Source: Halobacillus sp. Marseille-Q1614 (lineage in GTDB: Bacteria; Bacillota; Bacilli; Bacillales; Halobacillaceae). Taken from it: DNA of 64,000 nucleotides. A program made the position numbers and the translations under genes. The stretch covers positions 930,001-994,000 of the forward strand of contig NZ_CADDWH010000001.1 of NCBI RefSeq assembly GCF_902809865.1, written 5' to 3'. This document shows positions 1 to 64,000 of this stretch, piece by piece; within the stretch, counting starts at the first letter, position 1, and the number at the start of each line of letters is the position of its first letter. The notes under the pieces are model-generated. The model was given only the letters and a program-made list of their open reading frames with translations. It had not been told where the DNA came from and did no database searches.

Positions 1-392
1 GGGCCCGTCTGCGAATGAGCACACTTTATACGATCGCAACGAATCATCAATACCTTGTAGTAGGTACAGATAATGCAGCGGAATGGTATACAGGATATTT
101 CACAAAATTTGGAGATGGCGGTGTTGATTTAGTGCCTTTAGTCAATCTTCCAAAAGGTGAAGTGAGAGAAATGGCTAAATATCTCGGTGTTCCTGAAGAA
201 GTTATCAACAAGCAGCCGAGCGCGGGCTTATGGGAAGGCCAGACTGATGAGAATGAAATGGGCACGAGTTATGATATGATCGACAGCTACTTAAGAGGAG
301 AAAGCATTCCGCAAAAGGATAAAGAAATTATTGAACGTATGCATAAAAGATCTGAGCATAAACGAAAAATAGCTCCAGGTCCTCTGAAATAA
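1..392 (+). CDS. nadE: NAD synthetase, ammonia-dependent (3' part only)
   Basis: The reading frame is open from the left window edge (frame beginning at base 3), so only about the last 130 residues are present. NadE makes NAD from deamido-NAD, ATP and ammonia in the cytoplasm. The fragment has the family's GTDNAAEW segment, the KFGDGGVDLVPL stretch and the SAGLWEGQTDE segment, and ends as NadE proteins do, near HKRKIAPGP. The usual length is about 270 residues, so the N-terminal ATP-binding half lies outside the window. A gap of about 70 bases separates it from the next gene on the same strand. Identification is firm. Confidence 0.95.
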   Translation, partial: ARLRMSTLYTIATNHQYLVVGTDNAAEWYTGYFTKFGDGGVDLVPLVNLPKGEVREMAKYLGVPEEVINKQPSAGLWEGQTDENEMGTSYDMIDSYLRGESIPQKDKEIIERMHKRSEHKRKIAPGPLK

Positions 393-462
393 AGGCTTCC
401 TTATTTTAACAGACTAAAACATTCTTCTTTGCTCCATAGTAATGGAAAAGGAGAATGTTTTT

Positions 463-1020
463 ATGTGGAAAATTATTGGATTTTTAACAATAGCGGCCCT
501 TTCTTTAATGGCCTGTAATCAAGACGTACCAGAAAAAGAAGAGACAGCACAAGAAGAGTTGTATCAGCCTATGGAATATTCAGAAGATGAAGGAAAGAAA
601 AAGGGTACTCAAATCCCAACAGGGGAAGACCAGTATTTTAAACGTTCTGCCCAGGAAGAAATGAAAGAAAATAAGTACTCAGAAACGACAAAGTCGCATG
701 ATAATCCTTTTAACAATGAGGATGCCATGTTAATTACCGAGAAAGTAAATGAACTGAAGGAAGTCACTTTAACACAGACTTTTACAAATGGGGAAAAAGC
801 TTTTATAGCTGTAAAAGTAAATCCGACAGACCGAAGGGATAAAGACATTGAAGAGAAAATTATTAAGAAAGCAGAAACGGTTACGGATCTGCCTATCGTA
901 GTATATACGAACATCAATGCCTGGAATCAAAAGAAAGAAGAAGATAACAGGCGAATGGCGACAGAAGCTCCTGAAAAAATAAAACAAAGGATTTCTGACT
1001 TTTTCAGTGGAAATAACTAA
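463..1020 (+). CDS. YhcN/YlaJ-family sporulation lipoprotein
   Basis: The start chosen is ATG 463, 9 bases after the AAAGGAG at 447-453; an upstream in-frame ATG at 442 has no ribosome site. The 185-residue product starts with a short hydrophobic signal ending in LMAC, a lipobox, so it should be processed and anchored as a lipoprotein. The mature part is charged and resembles the YhcN/YlaJ family of spore-associated lipoproteins, including NPTDRRDKDIEEKI and the later VVYTNINAWN segment. In Bacillus subtilis the related gene coxA also sits directly upstream of the yebC-like gene, which supports the assignment. The molecular role is unknown; members are made during sporulation. Confidence 0.75.
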   Translation: MWKIIGFLTIAALSLMACNQDVPEKEETAQEELYQPMEYSEDEGKKKGTQIPTGEDQYFKRSAQEEMKENKYSETTKSHDNPFNNEDAMLITEKVNELKEVTLTQTFTNGEKAFIAVKVNPTDRRDKDIEEKIIKKAETVTDLPIVVYTNINAWNQKKEEDNRRMATEAPEKIKQRISDFFSGNN

Positions 1021-1101
1021 AAAGTAACCCCGTTATCAAACAATAGCTTTTGTGATATATTGGTAAAGGAAAATGATTCGCTCCAGGGGAGGAGATTGCC
1101 T

Positions 1102-1854
1102 ATGGCAGGCCATTCTAAATGGAATAATATTAAACGCCGAAAAGGCGCGCAGGACGCTAAAAAGGGCAAAATATTCATGAAGAACGCCCGTGCCATATTT
1201 ATGGCAGCCCGTGAAGGCGGCGGAGATCCGGAAATGAATTCGAACCTTCGTCTCGCTGTAGATAAAGCAAAAGCGGATAATATGCCAAATGACAATATAG
1301 ATCGAGCTATTAAAAAGGCGACCGGTGACTTGGACGGCGTAAACTACGAAGAAATCACGTATGAAGGCTACGGCCCAGGCGGTGTAGCTGTCATGGTTAA
1401 AGTCTTAACCGACAATAAGAACCGGACGGCGGCTGAAGTTCGCCATGCCTTTAATAAAAATGACGGCAACTTAGGGGAAAACGGCTGTGTTTCTTTCATG
1501 TTTAATCGTAAAGGTTATTTGGTGATCGACCGGCAGGAAACTGATGCAGATGAAGAAGAATTGCTTCTAGAGGTTATCGAAGCTGGTGGTGAAGAACTCG
1601 AAACGAGTGAAGATCAGTTTGAAATTTATACATCACCCGAAGATTTTGTTGACGTTAAGACAGCACTCGAAGAAAATGGTTATAAATTTCAAACAGAAGA
1701 AGTAACAATGATCCCTGCGACCTATACACCGCTTGCAGAAGCCGGCGTTGAAAAAATGCTGAAGCTTATCGATACGCTGGAAGACAATGATGATGTACAG
1801 GAGGTTTATCATAATCTCGATGCAGATGAAGATGTACTAGAAAAGCTCTCCTAA
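1102..1854 (+). CDS. YebC/PmpR (TACO1) family regulator
   Basis: Cytoplasmic protein of 250 residues. It begins [20 protein letters not shown], the hallmark start of the YebC/TACO1 family, and keeps the [19 protein letters not shown] and [12 protein letters not shown] segments. The ATG at 1102 follows a good site (GGGGAGGAG, 1087-1095); an in-frame ATG at 1060 would add residues not found in the family. Members were first described as DNA-binding regulators and more recently as factors that help ribosomes through proline stretches, so the precise role is open. It is monocistronic in appearance, closed by an inverted repeat at 1864-1908. Confidence 0.93.
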
Positions 1855-1863
1855 TTCTCTCTT

Positions 1864-1908
1864 ATAAAAGCTGTTGCTTCTGAACATACTAGAAGTAACA
1901 GCTTTTAT
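1864..1908 (+). terminator. Hairpin after the yebC-like gene
   Basis: A nearly perfect inverted repeat (ATAAAAGCTGTTGCTTCT pairing with AGAAGTAACAGCTTTTAT) follows the stop by 10 bases. The U-run is short, so termination may be partial. It lies just upstream of the bofC ribosome site. Confidence 0.6.
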
Positions 1909-1924
1909 ATTAGGGGGATGCAAG

Positions 1925-2251
1925 ATGCAAAGTTGGCTAGTAATTTCGGTCTTATTTATCAGCTCATTCACCTTTACCGCCAATGAACCAGTCCGCGAGG
2001 TGAAAAACCACAGCCTGGCCAGTTCAGCTGTCACAAAAGAAGACAAAGCTGTTCCGGCTTTTGTCTTAAGAGAGCCGCTGGAGTTAAAGGTCATTTTAAA
2101 TACTTATGAAAATGACAATTTAGTGGATACAAAAGAAAAAGTAGAAACCATCTGGGCGATGGAGGACTTCTGGGCACAGTATGACGGATGGGTTGTCGAA
2201 GATCAAAGAACGGGACAAATCACGTTTAAAAGAGAGTTAGAAATAGCTTAA
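1925..2251 (+). CDS. bofC: BofC-like forespore protein, C-terminally shortened
   Basis: In Bacillus subtilis BofC is a secreted forespore protein that restrains the SpoIVB protease and so delays pro-sigma-K processing. The start chosen is ATG 1925, behind GGGGG at 1913-1917. The 108-residue product has a signal-like N-terminus (MQSWLVISVLFISSFTFTA) and then the BofC N-terminal domain, seen as LELKVILNTYEND, ETIWAMEDFWAQYDGW and GQITFKRE. The family is normally about 170 residues; here the frame ends right after this domain and a terminator follows, so the C-terminal domain is missing. I found no continuation in another frame. Name is by domain and position next to ruvA. Confidence 0.75.
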   Translation: MQSWLVISVLFISSFTFTANEPVREVKNHSLASSAVTKEDKAVPAFVLREPLELKVILNTYENDNLVDTKEKVETIWAMEDFWAQYDGWVVEDQRTGQITFKRELEIA

Positions 2252-2258
2252 TAAACGA

Positions 2259-2289
2259 AAAACACCTTATTTAATTTAAGGTGTTTTTT
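2259..2289 (+). terminator. Intrinsic terminator after bofC
   Basis: Stem AACACCTTA / TAAGGTGTT (2261-2269 with 2277-2285) followed by six T. Confidence 0.85.
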
Positions 2290-2308
2290 CACTTATGCGA
2301 ACATGTGC

Positions 2309-2337
2309 TTGTGTGTTACAATTAAAGTTACTATAAT
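2309..2337 (+). promoter_or_regulatory. Putative sigma-A promoter of ruvAB
   Basis: TTGTGT (2309-2314), 17-base spacer, TATAAT (2332-2337), about 30 bases upstream of ruvA. Confidence 0.55.
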
Positions 2338-2365
2338 AACGCAGAATAAGAGGGATATACGAAAA

Positions 2366-2977
2366 ATGATTGCATACATCAAAGGGAAAGTTTCAGCTGT
2401 TGAAGAGGATGGGATTGAACTTGAGACCCAGGGCATCGGCTATGAAATTCTCTGCCCCAACCCCTATCAGTTCGAATTACATAAAGAAGTTAAAGTACAC
2501 ACTTATCACTATATTAGAGAAGACCAGCAATCTTTATACGGGTTTAAGAAAAAAGAAGACAAGCTGCTTTTTGCTAAGCTGCTGAATGTTTCAGGCATCG
2601 GTCCTAAAGGTGCACTAGCGATTCTTGGAAGCGTCAGTGTGCCTGAATTTGTATCAGCGATTGAGCAGGAAGATGATAAGTATCTTACCCGCTTTCCAGG
2701 GGTTGGCAAGAAGACAGCCCGTCAGATGATATTAGACCTTAAAGGAAAACTTGTGATATGGCTTCCGGATGAAGAGAATGAGCAAACGATCTTCTACCAG
2801 GAAGACTTAACTTCAAGTGAAAAACGCGAACGCATTAAAGAAGCTCTCGAGGCATTAAAAGCACTGGGCTATTCAGATAAAGAATTAAATAAAGTCCAGC
2901 CAGAGCTTGCGAAAGCTAAAGAAGCAAATGTAGATGATTATGTAAGACAAGGTTTACAGCTGCTCCTTAAATCCTAG
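2366..2977 (+). CDS. ruvA: Holliday junction helicase subunit RuvA
   Basis: RuvA binds four-way DNA junctions as a tetramer and recruits the RuvB motor for branch migration. The 203-residue product starts [20 protein letters not shown] at ATG 2366; an upstream in-frame GTG/ATG region at 2303 lies in the promoter. It has the N-terminal OB fold, the helix-hairpin-helix pair ([16 protein letters not shown] and [16 protein letters not shown], about residues 70-130) and a C-terminal helical domain that contacts RuvB ([15 protein letters not shown]). ruvB follows 20 bases later, so the two are cotranscribed. The length is normal for the family. Confidence 0.97.
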
Positions 2978-2997
2978 CAGAAAGGAGAAGATCACAC

Positions 2998-3999
2998 GTG
3001 GAAGAACGAATGATTTCCGGAGAGTTGCAGGGCGCAGAAGAAGAGATTGAATTAAGTCTTCGTCCTGAAACGTTAAATCAATATATTGGACAGGATAAAG
3101 CGAAAGAGAATCTCAGCATCTTCATCCAAGCCGCCAAAATGAGAGAAGAGCCGCTTGATCATTCACTGCTTTACGGACCGCCCGGCTTAGGAAAAACAAC
3201 GCTCGCTTCCATTATTGCGAATGAAATGGGCGTGCAGTTTAGAACGACTTCCGGGCCTGCTATTGAAAGAGCAGGAGATTTAGCGGCGATTTTATCCTCA
3301 TTAGAACCGGGGGATGTTCTGTTTATAGATGAAATTCACCGCCTGCCCCGTTCGGTAGAAGAAATCCTATATCCGGCGATGGAGGATTTTTGTTTAGATA
3401 TCGTCGTTGGGTCAGGACCGAGTGCCCGCTCTGTAAGGCTCGACCTTCCTCCCTTTACTTTAGTCGGAGCGACCACAAGGGCCGGTTTGCTGTCCGCGCC
3501 TTTACGCGACCGTTTTGGGGTTCATTGCCGCCTGGATTATTATGATACAGCAGCGCTGCGTTCTATTGTTGAACGGACGGCTGATATTTTTCATGTGGGC
3601 ATTGATCACGAAGCGGCCGTGGAAGTAGCCCGGCGTTCAAGGGGAACACCAAGAATAGCGAACCGCCTGTTAAAGAGGGTAAGAGATATCGTTCAGGTGC
3701 GCGGTGAGGATACAATCACAATTCCAACAACGCAAACGGCGTTAAAAATGCTGCAAGTTGATGATGAGGGGCTAGACCACATTGACCACAAACTGCTCGT
3801 CGCTATTATCGATCAGTTTCGCGGCGGGCCTGTGGGACTTGATACTCTCGCAGCCACTGTTGGAGAAGAATCGCAGACAATTGAAGATGTTTATGAACCC
3901 TTCTTATTGCAGCGGGGATTCATCCAGCGGACGCCAAGGGGGCGGGTCGTTACCCCGAAAGCTTATGAACACTTTAACCGGGAGGTGCCTGGCTCTTGA
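2998..3999 (+). CDS. ruvB: Holliday junction ATPase RuvB
   Basis: RuvB is the hexameric AAA+ motor that drives branch migration with RuvA. The 333-residue protein starts at GTG 2998 behind AAAGGAG. It shows Walker A GPPGLGKT (residues 60-67), Walker B FIDEIH (about 109-114), the sensor region [19 protein letters not shown] and the C-terminal winged-helix part ([12 protein letters not shown]). The stop codon overlaps the probable TTG start of the next small gene, indicating one transcript. The assignment is certain; the start is supported by the ribosome site and by alignment to known RuvB N-termini. Confidence 0.98.
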
Positions 4000-4196
4000 C
4001 GGGCATGGGTAAAATCTTTATTGTTATAGGGGTTGTATTTATAGTCATAGGTCTGATATGGAATTTGTTCGGTCGCCTGCCTGGAGATTTCACTTTTAAA
4101 AAAGGGTCAGTGACTGTTTATTTCCCGATTATGACCTCGATTATTGCAAGTATTGTTTTAACACTAATATTTTATATAATAGGAAGAATCAGGTAA
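3996..4196 (+). CDS. DUF2905-family small membrane protein
   Basis: A 66-residue protein, [19 protein letters not shown] at its N-terminus, with two membrane segments (about residues 6-24 and 42-63) around a short polar loop [17 protein letters not shown]. That loop is typical of DUF2905. The likely start is TTG 3996, 8 bases after GGAGGTG (3981-3987); ATG 4005 is the alternative. It overlaps the ruvB stop and precedes queA by 23 bases. The same small gene lies between ruvB and queA in other Bacillaceae. Function is unknown. Confidence 0.85.
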
Positions 4197-4219
4197 TTAG
4201 AATGGGAGTATAGTATCTT

Positions 4220-5245
4220 ATGGATATTAAGCAGTATGATTTTGATTTACCGGAAGAGCTGATCGCTCAGGTTCCATTAAGAGATCGATCTTCCTCTAAG
4301 TTAATGGTGCTCGATCGTAAGAAAGAAACGATTAATCATCGCAGTTTTAAGGATATTAAAGAGTATCTTAAAAAAGGAGATTGTCTCGTTTTAAATGATA
4401 CGAGAGTATTGCCGGCAAGGCTTTACGGTTCAAAGGCGGAAACCGGAGGAAAAGTGGAAGTGCTTCTTTTACATCAGGGATCGAACGACGAATGGGAAGT
4501 TCTCGTGAAACCTGCGAAGAAAGTAAAACTAGGCACAAAGATTATTTTCGGGGACGGTCAGCTGACAGCAGAGTGTACAGAGATTCAGGCGCACGGGGGA
4601 CGGAAAGTTCGCTTTTCGTATGAAGGTATTTTTCTTGAAGTTCTTGAAACACTAGGTGAAATGCCTCTTCCTCCTTATATTAAGGAACAGCTTTCAGACA
4701 GAGAGCGTTATCAGACGGTTTACGCGAAAGAAGAAGGTTCTGCGGCTGCTCCGACAGCAGGACTCCACTTTACCAATGAATTATTAAAAGAGATTGAAGA
4801 TGCCGGCGTAGAGATTGCTTACTTGACCTTACATGTTGGCCTTGGGACTTTCCGGCCGGTAAGCGTTGAGAATGTAGAAGACCATGAAATGCATGCAGAG
4901 TTTTACCAGCTCAGTGAAGAGACAGCGGCCCAGCTGAGAAGGATCCGTGAAAATGGCGGGCGGGTCATCTCTGTTGGAACCACTACAACTCGCACGCTTG
5001 AAACGATTATGAGAGATTATGGGCGTTTTCAGGCCTCTAGCGGCTGGACAGACATCTTTATCTATCCTCCTTATGAATTAAAAGCGATCGATGGGCTGAT
5101 CACTAATTTTCATCTGCCGCAGTCGACGCTGATTATGCTGGTCAGCGCTTTTGCATCAAGGGATTTTATTCTAGAAGCTTATCGTACGGCTGTAGAAAAG
5201 CAATATCGGTTTTTTAGCTTTGGCGATGCAATGTTCATTCGCTAG
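4220..5245 (+). CDS. queA: tRNA preQ1(34) S-adenosylmethionine ribosyltransferase-isomerase
   Basis: QueA transfers and rearranges the ribose of S-adenosylmethionine onto preQ1 in tRNA, forming epoxyqueuosine. The 341-residue product begins with [13 protein letters not shown], and carries [14 protein letters not shown], the [12 protein letters not shown] motif, [11 protein letters not shown] and the C-terminal [20 protein letters not shown]; all are family signatures. Length is normal. tgt, which inserts preQ1 into the same tRNAs, follows 24 bases later, so two consecutive steps of queuosine synthesis are adjacent. It acts in the cytoplasm. Confidence 0.97.
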
Positions 5246-5254
5246 GCTGATTGA

Positions 5255-6406
<1,152 letters not shown>

Positions 6407-6423
6407 GAAAGGGGGAAATATGA

Positions 6424-6687
6424 ATGGAAACATTAGTAGGATTACTGCCTATTATTCTAATGTTTGTTATTTTCTATTTCTTGTTAATCCGTCCACAACA
6501 GAAAAAGCAGAAAGCTGTACAGCGAATGCAGTCGGACTTGCAAAAAGGAGATAGAATCGTGACGATTGGAGGAATGCACGGTACCATTCATGCGATTGAT
6601 GAAGGTACGTTAGTGATCAGTGTGCAAGATGGAACTCAGCTGAAGTTCGATCGTTCTTCTGTTCGTGAAAAACTAAATCAAGACTAA
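6424..6687 (+). CDS. yajC: Preprotein translocase accessory subunit YajC
   Basis: A membrane protein of 87 residues that associates with SecDF and the SecYEG translocon. One N-terminal membrane segment (LVGLLPIILMFVIFYFLLI) is followed by the family signature RPQQKKQKAVQ and a small cytoplasmic domain with GDRIVTIGGMHGTI. The ATG at 6424 follows AAAGGGGG. It closes the queA-tgt cluster, and secDF lies 3.2 kb downstream. Identification is secure. Confidence 0.95.
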   Translation: METLVGLLPIILMFVIFYFLLIRPQQKKQKAVQRMQSDLQKGDRIVTIGGMHGTIHAIDEGTLVISVQDGTQLKFDRSSVREKLNQD

Positions 6688-6736
6688 TAAGAAAGTACTG
6701 TTACATACAGGACCTTCTTTATAAAAACAAGAAAAA

Positions 6737-6765
6737 AATCCCGATTAATTCGGGATTTTTTTAAT
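6737..6765. terminator. Bidirectional terminator between yajC and the convergent membrane gene
   Basis: Stem AATCCCG / CGGGATT (6738-6757) with T-runs on both strands (seven A before, seven T after), placed between two convergent genes. Confidence 0.85.
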
Positions 6766-7144
6766 GCTTTACACTTCTTCTCGGCAGGTTGATTCCAATC
6801 ATACCGCCAAGCGAAGCCGCCAAAAGGAGACCGCCAAAATAACTTAATTGCGGAACAGAAACCCAGCGGTTTTCAAAAATGACTTGAAATAGCATGATTA
6901 ACACTACAAAAGTAAGCCCTGTTGTCAATCCGGTAAGCCAGCCTTTCTTTTCTCCTTTATAAGCCGCCATTAATCCTCCGAACAGCAAAGTGCTTAACCC
7001 TGCTAATAAGGCCAATTGATTTAAGGTGTCTGTATCCATTGTCGTAAATCTGAGCAGCCCGGAAAGTACTGTGGAAAATAATATCATTAAAATAAGGATC
7101 GAGCCTATCCCATAACCGAGAACACCTTGCAGCCATCTCTTCAT
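6761..7144 (-). CDS. TIGR04086-family membrane protein (YrzE-like)
   Basis: A 127-residue minus-strand protein with four predicted membrane segments (starting LQGVLGYGIGSILILMILF and ending at a YFGGLLLAASLGGMIGINLP segment). The pattern and position after yajC match the YrzE/TIGR04086 family of Bacillales, whose role is unknown. It is transcribed towards yajC and shares the terminator between them. Its start region faces the ArsB/NhaD carrier gene, with an inverted repeat in the 120-base gap. Confidence 0.75.
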   Translation of the reverse strand: MKRWLQGVLGYGIGSILILMILFSTVLSGLLRFTTMDTDTLNQLALLAGLSTLLFGGLMAAYKGEKKGWLTGLTTGLTFVVLIMLFQVIFENRWVSVPQLSYFGGLLLAASLGGMIGINLPRRSVKH

Positions 7145-7177
7145 ATTCCTACCCCCTTAATTGCTTGTCTTAATTAC

Positions 7178-7193
7178 TATATGCAAGCATATA
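7178..7193. promoter_or_regulatory. Inverted repeat between divergent genes
   Basis: TATATGC-AA-GCATATA, a perfect 7-base dyad, lies between the divergently transcribed membrane gene and the carrier gene. It could be a binding site for a dimeric regulator; no regulator is known. Confidence 0.35.
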
Positions 7194-7267
7194 AATGAGT
7201 TAGAAGCAGATTTAAGAGCGTTTTTTAGTTTATGGCCAATAAATTGACTAAAAAAAGGGGTAGGTAT

Positions 7268-8557
7268 ATGACCACACTGCTAACCATATTAATTTTCATC
7301 GTTAGTTACTTGCTGCTTATGATGGAAAAATGGAACCGGGCGCTTGTGGCTCTTACGGGCGGCGTTTTGTTACTCATTTGCAATGTGTACGAGTGGGATG
7401 ATGCGTTTGGCTTTATCGACTGGAAGACAATATCTCTGTTGTTTTCGATGATGGTCTTAGTCTCAATAACCAAAAAAACGGGTATCTTTACCTTTGCCGC
7501 TATCAAGCTTGCTCAGTTAGTAAAGGGCAGACCGATTCCTTTATTAGTTGTTTCAGGATTATTCACAGCAATTGGTTCGGCTTTTTTAGATAACGTAACG
7601 ACTGTCCTCTTATTCGTACCCGTTCTGCTTTCTCTTGTTAAGCAGCTTCAGCTCCCGGCATTTCCTTATTTACTCACTACTATTTTCGCATCCAATATCG
7701 GAGGAGCCTCTACGCTTATTGGAGACCCTCCCAATATTATGATTGGCCAGGCCGTGAATCACTTTACCTTTCTTTCTTTCATTAATCATCTAGGGCCTGT
7801 GACTCTGATTGTTTTAATTTTCACTTTATGGATCCTCATGTCTATCTTCAAAAAGCAGCTAACGTACGATGAGAGAAGAGCCCAAACATTTATGGAGATG
7901 GATGCCAGTGAACATTTAGTAAGGAGTCCCCTTCTTTACAGGTCTGTTGGTGTACTTCTTCTGACCATTTCCGGATTTATGCTGCACCCTTTTATTCATA
8001 TGGACCTGACTACGATTGCTGTAACGGGAGCCCTGCTGTTAATGTTTCTAACGGATAATGAAATAGATGTAGAGCAGGTATTTCACGAAGTTGAATGGGT
8101 GACTTTATTTTTCTTTATCGGGTTATTTATGCTTGTCGGCGGATTGGAAACGGTAGGGTTAATTGATGAGCTGGCAAGAGGGATTGTCTGGATTTCTGAT
8201 GGAGACCTCCCGTTTACGTCCATGCTCATGCTCTGGACATCTGGAATATTATCAGGGGTGGTAGATAATATTCCATTTGTAGCTGCGATGATTCCTGTCG
8301 TACAGGAACTTCAAGGGTATGGCATGATGAATGTCGATCCCATCTGGTGGTCACTTGCTCTTGGAGCTTGTTTAGGAGGGAACGGTACTTTAATCGGTGC
8401 CTCAGCCAATGTCGTGGTAGCAGGACTTGCTGCCAGTTACAGGGAGCCTATTCCTTTCTTTAAATTTGCTCTTTACGGAGTGCCGATTCTCTTCTTATCT
8501 TTAATTATCAGTACTTTCTACATTATGATCAGGTATTTACTCCCTTTTATGACATAA
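7268..8557 (+). CDS. ArsB/NhaD-superfamily ion transporter
   Basis: A 429-residue integral membrane protein with roughly 11-12 membrane segments. The start chosen is ATG 7268, behind GGGGTAGG; an ATG at 7232 would add a short charged stretch. Two internally related motifs typical of the ArsB/NhaD/citrate superfamily are visible: FLDNVTTVLLFVPV with NIGGASTLIGDPPNIMIG in the first half, and VVDNIPFVAAMIPV with LGGNGTLIGASANVVV in the second. Family members exchange sodium and protons, export arsenite, or carry organic acids; substrate cannot be told from the sequence. It stands alone, which fits a general ion carrier more than an ars operon. Confidence 0.8.
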   Translation: MTTLLTILIFIVSYLLLMMEKWNRALVALTGGVLLLICNVYEWDDAFGFIDWKTISLLFSMMVLVSITKKTGIFTFAAIKLAQLVKGRPIPLLVVSGLFTAIGSAFLDNVTTVLLFVPVLLSLVKQLQLPAFPYLLTTIFASNIGGASTLIGDPPNIMIGQAVNHFTFLSFINHLGPVTLIVLIFTLWILMSIFKKQLTYDERRAQTFMEMDASEHLVRSPLLYRSVGVLLLTISGFMLHPFIHMDLTTIAVTGALLLMFLTDNEIDVEQVFHEVEWVTLFFFIGLFMLVGGLETVGLIDELARGIVWISDGDLPFTSMLMLWTSGILSGVVDNIPFVAAMIPVVQELQGYGMMNVDPIWWSLALGACLGGNGTLIGASANVVVAGLAASYREPIPFFKFALYGVPILFLSLIISTFYIMIRYLLPFMT

Positions 8558-8664
8558 GGTCTGTTAAGCGATGTGAAAAGGTATTTGCTGCACTTCTGCT
8601 TAAAACCGAGTAAGTTTCCTTATATTAAAAGTTAACAGAGTCATGTCATAAAAAAATCATTATA

Positions 8665-8705
8665 GGTCATCTTAAGAAATAGAGCTTAAGAAGGGCAGGA
8701 TGACC
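8665..8705 (+). promoter_or_regulatory. Hairpin enclosing the ribosome site of the DUF421 gene
   Basis: GGTCATC (8665-8671) can pair with GATGACC (8699-8705), enclosing CTTAAG/CTTAAG (8671-8676, 8685-8690; the first base is shared). The Shine-Dalgarno-like AAGAAGGG at 8688-8695 falls inside, two bases before the helix that ends just upstream of ATG 8707. Sequestration of the start region is possible. Confidence 0.3.
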
Positions 8706-8706
8706 G

Positions 8707-9360
8707 ATGATTATTGGTGAGTTAATACTTCGGACCGTGATAACCTACTTGCTGATTCTGCTGATTTTTCGCATTATGGGGAAGAGGGAAATTGGTGAAT
8801 TAAGCGTAATGGATCTCGTCGTTTTTGTAATGTTAGCAGAGATTGCCGTATTCTTAATTGAACAGCCTGAATCTCCCATTTGGGAAGCAATTGTACCGAT
8901 GGCTGTTCTATTAATGGTGCAGTGGGGAAGCGCTTATTTTTCTTTAAAAAGCAGGAGGTTCAGGGAATGGTTTGACGGGAAACCTTCTATATTAATCAGA
9001 AATGGAAAAATCGATGAGAGGGAAATGAAAAGGCAGAGGTATAATTTTTCTGACTTGCTCCTTCAATTAAGGGAGAAAGGCTTTCAGCATATTGACGATA
9101 TAGATTATGCCATTCTGGAGCCCTCGGGAAAGCTTTCGGTATTTGAAAAAGATGAAAACAATCATTCTCACTATGCCGTAGTCCTCATTGCCGATGGAGA
9201 TGTACAGTACACTGGGCTTAAGTCGATACAAAAAAATAAAGATTGGCTGATGAACGAAGTGAAAAAACGGGGGTTCCATTCCTTTTCCGATGTTTCCTTA
9301 TGCACCATAAATACAGATGGGGAAATTTCGATGGATCGCAATGATGAGGCAGACCAATAA
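8707..9360 (+). CDS. DUF421 (YetF/YrbG-like) membrane protein
   Basis: A 217-residue protein with three N-terminal membrane segments (ILRTVITYLLILLIFRIMG, VMDLVVFVMLAEIAVFL, IVPMAVLLMVQWGSAYF) and a cytoplasmic C-terminal half. The MGKREIGELSVMDLVVFV and IDDIDYAILEPSGKLSVF segments are DUF421 signatures. The family is common in spore formers; YetF proteins have been linked to the spore membrane, but function is unsettled. In Bacillus subtilis yrbG occupies the same place, followed by spoVB, which is absent here. It ends in a strong terminator. Confidence 0.85.
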   Translation: MIIGELILRTVITYLLILLIFRIMGKREIGELSVMDLVVFVMLAEIAVFLIEQPESPIWEAIVPMAVLLMVQWGSAYFSLKSRRFREWFDGKPSILIRNGKIDEREMKRQRYNFSDLLLQLREKGFQHIDDIDYAILEPSGKLSVFEKDENNHSHYAVVLIADGDVQYTGLKSIQKNKDWLMNEVKKRGFHSFSDVSLCTINTDGEISMDRNDEADQ

Positions 9361-9365
9361 GAAAG

Positions 9366-9407
9366 AACAAGCCAGCAGACGGTTTTCGTCATGCTGGCTT
9401 GTTTTTG
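9366..9407 (+). terminator. Intrinsic terminator after the DUF421 gene
   Basis: Stem ACAAGCCAGCA / TGCTGGCTTGT (about 9367-9377 with 9392-9402) followed by TTTT. Confidence 0.85.
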
Positions 9408-9524
9408 AGGAAAGGGACAGGTTTTGGAATGTTCCTTCTCAAAGGCAGGAAATTCATATACAATGAGTTATATGTGCTAAAAATAACTGCTTTTATAGAT
9501 ACTATATAAAAAGGAGGGCTAGAC

Positions 9525-9824
9525 ATGGAGGAAAGAATGCCTGTCAGCCTATGGAAAGGTACTGTACAGCCGGTTTTGGACAGCAAAGCTGAAGAATTCA
9601 GGCAATTGGGTTACAGCAATACGGCAAGTGAAGATATTTGGAAATGCATGATGAAGAAAGTATGGAAAAATGACCCCGCTAAACGTCTGTATGAAGTTGT
9701 GCAGGATATTTTTCATTTAAGCAGCAATCAGTATGTGAGCTATATTACGGTTGAAGCTTATCAAAATGATGATCTAATGGCTTCTATAAACGCAGTAAAT
9801 ACTCACTCCGCAGAAAAGGAGTAA
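9525..9824 (+). CDS. comN: ComN-like post-transcriptional regulator
   Basis: A 99-residue cytoplasmic protein with no membrane segment. In Bacillus subtilis ComN (YrzD) sits just upstream of secDF, affects comE mRNA and interacts with DivIVA at the poles. The sequence has the pattern of that family: WKGTVQPVLDSKAEEFRQLGY, then WKCMMKKVWKN and LSSNQYVSYITVEAYQN. The ATG at 9525 follows AAAGGAGGG. secDF starts about 120 bases downstream. The assignment rests on position and these segments; the comE operon that ComN may influence is also in this window (56.2-59.7 kb). Confidence 0.8.
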   Translation: MEERMPVSLWKGTVQPVLDSKAEEFRQLGYSNTASEDIWKCMMKKVWKNDPAKRLYEVVQDIFHLSSNQYVSYITVEAYQNDDLMASINAVNTHSAEKE

Positions 9825-9886
9825 AACTTAGCATTGATTATATAAGAGATAGTAGTAAAATTGGAAAAGTAATGAAATAATCAGGA

Positions 9887-9916
9887 CTCGGTGTATCCAG
9901 TGTACATATGGACGAG
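9887..9916 (+). promoter_or_regulatory. Possible hairpin upstream of secDF
   Basis: CTCG (9887-9890) and TCCA (9896-9899) can pair with CGAG (9913-9916) and TGGA (9909-9912), leaving a GTGTA bulge and a 9-base loop. A two-codon ATG-AAA-TAA frame lies at 9872-9880. The helix is short, so this is tentative. Confidence 0.25.
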
Positions 9917-9942
9917 GTGTTCGATTTGAAAGGGGAAGAGTT

Positions 9943-12216
9943 ATGGTTAAAAGAGGGCGGATTGTAGCCTTTTTTCTAATAGTTATTCTATTGGCAGCTA
10001 CGATAGGAACTACAACAACGAGTATTACTAAAGATATTAATTTAGGACTGGATCTGCAGGGTGGATTTGAAATCCTTTACGATGTAAATACCATTGATGA
10101 AGACCAGGAGGTTAACGAGCAGGTATTGCAGTCTACCGTTCAGTCATTAAATGAACGGGTTGACGTTCTTGGAATCAGTGAAACCAATATATCCATAGAA
10201 AGCGGAGACCGAATTCGTGTTCAGCTTGCAGGAGTAGAAAACCAGCAGCAAGCGAGGGAACTTTTGTCAACAACAGCTGAATTATCCTTTAGAGACGTAG
10301 AAGGCAACGAACTGATGGATGGTTCAGACATTGTAGAAGGAAGCGCTCAGCAGTCATATGATCAAACGAATTCACCAATAGTTACGCTTGAAATGAAAAG
10401 CGCTTCTGAATTCTATGACATAACGAGTGAAGTCGCGAATAAGGAACCGATCAGCGGGGCTCCTTATCCTCCAAATTTGATGGTTATCTGGCTCGATTAT
10501 GATGAAGGTGTTTCTTTTGAAGAAGAATATTTGTCTGAAGATCCTGCCTACATTTCTGCACCGGCAGTAGATCAAGGGATCCGAAGCAATACGGTTCAGA
10601 TTGAAGGGGACTTCACACAGGAGTCAGCCCAGCAGTTAGCTGATGTTTTAAACGCCGGCTCATTGCCTGTTGAGTTAACTGAAACTTACTCAACGTCAGT
10701 AGGGGCTCAGTTTGGTGAACAGGCAATGGATAAGACGATTTTTGCTGGTGCTCTCGGGGTCGCGCTGATCTTTATATTCATGATCATTTTCTATCGTTTC
10801 CCTGGGCTTATCTCAGTGGTTACTTTGTCAGCGTACATCTATCTCATTCTATTAGTATTTGAACTGTTAAATGGTGTACTGACACTTCCTGGTATAGCCG
10901 CCTTAATATTAGGTGTCGGTATGGCCGTTGATGCGAATATCATTACGTATGAGAGAATTAAAGAGGAATTAAAAGCTGGTAAATCTATCACCTCTGCCTT
11001 TAAGGCCGGGAACCGCAGGTCACTGGCTACCATCCTTGATGCCAACATTACAACATTGATTGCCGCTGGAGTCTTATTCATCTTTGGGACAAGTTCAGTA
11101 AAAGGCTTTGCCACAATGCTGATCGTCAGTATTTTAGTAAGTTTTATTACAGCAGTTTATGGAACCCGTTTATTAATGGGATTGTGGGTGAAGAGCCGTT
11201 TCCTAAACAAACGTCCTGGCTGGTTTGGTGTGAAGAAAAATGAGATTCATTCACTGGCCGATGGAGAAGAAGTCGAAGCCACCTTTATGAAAAAGAAGTT
11301 TGATTTCGTACAGTATCGCAAGCGTTTCTTTGTATTATCACTTCTATTAATTGCTTTAGGTACCACTGCACTAGGTGTATTTGGCCTTAATTTAGGTATT
11401 GATTTCACAAGCGGTTCCAGGGTTGAAATATTGTCAGACAGCCCAATCGATACTGATGAGCTCGAACAAACTTTTGAAGAGAATTTAAACCTTGAACCGA
11501 AGCAAGTCGTATTACAAGGTGATAATAATGATATTGCTGTAGTTCGTTTAGACACAGAGCTATCGCAAACACAGGTTGCCCAAATGCAGGATTTTGTTTC
11601 TGAACAGTATGGCAGCAACCCGAATGTAAGTACTGTTTCCCCTGTTGTTGGGCAGGAACTGGCTAAAAATGCAGCTTTCGCGGTTCTCTATGCTTCAATA
11701 GGAATTATCATCTATGTAACCATCCGCTTTGAGATATACTTTGCTGTAGTTGCTATCCTAGCACTGCTGCACGATGCGTTCTTCATGATTGCTTTCTTCA
11801 GTCTGACCAGGCTGGAGTTTGATGTTACCATTATTGCCGCGATATTGACGATTGTCGGTTACTCGGTGAATGACACCATCGTAACCTTTGACAGGATCAG
11901 GGAAAATCTGAAAATGCGTAAGAAAGTCAAGTCCTTTAAAGAACTGGCTGTTATCGTTAATGACAGCTTGCTGCAAACGATGACGCGGAGTCTTAATACG
12001 GTCATTACCGTAATATTTGCTGCGGTTATGCTTGCGATATTTGGGGCTGCTTCGATCACTTACTTCTCCCTGGCGCTTGTTGTAGGGTTAATAGCCGGTA
12101 CGTATTCTTCCCTGTTCATTGCTTCCCAGCTTTGGTTAGTATGGCGAGGAAAGAAGATCAAAGAAAAGCCGATCGAGTATGTGAAGAAAAAGAAACCATC
12201 AGGCCCGCAAGTCTAA
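9943..12216 (+). CDS. secDF: Protein translocase SecDF (fused SecD and SecF)
   Basis: A 757-residue membrane protein that uses the proton or sodium gradient to help pull secreted proteins through SecYEG. The SecD half starts with one membrane segment, then LGLDLQGGFEI, a large extracytoplasmic domain and five more segments around GIAALILGVGMAVDANIITYERI. The SecF half begins near residue 440 with a segment and GIDFTSGSRVEIL, ending with the parallel VGYSVNDTIVTFDRI motif. Fusion of both is normal for Bacillaceae. The aspartate in VGMAVDANI and the NDT in the SecF repeat are the conserved ion-path residues. A strong terminator follows. Confidence 0.97.
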   Translation: MVKRGRIVAFFLIVILLAATIGTTTTSITKDINLGLDLQGGFEILYDVNTIDEDQEVNEQVLQSTVQSLNERVDVLGISETNISIESGDRIRVQLAGVENQQQARELLSTTAELSFRDVEGNELMDGSDIVEGSAQQSYDQTNSPIVTLEMKSASEFYDITSEVANKEPISGAPYPPNLMVIWLDYDEGVSFEEEYLSEDPAYISAPAVDQGIRSNTVQIEGDFTQESAQQLADVLNAGSLPVELTETYSTSVGAQFGEQAMDKTIFAGALGVALIFIFMIIFYRFPGLISVVTLSAYIYLILLVFELLNGVLTLPGIAALILGVGMAVDANIITYERIKEELKAGKSITSAFKAGNRRSLATILDANITTLIAAGVLFIFGTSSVKGFATMLIVSILVSFITAVYGTRLLMGLWVKSRFLNKRPGWFGVKKNEIHSLADGEEVEATFMKKKFDFVQYRKRFFVLSLLLIALGTTALGVFGLNLGIDFTSGSRVEILSDSPIDTDELEQTFEENLNLEPKQVVLQGDNNDIAVVRLDTELSQTQVAQMQDFVSEQYGSNPNVSTVSPVVGQELAKNAAFAVLYASIGIIIYVTIRFEIYFAVVAILALLHDAFFMIAFFSLTRLEFDVTIIAAILTIVGYSVNDTIVTFDRIRENLKMRKKVKSFKELAVIVNDSLLQTMTRSLNTVITVIFAAVMLAIFGAASITYFSLALVVGLIAGTYSSLFIASQLWLVWRGKKIKEKPIEYVKKKKPSGPQV

Positions 12217-12221
12217 AAGAA

Positions 12222-12252
12222 AGGCTGTCCTAAAATGGACAGCCTTTTTTAG
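12222..12252 (+). terminator. Intrinsic terminator after secDF
   Basis: Stem AAAGGCTGTCC / GGACAGCCTTT (about 12222-12247) followed by a T-run. Confidence 0.88.
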
Positions 12253-12430
12253 TTGTGTTTTTTTGTAAGAACTAAACGAGGACGGCGGGTATACGCTCCT
12301 AGGCTGCATACAAGCTATTACTCTTAAAGTTTCTCTTCAAGCTCGGCGGAGTCATCATCAGATAGCTTTTTTGATTACTTGAATTGTAAAAAGGGTATAA
12401 ATAACAGAATATGAAATAAGGAGGTTCACT

Positions 12431-12739
12431 ATGAAAGGGCAGTCTTACATTATTCTTGCACTTATCTTTGCTTTATTAATTGCCGTGTTTGCTGTTATAA
12501 ATGTAGGGGCAGTGGAAGTGAATTATTTATTTGGGACAGGAGAAGCTCCTCTTATTTTAATAATTATTGTCTCCGTTCTTATGGGAGGTATTACTACTGC
12601 ATCTGTAGGGGCTGTTAGATATTATCAGCTTAAGCGGGAGAACAGGTCGCTGCGCCATAAACTTAAAGAATTAACTCCTGCTCAAGTCGAAAAGACAGAA
12701 GAAGAATCACAAGAAACAAAACGTGAGCCGGATATTTAA
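12431..12739 (+). CDS. LapA-domain (DUF1049) membrane protein, YrvD-like
   Basis: A 102-residue protein with two membrane segments (SYIILALIFALLIAVFAVINVG and PLILIIIVSVLMGGITTASVGAV) joined by the short VNYLFGTGE turn that defines the LapA/DUF1049 fold, then a charged coiled-coil tail (LKRENRSLRHKLKELTP). AAGGAGG precedes ATG 12431. In Bacillus subtilis yrvD holds this place before recJ. In other bacteria LapA proteins take part in envelope or lipopolysaccharide assembly; in Gram-positives the role is unknown. Confidence 0.85.
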   Translation: MKGQSYIILALIFALLIAVFAVINVGAVEVNYLFGTGEAPLILIIIVSVLMGGITTASVGAVRYYQLKRENRSLRHKLKELTPAQVEKTEEESQETKREPDI

Positions 12740-12747
12740 TAACTTGA

Positions 12748-12776
12748 TTGATACCCCTTTCCCCCTCTAGTATAAT
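12748..12776 (+). promoter_or_regulatory. Putative sigma-A promoter of recJ
   Basis: TTGATA (12748-12753), 17-base spacer, TATAAT (12771-12776), 21 bases before the recJ start. Confidence 0.75.
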
Positions 12777-12797
12777 AGACGGGTCAGGGGTGAATTT

Positions 12798-15119
12798 ATG
12801 TTACGAAGTAAAATGAAATGGAATATTACATATACAGGGGATGAGGAAACGAGTTCCTCTATCCGAGGGATTACTGATTTAACGAGCCGGCTGCTTGTGC
12901 AGCGGGATTTGACAGATCCGGATGCCATCGATCGTTTTTTGCATCCGTCAGTTGATGATTTGCATGATCCTTTTTTATTGAGCGGCATGAATAAAGCCGT
13001 TCAGCGTGTAAGGGAAGCCATAGAAAAAGAGGAAAGAATCCTAGTATTTGGTGACTACGATGCAGATGGCGTCAGTTCAACTACCGTTATGGTAGAGGCA
13101 TTAAAGGAAGCTGGAGCCCTTTGTGACTTTTATATTCCTAATCGATTTACGGAAGGATATGGTCCAAATGAATCAGCCTTTCGTGAAGCAGCAGAAGCTG
13201 GGTTTAATCTTATTATCACGGTGGATAATGGGGTTGCTGCGGACTATGAAGCTAAGGTTGCGAAAGAATTAGGTATCGATTTGATCATTACCGACCACCA
13301 CGAAGTTCAGGAAGTACTTCCTGAAGCTTATGCCATTATTCATCCGAAAACGTCAGAGAATTATCCGTTTAAGGAATTGGCAGGGGTAGGTGTTGCGTTT
13401 AAGTTTGCACAGGCTTTGCTTCCTAAGTTTCCTAAGCACCTTCTCGACTTAACAGCTTTAGGAACAGTTGCAGATCTGGTTCCATTAAAAGATGAGAATA
13501 GGGCACTCGTTTATCTTGGGTTGAAGGCAATGAACAAGACGAAACGAATAGGGCTTCTCGCTCTTATTGAGACCTGCGGCATTGATGGAATGATTGATGA
13601 AGAATCAATCGGTTTTACAATTGGACCCCGTGTGAATGCGGTCGGAAGACTCCAGGACGCTTCACCGGCTGTTGATCTGTTTTTAACAAAAGATATGGAA
13701 GAAGCCCGGGAGCTGGCGGAAATGATAAATGAGCTCAATCAGGAACGTCAGAAAATAGTTGCAGATATTGCAAAAGAGGCAGAAAATATGCTCAAAAATA
13801 ATGAGCAGCCGTTAGGCGAAGTAATTGTCGTCGCAAAGGCAGGCTGGAACCCTGGCGTCCTTGGGATTGTTGCTTCAAAGCTTGTACGGACTTTTGACCG
13901 TCCGGCGATTGTGCTCGGAATAGATGAAGAGAAACAGCAGGCTAAAGGTTCTGCACGAAGTATAGATGCTTTCGATTTATTTTCTAATTGTATGGAGATT
14001 AGAGACCAATTTATTCATTTTGGCGGACATGCTCAGGCAGCCGGCATGACAGTAGACAGTGATAAAATTGATCAGATTAGAAGTTTGCTTTGTGAATTAG
14101 CCAAAAAAAAATTAACAGAAGAAGATTATCAGCAAAGTTTAAATATAGAGATGTCCATCAGGCTCGAGGATGTTTCTCTTCAGCAAATTGAAGAAATTTC
14201 GAAATTACGTCCGTTTGGCATGGGCAATCCTAAGCCGCTCTTTCATGTGAAAGAAACGCCTAAGGAGATCCGGTTAATCGGCAGCCGGCAGAACCACTTA
14301 AAAATGCAGTTTGTGAAGGAAAAGGCAAAGCTCGACGGCATAGGGTTTGGAATGGGAGAGCTGTATCATAAGATTGGCTCCTCAAGTGAAGTAGAAGTCG
14401 TTGGAGAGCTAAGCATTAATGAGTGGAATGGCAGGAAAAACCCGCAGATCATGATTAAGGATCTGCAAGTCTCTCATTGGCAGCTGTTTGATCATAGAGG
14501 TTCCAGGCAGTTAGAGAAGCAGCTGAGCCAAATAGACATAGAACGGACCGTCGGCATAAAGTTTACAGACAATAATATACCGGACATCCCGTGTTCCACC
14601 TATAGGCCCGCAGAACTCACTGCCTTGAATAAAGAAAATATTGATGGGATTGTGCTGCTTGACTTACCGGATCAGTTATCCCAATTATCGGAGGTCATCC
14701 AGGAGCTGGATCCCCAGAAGATTTATGCATGCTACCAGGTTCAGGATGGCGCTTTCTTTCAGGCGATTCCTACCCGTGAACATTTTAAATGGTTTTATGG
14801 TATGCTAATGAAGCGGGAAAATTTTAATATACACACAGATAAAGAACTGCTTGCCAAGAAAAAAGGCTGGAGCCGCTCAATGATTGATTTTATTTCCCAG
14901 GTGTTTTTTGAACTAGGGTTTGTTAAAATGGAAGACGGGAAAATCAGCCTGCGCTCAAATCCTGAGCAAAAAGATTTGAGTGAGTCGAATCTTTACCAAC
15001 AAAGGATACAACAATTACACATAGAGCAGACTCTCTATTACTCGACGTATAAAGAATTAAAAGACTGGTTGAACCTACAGAGAAAGACCGTCAGAGAGGA
15101 AGTATTAAATGGATTATAA
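12798..15119 (+). CDS. recJ: Single-strand-DNA-specific exonuclease RecJ
   Basis: RecJ degrades single-stranded DNA 5'-3' in recombination and repair. The 773-residue protein has the DHH phosphoesterase motifs in order: [14 protein letters not shown] (near residue 80), [24 protein letters not shown] and a [12 protein letters not shown] segment, then DHHA1 with [11 protein letters not shown] (about residue 410). A C-terminal extension of about 200 residues is usual in Bacilli RecJ (about 780 residues). It overlaps apt by 11 bases, so the two are translationally linked. ATG 12798 follows AGGGGTGA. Confidence 0.96.
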
Positions 15120-15621
15120 AAAACATATTGCTATAGTAGAAGATTGGCCGAAGAAAGGCATTCGCTTTAAAGATATCACACCATTAATGGACAATGGAAA
15201 AGCATTTAAGTCAGCGGTAGATGAAATCGTAGAATACTCAAAGGATAAGGAAATCGATCTTGTCGTTGGACCCGAAGCGCGCGGATTTATCGTAGGCTGT
15301 CCAGTGTCTTACGCGCTTGAAATCGGCTTTGCCCCTGTAAGAAAAGAAGGGAAGCTGCCTCGTGAAACAATTAAGGTGGATTACGGTCTTGAGTACGGCA
15401 AAGATGTGCTCACCATTCATAAAGATGCAATTAAGCCAGGGCAGCGTGTATTAATCGTAGATGATCTACTCGCTACCGGCGGAACAATTGAAGCTACTAT
15501 TAACCTGGTTGAGCAGCTTGGCGGAGTAGTGGCTGGCTGTGCTTTCCTTGTAGAATTGACTTATCTTGAAGGCAGAAGCAAACTTGATGGATATGACGTA
15601 TTAACTCTTATGCAGTATTAA
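15109..15621 (+). CDS. apt: Adenine phosphoribosyltransferase
   Basis: Apt salvages adenine to AMP using phosphoribosyl pyrophosphate. The 170-residue protein has [15 protein letters not shown], the [17 protein letters not shown] substrate segment, and the phosphoribosyl-binding motif [17 protein letters not shown]. Size is normal. Its start lies inside the 3' end of recJ, and the downstream gene is rel after a terminator, repeating the Bacillus order recJ-apt-rel. Cytoplasmic enzyme; identification secure. Confidence 0.97.
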
Positions 15622-15637
15622 ATTCATGAATCTGGAA

Positions 15638-15675
15638 CGAAGAGTGCCCTCCTATTTAGGGCGCTCTTTGTTTTA
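15638..15675 (+). terminator. Intrinsic terminator after apt
   Basis: Stem AAAGAGTGCCCT-like arm / AGGGCGCTCTTT (about 15640-15650 with 15658-15669), one mismatch, followed by GTTTT. A second weaker hairpin, AAAAGAGA / TCTCTTTT at 15713-15738, ends in seven T. Confidence 0.75.
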
Positions 15676-15803
15676 AAAGGATGGCACTGTTTTATCGTTG
15701 GTTTTTCTGCTTAAAAGAGAGGGAAAACTGTCTCTTTTTTTAAACAGAAAAATCGCTAATTCTCCTGTAACAGAGTCAAATGGATAAAAAAGTACCATTT
15801 TCC

Positions 15804-15832
15804 TTTACAATTGCAGCGCTTTTTTTGATAAT
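15804..15832 (+). promoter_or_regulatory. Putative sigma-A promoter of rel
   Basis: TTTACA (15804-15809), 17-base spacer, GATAAT (15827-15832), 50 bases before rel. Confidence 0.55.
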
Positions 15833-15882
15833 GAGAGGAAACCACTAATTTTGAGAAAGCAAAGAGGAATCAGGGTGATTGA

Positions 15883-18087
15883 ATGGCCAAAGACAAAATC
15901 TTAACAGCCGAAGAAGTGATTGAGCAGGCAAGCCATTATATGAACGAGAAAGACCTTGAGTTTATCCGCAAGGCTTTTGAATTTGCCAATCAAGCTCACA
16001 GTGAACAATATCGAAAATCAGGAGAACCTTATATAATTCACCCTATCCAAGTAGCGGGAATTCTCGTTAATTTAGAGATGGATCCTGAAACGATAGCTGG
16101 TGGGTTTCTTCACGATGTAGTGGAGGACACTGATTATGGCTTGGAAGATATAGAGAGAGAGTTTGGGGAAGAGGTCTCCATGCTCGTCGACGGAGTCACT
16201 AAACTAGGGAAGATTAAATATAAATCAAAAGAAGCCCAGCAGGCGGAAAACCATCGGAAAATGTTTGTGGCGATGGCAAAAGATATGCGCGTTATTCTAA
16301 TCAAGCTTGCCGATCGTCTGCACAATATGCGGACACTCAAACATCTGCCGTCAGAAAAACAGCGCAGGATTTCGAATGAAACCCTGGAAATCTTTGCACC
16401 GCTTGCTCACCGGCTCGGGATCTCCACGATTAAGTGGGAGCTAGAAGATACAGCTTTACGATATCTCAATCCCCAGCAGTACTATCGGATCGTTCATTTA
16501 ATGAAGCAGAAACGAAATGAGCGGGAATATTATATTGAAGATGTCATAAATGAGATTCGAAACCAGCTGGCCGATGTAGATATCGAAGCAGATTTAAATG
16601 GGCGGCCTAAACACCTATACAGTATTTACCGTAAAATGGTGCTGCAAAATAAGCAGTTTAACGAAATCTATGATCTGCTGGCCGTACGAATCCTGGTTAA
16701 CAGCATAAAGGACTGCTATGCCGTTTTAGGTATTATCCATACATGCTGGAAACCAATGCCGGGGCGTTTTAAAGATTATATTGCTATGCCAAAGCCGAAC
16801 CTTTATCAATCGCTTCATACAACCGTCATTGGTCCAAAAGGCGATCCTCTGGAGGTTCAAATCCGTACCCATGAAATGCATGAAATTGCGGAATATGGTA
16901 TTGCGGCCCACTGGGCGTACAAAGAAGGAAAGCAGACAGCTTCCAACCATTCTTTTGAAGAGAAGCTGACATGGTTCCGTGAGATTTTGGATTCTCAAAG
17001 TGAAACCCATGACGCTGAAGAATTTATGGAGTCATTAAAAGTCGATCTGTTTTCAGATATGGTCTATGTATTTACACCTAAAGGAGAAGTCGTAGAACTC
17101 CCTTCAGGTTCCGTGCCCATTGATTTTGCTTACAGAATTCATACAGAAGTAGGCAACCAGACAATTGGCGCCAAAGTAAACGGCAAAATGGAGCCGCTGG
17201 ATTATCAGCTGAACACGGGCGATATTGTAGAAATGATGACATCCAAACATTCTTACGGCCCGTCTAAAGACTGGATCAAACTCGCTCAGACATCTCAGGC
17301 AAAGAACAAAATAAAACAGTTCTTCAAACGTCAGAAAAAAGAAGAAAACGTTGAAAAAGGCCGTGAGCTGGTAGAGCGTGAAATTAGAAACATGGGGCTG
17401 CAGCCTAAAGAAGTATTTACAGCTGAGAATTTAAATCGAGTGTCAGAGAAGTTTAATTTCTCCAATGAAGAAGATATGTTTGCAGCTGTAGGCTATCAGG
17501 GGATTACAGCTTCCCAGATCGCTACAAGACTAACAGAAAAACTAAGACAGCAGCTTCAAAAAGAGCAGGACCTTGAGCAGACCTTAGCAGACGTCACGAC
17601 AACAGAAATTAAAACCTCTTCTTCTCGCGGGAAGAAGGATTCAGGTGTCAGAGTCGAAGGAGTCGATAATCTACTCGTTCGCTTATCCAAATGCTGCAAC
17701 CCGGTGCCAGGCGATGATATTGTAGGATATATCACGAAAGGCCGCGGTGTGTCTGTTCACCGTGCAGACTGTCCGAACGTACAAACAGAAGAAGCACAGT
17801 CCCGCCTCTTAACCGTTTATTGGGAAAAAGGCCATACCGACAGCAAACAATATCACGTGGATCTGGAGATTTGGGGATATGACCGAAGAGGTCTCCTCAA
17901 TGAAGTTCTACAGGCGGTCAATGAAACGAAAACAAATATTACCGCCGTATCAGGTAAGTCCGACCGTAACAAAATGGCGACCATTCATATTACAATATTA
18001 ATTCAGAATACGGAACATTTAAGGAAAATTGTGGATCGCATAAAGCAAATTCAGGATGTATATACCGTAAGAAGAGTTATGCAGTAA
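15883..18087 (+). CDS. relA: Bifunctional (p)ppGpp synthetase/hydrolase Rel
   Basis: Rel makes and destroys (p)ppGpp at the ribosome in the stringent response. The 734-residue protein has all domains in order: HD hydrolase (His-53, then HDVVEDTD at 77-84, so hydrolysis should be active), synthetase ([22 protein letters not shown] and [22 protein letters not shown]), TGS ([17 protein letters not shown]), the zinc-finger region with [23 protein letters not shown], and C-terminal ACT ([18 protein letters not shown]). The length equals that of the Bacillus subtilis enzyme. dtd follows 14 bases later. Confidence 0.97.
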
Positions 18088-18101
18088 TTGGAGGATTTTG
18101 T

Positions 18102-18551
18102 ATGAGAGCAGTCGTGCAGCGAAGCGGAAAAGCTTCGGTCACCGTAAATAATGATGTAGTCGGCCAAATCGATCATGGTCTTGTAGTATTACTTGGTGTA
18201 ACCCATGATGATACAGAGGAAGATGCGAAATATTTGGCTAAGAAGATTCCTCACCTTCGCATATTTGAAGATGAGGATAATAAAATGAATTTATCTTTAA
18301 CCTCAGTAGGCGGAAGCCTATTATCCGTTTCGCAGTTTACGCTTTATGGAGACTGTCGGAAAGGGAGAAGGCCTAATTTTATGAACGCGGCTAAGCCGGA
18401 GCAGGCGCTTGAGCTGTACAAGACGTTCAATCAACTGGCAGCTGACGAAGGAATTCGTGTCGAAACCGGAGCATTCGGCGAAATGATGGATATTCAGCTG
18501 TCCAATAATGGGCCGGTTACATTGATTATAGACAGTAAAGATAAAGACTAA
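18102..18551 (+). CDS. dtd: D-aminoacyl-tRNA deacylase
   Basis: Dtd removes D-amino acids wrongly attached to tRNA. The 149-residue protein has the signature start [15 protein letters not shown], the [19 protein letters not shown] active-site segment and the C-terminal [11 protein letters not shown], the cross-subunit Gly-Pro motif. GGAGGATTTTGT precedes ATG 18102. It is cotranscribed with rel (14-base gap) and closed by a terminator shared with a convergent amidase gene. Confidence 0.96.
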
Positions 18552-18584
18552 AAAAGCAAGGGACCTCAATCCCTTGCTTTTTTA
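18552..18584. terminator. Terminator between dtd and the convergent amidase gene
   Basis: Stem AAGCAAGGGA / TCCCTTGCTT (18554-18563 with 18570-18579) with A-run before and T-run after, so it may serve both strands. Confidence 0.85.
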
Positions 18585-18624
18585 GATAGTTGATGGAAAG
18601 GGAGCTAAATTCCCTGCACATCAT

Positions 18625-20079
18625 TTAATTAAAATATTGAATAAGACCTTCCGTTATTCCTTGGCTTACTTTATTCTGATAGCTTGATGTCTTAACCACT
18701 TTTTCCTCATTTACGTCTGAGATAAAACCTAATTCTATTAAAAGAGCAGGTTTATTACTATAACGCAGCACGTGGAAGCTTTCCCTTTTGATTCCGCGGT
18801 CTCTTTGTCCAGTAGCTCTTGCGGCTGAGGATTGGACTTGAGAAGCTAGTGCGCGCGTATTGGAGCTGTAAAAGTAAGTGGAAATACCATTTGCCTTAAT
18901 CGAAGGAGAAATACTGTTGTAATGCAGACTGATAAATGCATCCCCCTTGCTGTAGTTAGAAATAGATGTTCGTGCCCCCAGGGATACATAAGAATCATTA
19001 GACCTCGTCATAACAACTTTGGCACCATTATTCTCTAAATTTGCTTTTAGCCTCTGAGCTGTTTGCAGTGTTAATGTTTTTTCATAACTGCCGCTTCTGC
19101 CAATCGCACCAGGATCAAAACCTCCATGACCGGCATCCACTATAATCGTTCTCCCTTTTAAACTTCCGGAAGAAGAAACAGGGGCCACAGCTGCTGAACC
19201 GCCTTCTTTGACAATCCATCCTGCAATATAGGCTGCTTTGTTTTTATAGGAGATTTTATACCATTGGCCTTCCTTGCTGATGACATTATACTGCTGGCCC
19301 TTATGCCCGCGTCCTAAAATTTTATAACTCGTGAAGGGGCCGCTCCTTATATTCGTTGCGTTATATTCCAGGGTAACTTTAGAATTACCGGTTGGACTTG
19401 CCGGCGTTGATTCACCCGTGGTTACGAGCCATCCGGCTACCCAGCCTGTTTTGCTGCCGTTAAGCTTGATTTCGTACCAGCCCGATTTCTCTTGTAAATA
19501 ATCGTAGCTTTCGCCCTGTCTGAGTTGTCTTAAAATCGAGCTGTTTGTCGTTCCTTTAGCTCTCACATTTAAAACAGTAGTTGCTACCTTAACTTTTCCG
19601 AGAGATTTTTTTTCTTGTACTGCTGAACCCGAAGAATATGTAGTCAAATAATCACTGTGGACCCATCCAGACAGTTTAGCACGATCGATTTTGACCCAGT
19701 CGCCTTTCTGGTCAAGTTTTGTTACGGCCTCATTTTCCATGAGGTAGCCTTGGACTTTACCTGAGACACTGCCTTTTGAACGAACCCTTAAGTAGTCAAC
19801 CTTGGAAACGACGGTTTCACTTCTCTTAAGGGCAACGAGCCAGTTGGCTACCCAGCCTGTCCGGTTCTTCCAGTTAATTTTCACCCAATCGCCTTTTTGA
19901 CCTTCCACCGTATACGTTTCATTCTTTTGGACTTTACCCAAGATAGAATCGGACAGACCAGGACCTGACCTGACGTGTAAGTTATTCACTTGTACGGTGG
20001 CTGAGTCGGCTTTGACGGCCTCTGGAAAGAAGCAGATAAAGCCGGTTAGAAGAAATATTAATATCAGCCAGCCTTTCAT
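18625..20079 (-). CDS. N-acetylmuramoyl-L-alanine amidase with bacterial SH3 repeats (YrvJ-like)
   Basis: A secreted 484-residue cell-wall hydrolase. A signal peptide (MKGWLILIFLLTGFICFFP, cleavage near EAVKA-DS) is followed by four SH3b repeats, recognisable by NLHVRSGPG, YLRVRSKG, VLNVRAKGT and ATNIRSGPF each with a WVKI/WYKI and GWVAGW core (about residues 28-290). The catalytic Amidase_3 domain (about 308-484) has the zinc ligands in IIVDAGHGGFDPGAIG, the KTLTLQTAQRL Glu region, ISLHYNS, and the catalytic Glu in LLIELGFISD. It cleaves between N-acetylmuramic acid and L-alanine. Same position as yrvJ of Bacillus subtilis, convergent with dtd. Confidence 0.93.
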   Translation of the reverse strand: MKGWLILIFLLTGFICFFPEAVKADSATVQVNNLHVRSGPGLSDSILGKVQKNETYTVEGQKGDWVKINWKNRTGWVANWLVALKRSETVVSKVDYLRVRSKGSVSGKVQGYLMENEAVTKLDQKGDWVKIDRAKLSGWVHSDYLTTYSSGSAVQEKKSLGKVKVATTVLNVRAKGTTNSSILRQLRQGESYDYLQEKSGWYEIKLNGSKTGWVAGWLVTTGESTPASPTGNSKVTLEYNATNIRSGPFTSYKILGRGHKGQQYNVISKEGQWYKISYKNKAAYIAGWIVKEGGSAAVAPVSSSGSLKGRTIIVDAGHGGFDPGAIGRSGSYEKTLTLQTAQRLKANLENNGAKVVMTRSNDSYVSLGARTSISNYSKGDAFISLHYNSISPSIKANGISTYFYSSNTRALASQVQSSAARATGQRDRGIKRESFHVLRYSNKPALLIELGFISDVNEEKVVKTSSYQNKVSQGITEGLIQYFN

Positions 20080-20191
20080 ATAAATGTATACACCTCCATT
20101 ATTTAGTAATGCTTAGACTAATTCGACAAAATTATATAAATTCCTTCATTTTTCTCGATAAAACTTTATTGCTTTACTCGTTTAAATAAAC

Positions 20192-20221
20192 TTGACAGTG
20201 ATCTATTAAAAACAGTATTAT
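20192..20221 (+). promoter_or_regulatory. Putative sigma-A promoter of the hisS-aspS operon
   Basis: TTGACA (20192-20197), 18-base spacer, TATTAT (20216-20221), about 20 bases before the T-box leader. Confidence 0.6.
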
Positions 20222-20243
20222 AGTATCCATATCGAATTTGAAA

Positions 20244-20498
20244 CGAATAAAACCATTGAGGAAAAAAGTAATCCGGTTCCTATCATAACAGAGAGAGAAT
20301 GCCATCAGGCTGGAAGCATTCTTTGTGATACCCGGGTGAAAGACATTTCTTAGGTGTCACATTGAAACCCTGCGGGAAGTAAGTGTGAACGTAAGCAGGC
20401 GTTAACTGTATCGAGTGGAGGCCTATAAGTCTCAACTAGGGTGGCAACGCGGGAAAAGTCCCGTCCCTTTCTATTTAGAGAGGGACGGGGCTTTTTCT
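20244..20498 (+). promoter_or_regulatory. T-box leader of hisS-aspS
   Basis: This 455-base gap between the amidase gene and hisS holds a T-box riboswitch, which lets uncharged tRNA switch off a terminator. Visible parts: an apical hairpin of Stem I (GAATGC...GCATTC around 20297-20321 with the GGCTGGAAGC motif), the descending arm GGTGAAAGACATTTC with the specifier region, the T-box sequence AGGGTGGCAACGCGGG (20438-20453), and the terminator GTCCCGTCCCT...AGGGACGGGGC with T-run (20459-20497). Aligned on the alaS leader of this window, the specifier triplet is GAC (20342-20344, Asp), overlapped by CAT (20344-20346, His). The rest of the gap (20080-20190) shows only AT-rich divergent promoter sequence. 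Confidence 0.93.
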
Positions 20499-20534
20499 AA
20501 TGGTAAACAATGGTGAATTAAGGAGGAATTTTAA

Positions 20535-21812
20535 ATGAGAGCACCTCGAGGAACTCAGGATATCTTACCAGGAAATTCTGAAAAGTGGCAGTATGTAGAG
20601 CATAAACTTATCGACCTTTGCCGTCGTTTTAACTATAGAGAAATTCGTACACCTATTTTTGAACATACAGAATTGTTTCAGCGCGGGGTAGGAGACAGCA
20701 CGGATATTGTGCAGAAAGAGATGTATACATTTGAAGACCGCGGGGGTAGAAGCATTACCCTAAGGCCAGAAGGGACAGCATCAACCGTCCGTGCTTTTGT
20801 ACAAAATAAATTATTCGGCCTGCCGAACCAGCCGACAAAGCTTTTTTATATTGGCCCTATGTTTCGCTACGAGCGGCCGCAGCAAGGAAGGCTTAGACAA
20901 TTTGTACAATTTGGAATCGAGGCTTTAGGCAGTGATGATCCGGCGATAGACGCTGAAGTAATGGCATTAGCTATGGATGCCTATAGAGAACTAGGCTTAA
21001 CTTCTTTAACTTTAGTGATTAACAGTCTCGGTGATAAAGAAAGCCGTGAGAAACATAAGGAGGCGCTTATCTCCCACTTTGCCTCTCACAGGGAAGAGCT
21101 GTGCTCGGACTGTCAGGTTCGTTTGGATCAGAACCCTCTTCGTGTACTGGATTGTAAGAAAGATAAAGATCACCCGGCTATGGGAAATGCTCCGTCTATC
21201 CTGGAGTATTTAAATGAAGAGTCATTAGTGTACTTTGAAAAAGTGAAATCCTTTCTTGATCTGATGGAAGTTGACTATATTGTAGATCCTAATCTCGTCC
21301 GCGGGCTTGATTATTATAACCATACGGCCTTTGAAATTATGAGTAATGCTGAAGGTTTCGGCGCCATTACTACTCTAAGTGGAGGCGGACGATACAACGG
21401 TCTTGTTGAAGAGATTGGAGGGCCGCAGACGAACGGCATCGGATTTGCCATGAGTATTGAACGTCTGCTTATGGCTCTAGAAGCAGAGAAAGTTGAGCTT
21501 CCTATCGAAGAAAGTCTTGACTGTTATGTTGTTGCTATGGGAGATAAAGCAGAGCACGAAGCTGTGCGTTTAACTTATCAGCTTAGACAATCTGGTGTGC
21601 AGGTGGAAAAAGATTATCAGCAGCGCAAAATGAAAGGGCAGTTTAAATCAGCAGATCGCTTAAATGCAAAGTATGTCATTGTGATCGGGGAAAACGAACT
21701 GGAAAACAATGCAGCAAATGTTAAAGATATGGACAGCGGTGAACAGAAAGAAATCAAACTAGAAGAAATCACCAACTATTTAAGAGAGCAACTGGCAGGA
21801 GGGAAATCATAA
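20535..21812 (+). CDS. hisS: Histidyl-tRNA synthetase
   Basis: Class II aminoacyl-tRNA synthetase, 425 residues, charging tRNA-His. It begins [13 protein letters not shown] and shows motif 1 region [15 protein letters not shown], motif 2 with [13 protein letters not shown] and [15 protein letters not shown], the histidine-binding [14 protein letters not shown] and motif 3 [15 protein letters not shown] with [12 protein letters not shown]; the C-terminal anticodon-binding domain follows ([14 protein letters not shown]). Ribosome site AAGGAGGA precedes ATG 20535. aspS starts at the very next base after the stop, so the two synthetases share the T-box leader. Confidence 0.98.
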
Positions 21813-23582
21813 ATGGAACGCACACATTGTGGTACATTACGAACGGAAAATAAAGAAAGCACGGTTACATTAAAAGGCTGGGTCCAGAAACGCCGAGACC
21901 TCGGAGGGTTGATTTTCATAGATTTAAGGGACCGCTCCGGGCTTGTACAGGTTGTTTTTAATCCTGAAACATCTAAAGAAGCTTTAGAGACGGCTGAAAA
22001 TATTCGCAGCGAATATGTCATTGCAGTTACAGGAAAAGTCGTATTACGTGATGAGAACACCGTCAATCCAAGTATAAAAACGGGAGAGATCGAAGTACTC
22101 GCTTCAGAAGTCTCTGTATTAAATAAGGCGAAGACACCTCCGTTTATGATTGAAGATGAATCAGAAGTTGCTGAAGATACTCGTTTAAAATATCGTTACC
22201 TTGATTTACGGCGCAAGGAAATGCAGGAAACATTTATGCTGCGCCACCAGACGACTCAGGCGATCCGCCAGTTTCTAAATGATGAAGGCTATCTGGAAAT
22301 GGAGACGCCTATGCTGACGAAGAGTACTCCTGAAGGTGCCCGTGACTATTTAGTGCCGAGCCGGGTACATGAAGGAGAGTTTTACGCTCTGCCTCAGTCT
22401 CCTCAGTTATTTAAACAGATGCTGATGATGTCAGGGTTTGAAAAGTATTATCAAATTGCCAGATGTTTTCGTGACGAAGACCTAAGGGCCGACCGCCAGC
22501 CTGAATTTACCCAGGTGGACATCGAGACTTCCTTTATGTCGAAAGAGGACATCATGGCGATGACAGAACGCATGATGGCTCAAGTTATGAAGGAAGTAAA
22601 GGGAGTAGAAGTTCAAACTCCATTTGAACGAATGAGCTATGACGAAGCGATGGAACGCTATGGTTCCGATAAGCCTGACACCCGCTTTGGACTTGAACTG
22701 GTAAACTTGTCTGAAATGATGATAGACAGCGGGTTTAAAGTCTTCAGCAGTGCTGTTGCTTCTGGCGGAAAAGTCAGCGCCATTAATGTCAAAGGCAAAG
22801 CGGATGACTTCTCCCGTAAGGATATTGATAAACTTACCGACGACGTCAAAGTCTATGGAGCGAAGGGCCTAGCGTGGATGAAAGTGAAAGAAGGAAAGCT
22901 GAACGGTCCGATCTCGAAATTCTTTGAAGAAGAGGAAGCAGCCGAACTTCTTAAAGCCATGAACGCAAAAGACGGAGACTTATTACTGTTTGTAGCTGAT
23001 AAACCATCTGTCGTATATGACAGTTTAGGTGCTTTACGCCTGAAGCTTGGAAAATCCCTTGGACTGATTGACGAAACTAAATATAACTTCTTATGGGTTG
23101 TAGACTGGCCGCTGTTTGAGTATGATGAAGAGCTTAACCGCTACTTTGCTGCACACCATCCGTTTACAATGCCTGAAAATGGGGACGTCAGCCGAATTGT
23201 TGAGGATCCGGCTCATGCAAAAGCTGAGGCTTATGACATTGTGTTAAATGGATATGAACTTGGCGGAGGCTCGCTGCGTATCCATCAAAAAGAAACTCAG
23301 GAGCGCATGTTTGAAGCATTAGGTTTTACACAAGAAGAAGCCGAAGAACAATTTGGTTTTCTTCTTGAAGCCCTGGAATACGGAACACCTCCACACGGGG
23401 GAATTGCTTTAGGGTTTGACCGTTTTATCATGCTGCTGGCCGGAAGAAATAATTTAAGAGATACGATTCTCTTCCCGAAAACAGCATCCGCTCAAGATCC
23501 TTTAACAGAAGCTCCTGGCCCTGTCAGTGACGCTCAATTAGAGGAGCTTCACCTAAGAGTGGCAGCTAAAAAACAGGACTGA
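21813..23582 (+). CDS. aspS: Aspartyl-tRNA synthetase
   Basis: Class IIb synthetase of 589 residues charging tRNA-Asp. The N-terminal OB anticodon domain has [22 protein letters not shown]; the catalytic core has motif 1, the flipping-loop segment [17 protein letters not shown], motif 2 [16 protein letters not shown] and motif 3 [21 protein letters not shown]; the bacterial GAD insertion lies between (about residues 290-420). Length is normal for the bacterial type. Translation is coupled to hisS (adjacent stop and start). The 6S RNA gene follows 65 bases later. Confidence 0.98.
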
Positions 23583-23611
23583 AGACTCACTCATAAAGCG
23601 TAGTTCTTTCC

Positions 23612-23640
23612 TTGATTACAATAATTTTTTGTGCTATGAT
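23612..23640 (+). promoter_or_regulatory. Putative sigma-A promoter of the 6S RNA gene
   Basis: TTGATT (23612-23617), 17-base spacer, TATGAT (23635-23640); transcription would begin near 23647. Confidence 0.65.
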
Positions 23641-23646
23641 TTGAAT

Positions 23647-23850
23647 ACAATAAATAACCAATCCTGATGTGTACGTTGTTCGAATGTACGTTTTGACCGA
23701 ACATTTTTGAAACGGGAGCCTGACGTCTTCACATGGAATGCATGCCTCTTTATTTCATTTAGAGGACGCAAGAAGTGTGAAGCAGGGCACCCACCTGCCT
23801 GGAGCGGGTTCAAAACTCATGATGCGACGGCACAATTGGGATTGGTTTTT
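23647..23850 (+). ncRNA. ssrS: 6S RNA (RNA polymerase regulator)
   Basis: The 316-base gap between aspS and the next minus-strand gene has no convincing protein frame but a promoter, a closed RNA fold and a terminator. The ends pair as AACCAATCC (23656-23664) with GGATTGGTT (23839-23847), a bubble follows, and a central arm CTTCACA...TGTGAAG carries an apical CCTCTTT...AGAGG hairpin. This rod with a large central bubble and a length near 200 bases is the 6S architecture, which binds the housekeeping polymerase by mimicking an open promoter. In Bacillus subtilis bsrA (6S-1) lies at the same place after aspS. The transcript may extend to the terminator at 23896. Confidence 0.85.
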
Positions 23851-23865
23851 GTATGTCTAAAAAAA

Positions 23866-23896
23866 GCGCCCGTTCCTTATGAACGGGCGCTTTTTT
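23866..23896. terminator. Terminator of 6S RNA and of the convergent regulator gene
   Basis: Perfect stem GCGCCCGTTC / GAACGGGCGC (23866-23875 with 23881-23890), A-run on the left and T-run on the right, so usable in both directions. Confidence 0.92.
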
Positions 23897-23898
23897 CT

Positions 23899-24528
23899 TT
23901 ATTTGGCTAAATGCTCCAAGTGATTTGGCTCCATGCCGAACAGCGGATGGCTTTTAAATTCCTGGTCATCAAACATTGTCATTTTACGTGCTCGATCCAT
24001 AAGAGAGATAAAAGCTTGATAATCTTCTTTTAAGGACTGGAGCTGAGACTGCAGTTTTTGATTAACAGCCTTGAGTTCATGGTTTTCTTCTTCTAATTCT
24101 TGTACTCTTTCATCTAAATTCGGCTGGCTGCTGGAAGCAGCCTGTAAGTTTTCTAAAAAAGTAATTACTTGAGGTAAGTCGATCGGCGCAGAAGGTTTTT
24201 CTTCTACACGTTCGTTTTTCTTTTTATAAACAGGAGCAGCTTCTTCTTTAGGAGCGGATGAGGAAATGACGGCCGGCTGCTGAAAGGCGGCTTCTTTTCT
24301 TTTTTTCTCCTTCCGCTGCTTTTTCGCTAAATCCACAGCCTGCTCGTATTTCTGCCTGATTTCTGCATTCCACCTAAAGCCGCAGGCGGCTGATGTGCGA
24401 TTGAGTACATCTCCGACTTCATCGAAGGCTTTCAGCTGGGTGCTTCCTTCTCGAATATGTCTGAGTACAGTTTCTGCTAATAATAAATCATCTTCATGAG
24501 ACCAAGCATCTTGTCTTACTTTTGGCAT
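23899..24528 (-). CDS. RsfA-family prespore-type transcription regulator
   Basis: A 209-residue minus-strand protein. The N-terminal 60 residues form a Myb/SANT-like helix-turn-helix ([21 protein letters not shown], then [20 protein letters not shown]), the typical start of RsfA-type regulators of sporulation genes. A lysine/arginine-rich linker and a coiled coil ([20 protein letters not shown] and on) follow. In Bacillus subtilis the corresponding place after aspS is held by tcdA (yrvM), not by this gene. The stop lies 3 bases past the terminator shared with the 6S RNA. Target genes are unknown. Confidence 0.82.
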
Positions 24529-24613
24529 AATAACCCTCCAGTTAAACTATGAGAACAATAGTTTCTCAGATTTTGCTACTAGTTTGACCCAAGGGAGAAT
24601 AATTTATACTTCT

Positions 24614-25888
24614 TTATGATTTTTGTTTATTAATATTTTCATACACTTGTTTCAAAGCCTGCTCAAATTTGCCCGTGGATTTAGGTTCATAGTACTTTTT
24701 ACTCTTTATAGGATCCGGCAGGTACTGTTGGTCCACCCAGGCGTTCGGAAAATTATGAGGGTATTTATATTCAAGCCCTCTGCCTAGTTTGGCCGCCCCT
24801 TTATAATGGGAGTCTTTCAAATGGGCAGGAACGTCACCGCTGTTTCCTTTGCGGATATCAGCCAGGGCTGCGTCTAAAGCTTTATATGAGCTGTTTGATT
24901 TTGGGGAAAGCGCAAGCTCCGTCACTGCGGAAGCAAGCGGAATCCTTGCTTCAGGAAATCCAAGCCTTTCAGCTGCTTCTACGGCAGCCAGTGCTCTTGG
25001 TCCTGCCTGTGGATTAGCGAGTCCAATATCTTCATAGGCAATGACAACGAGGCGTCGGGCGATACTGTCTAAATCTCCGGCTTCTATCAATCTTGCCAGA
25101 TAATGAAGCGAGGCATTGACATCACTTCCTCGAATTGATTTTTGGAAAGCAGAGAGCACATCATAATGGGCATCGCCATTTTTATCATGAGAAAAGCTTT
25201 TCTTCTGCATGCATTCCTCTGCAATCGCCAGATCTATAAAAATTCCACCGTCTTTATCCTCAGGTGTCGAGAAGGCGGCGAGCTCGAGTCCATTTAACGC
25301 AGACCTCATATCTCCGCCTGCACTTTCGGCAAAATGGTTAAGGGCTTCATCTGTAAGCTGGATCTTTAAATCTCCGAGCCCATCCTTTCCATTCGTTAAC
25401 GCCCGTTCTATCGCTTCTTTAATATCGTCAGGCTCAAGTCTATACAGTTCAAAAAGATGACAGCGGCTGCGAATCGCGGGATTTATAGAATGATAAGGGT
25501 TGCTCGTGGTACATCCGATTAAAGTAAGCCGGTTGCTCTCAAGATGCGGCAGAAGAAAATCCTGTTTTCCTTTGTCCAGCCGGTGCACCTCATCAAGGAT
25601 TAACACCATTTGGCCGTGCATCTTAGCCTCTTCTACAACAATTTCCATATCTTTCTTTTTATCTGTAACTGCATTTAACGTTTTATAAGGCAGGCGCAGG
25701 CTCTTTGCGAGAGCGGTGGCCATAGAAGTTTTCCCGGTACCGGGCGGACCAAATAAAATCATGGAAGCCAGGCGCTGGGCTTTGACCATTCTATCCAGTG
25801 TTTTCCCTTCAGAGACAAGGTGTTTCTGTCCGATAATATCCTGGATGCTTGAAGGCCTCATACGAAAAGCCAGTGGTTGTATACTCAT
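24614..25888 (-). CDS. rarA: Replication-associated recombination protein RarA
   Basis: RarA (MgsA/YrvN) is an AAA+ ATPase related to clamp loaders that acts at stalled forks. The 424-residue protein begins PLAFRMRPSSIQDIIGQKHLV, has Walker A GPPGTGKT (47-54), Walker B LILDEVHR (about 97-104), sensor 1 LIGCTTSNPYHSINPAIRSR and the C-terminal tetramerisation domain including YEDIGLANPQA and KGAAKLGRGLEYKYPHNFP. It is divergent from the membrane-protein gene upstream and 85 bases before the RsfA-type gene on the same strand. Length is typical. Confidence 0.95.
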   Translation of the reverse strand: MSIQPLAFRMRPSSIQDIIGQKHLVSEGKTLDRMVKAQRLASMILFGPPGTGKTSMATALAKSLRLPYKTLNAVTDKKKDMEIVVEEAKMHGQMVLILDEVHRLDKGKQDFLLPHLESNRLTLIGCTTSNPYHSINPAIRSRCHLFELYRLEPDDIKEAIERALTNGKDGLGDLKIQLTDEALNHFAESAGGDMRSALNGLELAAFSTPEDKDGGIFIDLAIAEECMQKKSFSHDKNGDAHYDVLSAFQKSIRGSDVNASLHYLARLIEAGDLDSIARRLVVIAYEDIGLANPQAGPRALAAVEAAERLGFPEARIPLASAVTELALSPKSNSSYKALDAALADIRKGNSGDVPAHLKDSHYKGAAKLGRGLEYKYPHNFPNAWVDQQYLPDPIKSKKYYEPKSTGKFEQALKQVYENINKQKS

Positions 25889-26015
25889 AAGGTTTGAACT
25901 CCTTTATTTGTCTTCATTATTTCTAAGAGTAGATTCAATTCTATTAAAATGCAAGAGGGTTGCCATTCATGCTATAATAACGTTTGGTATAATTGAAGAA
26001 GGAGAGAGATCAGCT

Positions 26016-26696
26016 ATGCAATGGACTCTAATAAAGCCAAAGGCTTGGCTGCGCTGGTCTTTTTTTATTGTGGGCCTGATTCTGTTAGGCCTCGGAATAT
26101 CAATGACTATGCAAGTGAAGGATTTTGGCATAGGACCGTGGGATGTACTGCACTATGGATTGTTCGTTCAATTTGGATTGACAGTAGGCACATGGTCGAT
26201 CATCGCAGGTTTAACAATCGTTATCATTTCATCTATTGTATTAAAAAGTCTGCCGCAAATCGGCACGATATTAAATATGGTGTTAATCGGCCTGTTTATA
26301 GATTTATTTAATTTTTTATTAACAGAGCCTGAATGGATGGCAGGTAAGATTTTAGTATTTATATTAGGTACGCTGGTTACAGCTGCGGGAATAGGAGTGT
26401 ACGTAGCTCCTAATATTGGCGCAGGTCCCCGCGACAGTTTAATGCTGGTATTAACAGATGCGTTACAATGGAAAGTTTCAACCGTCAGGAATGCGATAGA
26501 AATTACGGTGGCTGTTATAGGATGGCTCTTAGGAGGTCCAGTAGGGATCGGTACTGTATTCATCGCTTTATTTCTCGGCACACTTGTTGGTAAAACTCTG
26601 CCGCTTTCCAAAAAAATATTGGACTACTTAATAAAGAAGGGTGAAGGTTATGAAAATCTCAACAAAAGGACGTTACGGACTAACCATTATGATTGA
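26016..26696 (+). CDS. YczE/YitT-like integral membrane protein
   Basis: A 226-residue membrane protein with about five segments. The start is ATG 26016 after AAGGAGAG; the frame stays open further upstream only because it shadows rarA on the opposite strand. MTMQVKDFGIGPWDVLHYG and the later VYVAPNIGAGPRDSLMLVL repeat the G-x-GPWD / GAGPRD pattern typical of YczE-like proteins. YczE affects antibiotic production in Bacillus subtilis, but general function is unknown. Its last 47 bases overlap the cymR start region in a different frame, so translation of both is linked. Confidence 0.75.
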   Translation: MQWTLIKPKAWLRWSFFIVGLILLGLGISMTMQVKDFGIGPWDVLHYGLFVQFGLTVGTWSIIAGLTIVIISSIVLKSLPQIGTILNMVLIGLFIDLFNFLLTEPEWMAGKILVFILGTLVTAAGIGVYVAPNIGAGPRDSLMLVLTDALQWKVSTVRNAIEITVAVIGWLLGGPVGIGTVFIALFLGTLVGKTLPLSKKILDYLIKKGEGYENLNKRTLRTNHYD

Positions 26697-27069
26697 GCTC
26701 GCAAGAAAGTATGGAGATGGTCCGATTTCTCTAAAACAAATCGCCAGAGATAATGACTTATCCGAGCATTACCTTGAGCAGCTGATCGCTCCATTGCGAA
26801 ACGCGAGTCTTGTTAAGAGCGTCAGAGGAGCATATGGCGGGTATATGCTCACAAAAGCGCCTTATGAAATAACAGCAGGTGATGTGATCAGAATACTTGA
26901 AGGTCCGATTACACCTGTAGAAGGTATTGAAGATGAGGAACCGGCGAAACAGGCCCTTTGGAAAAGAGTCAGAGATGCTGTAAAAGACGTACTGGATACG
27001 ACCACTCTTGAGGATTTAAAAGATCATGTCGATGATCAGACCCAGGATGCTTATATGTTCTATATTTAA
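26650..27069 (+). CDS. cymR: Rrf2-family cysteine metabolism repressor CymR
   Basis: CymR is the master repressor of cysteine synthesis; it works with the O-acetylserine thiol-lyase CysK. The 139-residue protein begins MKISTKGRYGLTIMIELARK, an Rrf2 winged helix, with the recognition segment DLSEHYLEQLIAPLRNASLV and the wing SVRGAYGGYMLTK, and ends DAYMFYI exactly as in Bacillus subtilis. It lacks the Cys cluster of iron-sulfur Rrf2 proteins such as IscR. ATG 26650 is preferred over GTG 26641. The next genes are cysteine desulfurase and mnmA, consistent with sulfur handling. Confidence 0.94.
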   Translation: MKISTKGRYGLTIMIELARKYGDGPISLKQIARDNDLSEHYLEQLIAPLRNASLVKSVRGAYGGYMLTKAPYEITAGDVIRILEGPITPVEGIEDEEPAKQALWKRVRDAVKDVLDTTTLEDLKDHVDDQTQDAYMFYI

Positions 27070-27082
27070 AGGGGTGTAAAAA

Positions 27083-29345
<2,263 letters not shown>

Positions 29346-29366
29346 GCTTAAAGAATAGGGAGAAAA

Positions 29367-29402
29367 TGGCCATGTCCATATGGTAGTGGACATGGCTTTT
29401 TT
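29367..29402 (+). terminator. Intrinsic terminator after mnmA
   Basis: Perfect stem GCCATGTCCA / TGGACATGGC (29369-29378 with 29387-29396) followed by six T. Confidence 0.88.
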
Positions 29403-29415
29403 AGGAGGAATTTGA

Positions 29416-30078
29416 ATGAATAAATTAGATCAAGCCATTGATTACATGCAGCAGCAAAACTTCGAAAAAGCAACTCAATTATTTACAGAAGCCATTGAGG
29501 AAAATCCGAAAGATCCTGTCGGTTATATTAACTTTGGTAATCTGCTTATTCACGTTAGCGAATTTGAAAGGGCTGAACGCTTTTTTAACAGAGCAATCGA
29601 GCTCGATGATAAAGCAGCGACTGCATACTATGGACTTGGGAACGTGTACTATGAGCAAGAAAAATATACGAAAGCTCAAACCCAGTTTCTGCAGGCTATT
29701 GAAAAAGGACTTGATGAAGCAGATGTGCACTTCATGATCGGCATGACATTTGTCCATCAGGACTATATGAAGCTCGCTCTTCCTTATTTACTCCGTGCAG
29801 CTGAACTTAACTCAGATGACGTGGATATTCAGTTTCAATACGGGCTGTGCCTAGCGCAAAATGGCCAGATAGAAGCAGCTGAAGAGGCAATGAAGACTGT
29901 GCTACAATTAGAAGAAACTCACAGTGACGCTTATTATAATTTAGGGGTTGCAGCCCTCCACCGCGAGGATGCAGCAGCTGCTCTTGAATACTTTAACAAA
30001 GCCTTAGAAAATAACTCAGAGCATATGCTGGCAGCTCACGCTAAAGCACAAGTAGAGCATGCCTTAGGCGAAGAATAA
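29416..30078 (+). CDS. Tetratricopeptide-repeat protein (YrrB-like)
   Basis: A 220-residue cytoplasmic protein made of about six TPR units: DYMQQQNFEKATQLFTEAIE, INFGNLLIHVSEFERAERFF, YYGLGNVYYEQEKYTKAQTQ, FMIGMTFVHQDYMKLALPYL, FQYGLCLAQNGQIEAAEEAM and YYNLGVAALHREDAAAALEY. Such repeats mediate protein contacts. Bacillus subtilis yrrB lies at the same place between mnmA and recD2; its function is not established. ATG 29416 follows AGGAGGAA, and recD2 starts 21 bases after the stop. Confidence 0.9.
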   Translation: MNKLDQAIDYMQQQNFEKATQLFTEAIEENPKDPVGYINFGNLLIHVSEFERAERFFNRAIELDDKAATAYYGLGNVYYEQEKYTKAQTQFLQAIEKGLDEADVHFMIGMTFVHQDYMKLALPYLLRAAELNSDDVDIQFQYGLCLAQNGQIEAAEEAMKTVLQLEETHSDAYYNLGVAALHREDAAAALEYFNKALENNSEHMLAAHAKAQVEHALGEE

Positions 30079-30099
30079 TTTAAAGGGGAACATGAAGTC

Positions 30100-32424
30100 A
30101 TGGAAGAACATACGCTTTTTTCAACGTCCGGCGAAGAAGAAAAGCCTTTTATTAAAGGACAATTAAATCGCATGATTTTTCATAAGGAGTCGGAGCTTTT
30201 CTCCATCGCTTTAATTCAAATTACGGAATCCAGTGAAGAGGTTGAGGAGAAAAGTATTGTTATTAAAGGACATTTTCCTCCACTTGAGGAAGGGGAAACG
30301 TATGTTTTTTATGGGGATTTCCAGAACCACAAAAAATTCGGCCGGCAGTATCAAGTGAACTTCTATCAGCGCATTATGCCTGAAACTAAAGATGGCATTA
30401 CGGCCTATCTTTCCAGTGATTTATTCCATGGCATCGGAAAGAAAACAGCTGAGCGGATTGTCGACGTATTAGGTGAACAGGCGATATCCATGATTTTAAA
30501 AGACCCGGATGTTTTGGATCGTGTTCCTAAGCTGGCTAAAGAAAAGAAAAAGCAACTGCGCGATGCACTTCTTGAACACCAGGGCTTTGAGCATGTCATG
30601 ATTCACCTTAATAAATACGGGTTTGGACTGAAGCTGTCGCAAAAAATCTATCAGGCTTTTAAAGATCAGACGTTAAGCATAATTGAAGAAGATCCTTACC
30701 AGCTCGTATTTGAAGTAGAAGGTTTTGGTTTTCACCGTGCTGATGAAATGGCCAAGGTTCAGAAACTTCCTGAAGATCACCCGACAAGGCTGCGGGCCGC
30801 CAGTCTATATATCTTGCAGCAGAGCTTATCGGCAGGACATGTGTATCTGCCGACAGAGGTATGTCTTACACAAGCGGAATCTTTATTAAATCGCGGCGGC
30901 GCTTCCGCTGAAGTTACATTTGAACAGCTGTCTCAGCAGGTTATTCAATTAGCTGAAAACCGCTATGTTTTTATTGAAGACGACCGCATTTATCTGCCGT
31001 CCTTATACCACGCGGAAAATGGTTTTTGCCATCAGCTCGAGAGAATTACTTCCGAGGAGCTTGAAGTCGAATTTACACAGGCCGATTTAATGAAAATCAT
31101 TGGAGATATCGAAGAAAAAGAATCGATCAGCTACGGAGAGGATCAGTTTAATGCGATTGAAAAAGCTTTACATTCAAAAGCTATGATTCTAACCGGAGGA
31201 CCGGGCACAGGAAAAACAACGGTTATTAAAGGGATTATTCAAGCTTATGCCGAGCTTAATGACGTTTCGATCGATCCTAAGGATTTTGAGCAGGGCGACC
31301 CTTTTCCTTTTATTCTCGTGGCTCCTACAGGCAGGGCGGCCAAGCGGATGACCGAATCAACGGGTCTTCCTGCCAGCACGATTCATCGGCTGTTAGGCTG
31401 GGATGGACATGAAACGTTTGATAAGAACCAGAATAACCAGTTAGAGGGCGAGATTTTGATAATCGATGAGTTCTCTATGGTGGATATGTGGCTCGCTAAT
31501 CAGCTGTTTAGGGCGATCCCTTCCAATATGCAGGTGCTGATCGTTGGGGATGAAGATCAGCTGCCTTCTGTTGGACCGGGCCAGGTACTTTCTGATCTAT
31601 TGAAGTCGCAGTATATTCCTTTGATTAACCTAACAGAAGTTTACCGGCAAAAAGAAGGATCTAAAATTATTCAGCTCGCCCATGAAATCAAAAATGATGA
31701 ATGCACGATCGACTCATTAACAAAAGATCATGATTTTAATTTTATTCCAGCCGGCGAACATCAGATTAAAGAGCTGGTCACCAACATTGTGAAAAAAGCG
31801 CTGGACAAAGGGATTGATCTTCGAGAGGTACAGGTTTTGGCGCCGATGTATCGAACGGATGTCGGTATCCATCAATTGAATGAGGAAATACAGAAGGCTG
31901 TAAACCCTAAAAGCAAGCAGAAGCGCAACATCACTTTTAAAGAAGTGACTTACCGGAAAGGCGATAAGGTCATACAGTTAGTCAACCAGCCGGAAGATGG
32001 TGTTTATAACGGGGATATTGGAGAAATTGCTGCGATCTTCAGGGCGGAAGAAAACGTCGATCAGGTTGAACAGGTCGTTGTAGAATATGACAATAAAGAA
32101 GTTGTCTATCCGAAGAAAGATTTAAATAATATAATGCATGCTTACTGTACGTCTATTCATAAATCGCAGGGCAGTGAGTTTTCGATCGTTATTCTCCCGG
32201 TGGTTAGAGGCTACCGGAGGATGCTTCGTAAGAATCTCCTTTATACCGCGATTACAAGATCCAAGCATTCCCTTATTATCTGCGGAGACCAGCAGGCGTT
32301 TTTAGAAGGGGTCAGGACAACAGATACTAATCTCAGGTATACCCAGCTTGCGGAGAAACTTCAAAAAGAAGAGATGCCGACAGTTGAGGAAGAGGAAGAT
32401 CTATCACCTTATGACTTTATGTAA
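30100..32424 (+). CDS. recD2: ATP-dependent DNA helicase RecD2
   Basis: A superfamily 1B helicase of 774 residues moving 5'-3', acting in repair and replication restart without RecBC. The N-terminal extension (about residues 15-200) has an OB-like fold and helix-hairpin-helix motifs (YLSSDLFHGIGKKTAERIVD), which separates RecD2 from RecD1. Motor motifs: Walker A TGGPGTGKTT (365-374), VAPTGRAAKRM, Walker B LIIDEFSMVD, VGDEDQLPSVGPG, and the C-terminal ACTSIHKSQGSEF-type motif (HAYCTSIHKSQGSEFS) and LYTAITRSK. Length is normal. Confidence 0.96.
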   Translation: MEEHTLFSTSGEEEKPFIKGQLNRMIFHKESELFSIALIQITESSEEVEEKSIVIKGHFPPLEEGETYVFYGDFQNHKKFGRQYQVNFYQRIMPETKDGITAYLSSDLFHGIGKKTAERIVDVLGEQAISMILKDPDVLDRVPKLAKEKKKQLRDALLEHQGFEHVMIHLNKYGFGLKLSQKIYQAFKDQTLSIIEEDPYQLVFEVEGFGFHRADEMAKVQKLPEDHPTRLRAASLYILQQSLSAGHVYLPTEVCLTQAESLLNRGGASAEVTFEQLSQQVIQLAENRYVFIEDDRIYLPSLYHAENGFCHQLERITSEELEVEFTQADLMKIIGDIEEKESISYGEDQFNAIEKALHSKAMILTGGPGTGKTTVIKGIIQAYAELNDVSIDPKDFEQGDPFPFILVAPTGRAAKRMTESTGLPASTIHRLLGWDGHETFDKNQNNQLEGEILIIDEFSMVDMWLANQLFRAIPSNMQVLIVGDEDQLPSVGPGQVLSDLLKSQYIPLINLTEVYRQKEGSKIIQLAHEIKNDECTIDSLTKDHDFNFIPAGEHQIKELVTNIVKKALDKGIDLREVQVLAPMYRTDVGIHQLNEEIQKAVNPKSKQKRNITFKEVTYRKGDKVIQLVNQPEDGVYNGDIGEIAAIFRAEENVDQVEQVVVEYDNKEVVYPKKDLNNIMHAYCTSIHKSQGSEFSIVILPVVRGYRRMLRKNLLYTAITRSKHSLIICGDQQAFLEGVRTTDTNLRYTQLAEKLQKEEMPTVEEEEDLSPYDFM

Positions 32425-32479
32425 TGTATAATTTGGAAATCATAGGGTTAGACTAGCAGACAAAAAGGAGTCTGCCCTT

Positions 32480-32656
32480 ATGAAATGTCCAAATTGCCAA
32501 GGGAAAAACTTGGGCCGCATCGGAAATGATCAGTATTACTGCTGGACTTGCTGCATAGAGCTTTCAGTCAATAAAGGGAAGATTGATGTGCATCAAATTG
32601 AGGAAGACGGCAGCTTGAGCTCTTTAAATGATTTATTTTACCAGTCAGGGTCATAA
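32480..32656 (+). CDS. Small zinc-ribbon protein of unknown function
   Basis: A 58-residue protein with ATG 32480, nine bases after AAAGGAG (32465-32470 region), and a stop immediately followed by the ATG of the next gene. It starts MKCPNCQGKNLGRIGNDQYY and has a second cysteine cluster CWTCC, so four of five cysteines could hold one zinc ion in a ribbon. The remaining half is polar (HQIEEDGSLSSLNDLFYQSG). I do not know the name; similar small ribbons occur at this site in Bacillaceae. Good ribosome site and tight coupling to the permease gene argue that it is real. Confidence 0.8.
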   Translation: MKCPNCQGKNLGRIGNDQYYCWTCCIELSVNKGKIDVHQIEEDGSLSSLNDLFYQSGS

Positions 32657-33730
32657 ATGAATAAAACACTAGTCAAGTGGGGGATGCGAATATCCATATT
32701 TTTCGTAATCCTGCTTATGCTGCTCTTCCTTGCCTGGTTATTTCCTTATTACGATCATGTCGTACTTTTGATTTGCAGGATCATTACCCCTTTTTTAATT
32801 GCTATTGTTATTGCCATGCTTTTGCATCCCGTAGTGGAATATTTGCATCACTTAGGGCTTAACCGTGTACTTGCCATTTTCCTTATCTTTATCGTCTTCT
32901 TTACGCTTTCCGGATATGGACTATACCGGGGCTATCCCCATCTTGTGCAGCAAATTAAACTATTAAACGAACAGCTGCCGGCTGTAATGGAAGCCTATCA
33001 GAATTGGACTAAGGAATTCTATAAACAAACCGAACGTCTTCCTGATGGCATTCACGAGCGAGTGGAAGATAGCTATCTGCGGCTGGAAACCTGGCTGAAT
33101 TCGAAGCTCATGAAGATAATGGCCGGGATGAGTGGTGTATTTAATCTCATCATTCTCATTGCGGTGATTCCTGTTATGACGTTTTACTTTTTAAAAGACC
33201 ACCATTATATTATGAACTCGCTTTTAAAGCTTTCTCCGAAGAAATGGCACAGGGAAGCCGTTCGGTTAACCAAAAAACTGAACCGTTCCCTCGGCGGTTA
33301 TATCAGGGGGCAGATAATTATCAGCTTATTTGTAGGCGGGCTTGCCTCACTAGGATTCTACCTGGCGGGCCTCCCTTATCCGCTTGTTCTTGGAGTTGTG
33401 GCTGGAATTACCAACATTATTCCATACTTCGGTCCATTAATAGGAGCGGTACCGGCATTAATAGTAGCGGCGACGATATCTATGAAAGTGTTATTTTTAA
33501 CCCTCATCGTTATCGTTATTATTCAGGTAATCGAAGGAAATCTTTTATCTCCATATATTATGGGCAGGAGCATTCATACCCACCCGCTCCTGATTATATT
33601 TGCCCTTCTGGCAGGCGGAGAACTGGCGGGAGTGGCTGGAATGGTGCTGGCCGTGCCGGTGTTAACGTGTTTAAAAGTTGTGGTGGAAGAAGTTTATCAA
33701 GCCCGGATGGCCCGAAGCGTTGACAGATAA
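32657..33730 (+). CDS. AI-2E (DUF20) family transporter (YrrI-like)
   Basis: A 357-residue membrane protein with about eight segments. The pattern is that of the AI-2E family: paired N-terminal segments (ISIFFVILLMLLFLAWLF, ICRIITPFLIAIVIAMLLHP), a long amphipathic region (QIKLLNEQLPAVMEAYQNW), and a C-terminal set with LVLGVVAGITNIIPYFGPLIG and GNLLSPYIMGRSIHTHPLLI. Members export autoinducer-2, protect against salt or act as sodium/proton antiporters; the substrate here is not known. It follows the small ribbon gene without a gap; its 3' end contains the alaS promoter. Confidence 0.88.
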   Translation: MNKTLVKWGMRISIFFVILLMLLFLAWLFPYYDHVVLLICRIITPFLIAIVIAMLLHPVVEYLHHLGLNRVLAIFLIFIVFFTLSGYGLYRGYPHLVQQIKLLNEQLPAVMEAYQNWTKEFYKQTERLPDGIHERVEDSYLRLETWLNSKLMKIMAGMSGVFNLIILIAVIPVMTFYFLKDHHYIMNSLLKLSPKKWHREAVRLTKKLNRSLGGYIRGQIIISLFVGGLASLGFYLAGLPYPLVLGVVAGITNIIPYFGPLIGAVPALIVAATISMKVLFLTLIVIVIIQVIEGNLLSPYIMGRSIHTHPLLIIFALLAGGELAGVAGMVLAVPVLTCLKVVVEEVYQARMARSVDR

Positions 33731-33748
33731 GCATAACTTTTCTATAAT
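33720..33748 (+). promoter_or_regulatory. Putative sigma-A promoter of alaS
   Basis: TTGACA (33720-33725), 17-base spacer, TATAAT (33743-33748). The -35 hexamer overlaps the last codons of the upstream permease gene. Confidence 0.85.
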
Positions 33749-33782
33749 TACGCATATCTACACTATATGAACGATAAATACG

Positions 33783-34012
33783 GAGAAGGAAAAAAGTAAG
33801 CAGCCAGCAATTCATAAGAGATGTTCTTCCATAGGCTGAAAGAAGAACAGAAATTGCCCTGTTGAAAGCTATTCCGGAGTGCGGTTAATACCCGCCGGCC
33901 ATTCGCACCGTTACCCGCGAAGAGAGTGATAGACGACTTATTGTCTATAACCAGGGTGGTACCGCGGATTAAAATCCCGTCCCTGCCAGATGGCAGGGAC
34001 GGGATTTTTTCG
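33783..34012 (+). promoter_or_regulatory. T-box leader of alaS
   Basis: The 322-base gap before alaS is a T-box riboswitch. Stem I has an apical hairpin GTTCTT...AGAAGAAC (33821-33847 region) with a GGCTGAA motif; 19 bases further is the specifier triplet GCT (33868-33870, Ala) in GTTGAAAGCTATTCC. Later come the T-box AGGGTGGTACCGCGG (33953-33967) and a strong terminator, AAATCCCGTCCCTGCC pairing with GGCAGGGACGGGATTT (33972-33987 with 33992-34007), and a T-run. Uncharged tRNA-Ala should stabilise the antiterminator and turn on alaS. Confidence 0.95.
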
Positions 34013-34052
34013 TTTATATAGAGAAGGATGAATTTTTAAGGAGGTTTATCAT

Positions 34053-36689
34053 ATGAAAAATTTAACTTCAGCAGACGTACGACAAATGTTCCTCAACTTC
34101 TTTAAAGAAAAAGGTCACAGTGTTGAGCCCAGCGCTTCTCTTGTGCCCCATGAGGATCCTTCCCTGCTGTGGATCAACAGTGGTGTAGCTACATTAAAGA
34201 AATACTTTGACGGCCGGGTAATTCCGGAAAATCCACGTATTGTAAATGCGCAAAAATCGATTCGTACAAACGATATCGAAAATGTTGGATTTACGGCCCG
34301 CCACCATACTTTCTTTGAAATGCTCGGTAACTTTTCCATCGGCGATTACTTTAAAGAAGAAGCAATTGAATGGGGATGGGAATTTTTAACGAGCCCTGAC
34401 TGGATCGGGTTTGAGCCTGAAAAACTGTCGGTCACCGTTCACCCTGAGGATGATGAAGCTTACGCGATCTGGAGAGACAAAATCGGAATTGATGAGAAAA
34501 AAATCATCCGCTTAGAAGAAAATTTCTGGGACATTGGGGAAGGTCCAAGCGGTCCAAACACCGAAATTTTCTATGATCGCGGTGAGAAATACGGAAATGA
34601 CCCATCCGACCCTGAGCTGTATCCAGGAGGAGAAAATGAAAGGTATCTTGAAATCTGGAACTTAGTATTTTCCCAGTTCAACCATAACCCTGACGATACG
34701 TATACTCCGCTTCCGAAGAAAAATATTGATACAGGCATGGGGCTTGAGCGTATGGTATGTGTCATTCAAGATACCCAGACGAACTTTGAAACAGATTTGT
34801 TTCTGCCAATTATTCAAGCTACTGAAAAAATCTCCGGTGTATCTTACGGAGAAACAGAAGAGCAGGACTCAGCTTTTAAAGTGATTGCCGACCATATGCG
34901 TACGGTAAGTTTCGCCGTAAGTGATGGTGCGCTGCCTTCCAATGAAGGAAGGGGATATGTGCTCAGACGACTATTGCGCCGTGCTGTACGATTTGCGAAA
35001 CAGATTAATATTAATGAGCCGTTCATGTACAGGCTGGTTCCCGAAGTAGCCGACATTATGAATGACTTTTACCCGGATATTCGCAAAAAACAAGAATTTA
35101 TCCAAAGCGTCATAAAAACCGAAGAAGAGCGTTTCCACGAAACGCTAAATGAAGGACTTACGATTCTTTCCTCGATTATGAAAGAGGAAACAGCGAAAGG
35201 AAGCAATGTCTTTCCTGGAAGCGAAGTATTCCGTCTCTATGATACCTTTGGTTTTCCTAAGGAACTAACTGAGGAATATGTGGCAGAAGCCGGTTTTACG
35301 ATTGATGAAGAAGGCTTCCAGAATGAAATGAAGAGGCAGCGTGAACGTGCAAGAAGCGCCCGGCAGAAATCTGACAGCATGCAGATTCAGGATGGAGTTC
35401 TCGGCGATGTGAACGTCAAGAGTGAGTTCATCGGCTATGATCGTTTAAGCACGGAAGCTGCTGTCGTTGAACTCATTAAGGACAATGCCTTCGCAGAAGC
35501 AGCGTCTGAAGGGGACACGGTTTATCTCTTCTTGGATCAGACGCCTTTCTATGCGGAAAGCGGCGGACAAATCGCTGATAAAGGGATCTTGAAAAACGAT
35601 GAGGTTGAGGTAGAAATTACGAATGTGCAAAAAGCACCAAACGGCCAGCATATGCATGAAGCGGTTGTTGAAAAAGGAACCATTCAAAAAGGTGTCAGCT
35701 TAATTGCAGAAGTAAATAAAGAAACTCGGTCATACATCGTGAAAAACCATACGGCGACACACTTGCTTCACCAGGCGCTAAAAGATGTGCTGGGTGATCA
35801 TGTTAATCAGGCCGGGTCTCTTGTAGCTCCTGAACGACTGCGCTTTGACTTCTCTCATTTTGGGTCCGTCACGGAATCTGAAATTGAGAAGATTGAAAAA
35901 ATTGTTAATGAAAAAATTTGGAAGTCTCTTCCTGTAGGCGTGGAGTTCAAATCCCTTGAAGAGGCGAAGGAACAAGGCGCGATGGCCCTATTCGGCGAAA
36001 AATACGGCTCTGAAGTCCGCGTAGTACAAGTAGGGGATTACAGCATGGAACTTTGCGGCGGCTGCCATGTGGTAAATACGGCTGAAATCGGACTGTTTAA
36101 GATCGTAAGCGAAACGGGTATAGGAGCTGGTACAAGACGAATTGAGGCTGTAACAGCTAAAGGGGCTTATGAGTACTTAAGCGGTAAGGAAGCCCTATTA
36201 GAAGAAGCAGGAGAACTGGTTAAAGCAAAACCGAACCAGCTAATTGAGCGCATCCAGCACCTTCAGGATGAAATGAAGGCATTACAGCGTGAAAATGAAT
36301 CACTAGCTTCTAAGATGTCTAATCTGGAAGCTGCGTCTATTTTTGAAGAAATCGAAACTGTAAACGGAGTCAACCTGCTGGCTAAACAAGTAGATGTTAA
36401 AGACATGAACGCCTTACGAAATATGATGGATGACCTCAAACAGAAAACAGAGTCCGGAGTTTTCCTTCTGGCGACAACAAGCGGGGAAAAAGTCCAGCTC
36501 ATTGCAGGTGTTTCAAAAGACTTGATTGACAAAGGCTTCCATGCGGGCAACCTGATTAAACAGGCTGCTACGATATGTGGAGGCGGCGGCGGCGGCCGTC
36601 CTGATATGGCACAGGCGGGCGGTAAAGACCCTTCCAAGATTTCGGAAGCCTTGGCATATGCTCAAGAATATGTTCAAAGCAATTCCTAA
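34053..36689 (+). CDS. alaS: Alanyl-tRNA synthetase
   Basis: Class II synthetase of 878 residues with its own editing activity. It starts with [16 protein letters not shown], has motif segments [17 protein letters not shown] and [20 protein letters not shown], the catalytic DTGMGLERM, the editing domain zinc-site [11 protein letters not shown] and CGGCHV (about residues 570-680), and the C-Ala domain ending [22 protein letters not shown]. The start ATG 34053 follows AAGGAGG. It is controlled by the preceding T-box. Full length and undisturbed. Confidence 0.98.
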
Positions 36690-36727
36690 CTTTATAGTCT
36701 CTGTTATTTTTTCAGTGAAAAATAAGG

Positions 36728-36819
36728 GGAATGTGAAATAGCGAAGCGGAAAAAAATGGGCCGTCAAGATCACGCAGCGAGAAGGCTTGACGGTTCGTCC
36801 GCTTATAGAAGCACATTTC
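36728..36819 (+). other. Three-tier inverted-repeat element, possible structured RNA
   Basis: Within the 230-base alaS-ireB gap three nested helices can form: GGAATGTG / CACATTTC (36728-36735, 36812-36819; one G-U), AAGCGGA / TCCGCTT (36744-36750, 36798-36804) and CCGTCAAG / CTTGACGG (36761-36768, 36786-36793). That gives about 23 pairs in 92 bases. No T-run follows, so it is not a simple terminator. It could be a small RNA, a processing site or a degenerate mobile repeat. Confidence 0.45.
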
Positions 36820-36919
36820 GTAAATTAAAGAAACACCCTCATTTAACAGAGCTAATTTTTAAAATAAAGGAAATAAGTATATAATGGAAGAAACACTAAT
36901 ATGTGCGAGGTGATCTTTA

Positions 36920-37189
36920 ATGAGTTCGATGGATAAAACAATGCGATTTAATTTTTCAGAAGAGCCGTTTGATAAAGATGTACGAGCCCTGCTGCTTTCC
37001 GTTCATAATTCTTTAGAGGAAAAAGGCTATAACCCCATCAATCAAATCGTTGGCTACCTGTTATCTGGAGACCCAGCTTATATTCCTCGCCACCAGGATG
37101 CGAGAAATCTCATCCGAAAAATGGAACGGGATGAATTGATCGAAGAGTTAGTGAAATTTTATCTAGAAAAGAATAAAGAGGAAGCTTAA
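36920..37189 (+). CDS. IreB-family regulatory phosphoprotein (UPF0297, YrzL-like)
   Basis: An 89-residue cytoplasmic protein starting [18 protein letters not shown], with [24 protein letters not shown] and [20 protein letters not shown], all characteristic of UPF0297. In Enterococcus IreB is a target of the PASTA kinase IreK and influences antibiotic tolerance; the family threonines near the N-terminus (TM in DKTMRF) are retained. Ribosome site is GAGGTGATC. The stop TAA overlaps the ATG of ruvX by one base. A TATAAT lies at 36880-36885, about 35 bases upstream. Confidence 0.92.
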
Positions 37190-37605
37190 TGAAAAAAATA
37201 GGGTTAGATGTTGGAGAGAAGACGATAGGAGTTGCCCTGTCCGATGCCATGGGCTGGACAGCTCAAGGGATTACGACTCTCCAATGGGATGAAAATAACT
37301 ATTCAACAGTGAAAGAACCGCTGAGAAAAGTTATCGAAGAAAACGAAGTTACTGAAGCTGTAGTAGGTCTTCCTAAAAATATGAATGGATCTATCGGCCC
37401 AAGGGGGCAAGAGAGCCAAAGGTTTGGAAGATGGCTCGAGAGGGAATTCGAGATTAAGGTTCATCTCTGGGATGAACGATTGACAACGATGGCTGCTGAA
37501 CGGGTGTTGATCGATGCGGATGTAAGTCGTAAAAAGCGTAAAAAAGTAATTGATAAAATGGCAGCTGTCATCATTTTACAAAGTTATTTAGATTCTAATC
37601 AATAA
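37189..37605 (+). CDS. ruvX: RuvX/YqgF-family Holliday-junction-resolvase-like nuclease
   Basis: A 138-residue RNase H-fold protein. The family is linked to maturation of the 5' end of 16S rRNA and proposed as a Holliday-junction resolvase. Conserved acidic sites are seen in [18 protein letters not shown] (Asp-6 region), in the [16 protein letters not shown] segment and in the C-terminal [14 protein letters not shown]. It overlaps the ireB-type gene by one base and precedes the DUF1292 gene by 13 bases, an arrangement conserved across Firmicutes. Confidence 0.94.
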
Positions 37606-37618
37606 AGGAGGCCTTTCC

Positions 37619-37903
37619 ATGGCTTTAGAAAAAGAAGAAAGAATTATTATTCCTGATGAGAACGGAGAAGAACATTTATTTGAAGTACTGTTCACATTTG
37701 ATGTTGATCAGACGGAACAATCCTACATCGCCGTTGTACCTGCTGAACAGAAAGAAGGCGACGAAGTAGAGGTTTACGCGTTCAGATATGAAGAGAAAGG
37801 CAACGAGGAAGACGATCTGGCTCTTTATCAAATTGAATCGGACGAAGAGTGGGAAATGGTCGAAGAAATGTTAACGACCCTCACGGAAGAAGATTTAACA
37901 TAA
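37619..37903 (+). CDS. DUF1292 family protein (YrzB-like)
   Basis: A very acidic 94-residue cytoplasmic protein. The segments RIIIPDENGEEHLFEVLFTFDV, YIAVVPAEQKEGDEVEVYAF and LYQIESDEEWEMVEEML are typical of DUF1292, which regularly follows ruvX. AAAGGAGGCC precedes ATG 37619. Function is unknown. The operon ends just downstream at a strong terminator. Confidence 0.92.
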   Translation: MALEKEERIIIPDENGEEHLFEVLFTFDVDQTEQSYIAVVPAEQKEGDEVEVYAFRYEEKGNEEDDLALYQIESDEEWEMVEEMLTTLTEEDLT

Positions 37904-37933
37904 GATAATAGCTTAAGGCACTAAGCCTAAAGC

Positions 37934-37968
37934 TAAGGCTGTCGACTTTATCGGCAGCCTTTTTTATT
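37934..37968 (+). terminator. Intrinsic terminator after the ireB-ruvX-DUF1292 operon
   Basis: Stem AAGGCTGTCGA / TCGGCAGCCTT (37935-37945 with 37951-37961; one mismatch) and a run of T. Confidence 0.85.
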
Positions 37969-37999
37969 TGCATTAGACGATATTTGATATTATTGAGAA

Positions 38000-38142
38000 A
38001 AGCAAGGGGTTCTTGCTTGGAGGGTTTAAAAAAGAAGTTTAGCACGTGTGTGTGCCAACATTGAACGACCCCACGTTAAGTGGAACCTTTTAATAAACGA
38101 GCAGGCCCCTTTTAAAAAAAATCAACATCAAAGAATAAGGGG
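38000..38142 (+). other. Candidate structured leader upstream of mltG
   Basis: The 344-base gap before mltG has, after the terminator, a folded region. P1 pairs AAGGGG plus CTTGCTTG (38004-38009, 38012-38019) with CGAGCAGGCCCCTT (38098-38111), about 14 pairs with two G-U. P2 pairs AGGGTT (38021-38026) with AACCTT (38084-38089). Inside are hairpins GCAC/GTGC (38042-38055) and CCAC/GTGG (38071-38083), a three-way junction. AAGGGG occurs again at 38137-38142 and could compete for the same CCCCTT; AAGCAAG/CTTGCTT (38000-38018) offers a further alternative fold. I do not recognise a known RNA class. Confidence 0.4.
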
Positions 38143-38216
38143 ATTTTGGGCAAACATAAAATATTGTTCACTATTTCTTAATCGAATAAGGTTAGAAAAA
38201 AGCTCGTAATTTGTAG

Positions 38217-38222
38217 TATAAT
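38217..38222 (+). promoter_or_regulatory. Possible -10 box close to mltG
   Basis: A perfect TATAAT 26 bases before the mltG start, with no good -35 match. If used, the structured element above would not be in the mltG transcript. Confidence 0.35.
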
Positions 38223-38247
38223 GTAGCGGATGGAAGGAGGAGCTTTG

Positions 38248-39378
38248 GTGTCTGATTCGAAAGATAAACAGAAGTACATGGACCGAATGAAGGAAAGAAA
38301 TGAAGAAAGAAGCACAGTACGCAAGATTGTTGCCATTGTATTAATCTCTCTGGCCGCACTACTAATTATCAGTGTGATCGTGGGTTTTCTATATATTAGA
38401 TCTTCTTTACAGCCGGTTGACCCGCAAGATAACAGTCAAATAAAAGTTGAAATCCCTATAGGGTCATCAACATCGCAAATTGCGACAATCCTGGAAGATA
38501 ATGGTGTTATTAAAAACGAGCTCATTTTCAGGTTATATACAAAGTTTAATAATGAGACGGGTTTTCAGGCAGGTAACTATCAATTTACAGCATCGATGAC
38601 CCATGATGAAATTATCGATTCCTTAAAAGAAGGAAAACTCATTAAAGAACCGGCTGTCACTATAACGATTCCGGAAGGCAGAAATATGGAGCAGATTGCT
38701 GAACTCTATGCGAAGGAATTTGACTTTACAAAAGAAGAATTTTTAGAAAAAGTAAATAACGAAGATTACTTAAACGAACTGATTGAAAAATATCCAGAAC
38801 TGCTGAGTGAGGATATTTTAAATGAAGACCTGAGATATGCACTGGAAGGGTACCTCTTCTCGACCACTTACCAGTATGAGGTGGAGAACCCTGAGCTGGA
38901 AGAGGTGATTGAAGATATGCTTCAGGCGACTCAGGAGGTTATCGTACAGCATAAAGAACAAATAGAGGAAAGGGACCTTACCGTACATGAAGCTCTGACG
39001 ATGGCATCTCTTCTGGAAAATGAAGCGAGAACAGCCGAGAGCAGAAAAAGAATTGCAGGAGTATTTTACAACAGGATTGAAGAAGATATGATGCTGCAGA
39101 CGGACCCTACCGTTCTATATGCACTCGGAGAACATAAAGATCGTGTGCTTTATGAAGATCTTGAGGTAGATTCACCCTATAACACTTATCAAAACAAAGG
39201 GCTTCCAGTTGGGCCAATATCGAGCTTTAACCGTAATTCATTAGAAGCCGCCTTAAATCCGGTTGAATCCGAGTATCTTTATTTCTTAGCGGATCAGGAA
39301 GGGGAAATATATTATTCCGAAACGCTTAAAGAGCATAATAAGCTTAAAAAAGAACACATAAACAAGGACGATGAATAA
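38248..39378 (+). CDS. mltG: Endolytic murein transglycosylase MltG (YceG-like, YrrL)
   Basis: A 376-residue membrane-anchored enzyme that cuts nascent glycan strands and so ends elongation. The start chosen is GTG 38248, seven bases after AAGGAGG; ATG 38230 has no ribosome site. A cytoplasmic basic head (MSDSKDKQKYMDRMKERNEE) and one membrane segment (IVAIVLISLAALLIISVIVGF) precede a LysM-like part and the YceG domain, with the catalytic glutamate in MASLLENEART and the LQTDPTVLYALG and SPYNTYQNKGLPVGPISS segments. Length is normal. It ends in a strong terminator. Confidence 0.95.
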   Translation: MSDSKDKQKYMDRMKERNEERSTVRKIVAIVLISLAALLIISVIVGFLYIRSSLQPVDPQDNSQIKVEIPIGSSTSQIATILEDNGVIKNELIFRLYTKFNNETGFQAGNYQFTASMTHDEIIDSLKEGKLIKEPAVTITIPEGRNMEQIAELYAKEFDFTKEEFLEKVNNEDYLNELIEKYPELLSEDILNEDLRYALEGYLFSTTYQYEVENPELEEVIEDMLQATQEVIVQHKEQIEERDLTVHEALTMASLLENEARTAESRKRIAGVFYNRIEEDMMLQTDPTVLYALGEHKDRVLYEDLEVDSPYNTYQNKGLPVGPISSFNRNSLEAALNPVESEYLYFLADQEGEIYYSETLKEHNKLKKEHINKDDE

Positions 39379-39382
39379 AAAA

Positions 39383-39421
39383 GTGAAGGAATGCGATTAA
39401 TACTCGCATTCCTTCTTTTTT
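39383..39421 (+). terminator. Intrinsic terminator after mltG
   Basis: Perfect stem GAAGGAATGCGA / TCGCATTCCTTC (39385-39396 with 39404-39415) followed by six T. Confidence 0.9.
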
Positions 39422-39481
39422 ATATGTTAAAATAATAGGGTTGTAAAACGGAGTTTTATTTTAGGAAGGGGTATCTTTCCC

Positions 39482-40114
39482 ATGCATACAATCGAGTATT
39501 TGCAATCATTGCTGCCCGAGCCTTCAGAAAAAGTGAAGAATTTAGAGAGCTATGCAAAAGAACATAACGTTCCGATTATGGAGCCGTTAGGTATAGATTT
39601 TTTAATGCAGTTGATCCGCATTCATCAGCCTAAACGCATTCTGGAAATTGGAACAGCGATCGGTTATTCCGCCTTAAGAATGCTTGAAGCTTCTCCAAAG
39701 AGTCAAATTATAACAATGGAAAGAGATGAACAGAGAATTACTGAGGCGAGAAAGAATATCCGCGCATTTAATGCGGAAGACCGTGTGATTATTTTAAGCG
39801 GCGACGCCCTTAATTTAAAAGAAGAAGCGGCCCGGTTTACCCCTTATGACTTGTTATTTATCGATGCTGCTAAGGGCAAATATGAGGAGTTTTTTAATTT
39901 ATATGCCCCGCTCATTGCGGATAAAGGGATCATCGTTTCTGACAATGTTTTATTTAAAGGTTATGTAGCTGACCCATCACAGACGAACAGCCGGCTGAGT
40001 CAAATGGCGAAGAAGATAAGGAACTTTAATGAAACTTTAAATTCCCGTAACGATTACCATACGACCATTGTACCGATTGGTGATGGTGTAGCAATTACAG
40101 TGAAAAATCATTAA
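39482..40114 (+). CDS. trmR: tRNA 5-hydroxyuridine methyltransferase (O-methyltransferase family 3)
   Basis: A 210-residue S-adenosylmethionine-dependent O-methyltransferase. The SAM fold is clear: [32 protein letters not shown], the metal-site [16 protein letters not shown] and [14 protein letters not shown]. In Bacillus subtilis the positional counterpart YrrM is TrmR, which methylates 5-hydroxyuridine at tRNA position 34 to 5-methoxyuridine; I transfer that role. There, two U32-peptidase-like genes (trhP1/trhP2) lie between this gene and udk; here udk follows after 34 bases and they are missing. Confidence 0.88.
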
Positions 40115-40148
40115 GAACTGTAATTTACAGGAAAGGAGAACCCGGAAG

Positions 40149-40793
40149 ATGAGTGATAAACCTGTTGTTATTGGAGTTGCTGGAGGAACAGGCTCTGGAA
40201 AAACAAGCGTAACCCGCTCTATTATTCAAAGATTTACCGATAAAACCTTATTAATGATTGAGCAGGATTATTATTATAAGGACCAGAGCCACCTTCCGAT
40301 GGAAGAGAGACTTAAAACAAATTATGACCACCCGCTTGCTTTTGATAATGATTTACTAATTGAACACATCAATCAATTAATTGACCAGAAGCCGATAGAA
40401 AAGCCGGTCTATGATTATAAGGTTCATACACGCTCTGATGAAACGATTCATGTAGAGCCTAAAGAAGTAATTATCTTAGAAGGGATCCTCGTTCTTGAGG
40501 ATGAACGTCTGCGTGATCTTATGGATATTAAAGTTTTTGTGGATACTGATGCAGACGTAAGAATTATTCGCAGAATGATGAGGGATATCAACGAACGCGG
40601 CCGAACACTGGATTCCGTTATCGATCAGTATATTAACGTAGTACGCCCGATGCATCTTCAGTTTGTAGAACCTACTAAGCGTTACGCAGACATCATTATT
40701 CCAGAAGGCGGGCAGAACCATGTAGCAATTGATTTAATGGCTACAAAAATCCAAACTGTGCTGCGTGAAAAAGGTCAGATCATGAATAAATAA
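40149..40793 (+). CDS. udk: Uridine kinase
   Basis: Udk phosphorylates uridine and cytidine in pyrimidine salvage. The 214-residue protein has the P-loop [15 protein letters not shown] at its start, the [11 protein letters not shown] segment, [10 protein letters not shown]-type [17 protein letters not shown], the [31 protein letters not shown] core and [15 protein letters not shown]. Length is normal. It follows trmR closely and precedes greA by 130 bases, as in related genomes. Confidence 0.97.
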
Positions 40794-40926
40794 AATAGTT
40801 GAAAACTTTAAAAAAATCTGGCATAGTTTGGGATAGAAGTTCTAGATAACCTTACTCCTGTATACTCTTATAACTATATAGGGGACAGGTTGTCTATATT
40901 GTCGGATAGAAGGAGTGTAATGGAAA

Positions 40927-41406
40927 ATGGCGCAAGAAAAAAGCTTTTATATGACAGAAGAAGGTAAAAGAAAATTAGAAGAAGAACTGGATTATTTAAA
41001 AAATGAACGCCGTAAAGAAGTTGTTGAAAGAATAAAAATCGCGCGCGGCTTTGGAGATCTCTCCGAGAACTCTGAATATGATGCAGCAAAAGATGAACAG
41101 GCTTTTGTTGAATCAAGAATTCAAACCGTAGAAAATATGATTCGCAACGCGGTTATTATTGAAAGTGATCAGGATAATCCGGACCGTGTGTCCATGGGTA
41201 AATCAGTCACTTTTCAGGAACTTCCGGATGGCGAGGAAGAAACGTATACGATCGTGGGAAGTGCGGAAGCGGATCCTTTTGAAGGAAAAATTTCTAACGA
41301 CTCTCCAATGGCTCAAAGCTTAATTGGACATGAAGTAGGGGATGAAGTTTCCGTTGCTACCCCGGGCGGAGAAATCCTTGTCAAAATTGTAACGGTGACA
41401 GCTTAA
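40927..41406 (+). CDS. greA: Transcription elongation factor GreA
   Basis: GreA inserts a coiled coil into RNA polymerase and promotes cleavage of backtracked RNA. The 159-residue protein has the N-terminal coiled coil ([20 protein letters not shown]) with the acidic tip [18 protein letters not shown] and the C-terminal FKBP-like domain ([34 protein letters not shown]). A TTGAAA / CATAGT promoter-like pair at 40799-40827 gives a possible 100-base leader. A terminator follows. Identification secure. Confidence 0.97.
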
Positions 41407-41418
41407 TAAAGAAAGCGA

Positions 41419-41449
41419 GGCAGGGGGATTCCCTGCCTTTTCATTTTTA
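41419..41449 (+). terminator. Intrinsic terminator after greA
   Basis: Stem GGCAGGG / CCCTGCC (41419-41425 with 41431-41437) followed by TTTTCATTTTT. Confidence 0.85.
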
Positions 41450-41518
41450 AACGGTCGCAGGTTTTCGGTTCATTACGAATGAGTTATGGTGGAATGGATT
41501 CATAAGGAGGAAGCGACT

Positions 41519-42271
41519 ATGGCTAAAAATAAAACTTCAAGAGCCGAGCGTTTAGAAGACAAAAAAATAAGAGGTAAGAAACTTATGGTTTGGCTGGCAG
41601 GAGCCGCTGCTATATTAATTATAGTGTTCATATTCCAATTTGCTACAGGCGGCCAGGATTCATCTGAGTCTAGCAATAAGACGAGCACAGAAAACAGCCA
41701 GGAGTCTGAGCAGTCGTCAGACAGCGGTGAGAATAACGGAAATGAAGAGCAGGAGCTGAAAGTCAAAACAAAAGACAGTGAAGAGGACTCCAGTTCTGAA
41801 GATGAAGACAAGGGAAAAGAAGCTAAAGAAAAAGAAGATAAGGAAAAAGAAGATAAGGAAAAAGAAGAGAAAGAAGAAAAAGATAAGGAAAAAGAAGAGA
41901 AAGAAGAAAAAGATAAGGACCGTAAAGTGGAAGAAGGAACTGAGGAAAATGTCGATAAAGTAATCACACAAGACTGGGAACCGGTAGGAACTGAGCAGAA
42001 TGTTTCTGGAAAACACCGTCCATCCTTCCAGCAGGGCTCACAGGACTGGAACGAAATCATTCAGGCTGCCAGTGCAGCGACCGGCCTTAATCAGAATGAC
42101 ATGATTCAATGGAGAGTAGAGAATGCGGGCGGCGGAAATGTAAGTGCCACGCTCTCCGATAAGTCTCAGAAGAATGTATATCGTGTCCTTATCGAATGGG
42201 CTAATAATAAAGAAGGTTACCGTGCAGTGCAAGTGGAGAAGCTGAATGAAGTGCCATCACAATACAGATAA
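41519..42271 (+). CDS. yrrS: DUF1510 membrane-anchored protein (YrrS-like)
   Basis: A 250-residue protein with a short basic cytoplasmic head (MAKNKTSRAERLEDKKIRGK), one membrane segment (LMVWLAGAAAILIIVFIFQF) and a large extracytoplasmic part. A Ser/Glu linker is followed by a nearly pure Lys-Glu-Asp stretch (about residues 95-140) and then the folded DUF1510 domain (QDWEPVGTEQNVSGKHRPSF, NQNDMIQWRVENAGGGNVSA). The start is ATG 41519, eight bases after AAGGAGG. In Bacillus subtilis yrrS neighbours a penicillin-binding protein gene, absent here. Role in the envelope is inferred only. Confidence 0.87.
   Translation: MAKNKTSRAERLEDKKIRGKKLMVWLAGAAAILIIVFIFQFATGGQDSSESSNKTSTENSQESEQSSDSGENNGNEEQELKVKTKDSEEDSSSEDEDKGKEAKEKEDKEKEDKEKEEKEEKDKEKEEKEEKDKDRKVEEGTEENVDKVITQDWEPVGTEQNVSGKHRPSFQQGSQDWNEIIQAASAATGLNQNDMIQWRVENAGGGNVSATLSDKSQKNVYRVLIEWANNKEGYRAVQVEKLNEVPSQYR
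41827..41919 (+). repeat. Lys-Glu coding tandem repeat inside yrrS
   Basis: Imperfect tandem units of 12-36 bases, mainly GAAAAAGAAGATAAG and AAAGAAGAGAAAGAAGAAAAAGATAAG; the longer one occurs twice in a row. Such purine-only tracts are prone to slippage, and unit gain or loss in multiples of three would keep the frame. Confidence 0.75.
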
Positions 42272-42291
42272 ACAGGGGGATATGAACGAAA

Positions 42292-42984
42292 ATGGCTACT
42301 GGAATTATTGGAGCAATGGATGAAGAAATACAGCTGCTGAAAGATCAAATGAAAGTTCGGGAAGTGCACCACGTGGCTGGAAGCATTTTTATCGAAGGAG
42401 AACTAAAAGGCGAATCAGTTGTCTTGTTGAAATCAGGCATCGGGAAAGTCAATGCGGCGATTGCAGCGACTATTCTTCATGAAAGGTTTGATGTCGACGA
42501 AGTGATCAATACGGGGTCTGCCGGAGGATTTGCAACAGATTTAGAAGTCGGAGACGTCGTGATATCATCGTCAGTTACCCATCATGATGTCGATGTTACC
42601 GCCTTTAACTATGAATATGGACAGGTACCTGGCCTGCCCGCGATGTTTACGGCTGATGAGGCGCTTATTACCAAAGCAGTAAAAGCGGTAGAGAAAACCA
42701 CTGCAAAAGCGATGAAAGGGATCATCGCCACAGGTGATTCTTTCATGCAGCAGGAAGCCCACGTGCACGAGGTAAGGAGGAAATTTCCAGAAATGATTGC
42801 GGCAGAAATGGAAGCAGCAGCGATAGCTCAAGTCTGCCACAAATATGAAACTCCTTTTGTCATTATACGTGCCCTTTCCGACATTGCCGGTAAGGAATCG
42901 TCGATATCCTTTGAACAATTTTTGCCAAAGGCTGCTGAAAATGCCGCAACTATCATTATAACGATGCTAGAGTTAAGAGATTAG
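42292..42984 (+). CDS. mtnN: 5'-methylthioadenosine/S-adenosylhomocysteine nucleosidase
   Basis: MtnN (Pfs) hydrolyses methylthioadenosine and S-adenosylhomocysteine, recycling methyl-donor by-products. The 230-residue protein starts GIIGAMDEEIQLLKDQM and has the segments VVLLKSGIGKVNAAIAAT, VINTGSAGGF, DSFMQQEAHVHEVRRKFPEMIAAEMEAAAIAQV (catalytic and purine-binding region) and the catalytic aspartate in VIIRALSDIAGKE. It lies between yrrS and yrhC; the Bacillus subtilis partners mccA and mccB are not next to it here. Confidence 0.97.
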   Translation: MATGIIGAMDEEIQLLKDQMKVREVHHVAGSIFIEGELKGESVVLLKSGIGKVNAAIAATILHERFDVDEVINTGSAGGFATDLEVGDVVISSSVTHHDVDVTAFNYEYGQVPGLPAMFTADEALITKAVKAVEKTTAKAMKGIIATGDSFMQQEAHVHEVRRKFPEMIAAEMEAAAIAQVCHKYETPFVIIRALSDIAGKESSISFEQFLPKAAENAATIIITMLELRD

Positions 42985-43050
42985 GAGAAATTACCACTTC
43001 TTAGGAGGGAATTCTGTGTTACAATCATAGAAGCCTAGGAGGTGGGAAGA

Positions 43051-43278
43051 ATGGACTCTGACAAAGCCTTGGAAGGTAAAGCAGCTGATTATAAAAGGTT
43101 TACTATGACCTTGCTGATATTAAGTGGATATTTATATATTGGTGTATTGATTAGTATGTTTGAGTATCATTCTACCGCATACTATTATCTATTTGGTCTA
43201 ATAGCCGTCTTGTTAATAGCAGCTTTTATATTTGTAAGAAAACTTCAGCATATACAAAAAGATTTATCAGAATCATAA
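43051..43278 (+). CDS. yrhC: YrhC-like small membrane protein
   Basis: A 75-residue protein with two membrane segments (FTMTLLILSGYLYIGVLISMF and YYYLFGLIAVLLIAAFIFV). ATG 43051 follows AGGAGG (43036-43042) by eight bases; GTG 43042 lies inside that site. The segment AADYKRFTMTLLILSGYLYIG matches the YrhC family found after the methylthioadenosine gene region in Bacillales. Function is unknown. A strong terminator follows. Confidence 0.8.
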   Translation: MDSDKALEGKAADYKRFTMTLLILSGYLYIGVLISMFEYHSTAYYYLFGLIAVLLIAAFIFVRKLQHIQKDLSES

Positions 43279-43282
43279 ATAG

Positions 43283-43314
43283 GAGCCGCTGCTTAAAGCA
43301 GCGGCTCTTTTTTG
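43283..43314 (+). terminator. Intrinsic terminator after yrhC
   Basis: Stem GAGCCGCTGCTT / GCAGCGGCTC (43284-43307) followed by seven T. Confidence 0.9.
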
Positions 43315-43379
43315 TATTGTTGTATAGTTCCGTTTGCGAAAGATCGAGAAACGACTCGCTTCCCGTACGTCCAGGCGGT

Positions 43380-44093
43380 CTAATTGGACTGTCCGTATTT
43401 GCTTTGTTTATAAAACTCATGGAAAATTTTCATTAGAGCTCTTTTTTCAATGCGTGAAACGTAGCTCCGTGAGATGCCCAGCTCTTTAGCTATCTCTCTT
43501 TGGGTCCGCTCATCCTCATCATTTAATCCGTAGCGAAAGACGATGACTTCTTTTTCTCTATCGTCTAAAACACCTATATACTGTTTTATTTGTTCAATCT
43601 CCATATGAAGCTGAATTTCTTCAACCACATCAACGACATCTGCCTGCAAAATATCGAGCAGATTTAGTTCATTGCCTTCTTTATCGTGACCGATTGGATC
43701 TTGCAAAGAGATGTCCTTGCTCATCTTTTTAGTCGAACGTAAATGCATCAGGATTTCGTTTTCAATACAACGGGCGGCATAAGTGGCTAACTTGGTTCCT
43801 TTGCCTGTTGAGTAGCTCTCTATCCCTTTAATAAGGCCGATAGTCCCGATTGAAATTAGGTCTTCAAAATCCTCCTTCGTGTTTTCAAACTTTTTTACAA
43901 TGTGAGCGACGAGACGCAGGTTATGTTCGATCAGCTTATCTCTGGCTTCTTTGTTCCCTTCTTTCATCAGCTGAAGCTGTTTAGCCTCTTCCTCTTTGGA
44001 TAGGGGATTAGGAAACGCTTGGTTTTTAACATAAGACAGAAAAAACAGTGATTCTTTAAAAAAGTACAGAATGGAAGCGATCAAACTGCTCAA
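43380..44093 (-). CDS. sigK: RNA polymerase sigma-K factor, uninterrupted
   Basis: Sigma-K drives late mother-cell genes in sporulation. The N-terminus is a hydrophobic pro-sequence, then [13 protein letters not shown], the region where SpoIVFB cleaves; next come region 2 ([54 protein letters not shown]) and region 4 ([22 protein letters not shown]). TTG 44093 lies nine bases from AAGGAGG and gives a 20-residue pro-sequence; ATG 44099 is only three bases from it but remains possible. In Bacillus subtilis the gene is split by the skin prophage after the ARCIENEI segment; here it is continuous. Confidence 0.95.
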
Positions 44094-44177
44094 ACACATA
44101 CACCTCCTTATAGATTGGGCATCTGCCTACCACAAGTGTATGTGCTGATAAGTTATCCCGTGCCTGTACGCGGGAAA

Positions 44178-44208
44178 TTAAAAAGCAGTCAACGTGTGCT
44201 GACTGCTT
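44178..44208 (-). terminator. Terminator of the mrp operon
   Basis: Stem AAGCAGTCA / TGACTGCTT (44183-44191 with 44200-44208); read on the minus strand it is followed by TTTTAATTT. It overlaps the last codon and stop of mrpG. Confidence 0.8.
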
Positions 44209-44587
44209 AACGATTATCTCCCTGCTGCTTTGTCTCCATATGTTCTTTCCATTCATCGTAGCCGCTCTTCTCTGAAAGGGGAACACCACTTTTATAAGCT
44301 GCCTTTCCAATCATATGACCTGCGACAGGCGCAGTCAGCATAATAAAGACGATCCCTAACAGTAATTTGCCGCTGACCACTTCTTGCTCAACATACATGA
44401 AGATAAAGGCTGCAATTAGTATTCCCGATACCCCTAAAGTAGCCGCCTTAGAGGCCGCGTGTAAACGAGTATATACATCTGGAAACCGAATAACCCCTAT
44501 GGACGCAGAGATTAAAATAAAGGTACCGAGCAGCAGGGAGATCCCAATGAAGATATATAAAATGATGTCAATCCATGTCCCGGTCAA
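44207..44587 (-). CDS. mrpG: Mrp cation/proton antiporter subunit G
   Basis: A 126-residue membrane protein with three segments (IILYIFIGISLLLGTFILISAS, AATLGVSGILIAAFIFMYV, LLLGIVFIMLTAPVAGHMIG) and the family's GVIRFPDVYTRLHAASKA loop. The start is TTG 44587, eight bases after AAAGGGTG on the minus strand, overlapping the mrpF stop by 20 bases. It is the last gene of the operon. It is needed for assembly of the hetero-oligomeric antiporter. Confidence 0.93.
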   Translation of the reverse strand: MTGTWIDIILYIFIGISLLLGTFILISASIGVIRFPDVYTRLHAASKAATLGVSGILIAAFIFMYVEQEVVSGKLLLGIVFIMLTAPVAGHMIGKAAYKSGVPLSEKSGYDEWKEHMETKQQGDNR

Positions 44588-44879
44588 TTATAACACCCTT
44601 TTCTATAAATTTAGCTAATGCGATCGTTCCAATAAATAAGAGGATCCCGATTAACAAAATAACATCATTTAATTGATTAGTGACTAATAAAATCGCAAGA
44701 ATTCCTGCCAGACCCATAACATTTACCCCTAAACCGTCTACAGCTAAAATGCGGTCAGGATTTGAGGGTCCAAACAGCACACGGTACAGCAGGAGAAGAA
44801 CGGATATGGAGACACCTATGATGGATATAACTGCTGCTATATTTACGAAAGCACGGGTAACTTCAAGTGTCTGTTCCAT
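44568..44879 (-). CDS. mrpF: Mrp cation/proton antiporter subunit F
   Basis: A 103-residue protein with three membrane segments (VNIAAVISIIGVSISVLLLLY, VNVMGLAGILAILLV, DVILLIGILLFIGTIALAKF) and the MrpF-type loop LFGPSNPDRILAVDGLGVNV. The ATG shares one base with the mrpE stop. It belongs to the Mrp complex, which exchanges sodium for protons and supports pH and salt homeostasis. Confidence 0.94.
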   Translation of the reverse strand: MEQTLEVTRAFVNIAAVISIIGVSISVLLLLYRVLFGPSNPDRILAVDGLGVNVMGLAGILAILLVTNQLNDVILLIGILLFIGTIALAKFIEKGVIIDRDMD

Positions 44880-45355
44880 TAGCGAGTCACCTCCAAAATT
44901 GCTTTTTCAAAGGTTTCCTTAATTTCTTTAACAGAAGCCTCTATGTCTGGTATATCCATGGCGTGAATATACAAAGTTGATAAATCTTCGCTGACTTCAA
45001 GAGTCAGCGTGCCGGGAGTCAAAGAAATCAGGTTGGCAAGCAGAGTAATTTCCCAATTATTGTTTAGCTCAATAGGCAGGCGGAATATCCCCGGCTGAAC
45101 GTCGATTTTTGGCTTGTAAACCATTTTTATAATATCAATGTTCGATAATATCAGCTCTCTAATAAACAGAAGCAGCAGCTTAATAATACTGATCACTCTC
45201 TTCATGTAAAAAGAGCCGGGAATGAACCGTTTCATTACATAAAGCAGGGCAATCCCTATAATATAACCTACTAAGAAAGTAGTGAAAGTATAGGTCTCAC
45301 TTAGGAACATCCACATAAACGCTACTATAATGTTTAGCACAATTTGAAAAGTCAT
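44879..45355 (-). CDS. mrpE: Mrp cation/proton antiporter subunit E
   Basis: A 158-residue protein with N-terminal membrane segments (IVLNIIVAFMWMFLSETYTF, VGYIIGIALLYVMKRFI) followed by a soluble part with the MrpE signature: QPGIFRLPIELNNNWEITLLANLISLTPGTLTLEV and LYIHAMDIPD. It overlaps mrpF by one base and follows mrpD by seven. Identification secure. Confidence 0.95.
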   Translation of the reverse strand: MTFQIVLNIIVAFMWMFLSETYTFTTFLVGYIIGIALLYVMKRFIPGSFYMKRVISIIKLLLLFIRELILSNIDIIKMVYKPKIDVQPGIFRLPIELNNNWEITLLANLISLTPGTLTLEVSEDLSTLYIHAMDIPDIEASVKEIKETFEKAILEVTR

Positions 45356-45362
45356 AAGTTAA

Positions 45363-46850
45363 TTACTCCTTTAGTACAGAATCAATATAGATTTGTGGAT
45401 CCATTAAATATTCTCCCATCCACTCAATGGAAGGATAAAACCATTCTGCACCTACCCCTAAAAGGATAGTAAATGAGAGTAATACTCCTATCGGCCAGCT
45501 CATTTGATTGGCTGTCCGGCTTCTTTCTGGGTGAGGGGGCGATTCCTTACGCTCTCCCCAGAAGCCGCGGATGAAAACCCTGATCATTGAAAATAAAATA
45601 AGCAGGCTTGAGACGAGAGAAACGATGACAATCATAATTTCTTCTTCTGCCAGCCCTCCCTGGATGAGAAGAAGCTTTCCTATAAATCCGCTAAATGGAG
45701 GGATTCCTGCTAAGACGAGAGTCCCTATAAACATAAACCACCCAAGCACTGGATAGTGATGGATTAAACCGCTCATTTTTCTTAAATCCGAAGTTCCGGC
45801 TACATAAACTACGGTACCAATGAGCAGAAACAAGGCACCTTTTATAACCATATCATTGATCAAATAATAAATGGTTCCACTGATGGAAGTTTCTGTGAAA
45901 ATCCCAATCCCCATCAGCATAAAACCGACGGCTGGGATAATGTTATAAGCAACGATTAATTTAACGTTGTTTGTTGATAAAGCACCAATAACCCCAAATA
46001 TCATAGTTAATGCTGCAAGATAAATAAAGATACTATGGGTAAGGCCCGTTTCCCCTACAAAGATGAGTGTAAATACACGCAGGAGCGAATAAATACCCAC
46101 CTTTGTCAATAATGCCCCAAATAGGGCAGATACAACGGGATTAGGTACGATGTAAGGGTTTGGCAGCCAGTAATAAAGCGGGAAAACGGCCGCTTTCGTT
46201 GCAAAAACGAAGAAGAAAAGAATACCGATCGTCGTTAAAACCCCAGGCTGATCAACTTCCTGAACACGCTGTGCAATTTGCGCCATATTTACTGTTCCTA
46301 CTACTGAATAAAGGAATGATATGGTTGTTACGAACAGGATAGAGGAAAATAAGTTAATCAGCACGTATTTAAGTGACTCACGCAGCTGAACTTTTCCATT
46401 GCCTAAAACGACCAATCCGTATGACGCCATTAGCAGAACTTCAAAAAACACGAAGAGGTTAAATAAATCACCGGTTAGAAAAGCTCCGCTTACTCCACTG
46501 ATCAGCATGAAGAAGAAACTGTAAAAGTAGAAAGACTCCTGTTGCTTTGTTAATGATTTTGGCGCGTAGAAAATGCAGGCCGTTGCAATGATATTAGTCG
46601 TTAACACTAAGACAAGAGCTAATAAGTCTCCTACTATTATGATACCATAGGGTGCTTCCCATCCCCCTGTTTCTAATACAATAGTTCCGTTATTGAGTAC
46701 GTGAACAAAAACAAAAGAAACTAAAATTAAATTGAACACCATAAAAAATTGGGAAGCTTTTCGCACGACAGGTTTATTTTTGTTTAAAAAGGCCGCCAGC
46801 ACTCCAGCTATGAGCGGCCAGGCTATTGTTAATGCTAGTAAGTTACTCAT
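45363..46850 (-). CDS. mrpD: Mrp cation/proton antiporter subunit D
   Basis: A 495-residue, 14-segment membrane protein related to the proton-pumping NuoM/NuoN subunits of complex I. The proton-channel region is seen in VFFEVLLMASYGLVVLGNGKVQLRESLKYVLINLFSS (conserved Glu and Lys), PLYYWLPNPYIVPNPVVSALFGALLTKVGIYSL and VKLIVAYNIIPAVGFMLMGI. It overlaps mrpC by eight bases. Within this operon, next to mrpA and mrpE-G, a Mrp role is far more likely than complex I. Confidence 0.95.
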   Translation of the reverse strand: MSNLLALTIAWPLIAGVLAAFLNKNKPVVRKASQFFMVFNLILVSFVFVHVLNNGTIVLETGGWEAPYGIIIVGDLLALVLVLTTNIIATACIFYAPKSLTKQQESFYFYSFFFMLISGVSGAFLTGDLFNLFVFFEVLLMASYGLVVLGNGKVQLRESLKYVLINLFSSILFVTTISFLYSVVGTVNMAQIAQRVQEVDQPGVLTTIGILFFFVFATKAAVFPLYYWLPNPYIVPNPVVSALFGALLTKVGIYSLLRVFTLIFVGETGLTHSIFIYLAALTMIFGVIGALSTNNVKLIVAYNIIPAVGFMLMGIGIFTETSISGTIYYLINDMVIKGALFLLIGTVVYVAGTSDLRKMSGLIHHYPVLGWFMFIGTLVLAGIPPFSGFIGKLLLIQGGLAEEEIMIVIVSLVSSLLILFSMIRVFIRGFWGERKESPPHPERSRTANQMSWPIGVLLSFTILLGVGAEWFYPSIEWMGEYLMDPQIYIDSVLKE

Positions 46851-47181
46851 AGTCGTTTCCCCTCAATTGTTCCATATTGTCTGTCCCGTTTAATTTAGAA
46901 GCCCGATAAGCTAATACAAGCAATAAACTGGTAACGCCGAAGCTGATAACGATGGACGTCAGTATTAGCGCTTGGGGCAGAGGATCTGTATACTGTTCTA
47001 TCCCCTCCGTTAAAATTGGAGGAGCCCCGCGCTTTAATTCTCCCATTGTCAGGATGAAAAGGTGGGCTCCATGGGAGATTAAAACAGTCCCAATAATAAT
47101 ACGAAGCAATTGTTTTTGCAGGAGGTTATAAACGCCGGCAGCAAATAGGATGCCGGCTAGAATGGCCATAGTTATTTCCAT
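46843..47181 (-). CDS. mrpC: Mrp cation/proton antiporter subunit C
   Basis: A 112-residue protein with three membrane segments, related to NuoK: MAILAGILFAAGVYNLLQ, LLRIIIGTVLISHGAHLFILTM and ALILTSIVISFGVTSLLLVLAYRA. The ILTSIVISFGVTSLLL segment is the MrpC hallmark. Its ATG lies three bases after the mrpA stop and its ribosome site AAAGGAGGAA is inside the last codons of mrpA. The gene that normally separates them, mrpB, is not present. Confidence 0.94.
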   Translation of the reverse strand: MEITMAILAGILFAAGVYNLLQKQLLRIIIGTVLISHGAHLFILTMGELKRGAPPILTEGIEQYTDPLPQALILTSIVISFGVTSLLLVLAYRASKLNGTDNMEQLRGNDYE

Positions 47182-47184
47182 AGG

Positions 47185-49515
47185 TTATTCCTCCTTTTTT
47201 CTGCCTAAGCGAATTAAACTATAGATCGCCATCGCTGCTATACCGAGCACTGCAATTTCAAACAGCGTATCAAGGCCCCTGAAATCAACCAGGATGACGT
47301 TAACGATGTTGTCACCGCCTCCGAGTTTATAGGAATTATCAACAAAGTAGCTTGAAATGGAATTAAACAATTTGTTGCTGTGAGCAGAGATAGCAATCAT
47401 TGTCAGTAACAAACCAAATCCAATGGATAATACCAGGTTTAATGAATTAGTTAATACTGAATCCTTACGCACTTCCAGATCCGGCAAGTGTCTGAACACG
47501 AGCAGAAATAGAGCTACCGTTACCGTCTCAATAATAAATTGAGTCAGTGCCAGGTCAGGTGCGCGATAGAGCACAAACAGCATCGCTAATCCATATCCAA
47601 CAACCCCAAGGATAAGAATTGCAGCAATCCTTTTATTGGCGATACTTGCCCCTACAGCTGCAACTATCATTAGAGCGGCGATAATAGATTCAGGAATGGT
47701 AACTTCTGATAAGTTGTTAAATTCCATCGAGAAACCGCCTGTGAAGGCCATCACACTAAATGTAACTATTAGTATGGCAGATAGAATTAAACGGACGTAA
47801 CGGCCTAGTGAGCCGTTCATATAGCCGTTTGTAACAATAACTGAATAATTTTCAGTTCGATCGACAAGACCGTCATAGAACTTATTTAAGCTTAACTTGC
47901 CGGGAACAGCTCTATATACAGCCTGCCACTTAGTTCTTGTTAGATACAGAATAGTACCGAATACGAGTACTGCGATCGACATTATGAAAGGAGGAATAAT
48001 TCCGTGCCAGAAATAGATGTCTTCTGTAATTGTTGTGCCTCCTACTGCAGAAGCGGCATGTTCGATGAACGGCTTATTGATTAAGCTTGGGAATAAACCA
48101 ATAATGATCACTCCGGCTACGAGCACGATCGGTGAAATCAGCATGCCGACCGGGGCTTCATGAGGCTTTTTAGGCAGCTTTTTGATGTCAGCCTGTCCCC
48201 TGAAAGTCCCGAAAAAGAAATACATAGAGTAAACAAATGTGAAGATACTTCCAAATACCGCTAAATACGGAATTAATGTCTGCAATACGCCGGCCAACCC
48301 GCTCGTTGCAGATTCCAAGTGTAAGGAAGCATCAAAGAAGAATTCTTTACTGTAGAATCCATTTAAGAACGGAAGGGGAACTCCAGCCATGGAGAACGTC
48401 CCAAAAATAGCAAGTGTTGCGGTTATAGGCAGGAATGTCATCAACCCGCCCAGCTTACGGATGTCACGGGTACCCGTTTCATGGTCTACTATTCCGGCAA
48501 CCATAAATAAACTTCCTTTAAAAGTGGCGTGGTTAAGGATGTGGAAGACTGCAGCAAATATTGCAATCTCTGTACCAAAACCAAGCATAGCCATAATCAT
48601 ACCTAGCTGACTGATGGTGGAAAAAGCTAAAATCGCTTTTAAATCCGTCTGCCTTACTGCCATATATGAACCCCAGCACAATGTGGCAATACCAACAGTT
48701 GATACGATAATGAAAAACCACTCGGAAGAAGAAAGCATAGGAGAAAAGCGGGCAACTAAAAAAATTCCTGCTTTAACCATAGTTGCCGAGTGTAAGTAGG
48801 CACTTACTGGGGTCGGAGCTTCCATCGCATCTGGGAGCCAGATGTGGAAAGGAAACTGTGCAGATTTTGTAAATGCGCCTAATAGAATAAATCCTAAGAT
48901 CAGCGGGAAAAACTCATGGTTTAATATCAGCTCCTGCTGGCTGAGCATTTCCTGAATGCTCGTAGTGTTCGTAATTACGCTCAAGAACACCAGACCGCCT
49001 AGCAGGCTTAATCCGCCGAAAACGGTAATCAGCATAGATTTTAAAGCTCCGTATCGGGAAGCTTCCCTATAGTTCCAAAAACCTATCAGCAAGAATGAAG
49101 ATAGTGATGTAAACTCCCAGAACGTATAAAGTACAAATACATTATCTGAGAGAACTACTCCGAGCATAGATCCCATGAATAGCAGGAAATATACATAAAA
49201 ATGACCCAGCTGCTCTGATTTATGTAAATAATAAATCGAGTAGAAAGCAACTAGGGAGCCAATACCACTAATCAATAATACAAATAGTAAGCTCAATCCA
49301 TCCAGATGAAAGACAAGATTCATGTCCAAAGATGGCACCCAGGAATATTCTTGGGTTACAGGTTCAAAACCTGCTCCTAAAAATTGTACAAAATAAATAA
49401 AGATCACTACAGGTACAGCCGTTGCTACAAAACCCGTGTGAAACTCGTTTTTCCATTTGCTTAACAATGGAATGAAGATTGCGATAATAAAAGGCAATAA
49501 TACAGCCAGTAGCAT
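47185..49515 (-). CDS. mrpA: Mrp cation/proton antiporter subunit A
   Basis: A 776-residue membrane protein of about 21 segments, homologous to NuoL of complex I. The start is the ATG at 49515 (MLLAVLLPFIIAIFIPLLSK), eight to ten bases after GGGAGGA; an ATG at 49545 would lie upstream of that site. Signature parts: LIGFWNYREASRYGALKSML, PFHIWLPDAMEAPTPVSAYLHSATMVKAGIFL, the DLALTQFIIETVTVALFLLVF part (MbhD-like) and the C-terminal DNIVNVILVDFRGLDTLFEIAVLGIAAMAI (MbhE-like). It ends as unfused MrpA (about 800 residues) does, so MrpB is not fused to it. Confidence 0.96.
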   Translation of the reverse strand: MLLAVLLPFIIAIFIPLLSKWKNEFHTGFVATAVPVVIFIYFVQFLGAGFEPVTQEYSWVPSLDMNLVFHLDGLSLLFVLLISGIGSLVAFYSIYYLHKSEQLGHFYVYFLLFMGSMLGVVLSDNVFVLYTFWEFTSLSSFLLIGFWNYREASRYGALKSMLITVFGGLSLLGGLVFLSVITNTTSIQEMLSQQELILNHEFFPLILGFILLGAFTKSAQFPFHIWLPDAMEAPTPVSAYLHSATMVKAGIFLVARFSPMLSSSEWFFIIVSTVGIATLCWGSYMAVRQTDLKAILAFSTISQLGMIMAMLGFGTEIAIFAAVFHILNHATFKGSLFMVAGIVDHETGTRDIRKLGGLMTFLPITATLAIFGTFSMAGVPLPFLNGFYSKEFFFDASLHLESATSGLAGVLQTLIPYLAVFGSIFTFVYSMYFFFGTFRGQADIKKLPKKPHEAPVGMLISPIVLVAGVIIIGLFPSLINKPFIEHAASAVGGTTITEDIYFWHGIIPPFIMSIAVLVFGTILYLTRTKWQAVYRAVPGKLSLNKFYDGLVDRTENYSVIVTNGYMNGSLGRYVRLILSAILIVTFSVMAFTGGFSMEFNNLSEVTIPESIIAALMIVAAVGASIANKRIAAILILGVVGYGLAMLFVLYRAPDLALTQFIIETVTVALFLLVFRHLPDLEVRKDSVLTNSLNLVLSIGFGLLLTMIAISAHSNKLFNSISSYFVDNSYKLGGGDNIVNVILVDFRGLDTLFEIAVLGIAAMAIYSLIRLGRKKEE

Positions 49516-49689
49516 CTGGTTGTTCCTCCCTCGGCCTAAGTTCATAGAAGTGTTGTTGTTTCACTCAATTGTAATCAAAAAAACATAAATTATTCAACTA
49601 TCTACTATTTTTAAGGAGTATTGAGCAGAGAGTTTTTTCAGTTTTTTATAAATAAGAAGAAACTCGTTAAAAATAGGTTAAAAAAATTT

Positions 49690-49722
49690 AATAAAAAAAA
49701 CGCCATTCCCCTTAATGGCGTT
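49690..49722 (-). terminator. Terminator of sda
   Basis: Stem AACGCCATT / AATGGCGTT (49699-49707 with 49714-49722), with eight A on its left, which read as a U-run on the minus strand. It lies 38 bases past the sda stop. Confidence 0.87.
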
Positions 49723-49759
49723 CCCCTGAAGGACTAATAATTTCCTTTTTTTGAATAAA

Positions 49760-49921
49760 TTATCCTACTTGATAAGTAGACCTTGTTTTTCGATCCACCA
49801 GATGATAAAGCTTCCTTTCGATGATTTCATTTTCTATTTGTTTAATGAATTCTCTAGATAGATTGAGCTGCAATGCTTTGTGGTAAGATTGAAGTAACAG
49901 GGTATCAGATAACTGTTTCAT
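49760..49921 (-). CDS. sda: Sda, checkpoint inhibitor of sporulation kinases
   Basis: A 53-residue protein on the minus strand, too short to be listed as a normal gene. Sda binds the histidine kinase KinA and blocks entry into sporulation while DNA replication is active or damaged. The product starts MKQLSDTLLLQSYHKALQLN and continues with REFIKQIENEIIERKLYHL, matching the helical hairpin of Bacillus subtilis Sda ([20 protein letters not shown]) residue by residue. Position next to yqeG is the same. The only strong Shine-Dalgarno sequence, AGGAGGTGG, is 27 bases from the ATG with a hairpin in between. Confidence 0.93.
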   Translation of the reverse strand: MKQLSDTLLLQSYHKALQLNLSREFIKQIENEIIERKLYHLVDRKTRSTYQVG

Positions 49922-49957
49922 CTTTATTCTGCCTGTTCTCGGCAGCCACCTCCTGTT
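49922..49957 (-). promoter_or_regulatory. sda translation-initiation region with hairpin between SD and start
   Basis: On the minus strand AGGAGG is followed by TGG, then CTGCC-GAGAACA-GGCAG, then AATAAAG and the ATG. The five-pair hairpin spans 17 bases; looping it out reduces the SD-start distance from 27 to about 10 bases. Confidence 0.5.
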
Positions 49958-49989
49958 TAATAAAAACGATAATGTTTTATTACTATCTC

Positions 49990-50018
49990 ACCATATCACG
50001 GGAGGCTGAACCCTACAA
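49990..50018 (-). promoter_or_regulatory. Putative promoter of sda
   Basis: Read on the minus strand: TTGTAG (50018-50013), 17-base spacer, TATGGT (49995-49990), about 70 bases before the sda start. Confidence 0.45.
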
Positions 50019-50026
50019 TATCCCGC

Positions 50027-50127
50027 TTATCTACAGTTAATTGTAGATAACTTTATTTCATAACTTCTTCTCTGCCTGTTCTAATCATCATTTAAGATTG
50101 TGGAATATGTGTATAAACTTATCCACA
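50027..50127. promoter_or_regulatory. DnaA-box cluster upstream of sda
   Basis: The 337-base gap between sda and yqeG holds three DnaA-box-like 9-mers: TTATCTACA (50027-50035) and its inverse TGTAGATAA (50042-50050), forming a palindrome with a six-base centre, and a perfect consensus TTATCCACA (50119-50127). In Bacillus subtilis sda expression depends on DnaA, which links replication initiation to sporulation. The rest of the gap is AT-rich with no clear gene. Confidence 0.75.
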
Positions 50128-50258
50128 GGACGGTTATGTCGCGAATTGTCGAACGATTTATGTCATTGTTAAAGAAATATTAGGATTGTTTTGAAACAGC
50201 GTCTATTTTTGTATATGATAAATAGGGAGATTTTGTCGTTAAGGGATGGAGTGAAATC

Positions 50259-50795
50259 ATGCTAAAGTTATTTTTACCGAACGAACACGTAGAAAGTGTT
50301 CATGATATAGACCCTTTGGAGCTGAAGAATAAGGGGATAAAAGGGGTTATTACTGACCTTGATAATACGCTGGTAGCCTGGGATCGGCCTGATGCTACCG
50401 AAGAAATTATCGAATGGTTTCAAAAAATGGACGATCAGGGTATTCGCGTAATAATTGCCTCTAATAATAATGAAAATAGAGTGAGCCTATTCTCGGAACC
50501 TCTGGACACTACTTTTATCCATAGTGCCAGAAAACCATTGGCGCGGGCTTTTAAAAAAGCCCAAAAAGAGATGAAAGTAGATAAAGACGAGCTCGTCGTT
50601 GTAGGCGACCAGCTGATGACTGATGTATTAGGCGGCAACTTGGCAGGGCTGCATACAATACTCGTTGTACCTATTGTAGAAACGGACGGGTTTCTAACGA
50701 AGATCAATCGAAAAATTGAACGAAGAATATTAAATTGGATGAAACGTAACGGAAAAATTACCTGGCAGGGGGAAAATGAGCAATGGAAGAAATAG
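50259..50795 (+). CDS. yqeG: YqeG-family HAD phosphatase
   Basis: A 178-residue HAD-superfamily protein (subfamily IIIA). Motif 1 is GVITDLDNTLVAWDRPDA, motif 2 VIIASNNNENRV, the lysine is in HSARKPLARAFKKA and motif 3 LVVVGDQLMTDVLGGNLAG. The physiological substrate is unknown; phosphatidylglycerophosphate phosphatase activity is known for related eukaryotic proteins. It overlaps yqeH by 13 bases and opens the yqeG-yqeM cluster. ATG 50259 follows AGGGATGGAGTG. Confidence 0.92.
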   Translation: MLKLFLPNEHVESVHDIDPLELKNKGIKGVITDLDNTLVAWDRPDATEEIIEWFQKMDDQGIRVIIASNNNENRVSLFSEPLDTTFIHSARKPLARAFKKAQKEMKVDKDELVVVGDQLMTDVLGGNLAGLHTILVVPIVETDGFLTKINRKIERRILNWMKRNGKITWQGENEQWKK

Positions 50796-51883
50796 TATGT
50801 CAAGGCTGTGGAGCCCCTATCCAGACAACCGAACCTTCTGAACCAGGATACGCGCCAAAAGCAGCGTTGGAAAGGGAAGAAGTTATCTGTAAACGGTGTT
50901 TTCGGTTAAAGCATTACAATGAAGTTCAGGATGTACCGTACACGGATGATGACTTTCTTACAATGCTTCATCAAATCAGTGACAGCAGTGCTCTGGTCGT
51001 ACAGCTAGTTGATATCTTTGATTTTAATGGAACTTTTATTCCCGGCCTTAAGAGATTGACGGGCCAGAATCCAGTCGTGCTGGTCGGCAATAAAATGGAT
51101 GTACTGCCGAACTCGGTTAACCCGAATAAAGTGAAGCAGTGGCTGAGAACAGCTGCCAAAGAGCAGGGTTTGAAAGTGGAAGATGTATTCCTTATCTCTG
51201 CTCAGACAGGGGAAGGAATTGAAGAACTGTCCCACTCTATAGACCGCTATAGAGAAGGCAAAGACGTCTATGTAGTTGGTACGACTAATGTTGGCAAGTC
51301 GACGTTTATTAACCGCTTAATTAATATGACTTCAGGGGTTAAGGATATAATCACTACGTCATATTTTCCTGGTACGACATTAGGCTTTATTGATATTCCT
51401 TTAGATGATAATAGTTCATTGTTTGATACACCTGGGGTCATTCACCGCCACCAGATGGCTCATTATGTTTCAGATCAAGATTTGAAATTAATTACACCGA
51501 GAAAAGAAGTAAAGCCTAAAGTTTATCAGCTGAATGCTGAACAGACTTTGTATTTTGGAGGCTTGGCCCGCTTGGATTTTGTGAGTGGCGGGAGGTCTTC
51601 GTTTATCTGCTATTTTGCAAATGAACTCATGATTCACCGGACAAAGCTTGAGAAAGCCGATGAGCTCTTTAAGAATCACGCAGGTGAACTGCTTTCCCCT
51701 CCAGATGCAGAAACGCTTAAGAACATGCCGCCGCTTAAAGCTCATCATTTCAAAATTACAGATGATAAAACAGACATTGTATTTTCAGGACTTGGATGGG
51801 TTACTATTCCAAACGGCGGTGTGACGGTAACAGCCCACGTGCCCGAAGGAGTCAAAGTCTCCCTGAGACAATCGCTGATTTAG
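50783..51883 (+). CDS. yqeH: Ribosome-biogenesis GTPase YqeH (circularly permuted)
   Basis: A 366-residue GTPase needed for assembly of the 30S subunit. The N-terminal zinc finger has CQGCGAPIQ and CKRCFRLKHYNEV. The G motifs appear in permuted order: G4 VGNKMDV, G5 SAQTGEG, then G1 GTTNVGKSTFINRL, G2 region TTSYFPGTT and G3 DTPGVI. The C-terminal domain resembles nucleic-acid-binding TRAP folds. It overlaps yqeG and lies 12 bases before aroE. Identification is secure. Confidence 0.96.
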   Translation: MEEIVCQGCGAPIQTTEPSEPGYAPKAALEREEVICKRCFRLKHYNEVQDVPYTDDDFLTMLHQISDSSALVVQLVDIFDFNGTFIPGLKRLTGQNPVVLVGNKMDVLPNSVNPNKVKQWLRTAAKEQGLKVEDVFLISAQTGEGIEELSHSIDRYREGKDVYVVGTTNVGKSTFINRLINMTSGVKDIITTSYFPGTTLGFIDIPLDDNSSLFDTPGVIHRHQMAHYVSDQDLKLITPRKEVKPKVYQLNAEQTLYFGGLARLDFVSGGRSSFICYFANELMIHRTKLEKADELFKNHAGELLSPPDAETLKNMPPLKAHHFKITDDKTDIVFSGLGWVTIPNGGVTVTAHVPEGVKVSLRQSLI

Positions 51884-51895
51884 GAGGAGAGAATT

Positions 51896-52747
51896 ATGCT
51901 TCAACTTGGTTTAATAGGCTATCCAGCCGCACATTCGCTGTCGCCCTGGATTCACCATCAATTTATGAGTGACCAAAATATAGAAGGAAAGTACAGCCTT
52001 TATGAGATTCCTCCTGGGGAATTTGAAAGTAAAATCCAGAAAATCAAACATTCATCCTTGGATGGATTCAATATAACCGTCCCGTATAAAGAGAAGATTA
52101 TCGCTTATCTTGATGAAATAGATGATGCAGCAAGATTCCTTGGGGCTGTTAATACCGTAAAAGTTGAGAATGGTAAATGGATTGGGTACAATACGGACGG
52201 TATTGGGTTTTACAACTCAGTAGCCAAACGGTATCCAGAAGCGCTCTCCTCAAATAAGAAAGTCCTGCTTCTAGGGAGTGGAGGGGCTGCAAGAGGAATC
52301 TATTACGCCCTTCTTAAGCAAAACGTCAGTACCATTGATATTGCGAATCGGACAGAAGAAAAGGCCCGAAAAATCATCGAAGATTTAGACGGGACTCGTT
52401 TTTCAAAGGCTCTTTCCATCTCGGATGCTGAAAAAAAGATCCATCATTATGATGCAGTAATTCAAACATCCTCAGTTGGGATGTCCCCGAATGATGACCA
52501 GTCGATAGTCAAAATCACTGATATTAAAAATGGGTCCTTATTCAGTGATATCGTTTATCGACCGATGAAAACTACTTTCTTAAAGCAGGCAGAAGCTCTA
52601 GGTGCCAATCTGCATTATGGCCATGAGATGCTTCTGTATCAAGCAGCAGGTGCTTTTGAAATATGGACGGATGCAGTTCCAGATACGCAGGAAATTATGA
52701 TAAAGTTTGAAAACAAGCTAAGAGGAGATTCTAATGTTAACAAGTAA
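51896..52747 (+). CDS. aroE: Shikimate dehydrogenase
   Basis: AroE reduces 3-dehydroshikimate with NADPH in the aromatic amino-acid pathway. The 283-residue protein has the substrate part GYPAAHSLSPWIHH and FNITVPYKEKI (catalytic lysine), GAVNTVKVENGKWIGYNTDGIGF with the catalytic aspartate region, the nucleotide loop LLGSGGAARGIYYAL and the NRT motif (IANRTEEKA), and C-terminal GHEMLLYQAAGAFEIWT. It overlaps yhbY by 14 bases. The setting among ribosome factors is normal for Bacillales. Confidence 0.97.
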   Translation: MLQLGLIGYPAAHSLSPWIHHQFMSDQNIEGKYSLYEIPPGEFESKIQKIKHSSLDGFNITVPYKEKIIAYLDEIDDAARFLGAVNTVKVENGKWIGYNTDGIGFYNSVAKRYPEALSSNKKVLLLGSGGAARGIYYALLKQNVSTIDIANRTEEKARKIIEDLDGTRFSKALSISDAEKKIHHYDAVIQTSSVGMSPNDDQSIVKITDIKNGSLFSDIVYRPMKTTFLKQAEALGANLHYGHEMLLYQAAGAFEIWTDAVPDTQEIMIKFENKLRGDSNVNK

Positions 52748-53024
52748 AGCAAAAAAACATTTACGTAAACTGTCACACGATATTCAGCCGATTTTCCAAG
52801 TAGGAAAAGCCGGAGTTAATGAAAATATGACGACTCAAATCTCGGAAGCCCTCGAGAAGAGAGAACTAATCAAAGTAAGTATTTTACAAAACAATTTTGA
52901 AGATAACCGCGAAGTTGCTCATCAAATCGCTGAAGAAACAAATTCCCATATCGTACAGGTTATTGGCAGCACGATCATTCTCTATAAAGAGTCAGAAGAA
53001 AATAAACAGATTCGCTTACCATAA
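52734..53024 (+). CDS. yhbY: YhbY/YqeI RNA-binding protein
   Basis: A 96-residue CRM-domain protein that associates with the large ribosomal subunit. It begins MLTSKAKKHLRKLSHDIQPIFQVGKAG, and has the GVNENMTTQISEALEKRELIKVSIL segment and IVQVIGSTIILYKES; the GKAG loop replaces the common GxxG RNA-contact loop. It starts within aroE and is 12 bases before nadD. In B. subtilis the name is yqeI. Confidence 0.94.
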   Translation: MLTSKAKKHLRKLSHDIQPIFQVGKAGVNENMTTQISEALEKRELIKVSILQNNFEDNREVAHQIAEETNSHIVQVIGSTIILYKESEENKQIRLP

Positions 53025-53036
53025 AGGAGAGCTCGG

Positions 53037-53612
53037 ATGAAACGGATTGGTATATTGGGCGGCACGTTTGACCCGCCTCATATCGGTCATTTACTTATGG
53101 CTGAATATGTTTATGAACAAGTGGAGCTCGATGAGATATGGTTTATTCCATCTCACCTTCCTCCGCATAAACAAGAGGCGGCGGTTTCAGCAGAAGACCG
53201 CCTGCAGATGGTAAAAGAAGCGATCAAGGGAAATCCTCATTTTAAAGTGAACTCGATCGAAATGGACCGTACGGGTAAGTCATACACACTTGATACGATG
53301 AAAGAGCTGAAAAGGTTGTATCCTGAGTACTCCTTTTCCTTTATCATTGGCGGGGACATGATTCAGTATTTAAACAAATGGCACAGGATCGATGAACTCA
53401 CTCAGCTTGTCCAGTTTATAGGTGTCAGCCGCGAAGGGTTTGAGCCGGGAGATTCTGAGCACAATGTGAAAATGGCAGAATTGCCAAGAATTGATATTTC
53501 TTCTTCCATGATCAGATCCAGAGCCGCGAATGGACAATCGATTCGGTACACTGTGACCGAAAATGTATACACATATATAAAGGAGAATGCTTTATATGAA
53601 GTGCAGTCGTGA
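53037..53612 (+). CDS. nadD: Nicotinate-nucleotide adenylyltransferase
   Basis: NadD joins nicotinate mononucleotide and ATP to deamido-NAD, the substrate of NadE at the left end of this window. The 191-residue protein has GILGGTFDPPHIGHLLMAEYV with the HxGH motif, WFIPSHLPPHK, the GGDMIQYLNKWHRIDEL segment and the C-terminal IDISSSMIRSRAANG. It overlaps yqeK by 17 bases. Ribosome site AAAGGAGAG precedes ATG 53037. Confidence 0.97.
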   Translation: MKRIGILGGTFDPPHIGHLLMAEYVYEQVELDEIWFIPSHLPPHKQEAAVSAEDRLQMVKEAIKGNPHFKVNSIEMDRTGKSYTLDTMKELKRLYPEYSFSFIIGGDMIQYLNKWHRIDELTQLVQFIGVSREGFEPGDSEHNVKMAELPRIDISSSMIRSRAANGQSIRYTVTENVYTYIKENALYEVQS

Positions 53613-54162
53613 AGAGCTTCTTCACTTTGTGAAACCCCATTTGAAGCAGTCCAGGTATGAACATACCGTTCGAGTAACAGACACGGCTGTCGTTTTAGCA
53701 AAGAGGTATGGAGCCGACATGAAAAAAGCAGAAATCGCTGCTATTTTACACGATTTTGCTAAACATAAGCCTAAGGAATTAATGAAAAAGTGGATTGAAA
53801 CTGATCGCCGCTTATCCAAAGACCTGCTTCATTATCATCATGAGCTTTGGCATGGTCCTGTGGGGGCGCTGATGCTCGAATCAGAAATCGGCTTAACAGA
53901 TCGGGCTGTTCAATCTGCTATTTCCTGTCATACAAGCGGAAAAAAGAATATGTCCTTATTGGATAAAGTGATCTTTTTAGCCGATTATATTGAGCCGGGA
54001 CGTAATTTTGAAGGAGTAGAGTATGTAAGGGAACTGGCGGAAGAGAATCTGGATACTGCCTGCTTTCAAGCGGTTATCAATACAATACAATTTTTGATTT
54101 CTCATCATCGGACAGTTTATCCGGACACGCTTCATGCATATAATCAATTAGTAAACGGGTAA
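53596..54162 (+). CDS. yqeK: HD-domain hydrolase YqeK (diadenosine tetraphosphatase-type)
   Basis: A 188-residue HD-domain protein; YqeK proteins hydrolyse diadenosine tetraphosphate symmetrically. The metal ligands are visible in RYEHTVRVTDTA (His), AAILHDFAKHKP (His-Asp), HHELWHGPVGALM (His) and ISCHTSGKKNMSLLDKVIFLADYIEPGR (His, Asp). ATG 53596 stands 11 bases after AAGGAG; ATG 53587 is only two bases away and less likely. Next to nadD, often fused or adjacent in Firmicutes. Confidence 0.95.
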   Translation: MKCSREELLHFVKPHLKQSRYEHTVRVTDTAVVLAKRYGADMKKAEIAAILHDFAKHKPKELMKKWIETDRRLSKDLLHYHHELWHGPVGALMLESEIGLTDRAVQSAISCHTSGKKNMSLLDKVIFLADYIEPGRNFEGVEYVRELAEENLDTACFQAVINTIQFLISHHRTVYPDTLHAYNQLVNG

Positions 54163-54200
54163 ATAATTAAGGAAGGCTATTATTAAACAGGAGGAATTAT

Positions 54201-54554
54201 ATGGAAAGTAAAGAGTTAGTAACTATCGCAGCAAAAGCATGTGACGAGAAAAGAGCACACGATATTGTTGTTTTAGATATGGCAGAGGTTTCGTTAATTT
54301 CAGATTTCTTTTTAATCTGTGAAGGGTCAAATGAGCGTCAAGTACAAGCTATTGCACGTGAAGTGAAAGAAAAAGCAGAGGAAAATGGAATTGAAGTAAA
54401 AAGAATCGAAGGGTTTGACAAAGCGCGCTGGATCCTTGTCGACTTAAATGGAGTGGTCTGCCACATCTTCCACAAAGATGAACGCCATTACTATAATTTA
54501 GAGAGATTGTGGGGAGACGCTGCCACTGTTTCATTAGAGGAGATTCACGGTTGA
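54201..54554 (+). CDS. rsfS: Ribosome silencing factor RsfS
   Basis: A 117-residue protein that binds uL14 on the large subunit and blocks subunit joining when nutrients are short. It shows DIVVLDMAEVSLISDFFLICEGSNERQVQAIA, then KRIEGFDKARWILVDLNGVVCHIFHKDERHYYNLERLWGDA, all RsfS signatures. AGGAGGAA precedes ATG 54201. Its stop overlaps the TTG start of yqeM. Confidence 0.96.
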   Translation: MESKELVTIAAKACDEKRAHDIVVLDMAEVSLISDFFLICEGSNERQVQAIAREVKEKAEENGIEVKRIEGFDKARWILVDLNGVVCHIFHKDERHYYNLERLWGDAATVSLEEIHG

Positions 54555-55282
54555 GCTATCGTCAAATGGCTCAGGTTTACGATCGGCTTATGCAGGACGC
54601 CCCTTACGAGGAATGGGTCGATTGGACGAGGAAGATGCTCGCCTCCTATTCAGGGCATACAGAGCGCATACTCGATTTAGGCTGCGGAACCGGCGAAATA
54701 ACGATCCGCCTTGCAAAAAAAGGATATGATTTAACAGGAGTGGATCTCTCTGCTGACATGCTGGCGATCGCTTCGCAAAAAGACAAAGGAAGAAAAGTGC
54801 ATTGGAGTCAGCAGGACATATCTGAATTGGAAGGGCTCACTCAGTTTGACTGCGCCGTGAGTTTCTGTGACGTTATTAACTACATTCCAGATGAGAGCAG
54901 ACTTCAGTCCGTCTTTTCCAATGCCTATAAAGCTTTAAATCAAAATGGGCTCTTTTTATTTGATGTGCACTCGATTGAACACATTTTGCAGGATTTATAT
55001 GGACAGACTTTTGCTGAAGTGTATGATGATATGTCTTATATTTGGTTTTGTGATCCCGGAGATACGGAATATTCCATGGTTCATGACCTGACTTTTTTCG
55101 TTCATACAGGCCAGGGGTTTGAACGGTTTGACGAAACACATGAGCAAAAAGGATATACGTTGGAAACTTTATTAAATTTACTTGAAAAGACAGGATTTTC
55201 GATAAAGTTAGTCACCGCGGATTTTTCGGAGACTCCAGTAAGAAAAGGTGACCGCCTGTTTTTTGTCTGTCAGAAACAGTAG
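54551..55282 (+). CDS. yqeM: Class I SAM-dependent methyltransferase YqeM
   Basis: A 243-residue methyltransferase of unknown substrate. The start is TTG 54551, eight bases after AGAGGAG and overlapping the rsfS TGA; this gives MSYRQMAQVYDRLMQDAPYE, like known YqeM N-termini. The SAM motif is ILDLGCGTGEITIRLAKKG, followed by GVDLSADMLAIASQ, VSFCDVINYI and LFLFDVHSIEHIL. It ends the yqeG cluster and meets comER at a convergent terminator. Confidence 0.92.
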   Translation: MSYRQMAQVYDRLMQDAPYEEWVDWTRKMLASYSGHTERILDLGCGTGEITIRLAKKGYDLTGVDLSADMLAIASQKDKGRKVHWSQQDISELEGLTQFDCAVSFCDVINYIPDESRLQSVFSNAYKALNQNGLFLFDVHSIEHILQDLYGQTFAEVYDDMSYIWFCDPGDTEYSMVHDLTFFVHTGQGFERFDETHEQKGYTLETLLNLLEKTGFSIKLVTADFSETPVRKGDRLFFVCQKQ

Positions 55283-55283
55283 G

Positions 55284-55319
55284 GGAAGGGATGCAAAAAA
55301 GGCATCCCTTTTTATTTTT
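55284..55319 (+). terminator. Terminator between yqeM and comER
   Basis: Stem AAGGGATGC / GCATCCCTT (55286-55294 with 55302-55310) followed by TTTATTTTT. Confidence 0.85.
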
Positions 55320-55353
55320 GCAGGATTTTCTTAAAACCTGTCGAATAATAAAC

Positions 55354-56157
55354 TTATAAATGTAAGGATTGCTTATCTAAATAGTGTTTATAATGGGTCG
55401 CCTTAAACATCTCCACAAAGGTATCATTGATATTTTCCTCAAGCGCGGTAATTCCTTCACCTGTAACCCCGCCTTTTACAGTAACCTTTTTGATGAGCTC
55501 CGGAAAAGTAAAGATTTTTTTCTCTAACAATCCCCCTAACCCTACAACCATCTCCTGCATTAATTCTGTAGCCTTATCCATTGGAATATCTCCTACTTCA
55601 TGAGCGGCTTTTATCATGTTCTCCAGCAGAAATCCGACGAAAGCTGGCCCGCACGATACGATATCGGAAGCGACCCGGATATAAGGTTCTTCTATTTCTA
55701 CAGGCCGTGAAATAGAGGAGAATACTTTTATCAGCTCTTCTTTGTATTCTTCGGTTACGGACTGGCCGAAAGTAAACAAACTGACACCGGCATGGGCCTG
55801 ATTTGTAATGGACGGAACGATACGTGCGACCTGACAAGGCAGACGATCTTCAAGATCAGTGACAGAAACCGGACTTGTGATAGAAACCACACATTGAGAA
55901 GCAGAAGGTTTCAGCTGGCTTAAAATGTGGTGATAGTCATGGGGCTTTACACAAATAAAAATAATATCGCTTTCGTCCTGCAATTTTTCAATTGATGGCG
56001 AAATTTTCAAACCATTTATGAAAGATTGTAAACGCTCTGCTTTTTCCAGAGTCCGATTATAAACAGTGACCCGCTCTGTGTTGAGTGCTCCGCTTGAGAT
56101 TAACGACTGAGTGAGCAGGCTCCCCATATTTCCTGTGCCTATGATTCCATAGCGCAT
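55354..56157 (-). CDS. comER: ComER, pyrroline-5-carboxylate-reductase-like protein
   Basis: A 267-residue minus-strand protein of the ProC superfamily. The NAD(P)-binding loop is GIIGTGNMGSLLTQSL, then VTVYNRTLEKAERL, IIFICVKPHDYHHIL and the C-terminal GPAFVGFLLENMIKAAHEVG and GVTGEGITALEENI. In Bacillus subtilis comER is also divergent from comEA and has been tied to biofilm and sporulation signalling rather than to competence itself. Catalytic activity is unproven. Confidence 0.93.
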   Translation of the reverse strand: MRYGIIGTGNMGSLLTQSLISSGALNTERVTVYNRTLEKAERLQSFINGLKISPSIEKLQDESDIIFICVKPHDYHHILSQLKPSASQCVVSITSPVSVTDLEDRLPCQVARIVPSITNQAHAGVSLFTFGQSVTEEYKEELIKVFSSISRPVEIEEPYIRVASDIVSCGPAFVGFLLENMIKAAHEVGDIPMDKATELMQEMVVGLGGLLEKKIFTFPELIKKVTVKGGVTGEGITALEENINDTFVEMFKATHYKHYLDKQSLHL

Positions 56158-56230
56158 AAGAATCCCTCCTAAATGTTTACCTAATCACTTTATTCAATAA
56201 TGTTCAAAATATGAAAGGAGAATTATATTT

Positions 56231-56806
56231 ATGTCTTTGCTGAGAAAGTACGGCTGGCTCCTGCTGATTCCGGCTATTGCCGCATTCATTTACTATTTTC
56301 CGTCAGAAAACAATGAAGCAGCACTTGGAGAACATAAAGTGGCTGAAGAGACGAAGGAAGCCTCGTTTGAAGAGATGCCTCATGATAAAGGGGAACAGTG
56401 GATGGTAGATGTAAAGGGAGAAGTCAGCCGCCCGGGAATATATGAGATGGAGCAGGGCACAAGAGTGAATGATGCTGTAAACAAAGCGGGAGGTTTTACT
56501 GATACAGCTGATAGAAACAGCGTCAACCTTGCCCAAAAGCTTCAGGATGAAATGGTCATTTTAGTTTTATCCATCGATCAGCAGAGTAGTGGTGGAGCGG
56601 AAGCTTCTAGTGATAAAGTGGCAGTGAATCGGGCGACTCCTGAGGAAATTCAGAAGCTTCCTGGAATTGGTCCGTCAAAAGCAGAAGCGATCGTTCAATA
56701 CAGGGATGACACCGGAGGATTTCAATCGATTGAAGATCTGTTGGAAGTCCCGGGGATTGGAGAGAAGACTTTGGAGCAGATGAAAGAAATGATCCAAATT
56801 CCTTAA
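56231..56806 (+). CDS. comEA: ComEA, DNA receptor for natural transformation
   Basis: A 191-residue membrane protein that binds incoming double-stranded DNA. One N-terminal membrane segment (YGWLLLIPAIAAFIYYF) is followed by a short acidic stalk, an SLBB/OCD-type domain (VDVKGEVSRPGIYEMEQGTR, NKAGGFTDTADRNSVNLAQ) and the C-terminal helix-hairpin-helix DNA-binding part (LPGIGPSKAEAIVQYRDDTGGF and LEVPGIGEKTLEQM). AAAGGAG precedes ATG 56231. I could not see a clear ComK box upstream. Confidence 0.96.
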   Translation: MSLLRKYGWLLLIPAIAAFIYYFPSENNEAALGEHKVAEETKEASFEEMPHDKGEQWMVDVKGEVSRPGIYEMEQGTRVNDAVNKAGGFTDTADRNSVNLAQKLQDEMVILVLSIDQQSSGGAEASSDKVAVNRATPEEIQKLPGIGPSKAEAIVQYRDDTGGFQSIEDLLEVPGIGEKTLEQMKEMIQIP

Positions 56807-56882
56807 GATAAATTGACGGTTAATATTAGAGCAGGGTACACTAAAAACAATCATTAAAATACATAAAAAAGGAGAACTGTTT

Positions 56883-57461
56883 ATGAAACGGATCTCGTGG
56901 AATCATTATTTTATGGCCCAAAGTCATTTATTGAAATCAAGAAGTACGTGCGAGCGCCTCGCTGTTGGTGCGGTAATCGTCAGGGATAAGCGGATGATTG
57001 CCGGCGGATATAACGGAAGCGTCAGTGGGGGCATTCATTGTATAGATGAAGGCTGTTACGTCGTTGATGGCCATTGTGTGCGAACCATACATGCGGAAAT
57101 GAACGCAATCATTCAATGTGCAAAGTTCGGTGTTGCCACAGAAGGAGCGGAAATCTACGTTACCCATTTTCCGTGTCTGCACTGTACAAAGGCCATTATT
57201 CAGGCAGGAATAAAAGCTGTCTATTATAGTGAAGATTACAGAAACGACCCTTATGCTGTCGCGATGTTAGATGAGGCAGGCGTAAGAAAAGTAAAAGTGG
57301 AACATCAGCCCTCTGACCAGGAAAAGTTAAATGAGACCGAGTCCTTTGTAGAAGAACTGCTACAAAAACTAGAAAAAAATAACACGGCACCAGACGAGAT
57401 CGACGAGCTGAAAGCACAGGCCGAACAGCTCTTCCACAACAATCAGCAACCGATCAAATGA
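56883..57461 (+). CDS. comEB: ComEB, dCMP deaminase family protein
   Basis: A 192-residue zinc-dependent deaminase. Zinc ligands are seen in RTIHAEMNAIIQCAKF (His with catalytic Glu) and VTHFPCLHCTKAIIQAGI (two Cys); NHYFMAQSHLLKSRSTCERLAVGAVIV is the family start. dCMP deaminases feed dUMP for thymidylate; ComEB's role in competence is thought to be minor. Codons 100 on are normal, with a charged C-terminal tail. The stop overlaps the comEC start by four bases (ATGA). Confidence 0.95.
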   Translation: MKRISWNHYFMAQSHLLKSRSTCERLAVGAVIVRDKRMIAGGYNGSVSGGIHCIDEGCYVVDGHCVRTIHAEMNAIIQCAKFGVATEGAEIYVTHFPCLHCTKAIIQAGIKAVYYSEDYRNDPYAVAMLDEAGVRKVKVEHQPSDQEKLNETESFVEELLQKLEKNNTAPDEIDELKAQAEQLFHNNQQPIK

Positions 57462-59725
57462 GAGGGCGCCACCATCTGGCCGCTATTGCTTTTGTAGCAG
57501 GTGCGGCTGCTTTTGAAATGGAAGGGTTTTACAGGCTGATTCTTTTGTCTTTTGTAATAGCGTGGCTTAGTTTATGGATTTCTTCATGGAAATGGAAAGG
57601 AAGCCTCTTTATCTTCTTTTTGGCCGGAGCCCTTCTTTCCGTTTCCAAACCTTCTTTGTTGCCGATTGAACCGTCATCTTCCCCTATGAATATAAAAATC
57701 ATTTCCCCTTTAAAAGAATCCTCCTCCACCATCCAGACCACCCTGTATCATTCACCTTCACACAATAAAATCCAGCTGCTTTTTCTTATCAGCGATCTGT
57801 CTGACTCAGAGGTACAGACTGTAAAAAAACAATTGAAATATGGAGCAGTATGCCTTTTTAGCGGAGAAGTAAAATCTCCTGAGCAAGCGAGGAATTACGG
57901 GCAGTTTGATTATCGTATGTATTTGAAAAATCAAGGAATACAGTATCAGAGTTTAATCACTTCTTTGGAAGAGATCCAATGCGAAGGAAAAGGGGCGCTG
58001 CAAAAATTGTTTGCTTCTCGTGAGGCCCTCATCGTCAAAGTCAGCGATTCGATGGACAAAGAATTGTTTGCCTGGACGTCAGCCCTGATCTTTGGGGATA
58101 CTTCATTACTTGATGAAGAAATCATTGAGTGGTTCCGTGAGTTCAGCTTATCTCATATCTTGGCAATTTCTGGACTCCATATCGGACTTTTCATCAGCGG
58201 ACTGTATCTTTTGTTTTACCGAACTGGAAGGGTGGCACTTGAGCAGACAAGATGGCTGCTGGTTATCATTTTGCCTTGCTATAGTTTTTTAGCGGGCGGC
58301 GCACCATCTGTATTACGTGCTTCTTTTATGGCAGGGATTTTTTTTTTATTGATCCAGCGAAAACTCCGCTTTCCAATTACAGATGTGTTATCTTTGGCAG
58401 CGGGTCTTCTTCTGCTATGGAATCCTTATTACCTTCACAACCTCGGCTATCAGTTTTCTTTTTTAGTAACTTTTGCCTTAGTGCTGGCAGCTCCTCTACT
58501 AAAACAACAACAATCATGGAAATTGCCTGCTTCCATAAGCTTGATCAGCCAGCTGATGATCCTTCCGCTGCAGCTTCATTACTTCTATCAGTATAACCCC
58601 TTTTCGTTATTTGCGAATCTGCTTCTTGTTCCTTACTTCTCACTGCTTGTTATTCCGGTTTTATTTCTCTTTGTGATTATAAGCTTTATAATCGGTCCAT
58701 CCACTACGGTTTTTCTATCTGGGCTATTTTACCAGTTTCATGAGGCGGTTGTTTTTTTCATGATGAAGCATTGGGAAATTTTTAATCTCCAATGGGTCGT
58801 CGGTGAGCTTCCTATTGAATGGATGCTTATGTACTGGGTGGGCTTTTTTGGCATGATGTATTTCTGGTGTCAAAAGAAGAGAAGTCAGGCTTTTTTACTC
58901 TCTATACTTTCAGTAGCTGTGATTGTTTCCTATATGCTGCTTCCTTATGTGACGCCTAAAGGAACAGTTACTATGCTTGATGTCGGCCAGGGGGATACTT
59001 TTATAATTGAGCTTCCCTACAGGAGGAACGTTATTATGATCGATGCTGCGGGACCTTCTCTTTTTTTAAATGATCAAGATGCCACTTTTGATCACATCAT
59101 TCATCCTTACCTTAAGTCCAGAGGGATCCGCTCAATAGGTGCTTTATTCATTTCTCACGGAGACCAGGACCATAATGGAAGTACCGGCCAATTATTGAAC
59201 AACTATGAAATCAGCAGCGTATTTACTCATCCATTTAATCAGTCCTTAACGGGTACCGAGGAATTTCTAGAGGCTGGCCAGATTATTGACATTTCGGGTG
59301 TTAATTTCCACGTTCTTCATCCGGATGAGGATTATTTAGAGGAAAATGATAATTCCTTAGTGCTTTACGTGGAACTGGGTGGGAAGAAATGGCTGTTTAC
59401 CGGAGATATTTCACAGGAGGTAGAAAGTAAATTATTAAAAAGCTATCCACAGCTAACGGCTGATGTACTAAAACTTGCCCACCACGGGAGTCGGACTTCT
59501 ACGTCGGAAGAATGGCTTAAGAAACTTCAGCCTTCTGCAGCCTTAATATCAGCAGGAGTCAATAACCGTTATGGTCACCCTCATGAGGAAATAGTCGAGC
59601 TGCTCGAAATGCAGGACATTCTTGTTTTAAGGACGGATTGGCACGGCGCTGTAAGGTTTCAGTTCACAAAAGAAAGAGGAACGTTTTCAACTTTCTTACC
59701 GTATAATGCGGAAAGAAGACATTAA
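57458..59725 (+). CDS. comEC: ComEC, DNA-uptake channel protein
   Basis: A 755-residue membrane protein that passes single-stranded DNA into the cell. The N-terminal part has three segments and the DUF4131/OB region (LKYGAVCLFSGEVKSPEQARNYGQFDYR), the middle Competence domain has FREFSLSHILAISGLHIGLF and GGAPSVLRASFMAG with several segments, and the C-terminal metallo-beta-lactamase-like domain has VTMLDVGQGDTFIIELP, FISHGDQDHNGS, LFTGDIS and LKLAHHGSRTS, the likely nuclease part. Length is normal (about 770 in Bacillus subtilis). Confidence 0.96.
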   Translation: MRGRHHLAAIAFVAGAAAFEMEGFYRLILLSFVIAWLSLWISSWKWKGSLFIFFLAGALLSVSKPSLLPIEPSSSPMNIKIISPLKESSSTIQTTLYHSPSHNKIQLLFLISDLSDSEVQTVKKQLKYGAVCLFSGEVKSPEQARNYGQFDYRMYLKNQGIQYQSLITSLEEIQCEGKGALQKLFASREALIVKVSDSMDKELFAWTSALIFGDTSLLDEEIIEWFREFSLSHILAISGLHIGLFISGLYLLFYRTGRVALEQTRWLLVIILPCYSFLAGGAPSVLRASFMAGIFFLLIQRKLRFPITDVLSLAAGLLLLWNPYYLHNLGYQFSFLVTFALVLAAPLLKQQQSWKLPASISLISQLMILPLQLHYFYQYNPFSLFANLLLVPYFSLLVIPVLFLFVIISFIIGPSTTVFLSGLFYQFHEAVVFFMMKHWEIFNLQWVVGELPIEWMLMYWVGFFGMMYFWCQKKRSQAFLLSILSVAVIVSYMLLPYVTPKGTVTMLDVGQGDTFIIELPYRRNVIMIDAAGPSLFLNDQDATFDHIIHPYLKSRGIRSIGALFISHGDQDHNGSTGQLLNNYEISSVFTHPFNQSLTGTEEFLEAGQIIDISGVNFHVLHPDEDYLEENDNSLVLYVELGGKKWLFTGDISQEVESKLLKSYPQLTADVLKLAHHGSRTSTSEEWLKKLQPSAALISAGVNNRYGHPHEEIVELLEMQDILVLRTDWHGAVRFQFTKERGTFSTFLPYNAERRH

Positions 59726-59726
59726 A

Positions 59727-59752
59727 AAAAGACTGCAGCTGCAGCCTTTTCT
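59727..59752. terminator. Weak terminator-like palindrome after comEC
   Basis: CTGCAGCTGCAG (59734-59745) flanked by an A-run on the left and CCTTTTCTC on the right. The palindrome can fold only with a tight loop; it lies between the convergent comEC and yqzM genes. Confidence 0.4.
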
Positions 59753-59768
59753 CTTCATTGATTAAGTA

Positions 59769-59903
59769 TTATTGCCCGATAACAGAAAACACTACCCCGA
59801 TCGTGAAAATAACGAAGAAGAATACGAATGAAGCGACAAAGCCGATTCCAGAATCAATGACGTCATTCGTTTTAGATTGAATATCTTTTCTAAATTCATT
59901 CAT
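59769..59903 (-). CDS. yqzM: YqzM, small membrane protein
   Basis: A 44-residue protein on the minus strand: MNEFRKDIQSKTNDVIDSGI at the start, then one membrane segment (GFVASFVFFFVIFTIGVVFSVIG). It matches Bacillus subtilis YqzM (44 residues, MNEFEKNVQSKRNDAIDSGV start) in length, sequence pattern and position convergent to comEC. GGAGGGG lies just before the ATG. Function is unknown. Confidence 0.9.
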   Translation of the reverse strand: MNEFRKDIQSKTNDVIDSGIGFVASFVFFFVIFTIGVVFSVIGQ

Positions 59904-60128
59904 TGTTACCCCTCCTATATCAACTTACATTATAAGTGATAACCCATTAAAAATCTACTTTCTTTATAGAGAATTGTTCTTCCTCAATAATTTATTCATT
60001 GCCTCAGTTAGCAAGACTTGTCACAGATAATTCTAACTCAAGCGGTCACACTATATTCATGAGGGAGACAAATATCGTTTGCTTTTTTAGCGTCCGGGGC
60101 TGAAGAAGTGGCGTTTATATAGATTTTT

Positions 60129-60213
60129 GCGGTGGTGTAATTTTGACAGAACCTTGGTTCAACCATAAAATAGAATCAAAATGCCCCTCTTATGGGACAC
60201 CACCGCATTTTTG
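60129..60213 (+). other. Candidate structured RNA or attenuator upstream of holA
   Basis: The 330-base gap between yqzM and holA is AT-rich up to 60100, then holds a fold: P1 GCGGTGGTGT / ACACCACCGC (60129-60138, 60197-60206), P2 ATTTTGA / TCAAAAT (60140-60146, 60176-60182), P3 GAACCTTGGTTC (60149-60160, CUUG tetraloop), P4 CCC / GGG (60184-60186, 60194-60196). It is a compact three-way junction with P1 followed by ATTTTT, so it can also act as a terminator. The holA ribosome site comes eight bases later. No known RNA class recognised. Confidence 0.5.
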
Positions 60214-60233
60214 TTTAAGAAGGGAGTCATTTT

Positions 60234-61235
60234 GTGGCCAAACGTATTTTTTTATTATATGGACCTGAGGATTACCTGATTCAGGAAGAGAAAAATAAAA
60301 TCATTGAATCTGTTCTGCCTCCCGAAGACCGGGAATTTAATATTTCGCAGTATGATCTAGAAGAGACTCCTGTTGAAGAAGCAGTAACGGATGCGGAAAC
60401 TTTTCCCTTTCTGGGGGATAAAAAGATGGTCATTGCTTATAATCCTGTCTTTCTAAAAGCGAAGCCGGATGCCTTGCCATTTGAACACAATACAGATGCT
60501 CTGGTTGATTATGTTAATCACCCAGCTGATTATACAACTTTAATTATTGTGGCCCCTTATGAAAAAGTGGACGAGCGTAAAAAAGTCTTTAAGCTCTTAA
60601 AGAAGCATGCAGAAATCATACCGTGTCAGCCGGTGAAGGAATGGGATATGGATAAATGGATTCAGTCCATCGCCAATGACTTACATATAACAATTCCAGA
60701 GTCTATTCATGAACTGTTCGCACAGGAAATTGGGACCAACCTGTTAGCCCTTCGCAAGGAAATTGAGAAGCTGGCCCTAAATGTAGGGGAAGGCGGTGTG
60801 GTTACGCGTGAACTTGCAGAGGATCTTCTATCCCATAGTGCAGAAGCTTCCGGCTTAAAAATGGTGGATGCTGTTATGGAAAGGGACTTAGGACGGGCCG
60901 TTAAACTATTTAAAGATCTGTTGAAGGCCAATGAAGAACCTATTGCCCTGATCGCCTTATTAGCTTCACAGTTCAGAATTATCAGCCAGGTGAAAACATT
61001 AAAGCAAAAAGGATATGCTCAGAATAAAATGAGGGATTATATAAGGTCCCATCCTTATGTCATTAAGATGGCACTGAAAAGAGAAAGAGGATTTACAAAC
61101 GAAGAACTCAATCAGATCATTCAGGAGCTTGCAGATGCCGATCTGATGATGAAGCAGGGTCATATGGATAAAGTGCTGACCTTTGAAATGCTATTATACC
61201 GTCTGATCCATATTAAAAAACCTCAAAAGGTATAG
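60234..61235 (+). CDS. holA: DNA polymerase III delta subunit (HolA, YqeN-like)
   Basis: HolA is the clamp-loader subunit that opens the sliding clamp. The 333-residue protein begins at GTG 60234 (MAKRIFLLYGPEDYLIQEEK), behind AAGGGAG. FNISQYDLEETPVEEAVTDAETFPFLGDKKMVIAYNPVFL matches the Gram-positive delta family, as do LAPYEKVDERKKVFKLLKKHA-like and NEEPIALIALLASQFRIISQ segments. The N-terminus is somewhat shorter than in Bacillus subtilis. It is convergent with rpsT, each with its own terminator. Confidence 0.93.
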   Translation: MAKRIFLLYGPEDYLIQEEKNKIIESVLPPEDREFNISQYDLEETPVEEAVTDAETFPFLGDKKMVIAYNPVFLKAKPDALPFEHNTDALVDYVNHPADYTTLIIVAPYEKVDERKKVFKLLKKHAEIIPCQPVKEWDMDKWIQSIANDLHITIPESIHELFAQEIGTNLLALRKEIEKLALNVGEGGVVTRELAEDLLSHSAEASGLKMVDAVMERDLGRAVKLFKDLLKANEEPIALIALLASQFRIISQVKTLKQKGYAQNKMRDYIRSHPYVIKMALKRERGFTNEELNQIIQELADADLMMKQGHMDKVLTFEMLLYRLIHIKKPQKV

Positions 61236-61237
61236 AA

Positions 61238-61276
61238 AAAAGCCTTCCGAATTATTAACTCGGAAGGCTTTTTTAA
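61238..61276 (+). terminator. Intrinsic terminator after holA
   Basis: Perfect stem AAGCCTTCCGA / TCGGAAGGCTT (61240-61250 with 61260-61270) followed by TTTTT. Confidence 0.92.
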
Positions 61277-61349
61277 AGCTATGTTAGATGACATGTTAAC
61301 ATGTATAGAAAATAAAGAGAGCTGTGAGTCTCCTGAGGGTTTCTCAAAA

Positions 61350-61384
61350 AGACGAAAAATAAAAACGACCCTTGAAAAAGGATC
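61350..61384 (-). terminator. Terminator of rpsT
   Basis: Read on the minus strand: GATCCTT-TTTC-AAGGGTC (61384-61367, one G-U pair) followed by GTTTTTATTTTT. Confidence 0.75.
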
Positions 61385-61412
61385 GCGTGTTGGTCATAAA
61401 AAACTTTAAGCA

Positions 61413-61673
61413 TTAAAGCGCATTAACTTTTTTAGATAGGCGGGATTTCGTGCGGTTCCCGTTATTTTTATGAAGAGCACCGCGTTTTACCGCTTTATCA
61501 ATTTTCTTAACAGCAACAGTTAAAGCTTCTTTCGCTTGATCCGCTTCTTTGCTTGCAGTTAACTTTTCTACACGTTTAACGGCAGTACGCATATCAGATT
61601 TGAAAGCTGCGTTAAGAGCGCGAGCATCATTATTTACACGTACACGTTTTTTTGCTGATTTAATGTTAGGCAT
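61413..61673 (-). CDS. rpsT: Ribosomal protein bS20
   Basis: An 86-residue basic protein of the 30S subunit that binds 16S rRNA. It starts [20 protein letters not shown] at 61673, behind TAGGAGGTG on the minus strand; a longer frame reaching 61736 runs through the promoter and is not used. AAVKRVEKL-type helices ([19 protein letters not shown]) and C-terminal [19 protein letters not shown] are characteristic. It is single, with its own promoter and terminator, and divergent from gpr. Confidence 0.97.
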
Positions 61674-61726
61674 GGTTTCACCTCCTAGGTAAAAACAATC
61701 AAACTCGTTCATGTCGAACAAGAGAC

Positions 61727-61755
61727 ATTTTACCAAAGCGGACGCTTGTTTTCAA
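61727..61755 (-). promoter_or_regulatory. Putative sigma-A promoter of rpsT
   Basis: On the minus strand: TTGAAA (61755-61750), 17-base spacer, TAAAAT (61732-61727). Confidence 0.65.
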
Positions 61756-61776
61756 TAGCTTTCTGCTTCTTCCTTC

Positions 61777-61806
61777 GTATAGTTTCCGTTTCGGTAGGAA
61801 AAATTA
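61777..61806 (+). promoter_or_regulatory. Putative forespore sigma-F/sigma-G promoter of gpr
   Basis: GTATA (61777-61781), 15-base spacer, GGAAAAATTA (61797-61806). This fits the sigma-F pattern GYATA / GGnnAnAnTA. The start codon of gpr is 21 bases after it. Confidence 0.65.
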
Positions 61807-61826
61807 TCGTTAAGGAGGTAGAAAAA

Positions 61827-62924
61827 ATGCCAAATAATGAGGAATATTCGGTTCGGACAGATTTAGCTTTAGAAGCTCAGGAAATGAGGGTTCACCCTGA
61901 GCAGGACAAGAGTCAGCCGGGCGATGGCGTGACCGTTGATGAAGAAAGTGTAGGTAATATTACATTAACTTATGTAAAAGTCGATGAAGCAGGAGCGGAG
62001 CGGATTGGGAAAAAAGCGGGAAATTATATTACGTTGGAATCCCTTGCCATCCGAAAGCAGGACACTGAGCTGCAGGTCGAATTGGCTGCGTGTTTGTCAC
62101 GACAGCTCGTTAAGGTCATGGAGCTTTGCGGAATTAAAGAAACAGACAGCTGTTTAATTGTAGGGCTTGGAAACCAGCAGGTCACTCCAGATGCAATTGG
62201 ACCTCTTGTTATGAATGAAGTGCTCGTAACCAGCCATTTGTTTAAGCTGCAGCCGGATACTGTAGCAGAAGGCTACCGGCCGGTTTCAGCTGTAGCACCG
62301 GGAGTTATGGGAGTTACAGGTATTGAAACAAGCGATATGATTCATGGCATCATTCATGAGATCAATCCTGACTTTGTCATTGCTGTGGACGCTCTCGCCT
62401 CTCGCTCCATCAATCGGATTAACGCTACGATTCAGCTTTCTGATACAGGGATACACCCTGGTTCAGGTGTAGGAAATAAGCGGAAGGAAATCAGTAAAGA
62501 GACATATGGAATTCCAGTTATCTCCATCGGTGTGCCGACTGTCGTAGATGCTGTAACAATTACTAATGACAGTATTGACTATATGCTTAAGCACTTCGGA
62601 AGGGAGTGGAAGGAGAAGAACAGTCCTTCTAATGTACTTTCTCCGGCTATTAATCCGTTTGAGAGAAAGACACTGACTGAGGAAGATATGCCTGGAGAAG
62701 AAAAGAGAAAAGCCGTACTAGGAATGATAGGACAGCTCGGGACGGAAGAAAAGAAACAGCTTATTAAAGAAGTTCTAACCCCTCTTGGCCACAATTTAAT
62801 GGTAACTCCTAAAGAGGTGGATTCTTTCGTTCAGGATATGGCATACGTAATTGCGTCGGGAATTAACAGCGCTCTCCATAAAGAAATTGACGAAGGCGAA
62901 GCTTCCTCTTATACGAGATTTTAA
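61827..62924 (+). CDS. gpr: Germination protease GPR
   Basis: GPR degrades the small acid-soluble DNA-protecting proteins when a spore germinates; it is made in the forespore as a zymogen. The 365-residue protein starts at ATG 61827 after AAGGAGG. The pro-sequence with [15 protein letters not shown] is short; the protease core has [91 protein letters not shown] and [21 protein letters not shown]. It is the atypical aspartate-type peptidase family A25. spoIIP follows 80 bases later, the usual order. Confidence 0.97.
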
Positions 62925-63005
62925 TATATTTTAAGAGCTTACACGTTCTATTATTATTTTTCCTCTCATATGGATTAGTAGAGTCCATAATAGGAGGAAT
63001 AATCG

Positions 63006-64000
63006 ATGGGGCCTATACGAAAGTGGGAGAATAAGCAAAATCTTATAATTAGAAGGTGGACATTTTGGGGAGCTTCAGCTATGTCTATCCTTCTCCTTTT
63101 ATTTATCGGGATCGGTATACTAACCGGGGCAAAATCTACATATAAACTCTACTCATCCACGATCCAGAACTTTACGACACAATTGGACGGAAGCTCGTTT
63201 ATTTATTTCTTTGAAGCAGAAAACAAGGTTTTCGCTAAGGCACACCCGCAAGAGAAAAAGCTGCCGGGTTTATCCTCTCTATCTTTCCAGCTCTTAACCA
63301 GCATTAAACCAAACGATTTACGCAGCTTGCTGGGACGGGAGATCCCAGGGCTGTCTTCTTACAATAGTGAAATCATAATCGCAGGTGAAGGTACAGATTA
63401 TACGAATTTACCTTATGAGTCTCAGCCGCCGCTGGATATTGTGTTAGAAGACAGAGAAGCAGTGGATCATGAGGAGCAGGAAGAAGAAACACCGCCGCAG
63501 GAAGACCAGGATATTAAGGAAGACAGTGTATTTATCTACCATACCCATAACCGTGAGTCCTTCTTCCCGCAGCTGCCTGAGGGAACGCAGCATGCTTATC
63601 ACGATGAGGTAAATATCACGAAAGTGGGAGCTCGTCTAGGAAAAGAATTAGAAAATCGTGGAATTGGTGCAGAAGTAGATACGTCTGACATTACAACAGC
63701 CGCTCAGCAGAAAGGTATAGGTGCTTATGAAGCTTCAAGAGAAATAGTCCAGGAAGTTATGTCAACGGATGGTAACCAAATCAAATATATCTTTGATCTT
63801 CATAGAGATAATGTACCTAGGGAAGTTACTACGAAAGAAATTGATGGAAAGTCTTATGCAAGAACAATATTTGTTGTCGGAGCGAAGCACCCAGAGTATG
63901 AAAAGAACTTAAAGATCGCTACAGACCTGCATAAAATGCTGGAAGAAAAATATCCAGGTCTGAGCCGCGGCGTATTGACAAAGAAAGGAAGCGGAGTAGA
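63006..64000 (+). CDS. spoIIP: SpoIIP, stage II sporulation peptidoglycan hydrolase (5' part)
   Basis: The frame is open from ATG 63006 (after AGGAGGAAT) to the right edge, about 331 residues, and is cut by the window. SpoIIP works with SpoIID and SpoIIM in engulfment, with amidase and endopeptidase activity. One membrane segment (AMSILLLLFIGIGILTG, about residues 29-45) precedes the stalk; IIYHTHNRESFFP-type motif (VFIYHTHNRESFFPQLP), FDLHRDNVPRE and TIFVVGAKHPEYEKNLKIA are SpoIIP signatures. A possible sigma-E -10 (CATATGGAT, 62968-62976) precedes it. Full length should be near 400 residues. Confidence 0.94.
   Translation, partial: MGPIRKWENKQNLIIRRWTFWGASAMSILLLLFIGIGILTGAKSTYKLYSSTIQNFTTQLDGSSFIYFFEAENKVFAKAHPQEKKLPGLSSLSFQLLTSIKPNDLRSLLGREIPGLSSYNSEIIIAGEGTDYTNLPYESQPPLDIVLEDREAVDHEEQEEETPPQEDQDIKEDSVFIYHTHNRESFFPQLPEGTQHAYHDEVNITKVGARLGKELENRGIGAEVDTSDITTAAQQKGIGAYEASREIVQEVMSTDGNQIKYIFDLHRDNVPREVTTKEIDGKSYARTIFVVGAKHPEYEKNLKIATDLHKMLEEKYPGLSRGVLTKKGSGV

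Follow-up and report, generated by a model that had tools for sequence, protein, structure and literature searches.

Organization of the mrp operon

The window (the whole stretch of 64,000 nucleotides analyzed, from Halobacillus sp. Marseille-Q1614) contains a six-gene mrp operon on its minus strand. When its open reading frames were examined for Pfam domains, the order mrpA-C-D-E-F-G given in the first-pass annotation was confirmed, and mrpB was absent from the cluster. The first gene, mrpA (47185..49545, stop at 47187-47185), was read as an open frame of 786 amino acids. Its product carries the Proton_antipo_N, Proton_antipo_M, MbhD and MbhE domains. Judged from the sequence, the true start is probably the internal ATG at 49515 (776 aa) rather than 49545 (786 aa); the ribosome-binding site GGGAGGAAC precedes this ATG. 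The operon continues on the same strand with mrpC (46843..47181, ATG from 47181; 112 aa; Oxidored_q2, 89 bits), mrpD (45363..46850; 495 aa; Proton_antipo_M, 171 bits; over the cut-off of NF005818), mrpE (44879..45355; 158 aa; MNHE, 148 bits), mrpF (44568..44879; 103 aa; MrpF_PhaF, 53 bits) and mrpG (44207..44587; 126 aa with a TTG start; PhaG_MnhG_YufB, 95 bits). A terminator-like hairpin with a T tail lies at the end of mrpG (44183..44208, minus strand) as a consensus match only, and the consensus scan found 11 such sites in the region against 6.5 expected by chance.

Three bases (47184-47182) separate the mrpA stop from the mrpC ATG, as had been noted before, and this junction (47182..47184, minus strand) is the spot where linked operons, those with mrpB in the cluster, hold that gene. 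The coding-strand sequence across it is AAAAAAGGAGGAATAACCTATG, from which it can be seen that the end of mrpA and the ribosome-binding site of mrpC, GGAGG, overlap. None of the six Mrp proteins of the window has an MnhB domain (Pfam), in agreement with the earlier statement that MrpB is neither separate nor fused in this operon. Fusion of mrpB onto mrpA was ruled out, as MrpA lacks the domain. Its C-terminus is the normal one, with MbhD and MbhE, and the protein scores over the cut-off of the NCBIfam model for the unfused subunit A (NF009285; 1042.5 vs 1028 bits) and below those of the longer models NF009288 (809 vs 1104) and NF009284 (679 vs 962).

About 100 bases past mrpG, an uninterrupted sigma factor gene, which we take to resemble sigK, is found on the same strand (43380-44099, minus strand). 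A sigma factor match was also seen within about 1.5 kb after mrpG, on the same strand, in 8 of 20 split operons, that is, operons without mrpB (L093-L097, L106, L108 and L109).

The displaced mrpB gene

The source genome (3.98 Mb in three contigs, 99.99 % complete) was searched for PF04039 (MnhB), as the first-pass annotation had proposed. A single match was obtained, outside the window (C1:1330845-1331219, minus strand, 120 bits), and the distance from this mrpB to mrpE (MNHE) is 356 kb. MbhD and MNHE likewise match once each in this genome, in both cases within the operon of the window. The first-pass annotation had named a second complete mrp operon, or an mrpB elsewhere that is co-expressed with this operon, as findings that would count against it: a distant mrpB is present, at the ccd locus, and a second set was ruled out by the single matches to the three domains MbhD, MNHE and MnhB.

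The orphan gene encodes an intact MrpB of 146 amino acids and is located between ccdA (DsbD_TM) and ccdC (PF07301), all three on one strand, with 68 nt between the ccdA stop and the mrpB start. The protein passes the cut-offs of PF04039 and NF009223. Among solved structures, its closest relative is the MrpB chain of 7qru (7qru_B, E-value 5.6e-45), and it aligns with residues 785-912 of the fused chain 7d3u_A, which has 958 residues. The motif PGGGF is retained, as are the alignment columns that linked MrpB proteins conserve. This motif is described as strictly conserved and located at the putative sodium exit path in the accessible part of PMC9568556; it was present in 40 of the 41 MrpBs compared here and missing in G118. 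In the MrpB tree the protein of the window's genome has a rather long branch (0.59 vs 0.20 for G017). In the source genome mrpB is thus displaced, not lost.

Distribution of the split arrangement

All 44 genomes from the family of the source genome (GTDB) contain both MnhB and MNHE. When positions were compared by eye, the best MnhB was on another contig than the best MNHE or hundreds of kb away from it in 44/44, so the comparison with close relatives that had been suggested returned the same separation throughout. The first-pass annotation called the arrangement a notable deviation. It does deviate from the textbook operon but is not specific to this organism, being the rule in the family (44/44) and occurring in several related families too. 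One MnhB and one MNHE are present in 43 of the 44 genomes; the exception, G030, carries another, adjacent pair, in which MNHE contains an internal stop. All 30 family orphan loci given adjoin ccdC, and ccdA was also seen in 26.

In a sample of 199 genomes of the order, MnhB was found in 169 and MNHE in 169; among the genomes listed, the same 20 lack a match to either. The order-wide comparison of positions comprised 150 MnhB rows, many of them with no listed partner, from 141 genomes out of the 169 that had a match. Among the matches listed, in genomes with a listed CcdC, none of the 68 MNHE-linked MnhB rows adjoins ccdC, and 27 of the 32 rows far from a listed MNHE do. The remaining five of the 32 appear, among the matches listed, to be second copies in two-operon genomes; going by family, the genomes of these rows have two MNHE matches, one of them among the matches listed.

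Named genomes were scanned with an alignment of 12 of the 21 orphan MrpBs, and the best 80 loci were kept. These are not a census, and consist of 37 orphans at the ccd locus, 41 linked loci and 2 others (Gracilibacillus halophilus and Lysinibacillus fusiformis). The mrpB of G. halophilus lies between yneF and the p142 gene, with neither ccdA nor ccdC beside it (L180). Orphan carriers include Halobacillus, Thalassobacillus, Pontibacillus, Oceanobacillus, Ornithinibacillus, Lentibacillus, Gracilibacillus, Alkalibacillus, Salinibacillus, Piscibacillus, Terribacillus, Alkalihalobacillus macyae, Bacillus taeanensis and Fictibacillus. The operon itself was checked in five named split genomes (Gracilibacillus halophilus, Oceanobacillus salinisoli, Pontibacillus marinus, Fictibacillus enclensis and Halobacillus andaensis), and all five have A-C-D-E-F-G and one MNHE each. 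The Oceanobacillus of this check is O. salinisoli and not O. iheyensis, for which two mrp clusters are mentioned in the available text of PMC5703873.

An independent displacement in L. fusiformis (L232) was ruled out, as two complete A-B-C-D-E-F-G sets are present in addition to a stray mrpB. In strain S4 5007-2 this stray gene (L232:2983-3414) lies away from both mrp operons. Locus L194, from a record titled Roseburia sp. 1XD42-34, shows the tkt-yneF-ccdA-mrpB-ccdC neighbourhood typical of halophilic Bacillaceae, and the title is probably wrong. Second sets with MnhB in open frames of about 247-256 amino acids were observed in nine genomes (G030, G254, G263, G273, G289, G300, G303, G311 and G348); each of these MnhB matches is 1.5-2 kb from a weakly scoring MNHE, and the sets appear to represent a different Mrp-like type. 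In G289 it is the sole set.

Comparison of split and linked loci

The comparison covered four sets of 20 loci each: split operons, orphan loci, linked operons, and ccd loci from genomes of the linked type. In the last set, 19 loci come from the same genomes as the linked operons and the remaining one from G179. The gene order is A-C-D-E-F-G in 20/20 split operons and in that of the window, and A-B-C-D-E-F-G in 20/20 linked operons. The gap between mrpA and mrpC ranges from -1 to 7 nt in the 17 measurable of 21 split operons; the junction is thus tight where mrpB is absent. In linked operons mrpA and mrpB overlap by 4, 11 or 14 nt (18 of 20, the other two having no full mrpA read) and mrpB and mrpC by 1 or 0 nt (20/20).

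Across the order, mrpB directly follows ccdA in 19 of the 20 orphan loci, with yneF in that place in G118, and ccdC was seen at 18 (not in G100 and G162). The spacing from ccdA to mrpB is tens to about 250 nt, on the same strand, in 20/20 measured genomes. No mrpB was found in any of the 20 ccd stretches that come from linked genomes, and both ccdA and ccdC were seen in 16 of these stretches. In some lineages ccdA and/or ccdC were unseen beside the displaced mrpB, which is still in place (L010, L021, L029 and L032 of g6; L122, L132, L264, L275 and L281 of g56; L129 of G118; and L180). Consensus scans found no terminator-like or promoter-like site between ccdA and mrpB. At the ccd locus, five promoter-like sites were found against 6.3 expected by chance; because this is no more than chance, they are silent on control and were dismissed as a clue to it.

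Phylogenetic analysis

When MrpC, MrpD and MrpE of 41 genomes were combined in one tree (quick search, no bootstrap), the split operons formed one side of one branch (SH-aLRT 100). In the MrpB tree of 41 genomes, a single branch likewise separates the displaced MrpBs from the rest (99/91; 98 % of 200 bootstrap trees). Both trees were drawn with midpoint roots. As one branch sets apart the displaced MrpBs in one tree and the B-less operons in the other, a single ancient relocation, common to many salt-tolerant Bacillus relatives, is probable. Among the best 80 loci of the named-genome scan, the linked A-B-C order is found in Paenibacillus, Halomonadaceae, Rhodococcus and other non-Bacillaceae loci, the exceptions being the mistitled-looking L194, Guptibacillaceae and Fictibacillaceae. 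From this linked order we infer that the displaced state is derived.

MrpA was compared in 17 split and 19 linked rows (G100, G074, G078, G224 and G139 were left out, and the read of G075 is short). MrpA of the split clade lacks about 13 residues near 326, 6 near 502 and 1 near 109, and has 2 extra residues at 389-390. The extra residues fall in the motif VPLPFLNGF here, compared with LPPFNGF in 6z16_A and 7qru_A.

Joint presence and absence of the two loci

Family f13 was represented by 120 genomes drawn from a larger group. An mrpB was considered displaced when MnhB was not within 6 kb of MNHE, and an operon B-less when MNHE was not within 6 kb of MnhB; a sub-cut-off MNHE of G284 and the second piece of the MnhB of G304, whose displaced mrpB was read in two pieces, were omitted, and a contig-end MnhB fragment of G277 was kept. 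Both parts are present in 83 of the 120 genomes and both absent in 35, and 2 are mismatched. The mismatched genomes, G296 and G339, consist of about 200 and 260 contigs, and G339 is 80 % complete. Of the 83 genomes with both parts, 81 have one of each and 2 have two of each (by listing, G258 and G277, with about 180 and 150 contigs); the 35 with neither comprise 24 with linked sets only and 11 with no set. Several of the neither-part genomes are single-contig assemblies. Genera g88, g104, g112 and g126 each include both-part and neither-part genomes, as does g123, where the assemblies are fragmentary.

The one-of-each genomes of f13 contain 42 MnhB-MNHE pairs that share a contig and are more than 6 kb apart, pairs made with second sets included; in 34 of the 42 the separation is 264-481 kb. 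Thirty MnhB loci of f13 were given; 24 are orphans, all adjoining ccdA, and 6 are linked. As some f13 linked sets looked close to some of the queries, re-insertion of mrpB into a split-type operon was considered; it was ruled out for the six sets inspected, in which the A, B, C and D proteins resemble the linked G208 type more closely than those of the window.

The joint loss of two distant loci, counted here per genome, is hard to explain unless their products belong to one machine. In 20 split genomes, simple MrpB distances correlate with those of MrpCDE when CcdA is allowed for (partial r 0.51, permutation p 0.0005); the value for MrpB and CcdA, with MrpCDE allowed for, is 0.13.

Discussion

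Group 1 Mrp systems (also Mnh, Sha, Pha or CPA3) are encoded by mrpABCDEFG; examples are those of Bacillus subtilis and B. pseudofirmus OF4. The present system is like them in its seven separate subunit types, with an unfused MrpA carrying MbhD and MbhE, a separate MrpB with PGGGF, and MrpC, D, E, F and G, the other six genes being in canonical order. It is unlike them in that mrpB lies hundreds of kb off, by ccdA, so that there is no single seven-gene cluster, and in that MrpA of the split clade has its own indels. With group 2 (mrpA'CDEFG, where MrpA and MrpB are fused) it shares a six-gene operon in which mrpA is directly followed by mrpC; however, MrpA here has no MnhB domain, is too short and scores below the cut-offs of the fused models. 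As in group 3 or irregular clusters (cyanobacteria, Microbacterium, Pyrococcus), the ABCDEFG order is broken, but the examples in the accessible parts of PMC5703873 and PMC8415708 keep mrpB genes inside the cluster, whereas in this case a single gene has moved out of a cluster that is regular in other respects. Group 3 is defined in the available text of PMC8415708 as an irregular cluster without mrpA; in the present case mrpA is there and the other six genes are canonically ordered.

Two or three groups of mrp clusters are described in the accessible sections of PMC5703873, PMC8415708 and PMC9568556, and those sections make no mention of a displaced mrpB. In the excerpts available, PMC10203224, on genomes of halophilic relatives, refers to 'the mrpABCDEFG operon' and PMC8389477 to 'mrpA-G' in Pontibacillus, both with no remark on position. 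No account of mrpB displacement was found in the open-access literature, covered mainly by titles and the starts of abstracts, subscription papers being outside this scope.

The system is very probably, on the sequence comparisons above, an ordinary seven-subunit group-1 Mrp Na+/H+ antiporter that came to be encoded at two loci through one ancient relocation. In an ancestor of a large, mostly salt-tolerant set of Bacillaceae-like families, mrpB would have left the slot between mrpA and mrpC once and landed just downstream of ccdA, in the ccdA-ccdC locus for cytochrome c maturation, and the gap left behind would then have closed to the tight junction. The ccd locus would be the source of MrpB, perhaps by way of the ccdA transcript; the protein would insert into the membrane and join MrpACDEFG in trans, giving the usual complex with its presumed antiport activity. 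According to the accessible part of PMC9568556, MrpB is a four-helix subunit lining MrpC, the C-terminal domain of MrpA, MrpF and MrpG, and MrpE touches the MrpB of the other protomer. Such a structure does not depend on all subunits being made from one shared mRNA.

The first-pass annotation stated that MrpB is needed for antiport in the systems tested, a requirement reported, to judge by the title, in a 2009 paper by Kajiyama, and left two readings side by side, a distant mrpB or a complex that works without it. The sole MnhB of the genome, at the ccd locus, and the joint presence and absence of the two parts support the former, and nothing was found in support of the latter. A functional six-subunit complex, with the distant MnhB protein serving another purpose, deserves hardly any credence: the indels of the split-clade MrpA (two shorter loops and the 389-390 insertion) could in principle compensate for a missing subunit, but in f13 the displaced mrpB and the B-less operon are kept or lost together, the displaced protein retains the conserved MrpB columns, and the source genome has no other MNHE or MbhD protein with which it could partner. 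That the gap is an artefact of assembly or sequencing can practically be dismissed, given a clean junction with its ribosome-binding site and the same layout in other family genomes, in the operons of 20 relatives and in 5/5 named split genomes.

The conserved, same-strand neighbourhood of the displaced gene (20/20 measured genomes) might be taken to mean that MrpB has gained a second role in cytochrome c maturation while still serving Mrp. We consider this highly improbable, as mrpB stays where its neighbours were not seen: ccdA was not observed beside it in g6 (4/4 loci) or G118, nor ccdC in g56, and Gracilibacillus halophilus retains it with neither. Moreover, MrpB distances track Mrp and not CcdA, and linked genomes have ccdA and ccdC without an mrpB there (both seen in 16/20 stretches). 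It is also conceivable, though unlikely, that its place beside ccdA puts MrpB under separate control as an assembly factor. The number of completed Mrp complexes would then follow the biogenesis of cytochrome c and the respiratory chain, and the MrpA indels would reflect adaptation to an MrpB supplied in trans. If this were true, antiporter number would be set by more than the mrp promoter alone.

Taking the two-locus antiporter as the preferred reading, the finding is moderately interesting rather than startling, and the case does not point to an antiporter able to dispense with MrpB. Annotations commonly presume an mrpABCDEFG operon, and cloning the operon of such a halophile alone would yield an antiporter that lacks MrpB. 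Membrane complexes mostly have their genes clustered; here a core subunit gene left an otherwise regular operon, it seems a single time, and has remained separate across a wide radiation, yet the displaced mrpB goes missing together with the operon. These bacteria offer a natural experiment on what holds operons together.
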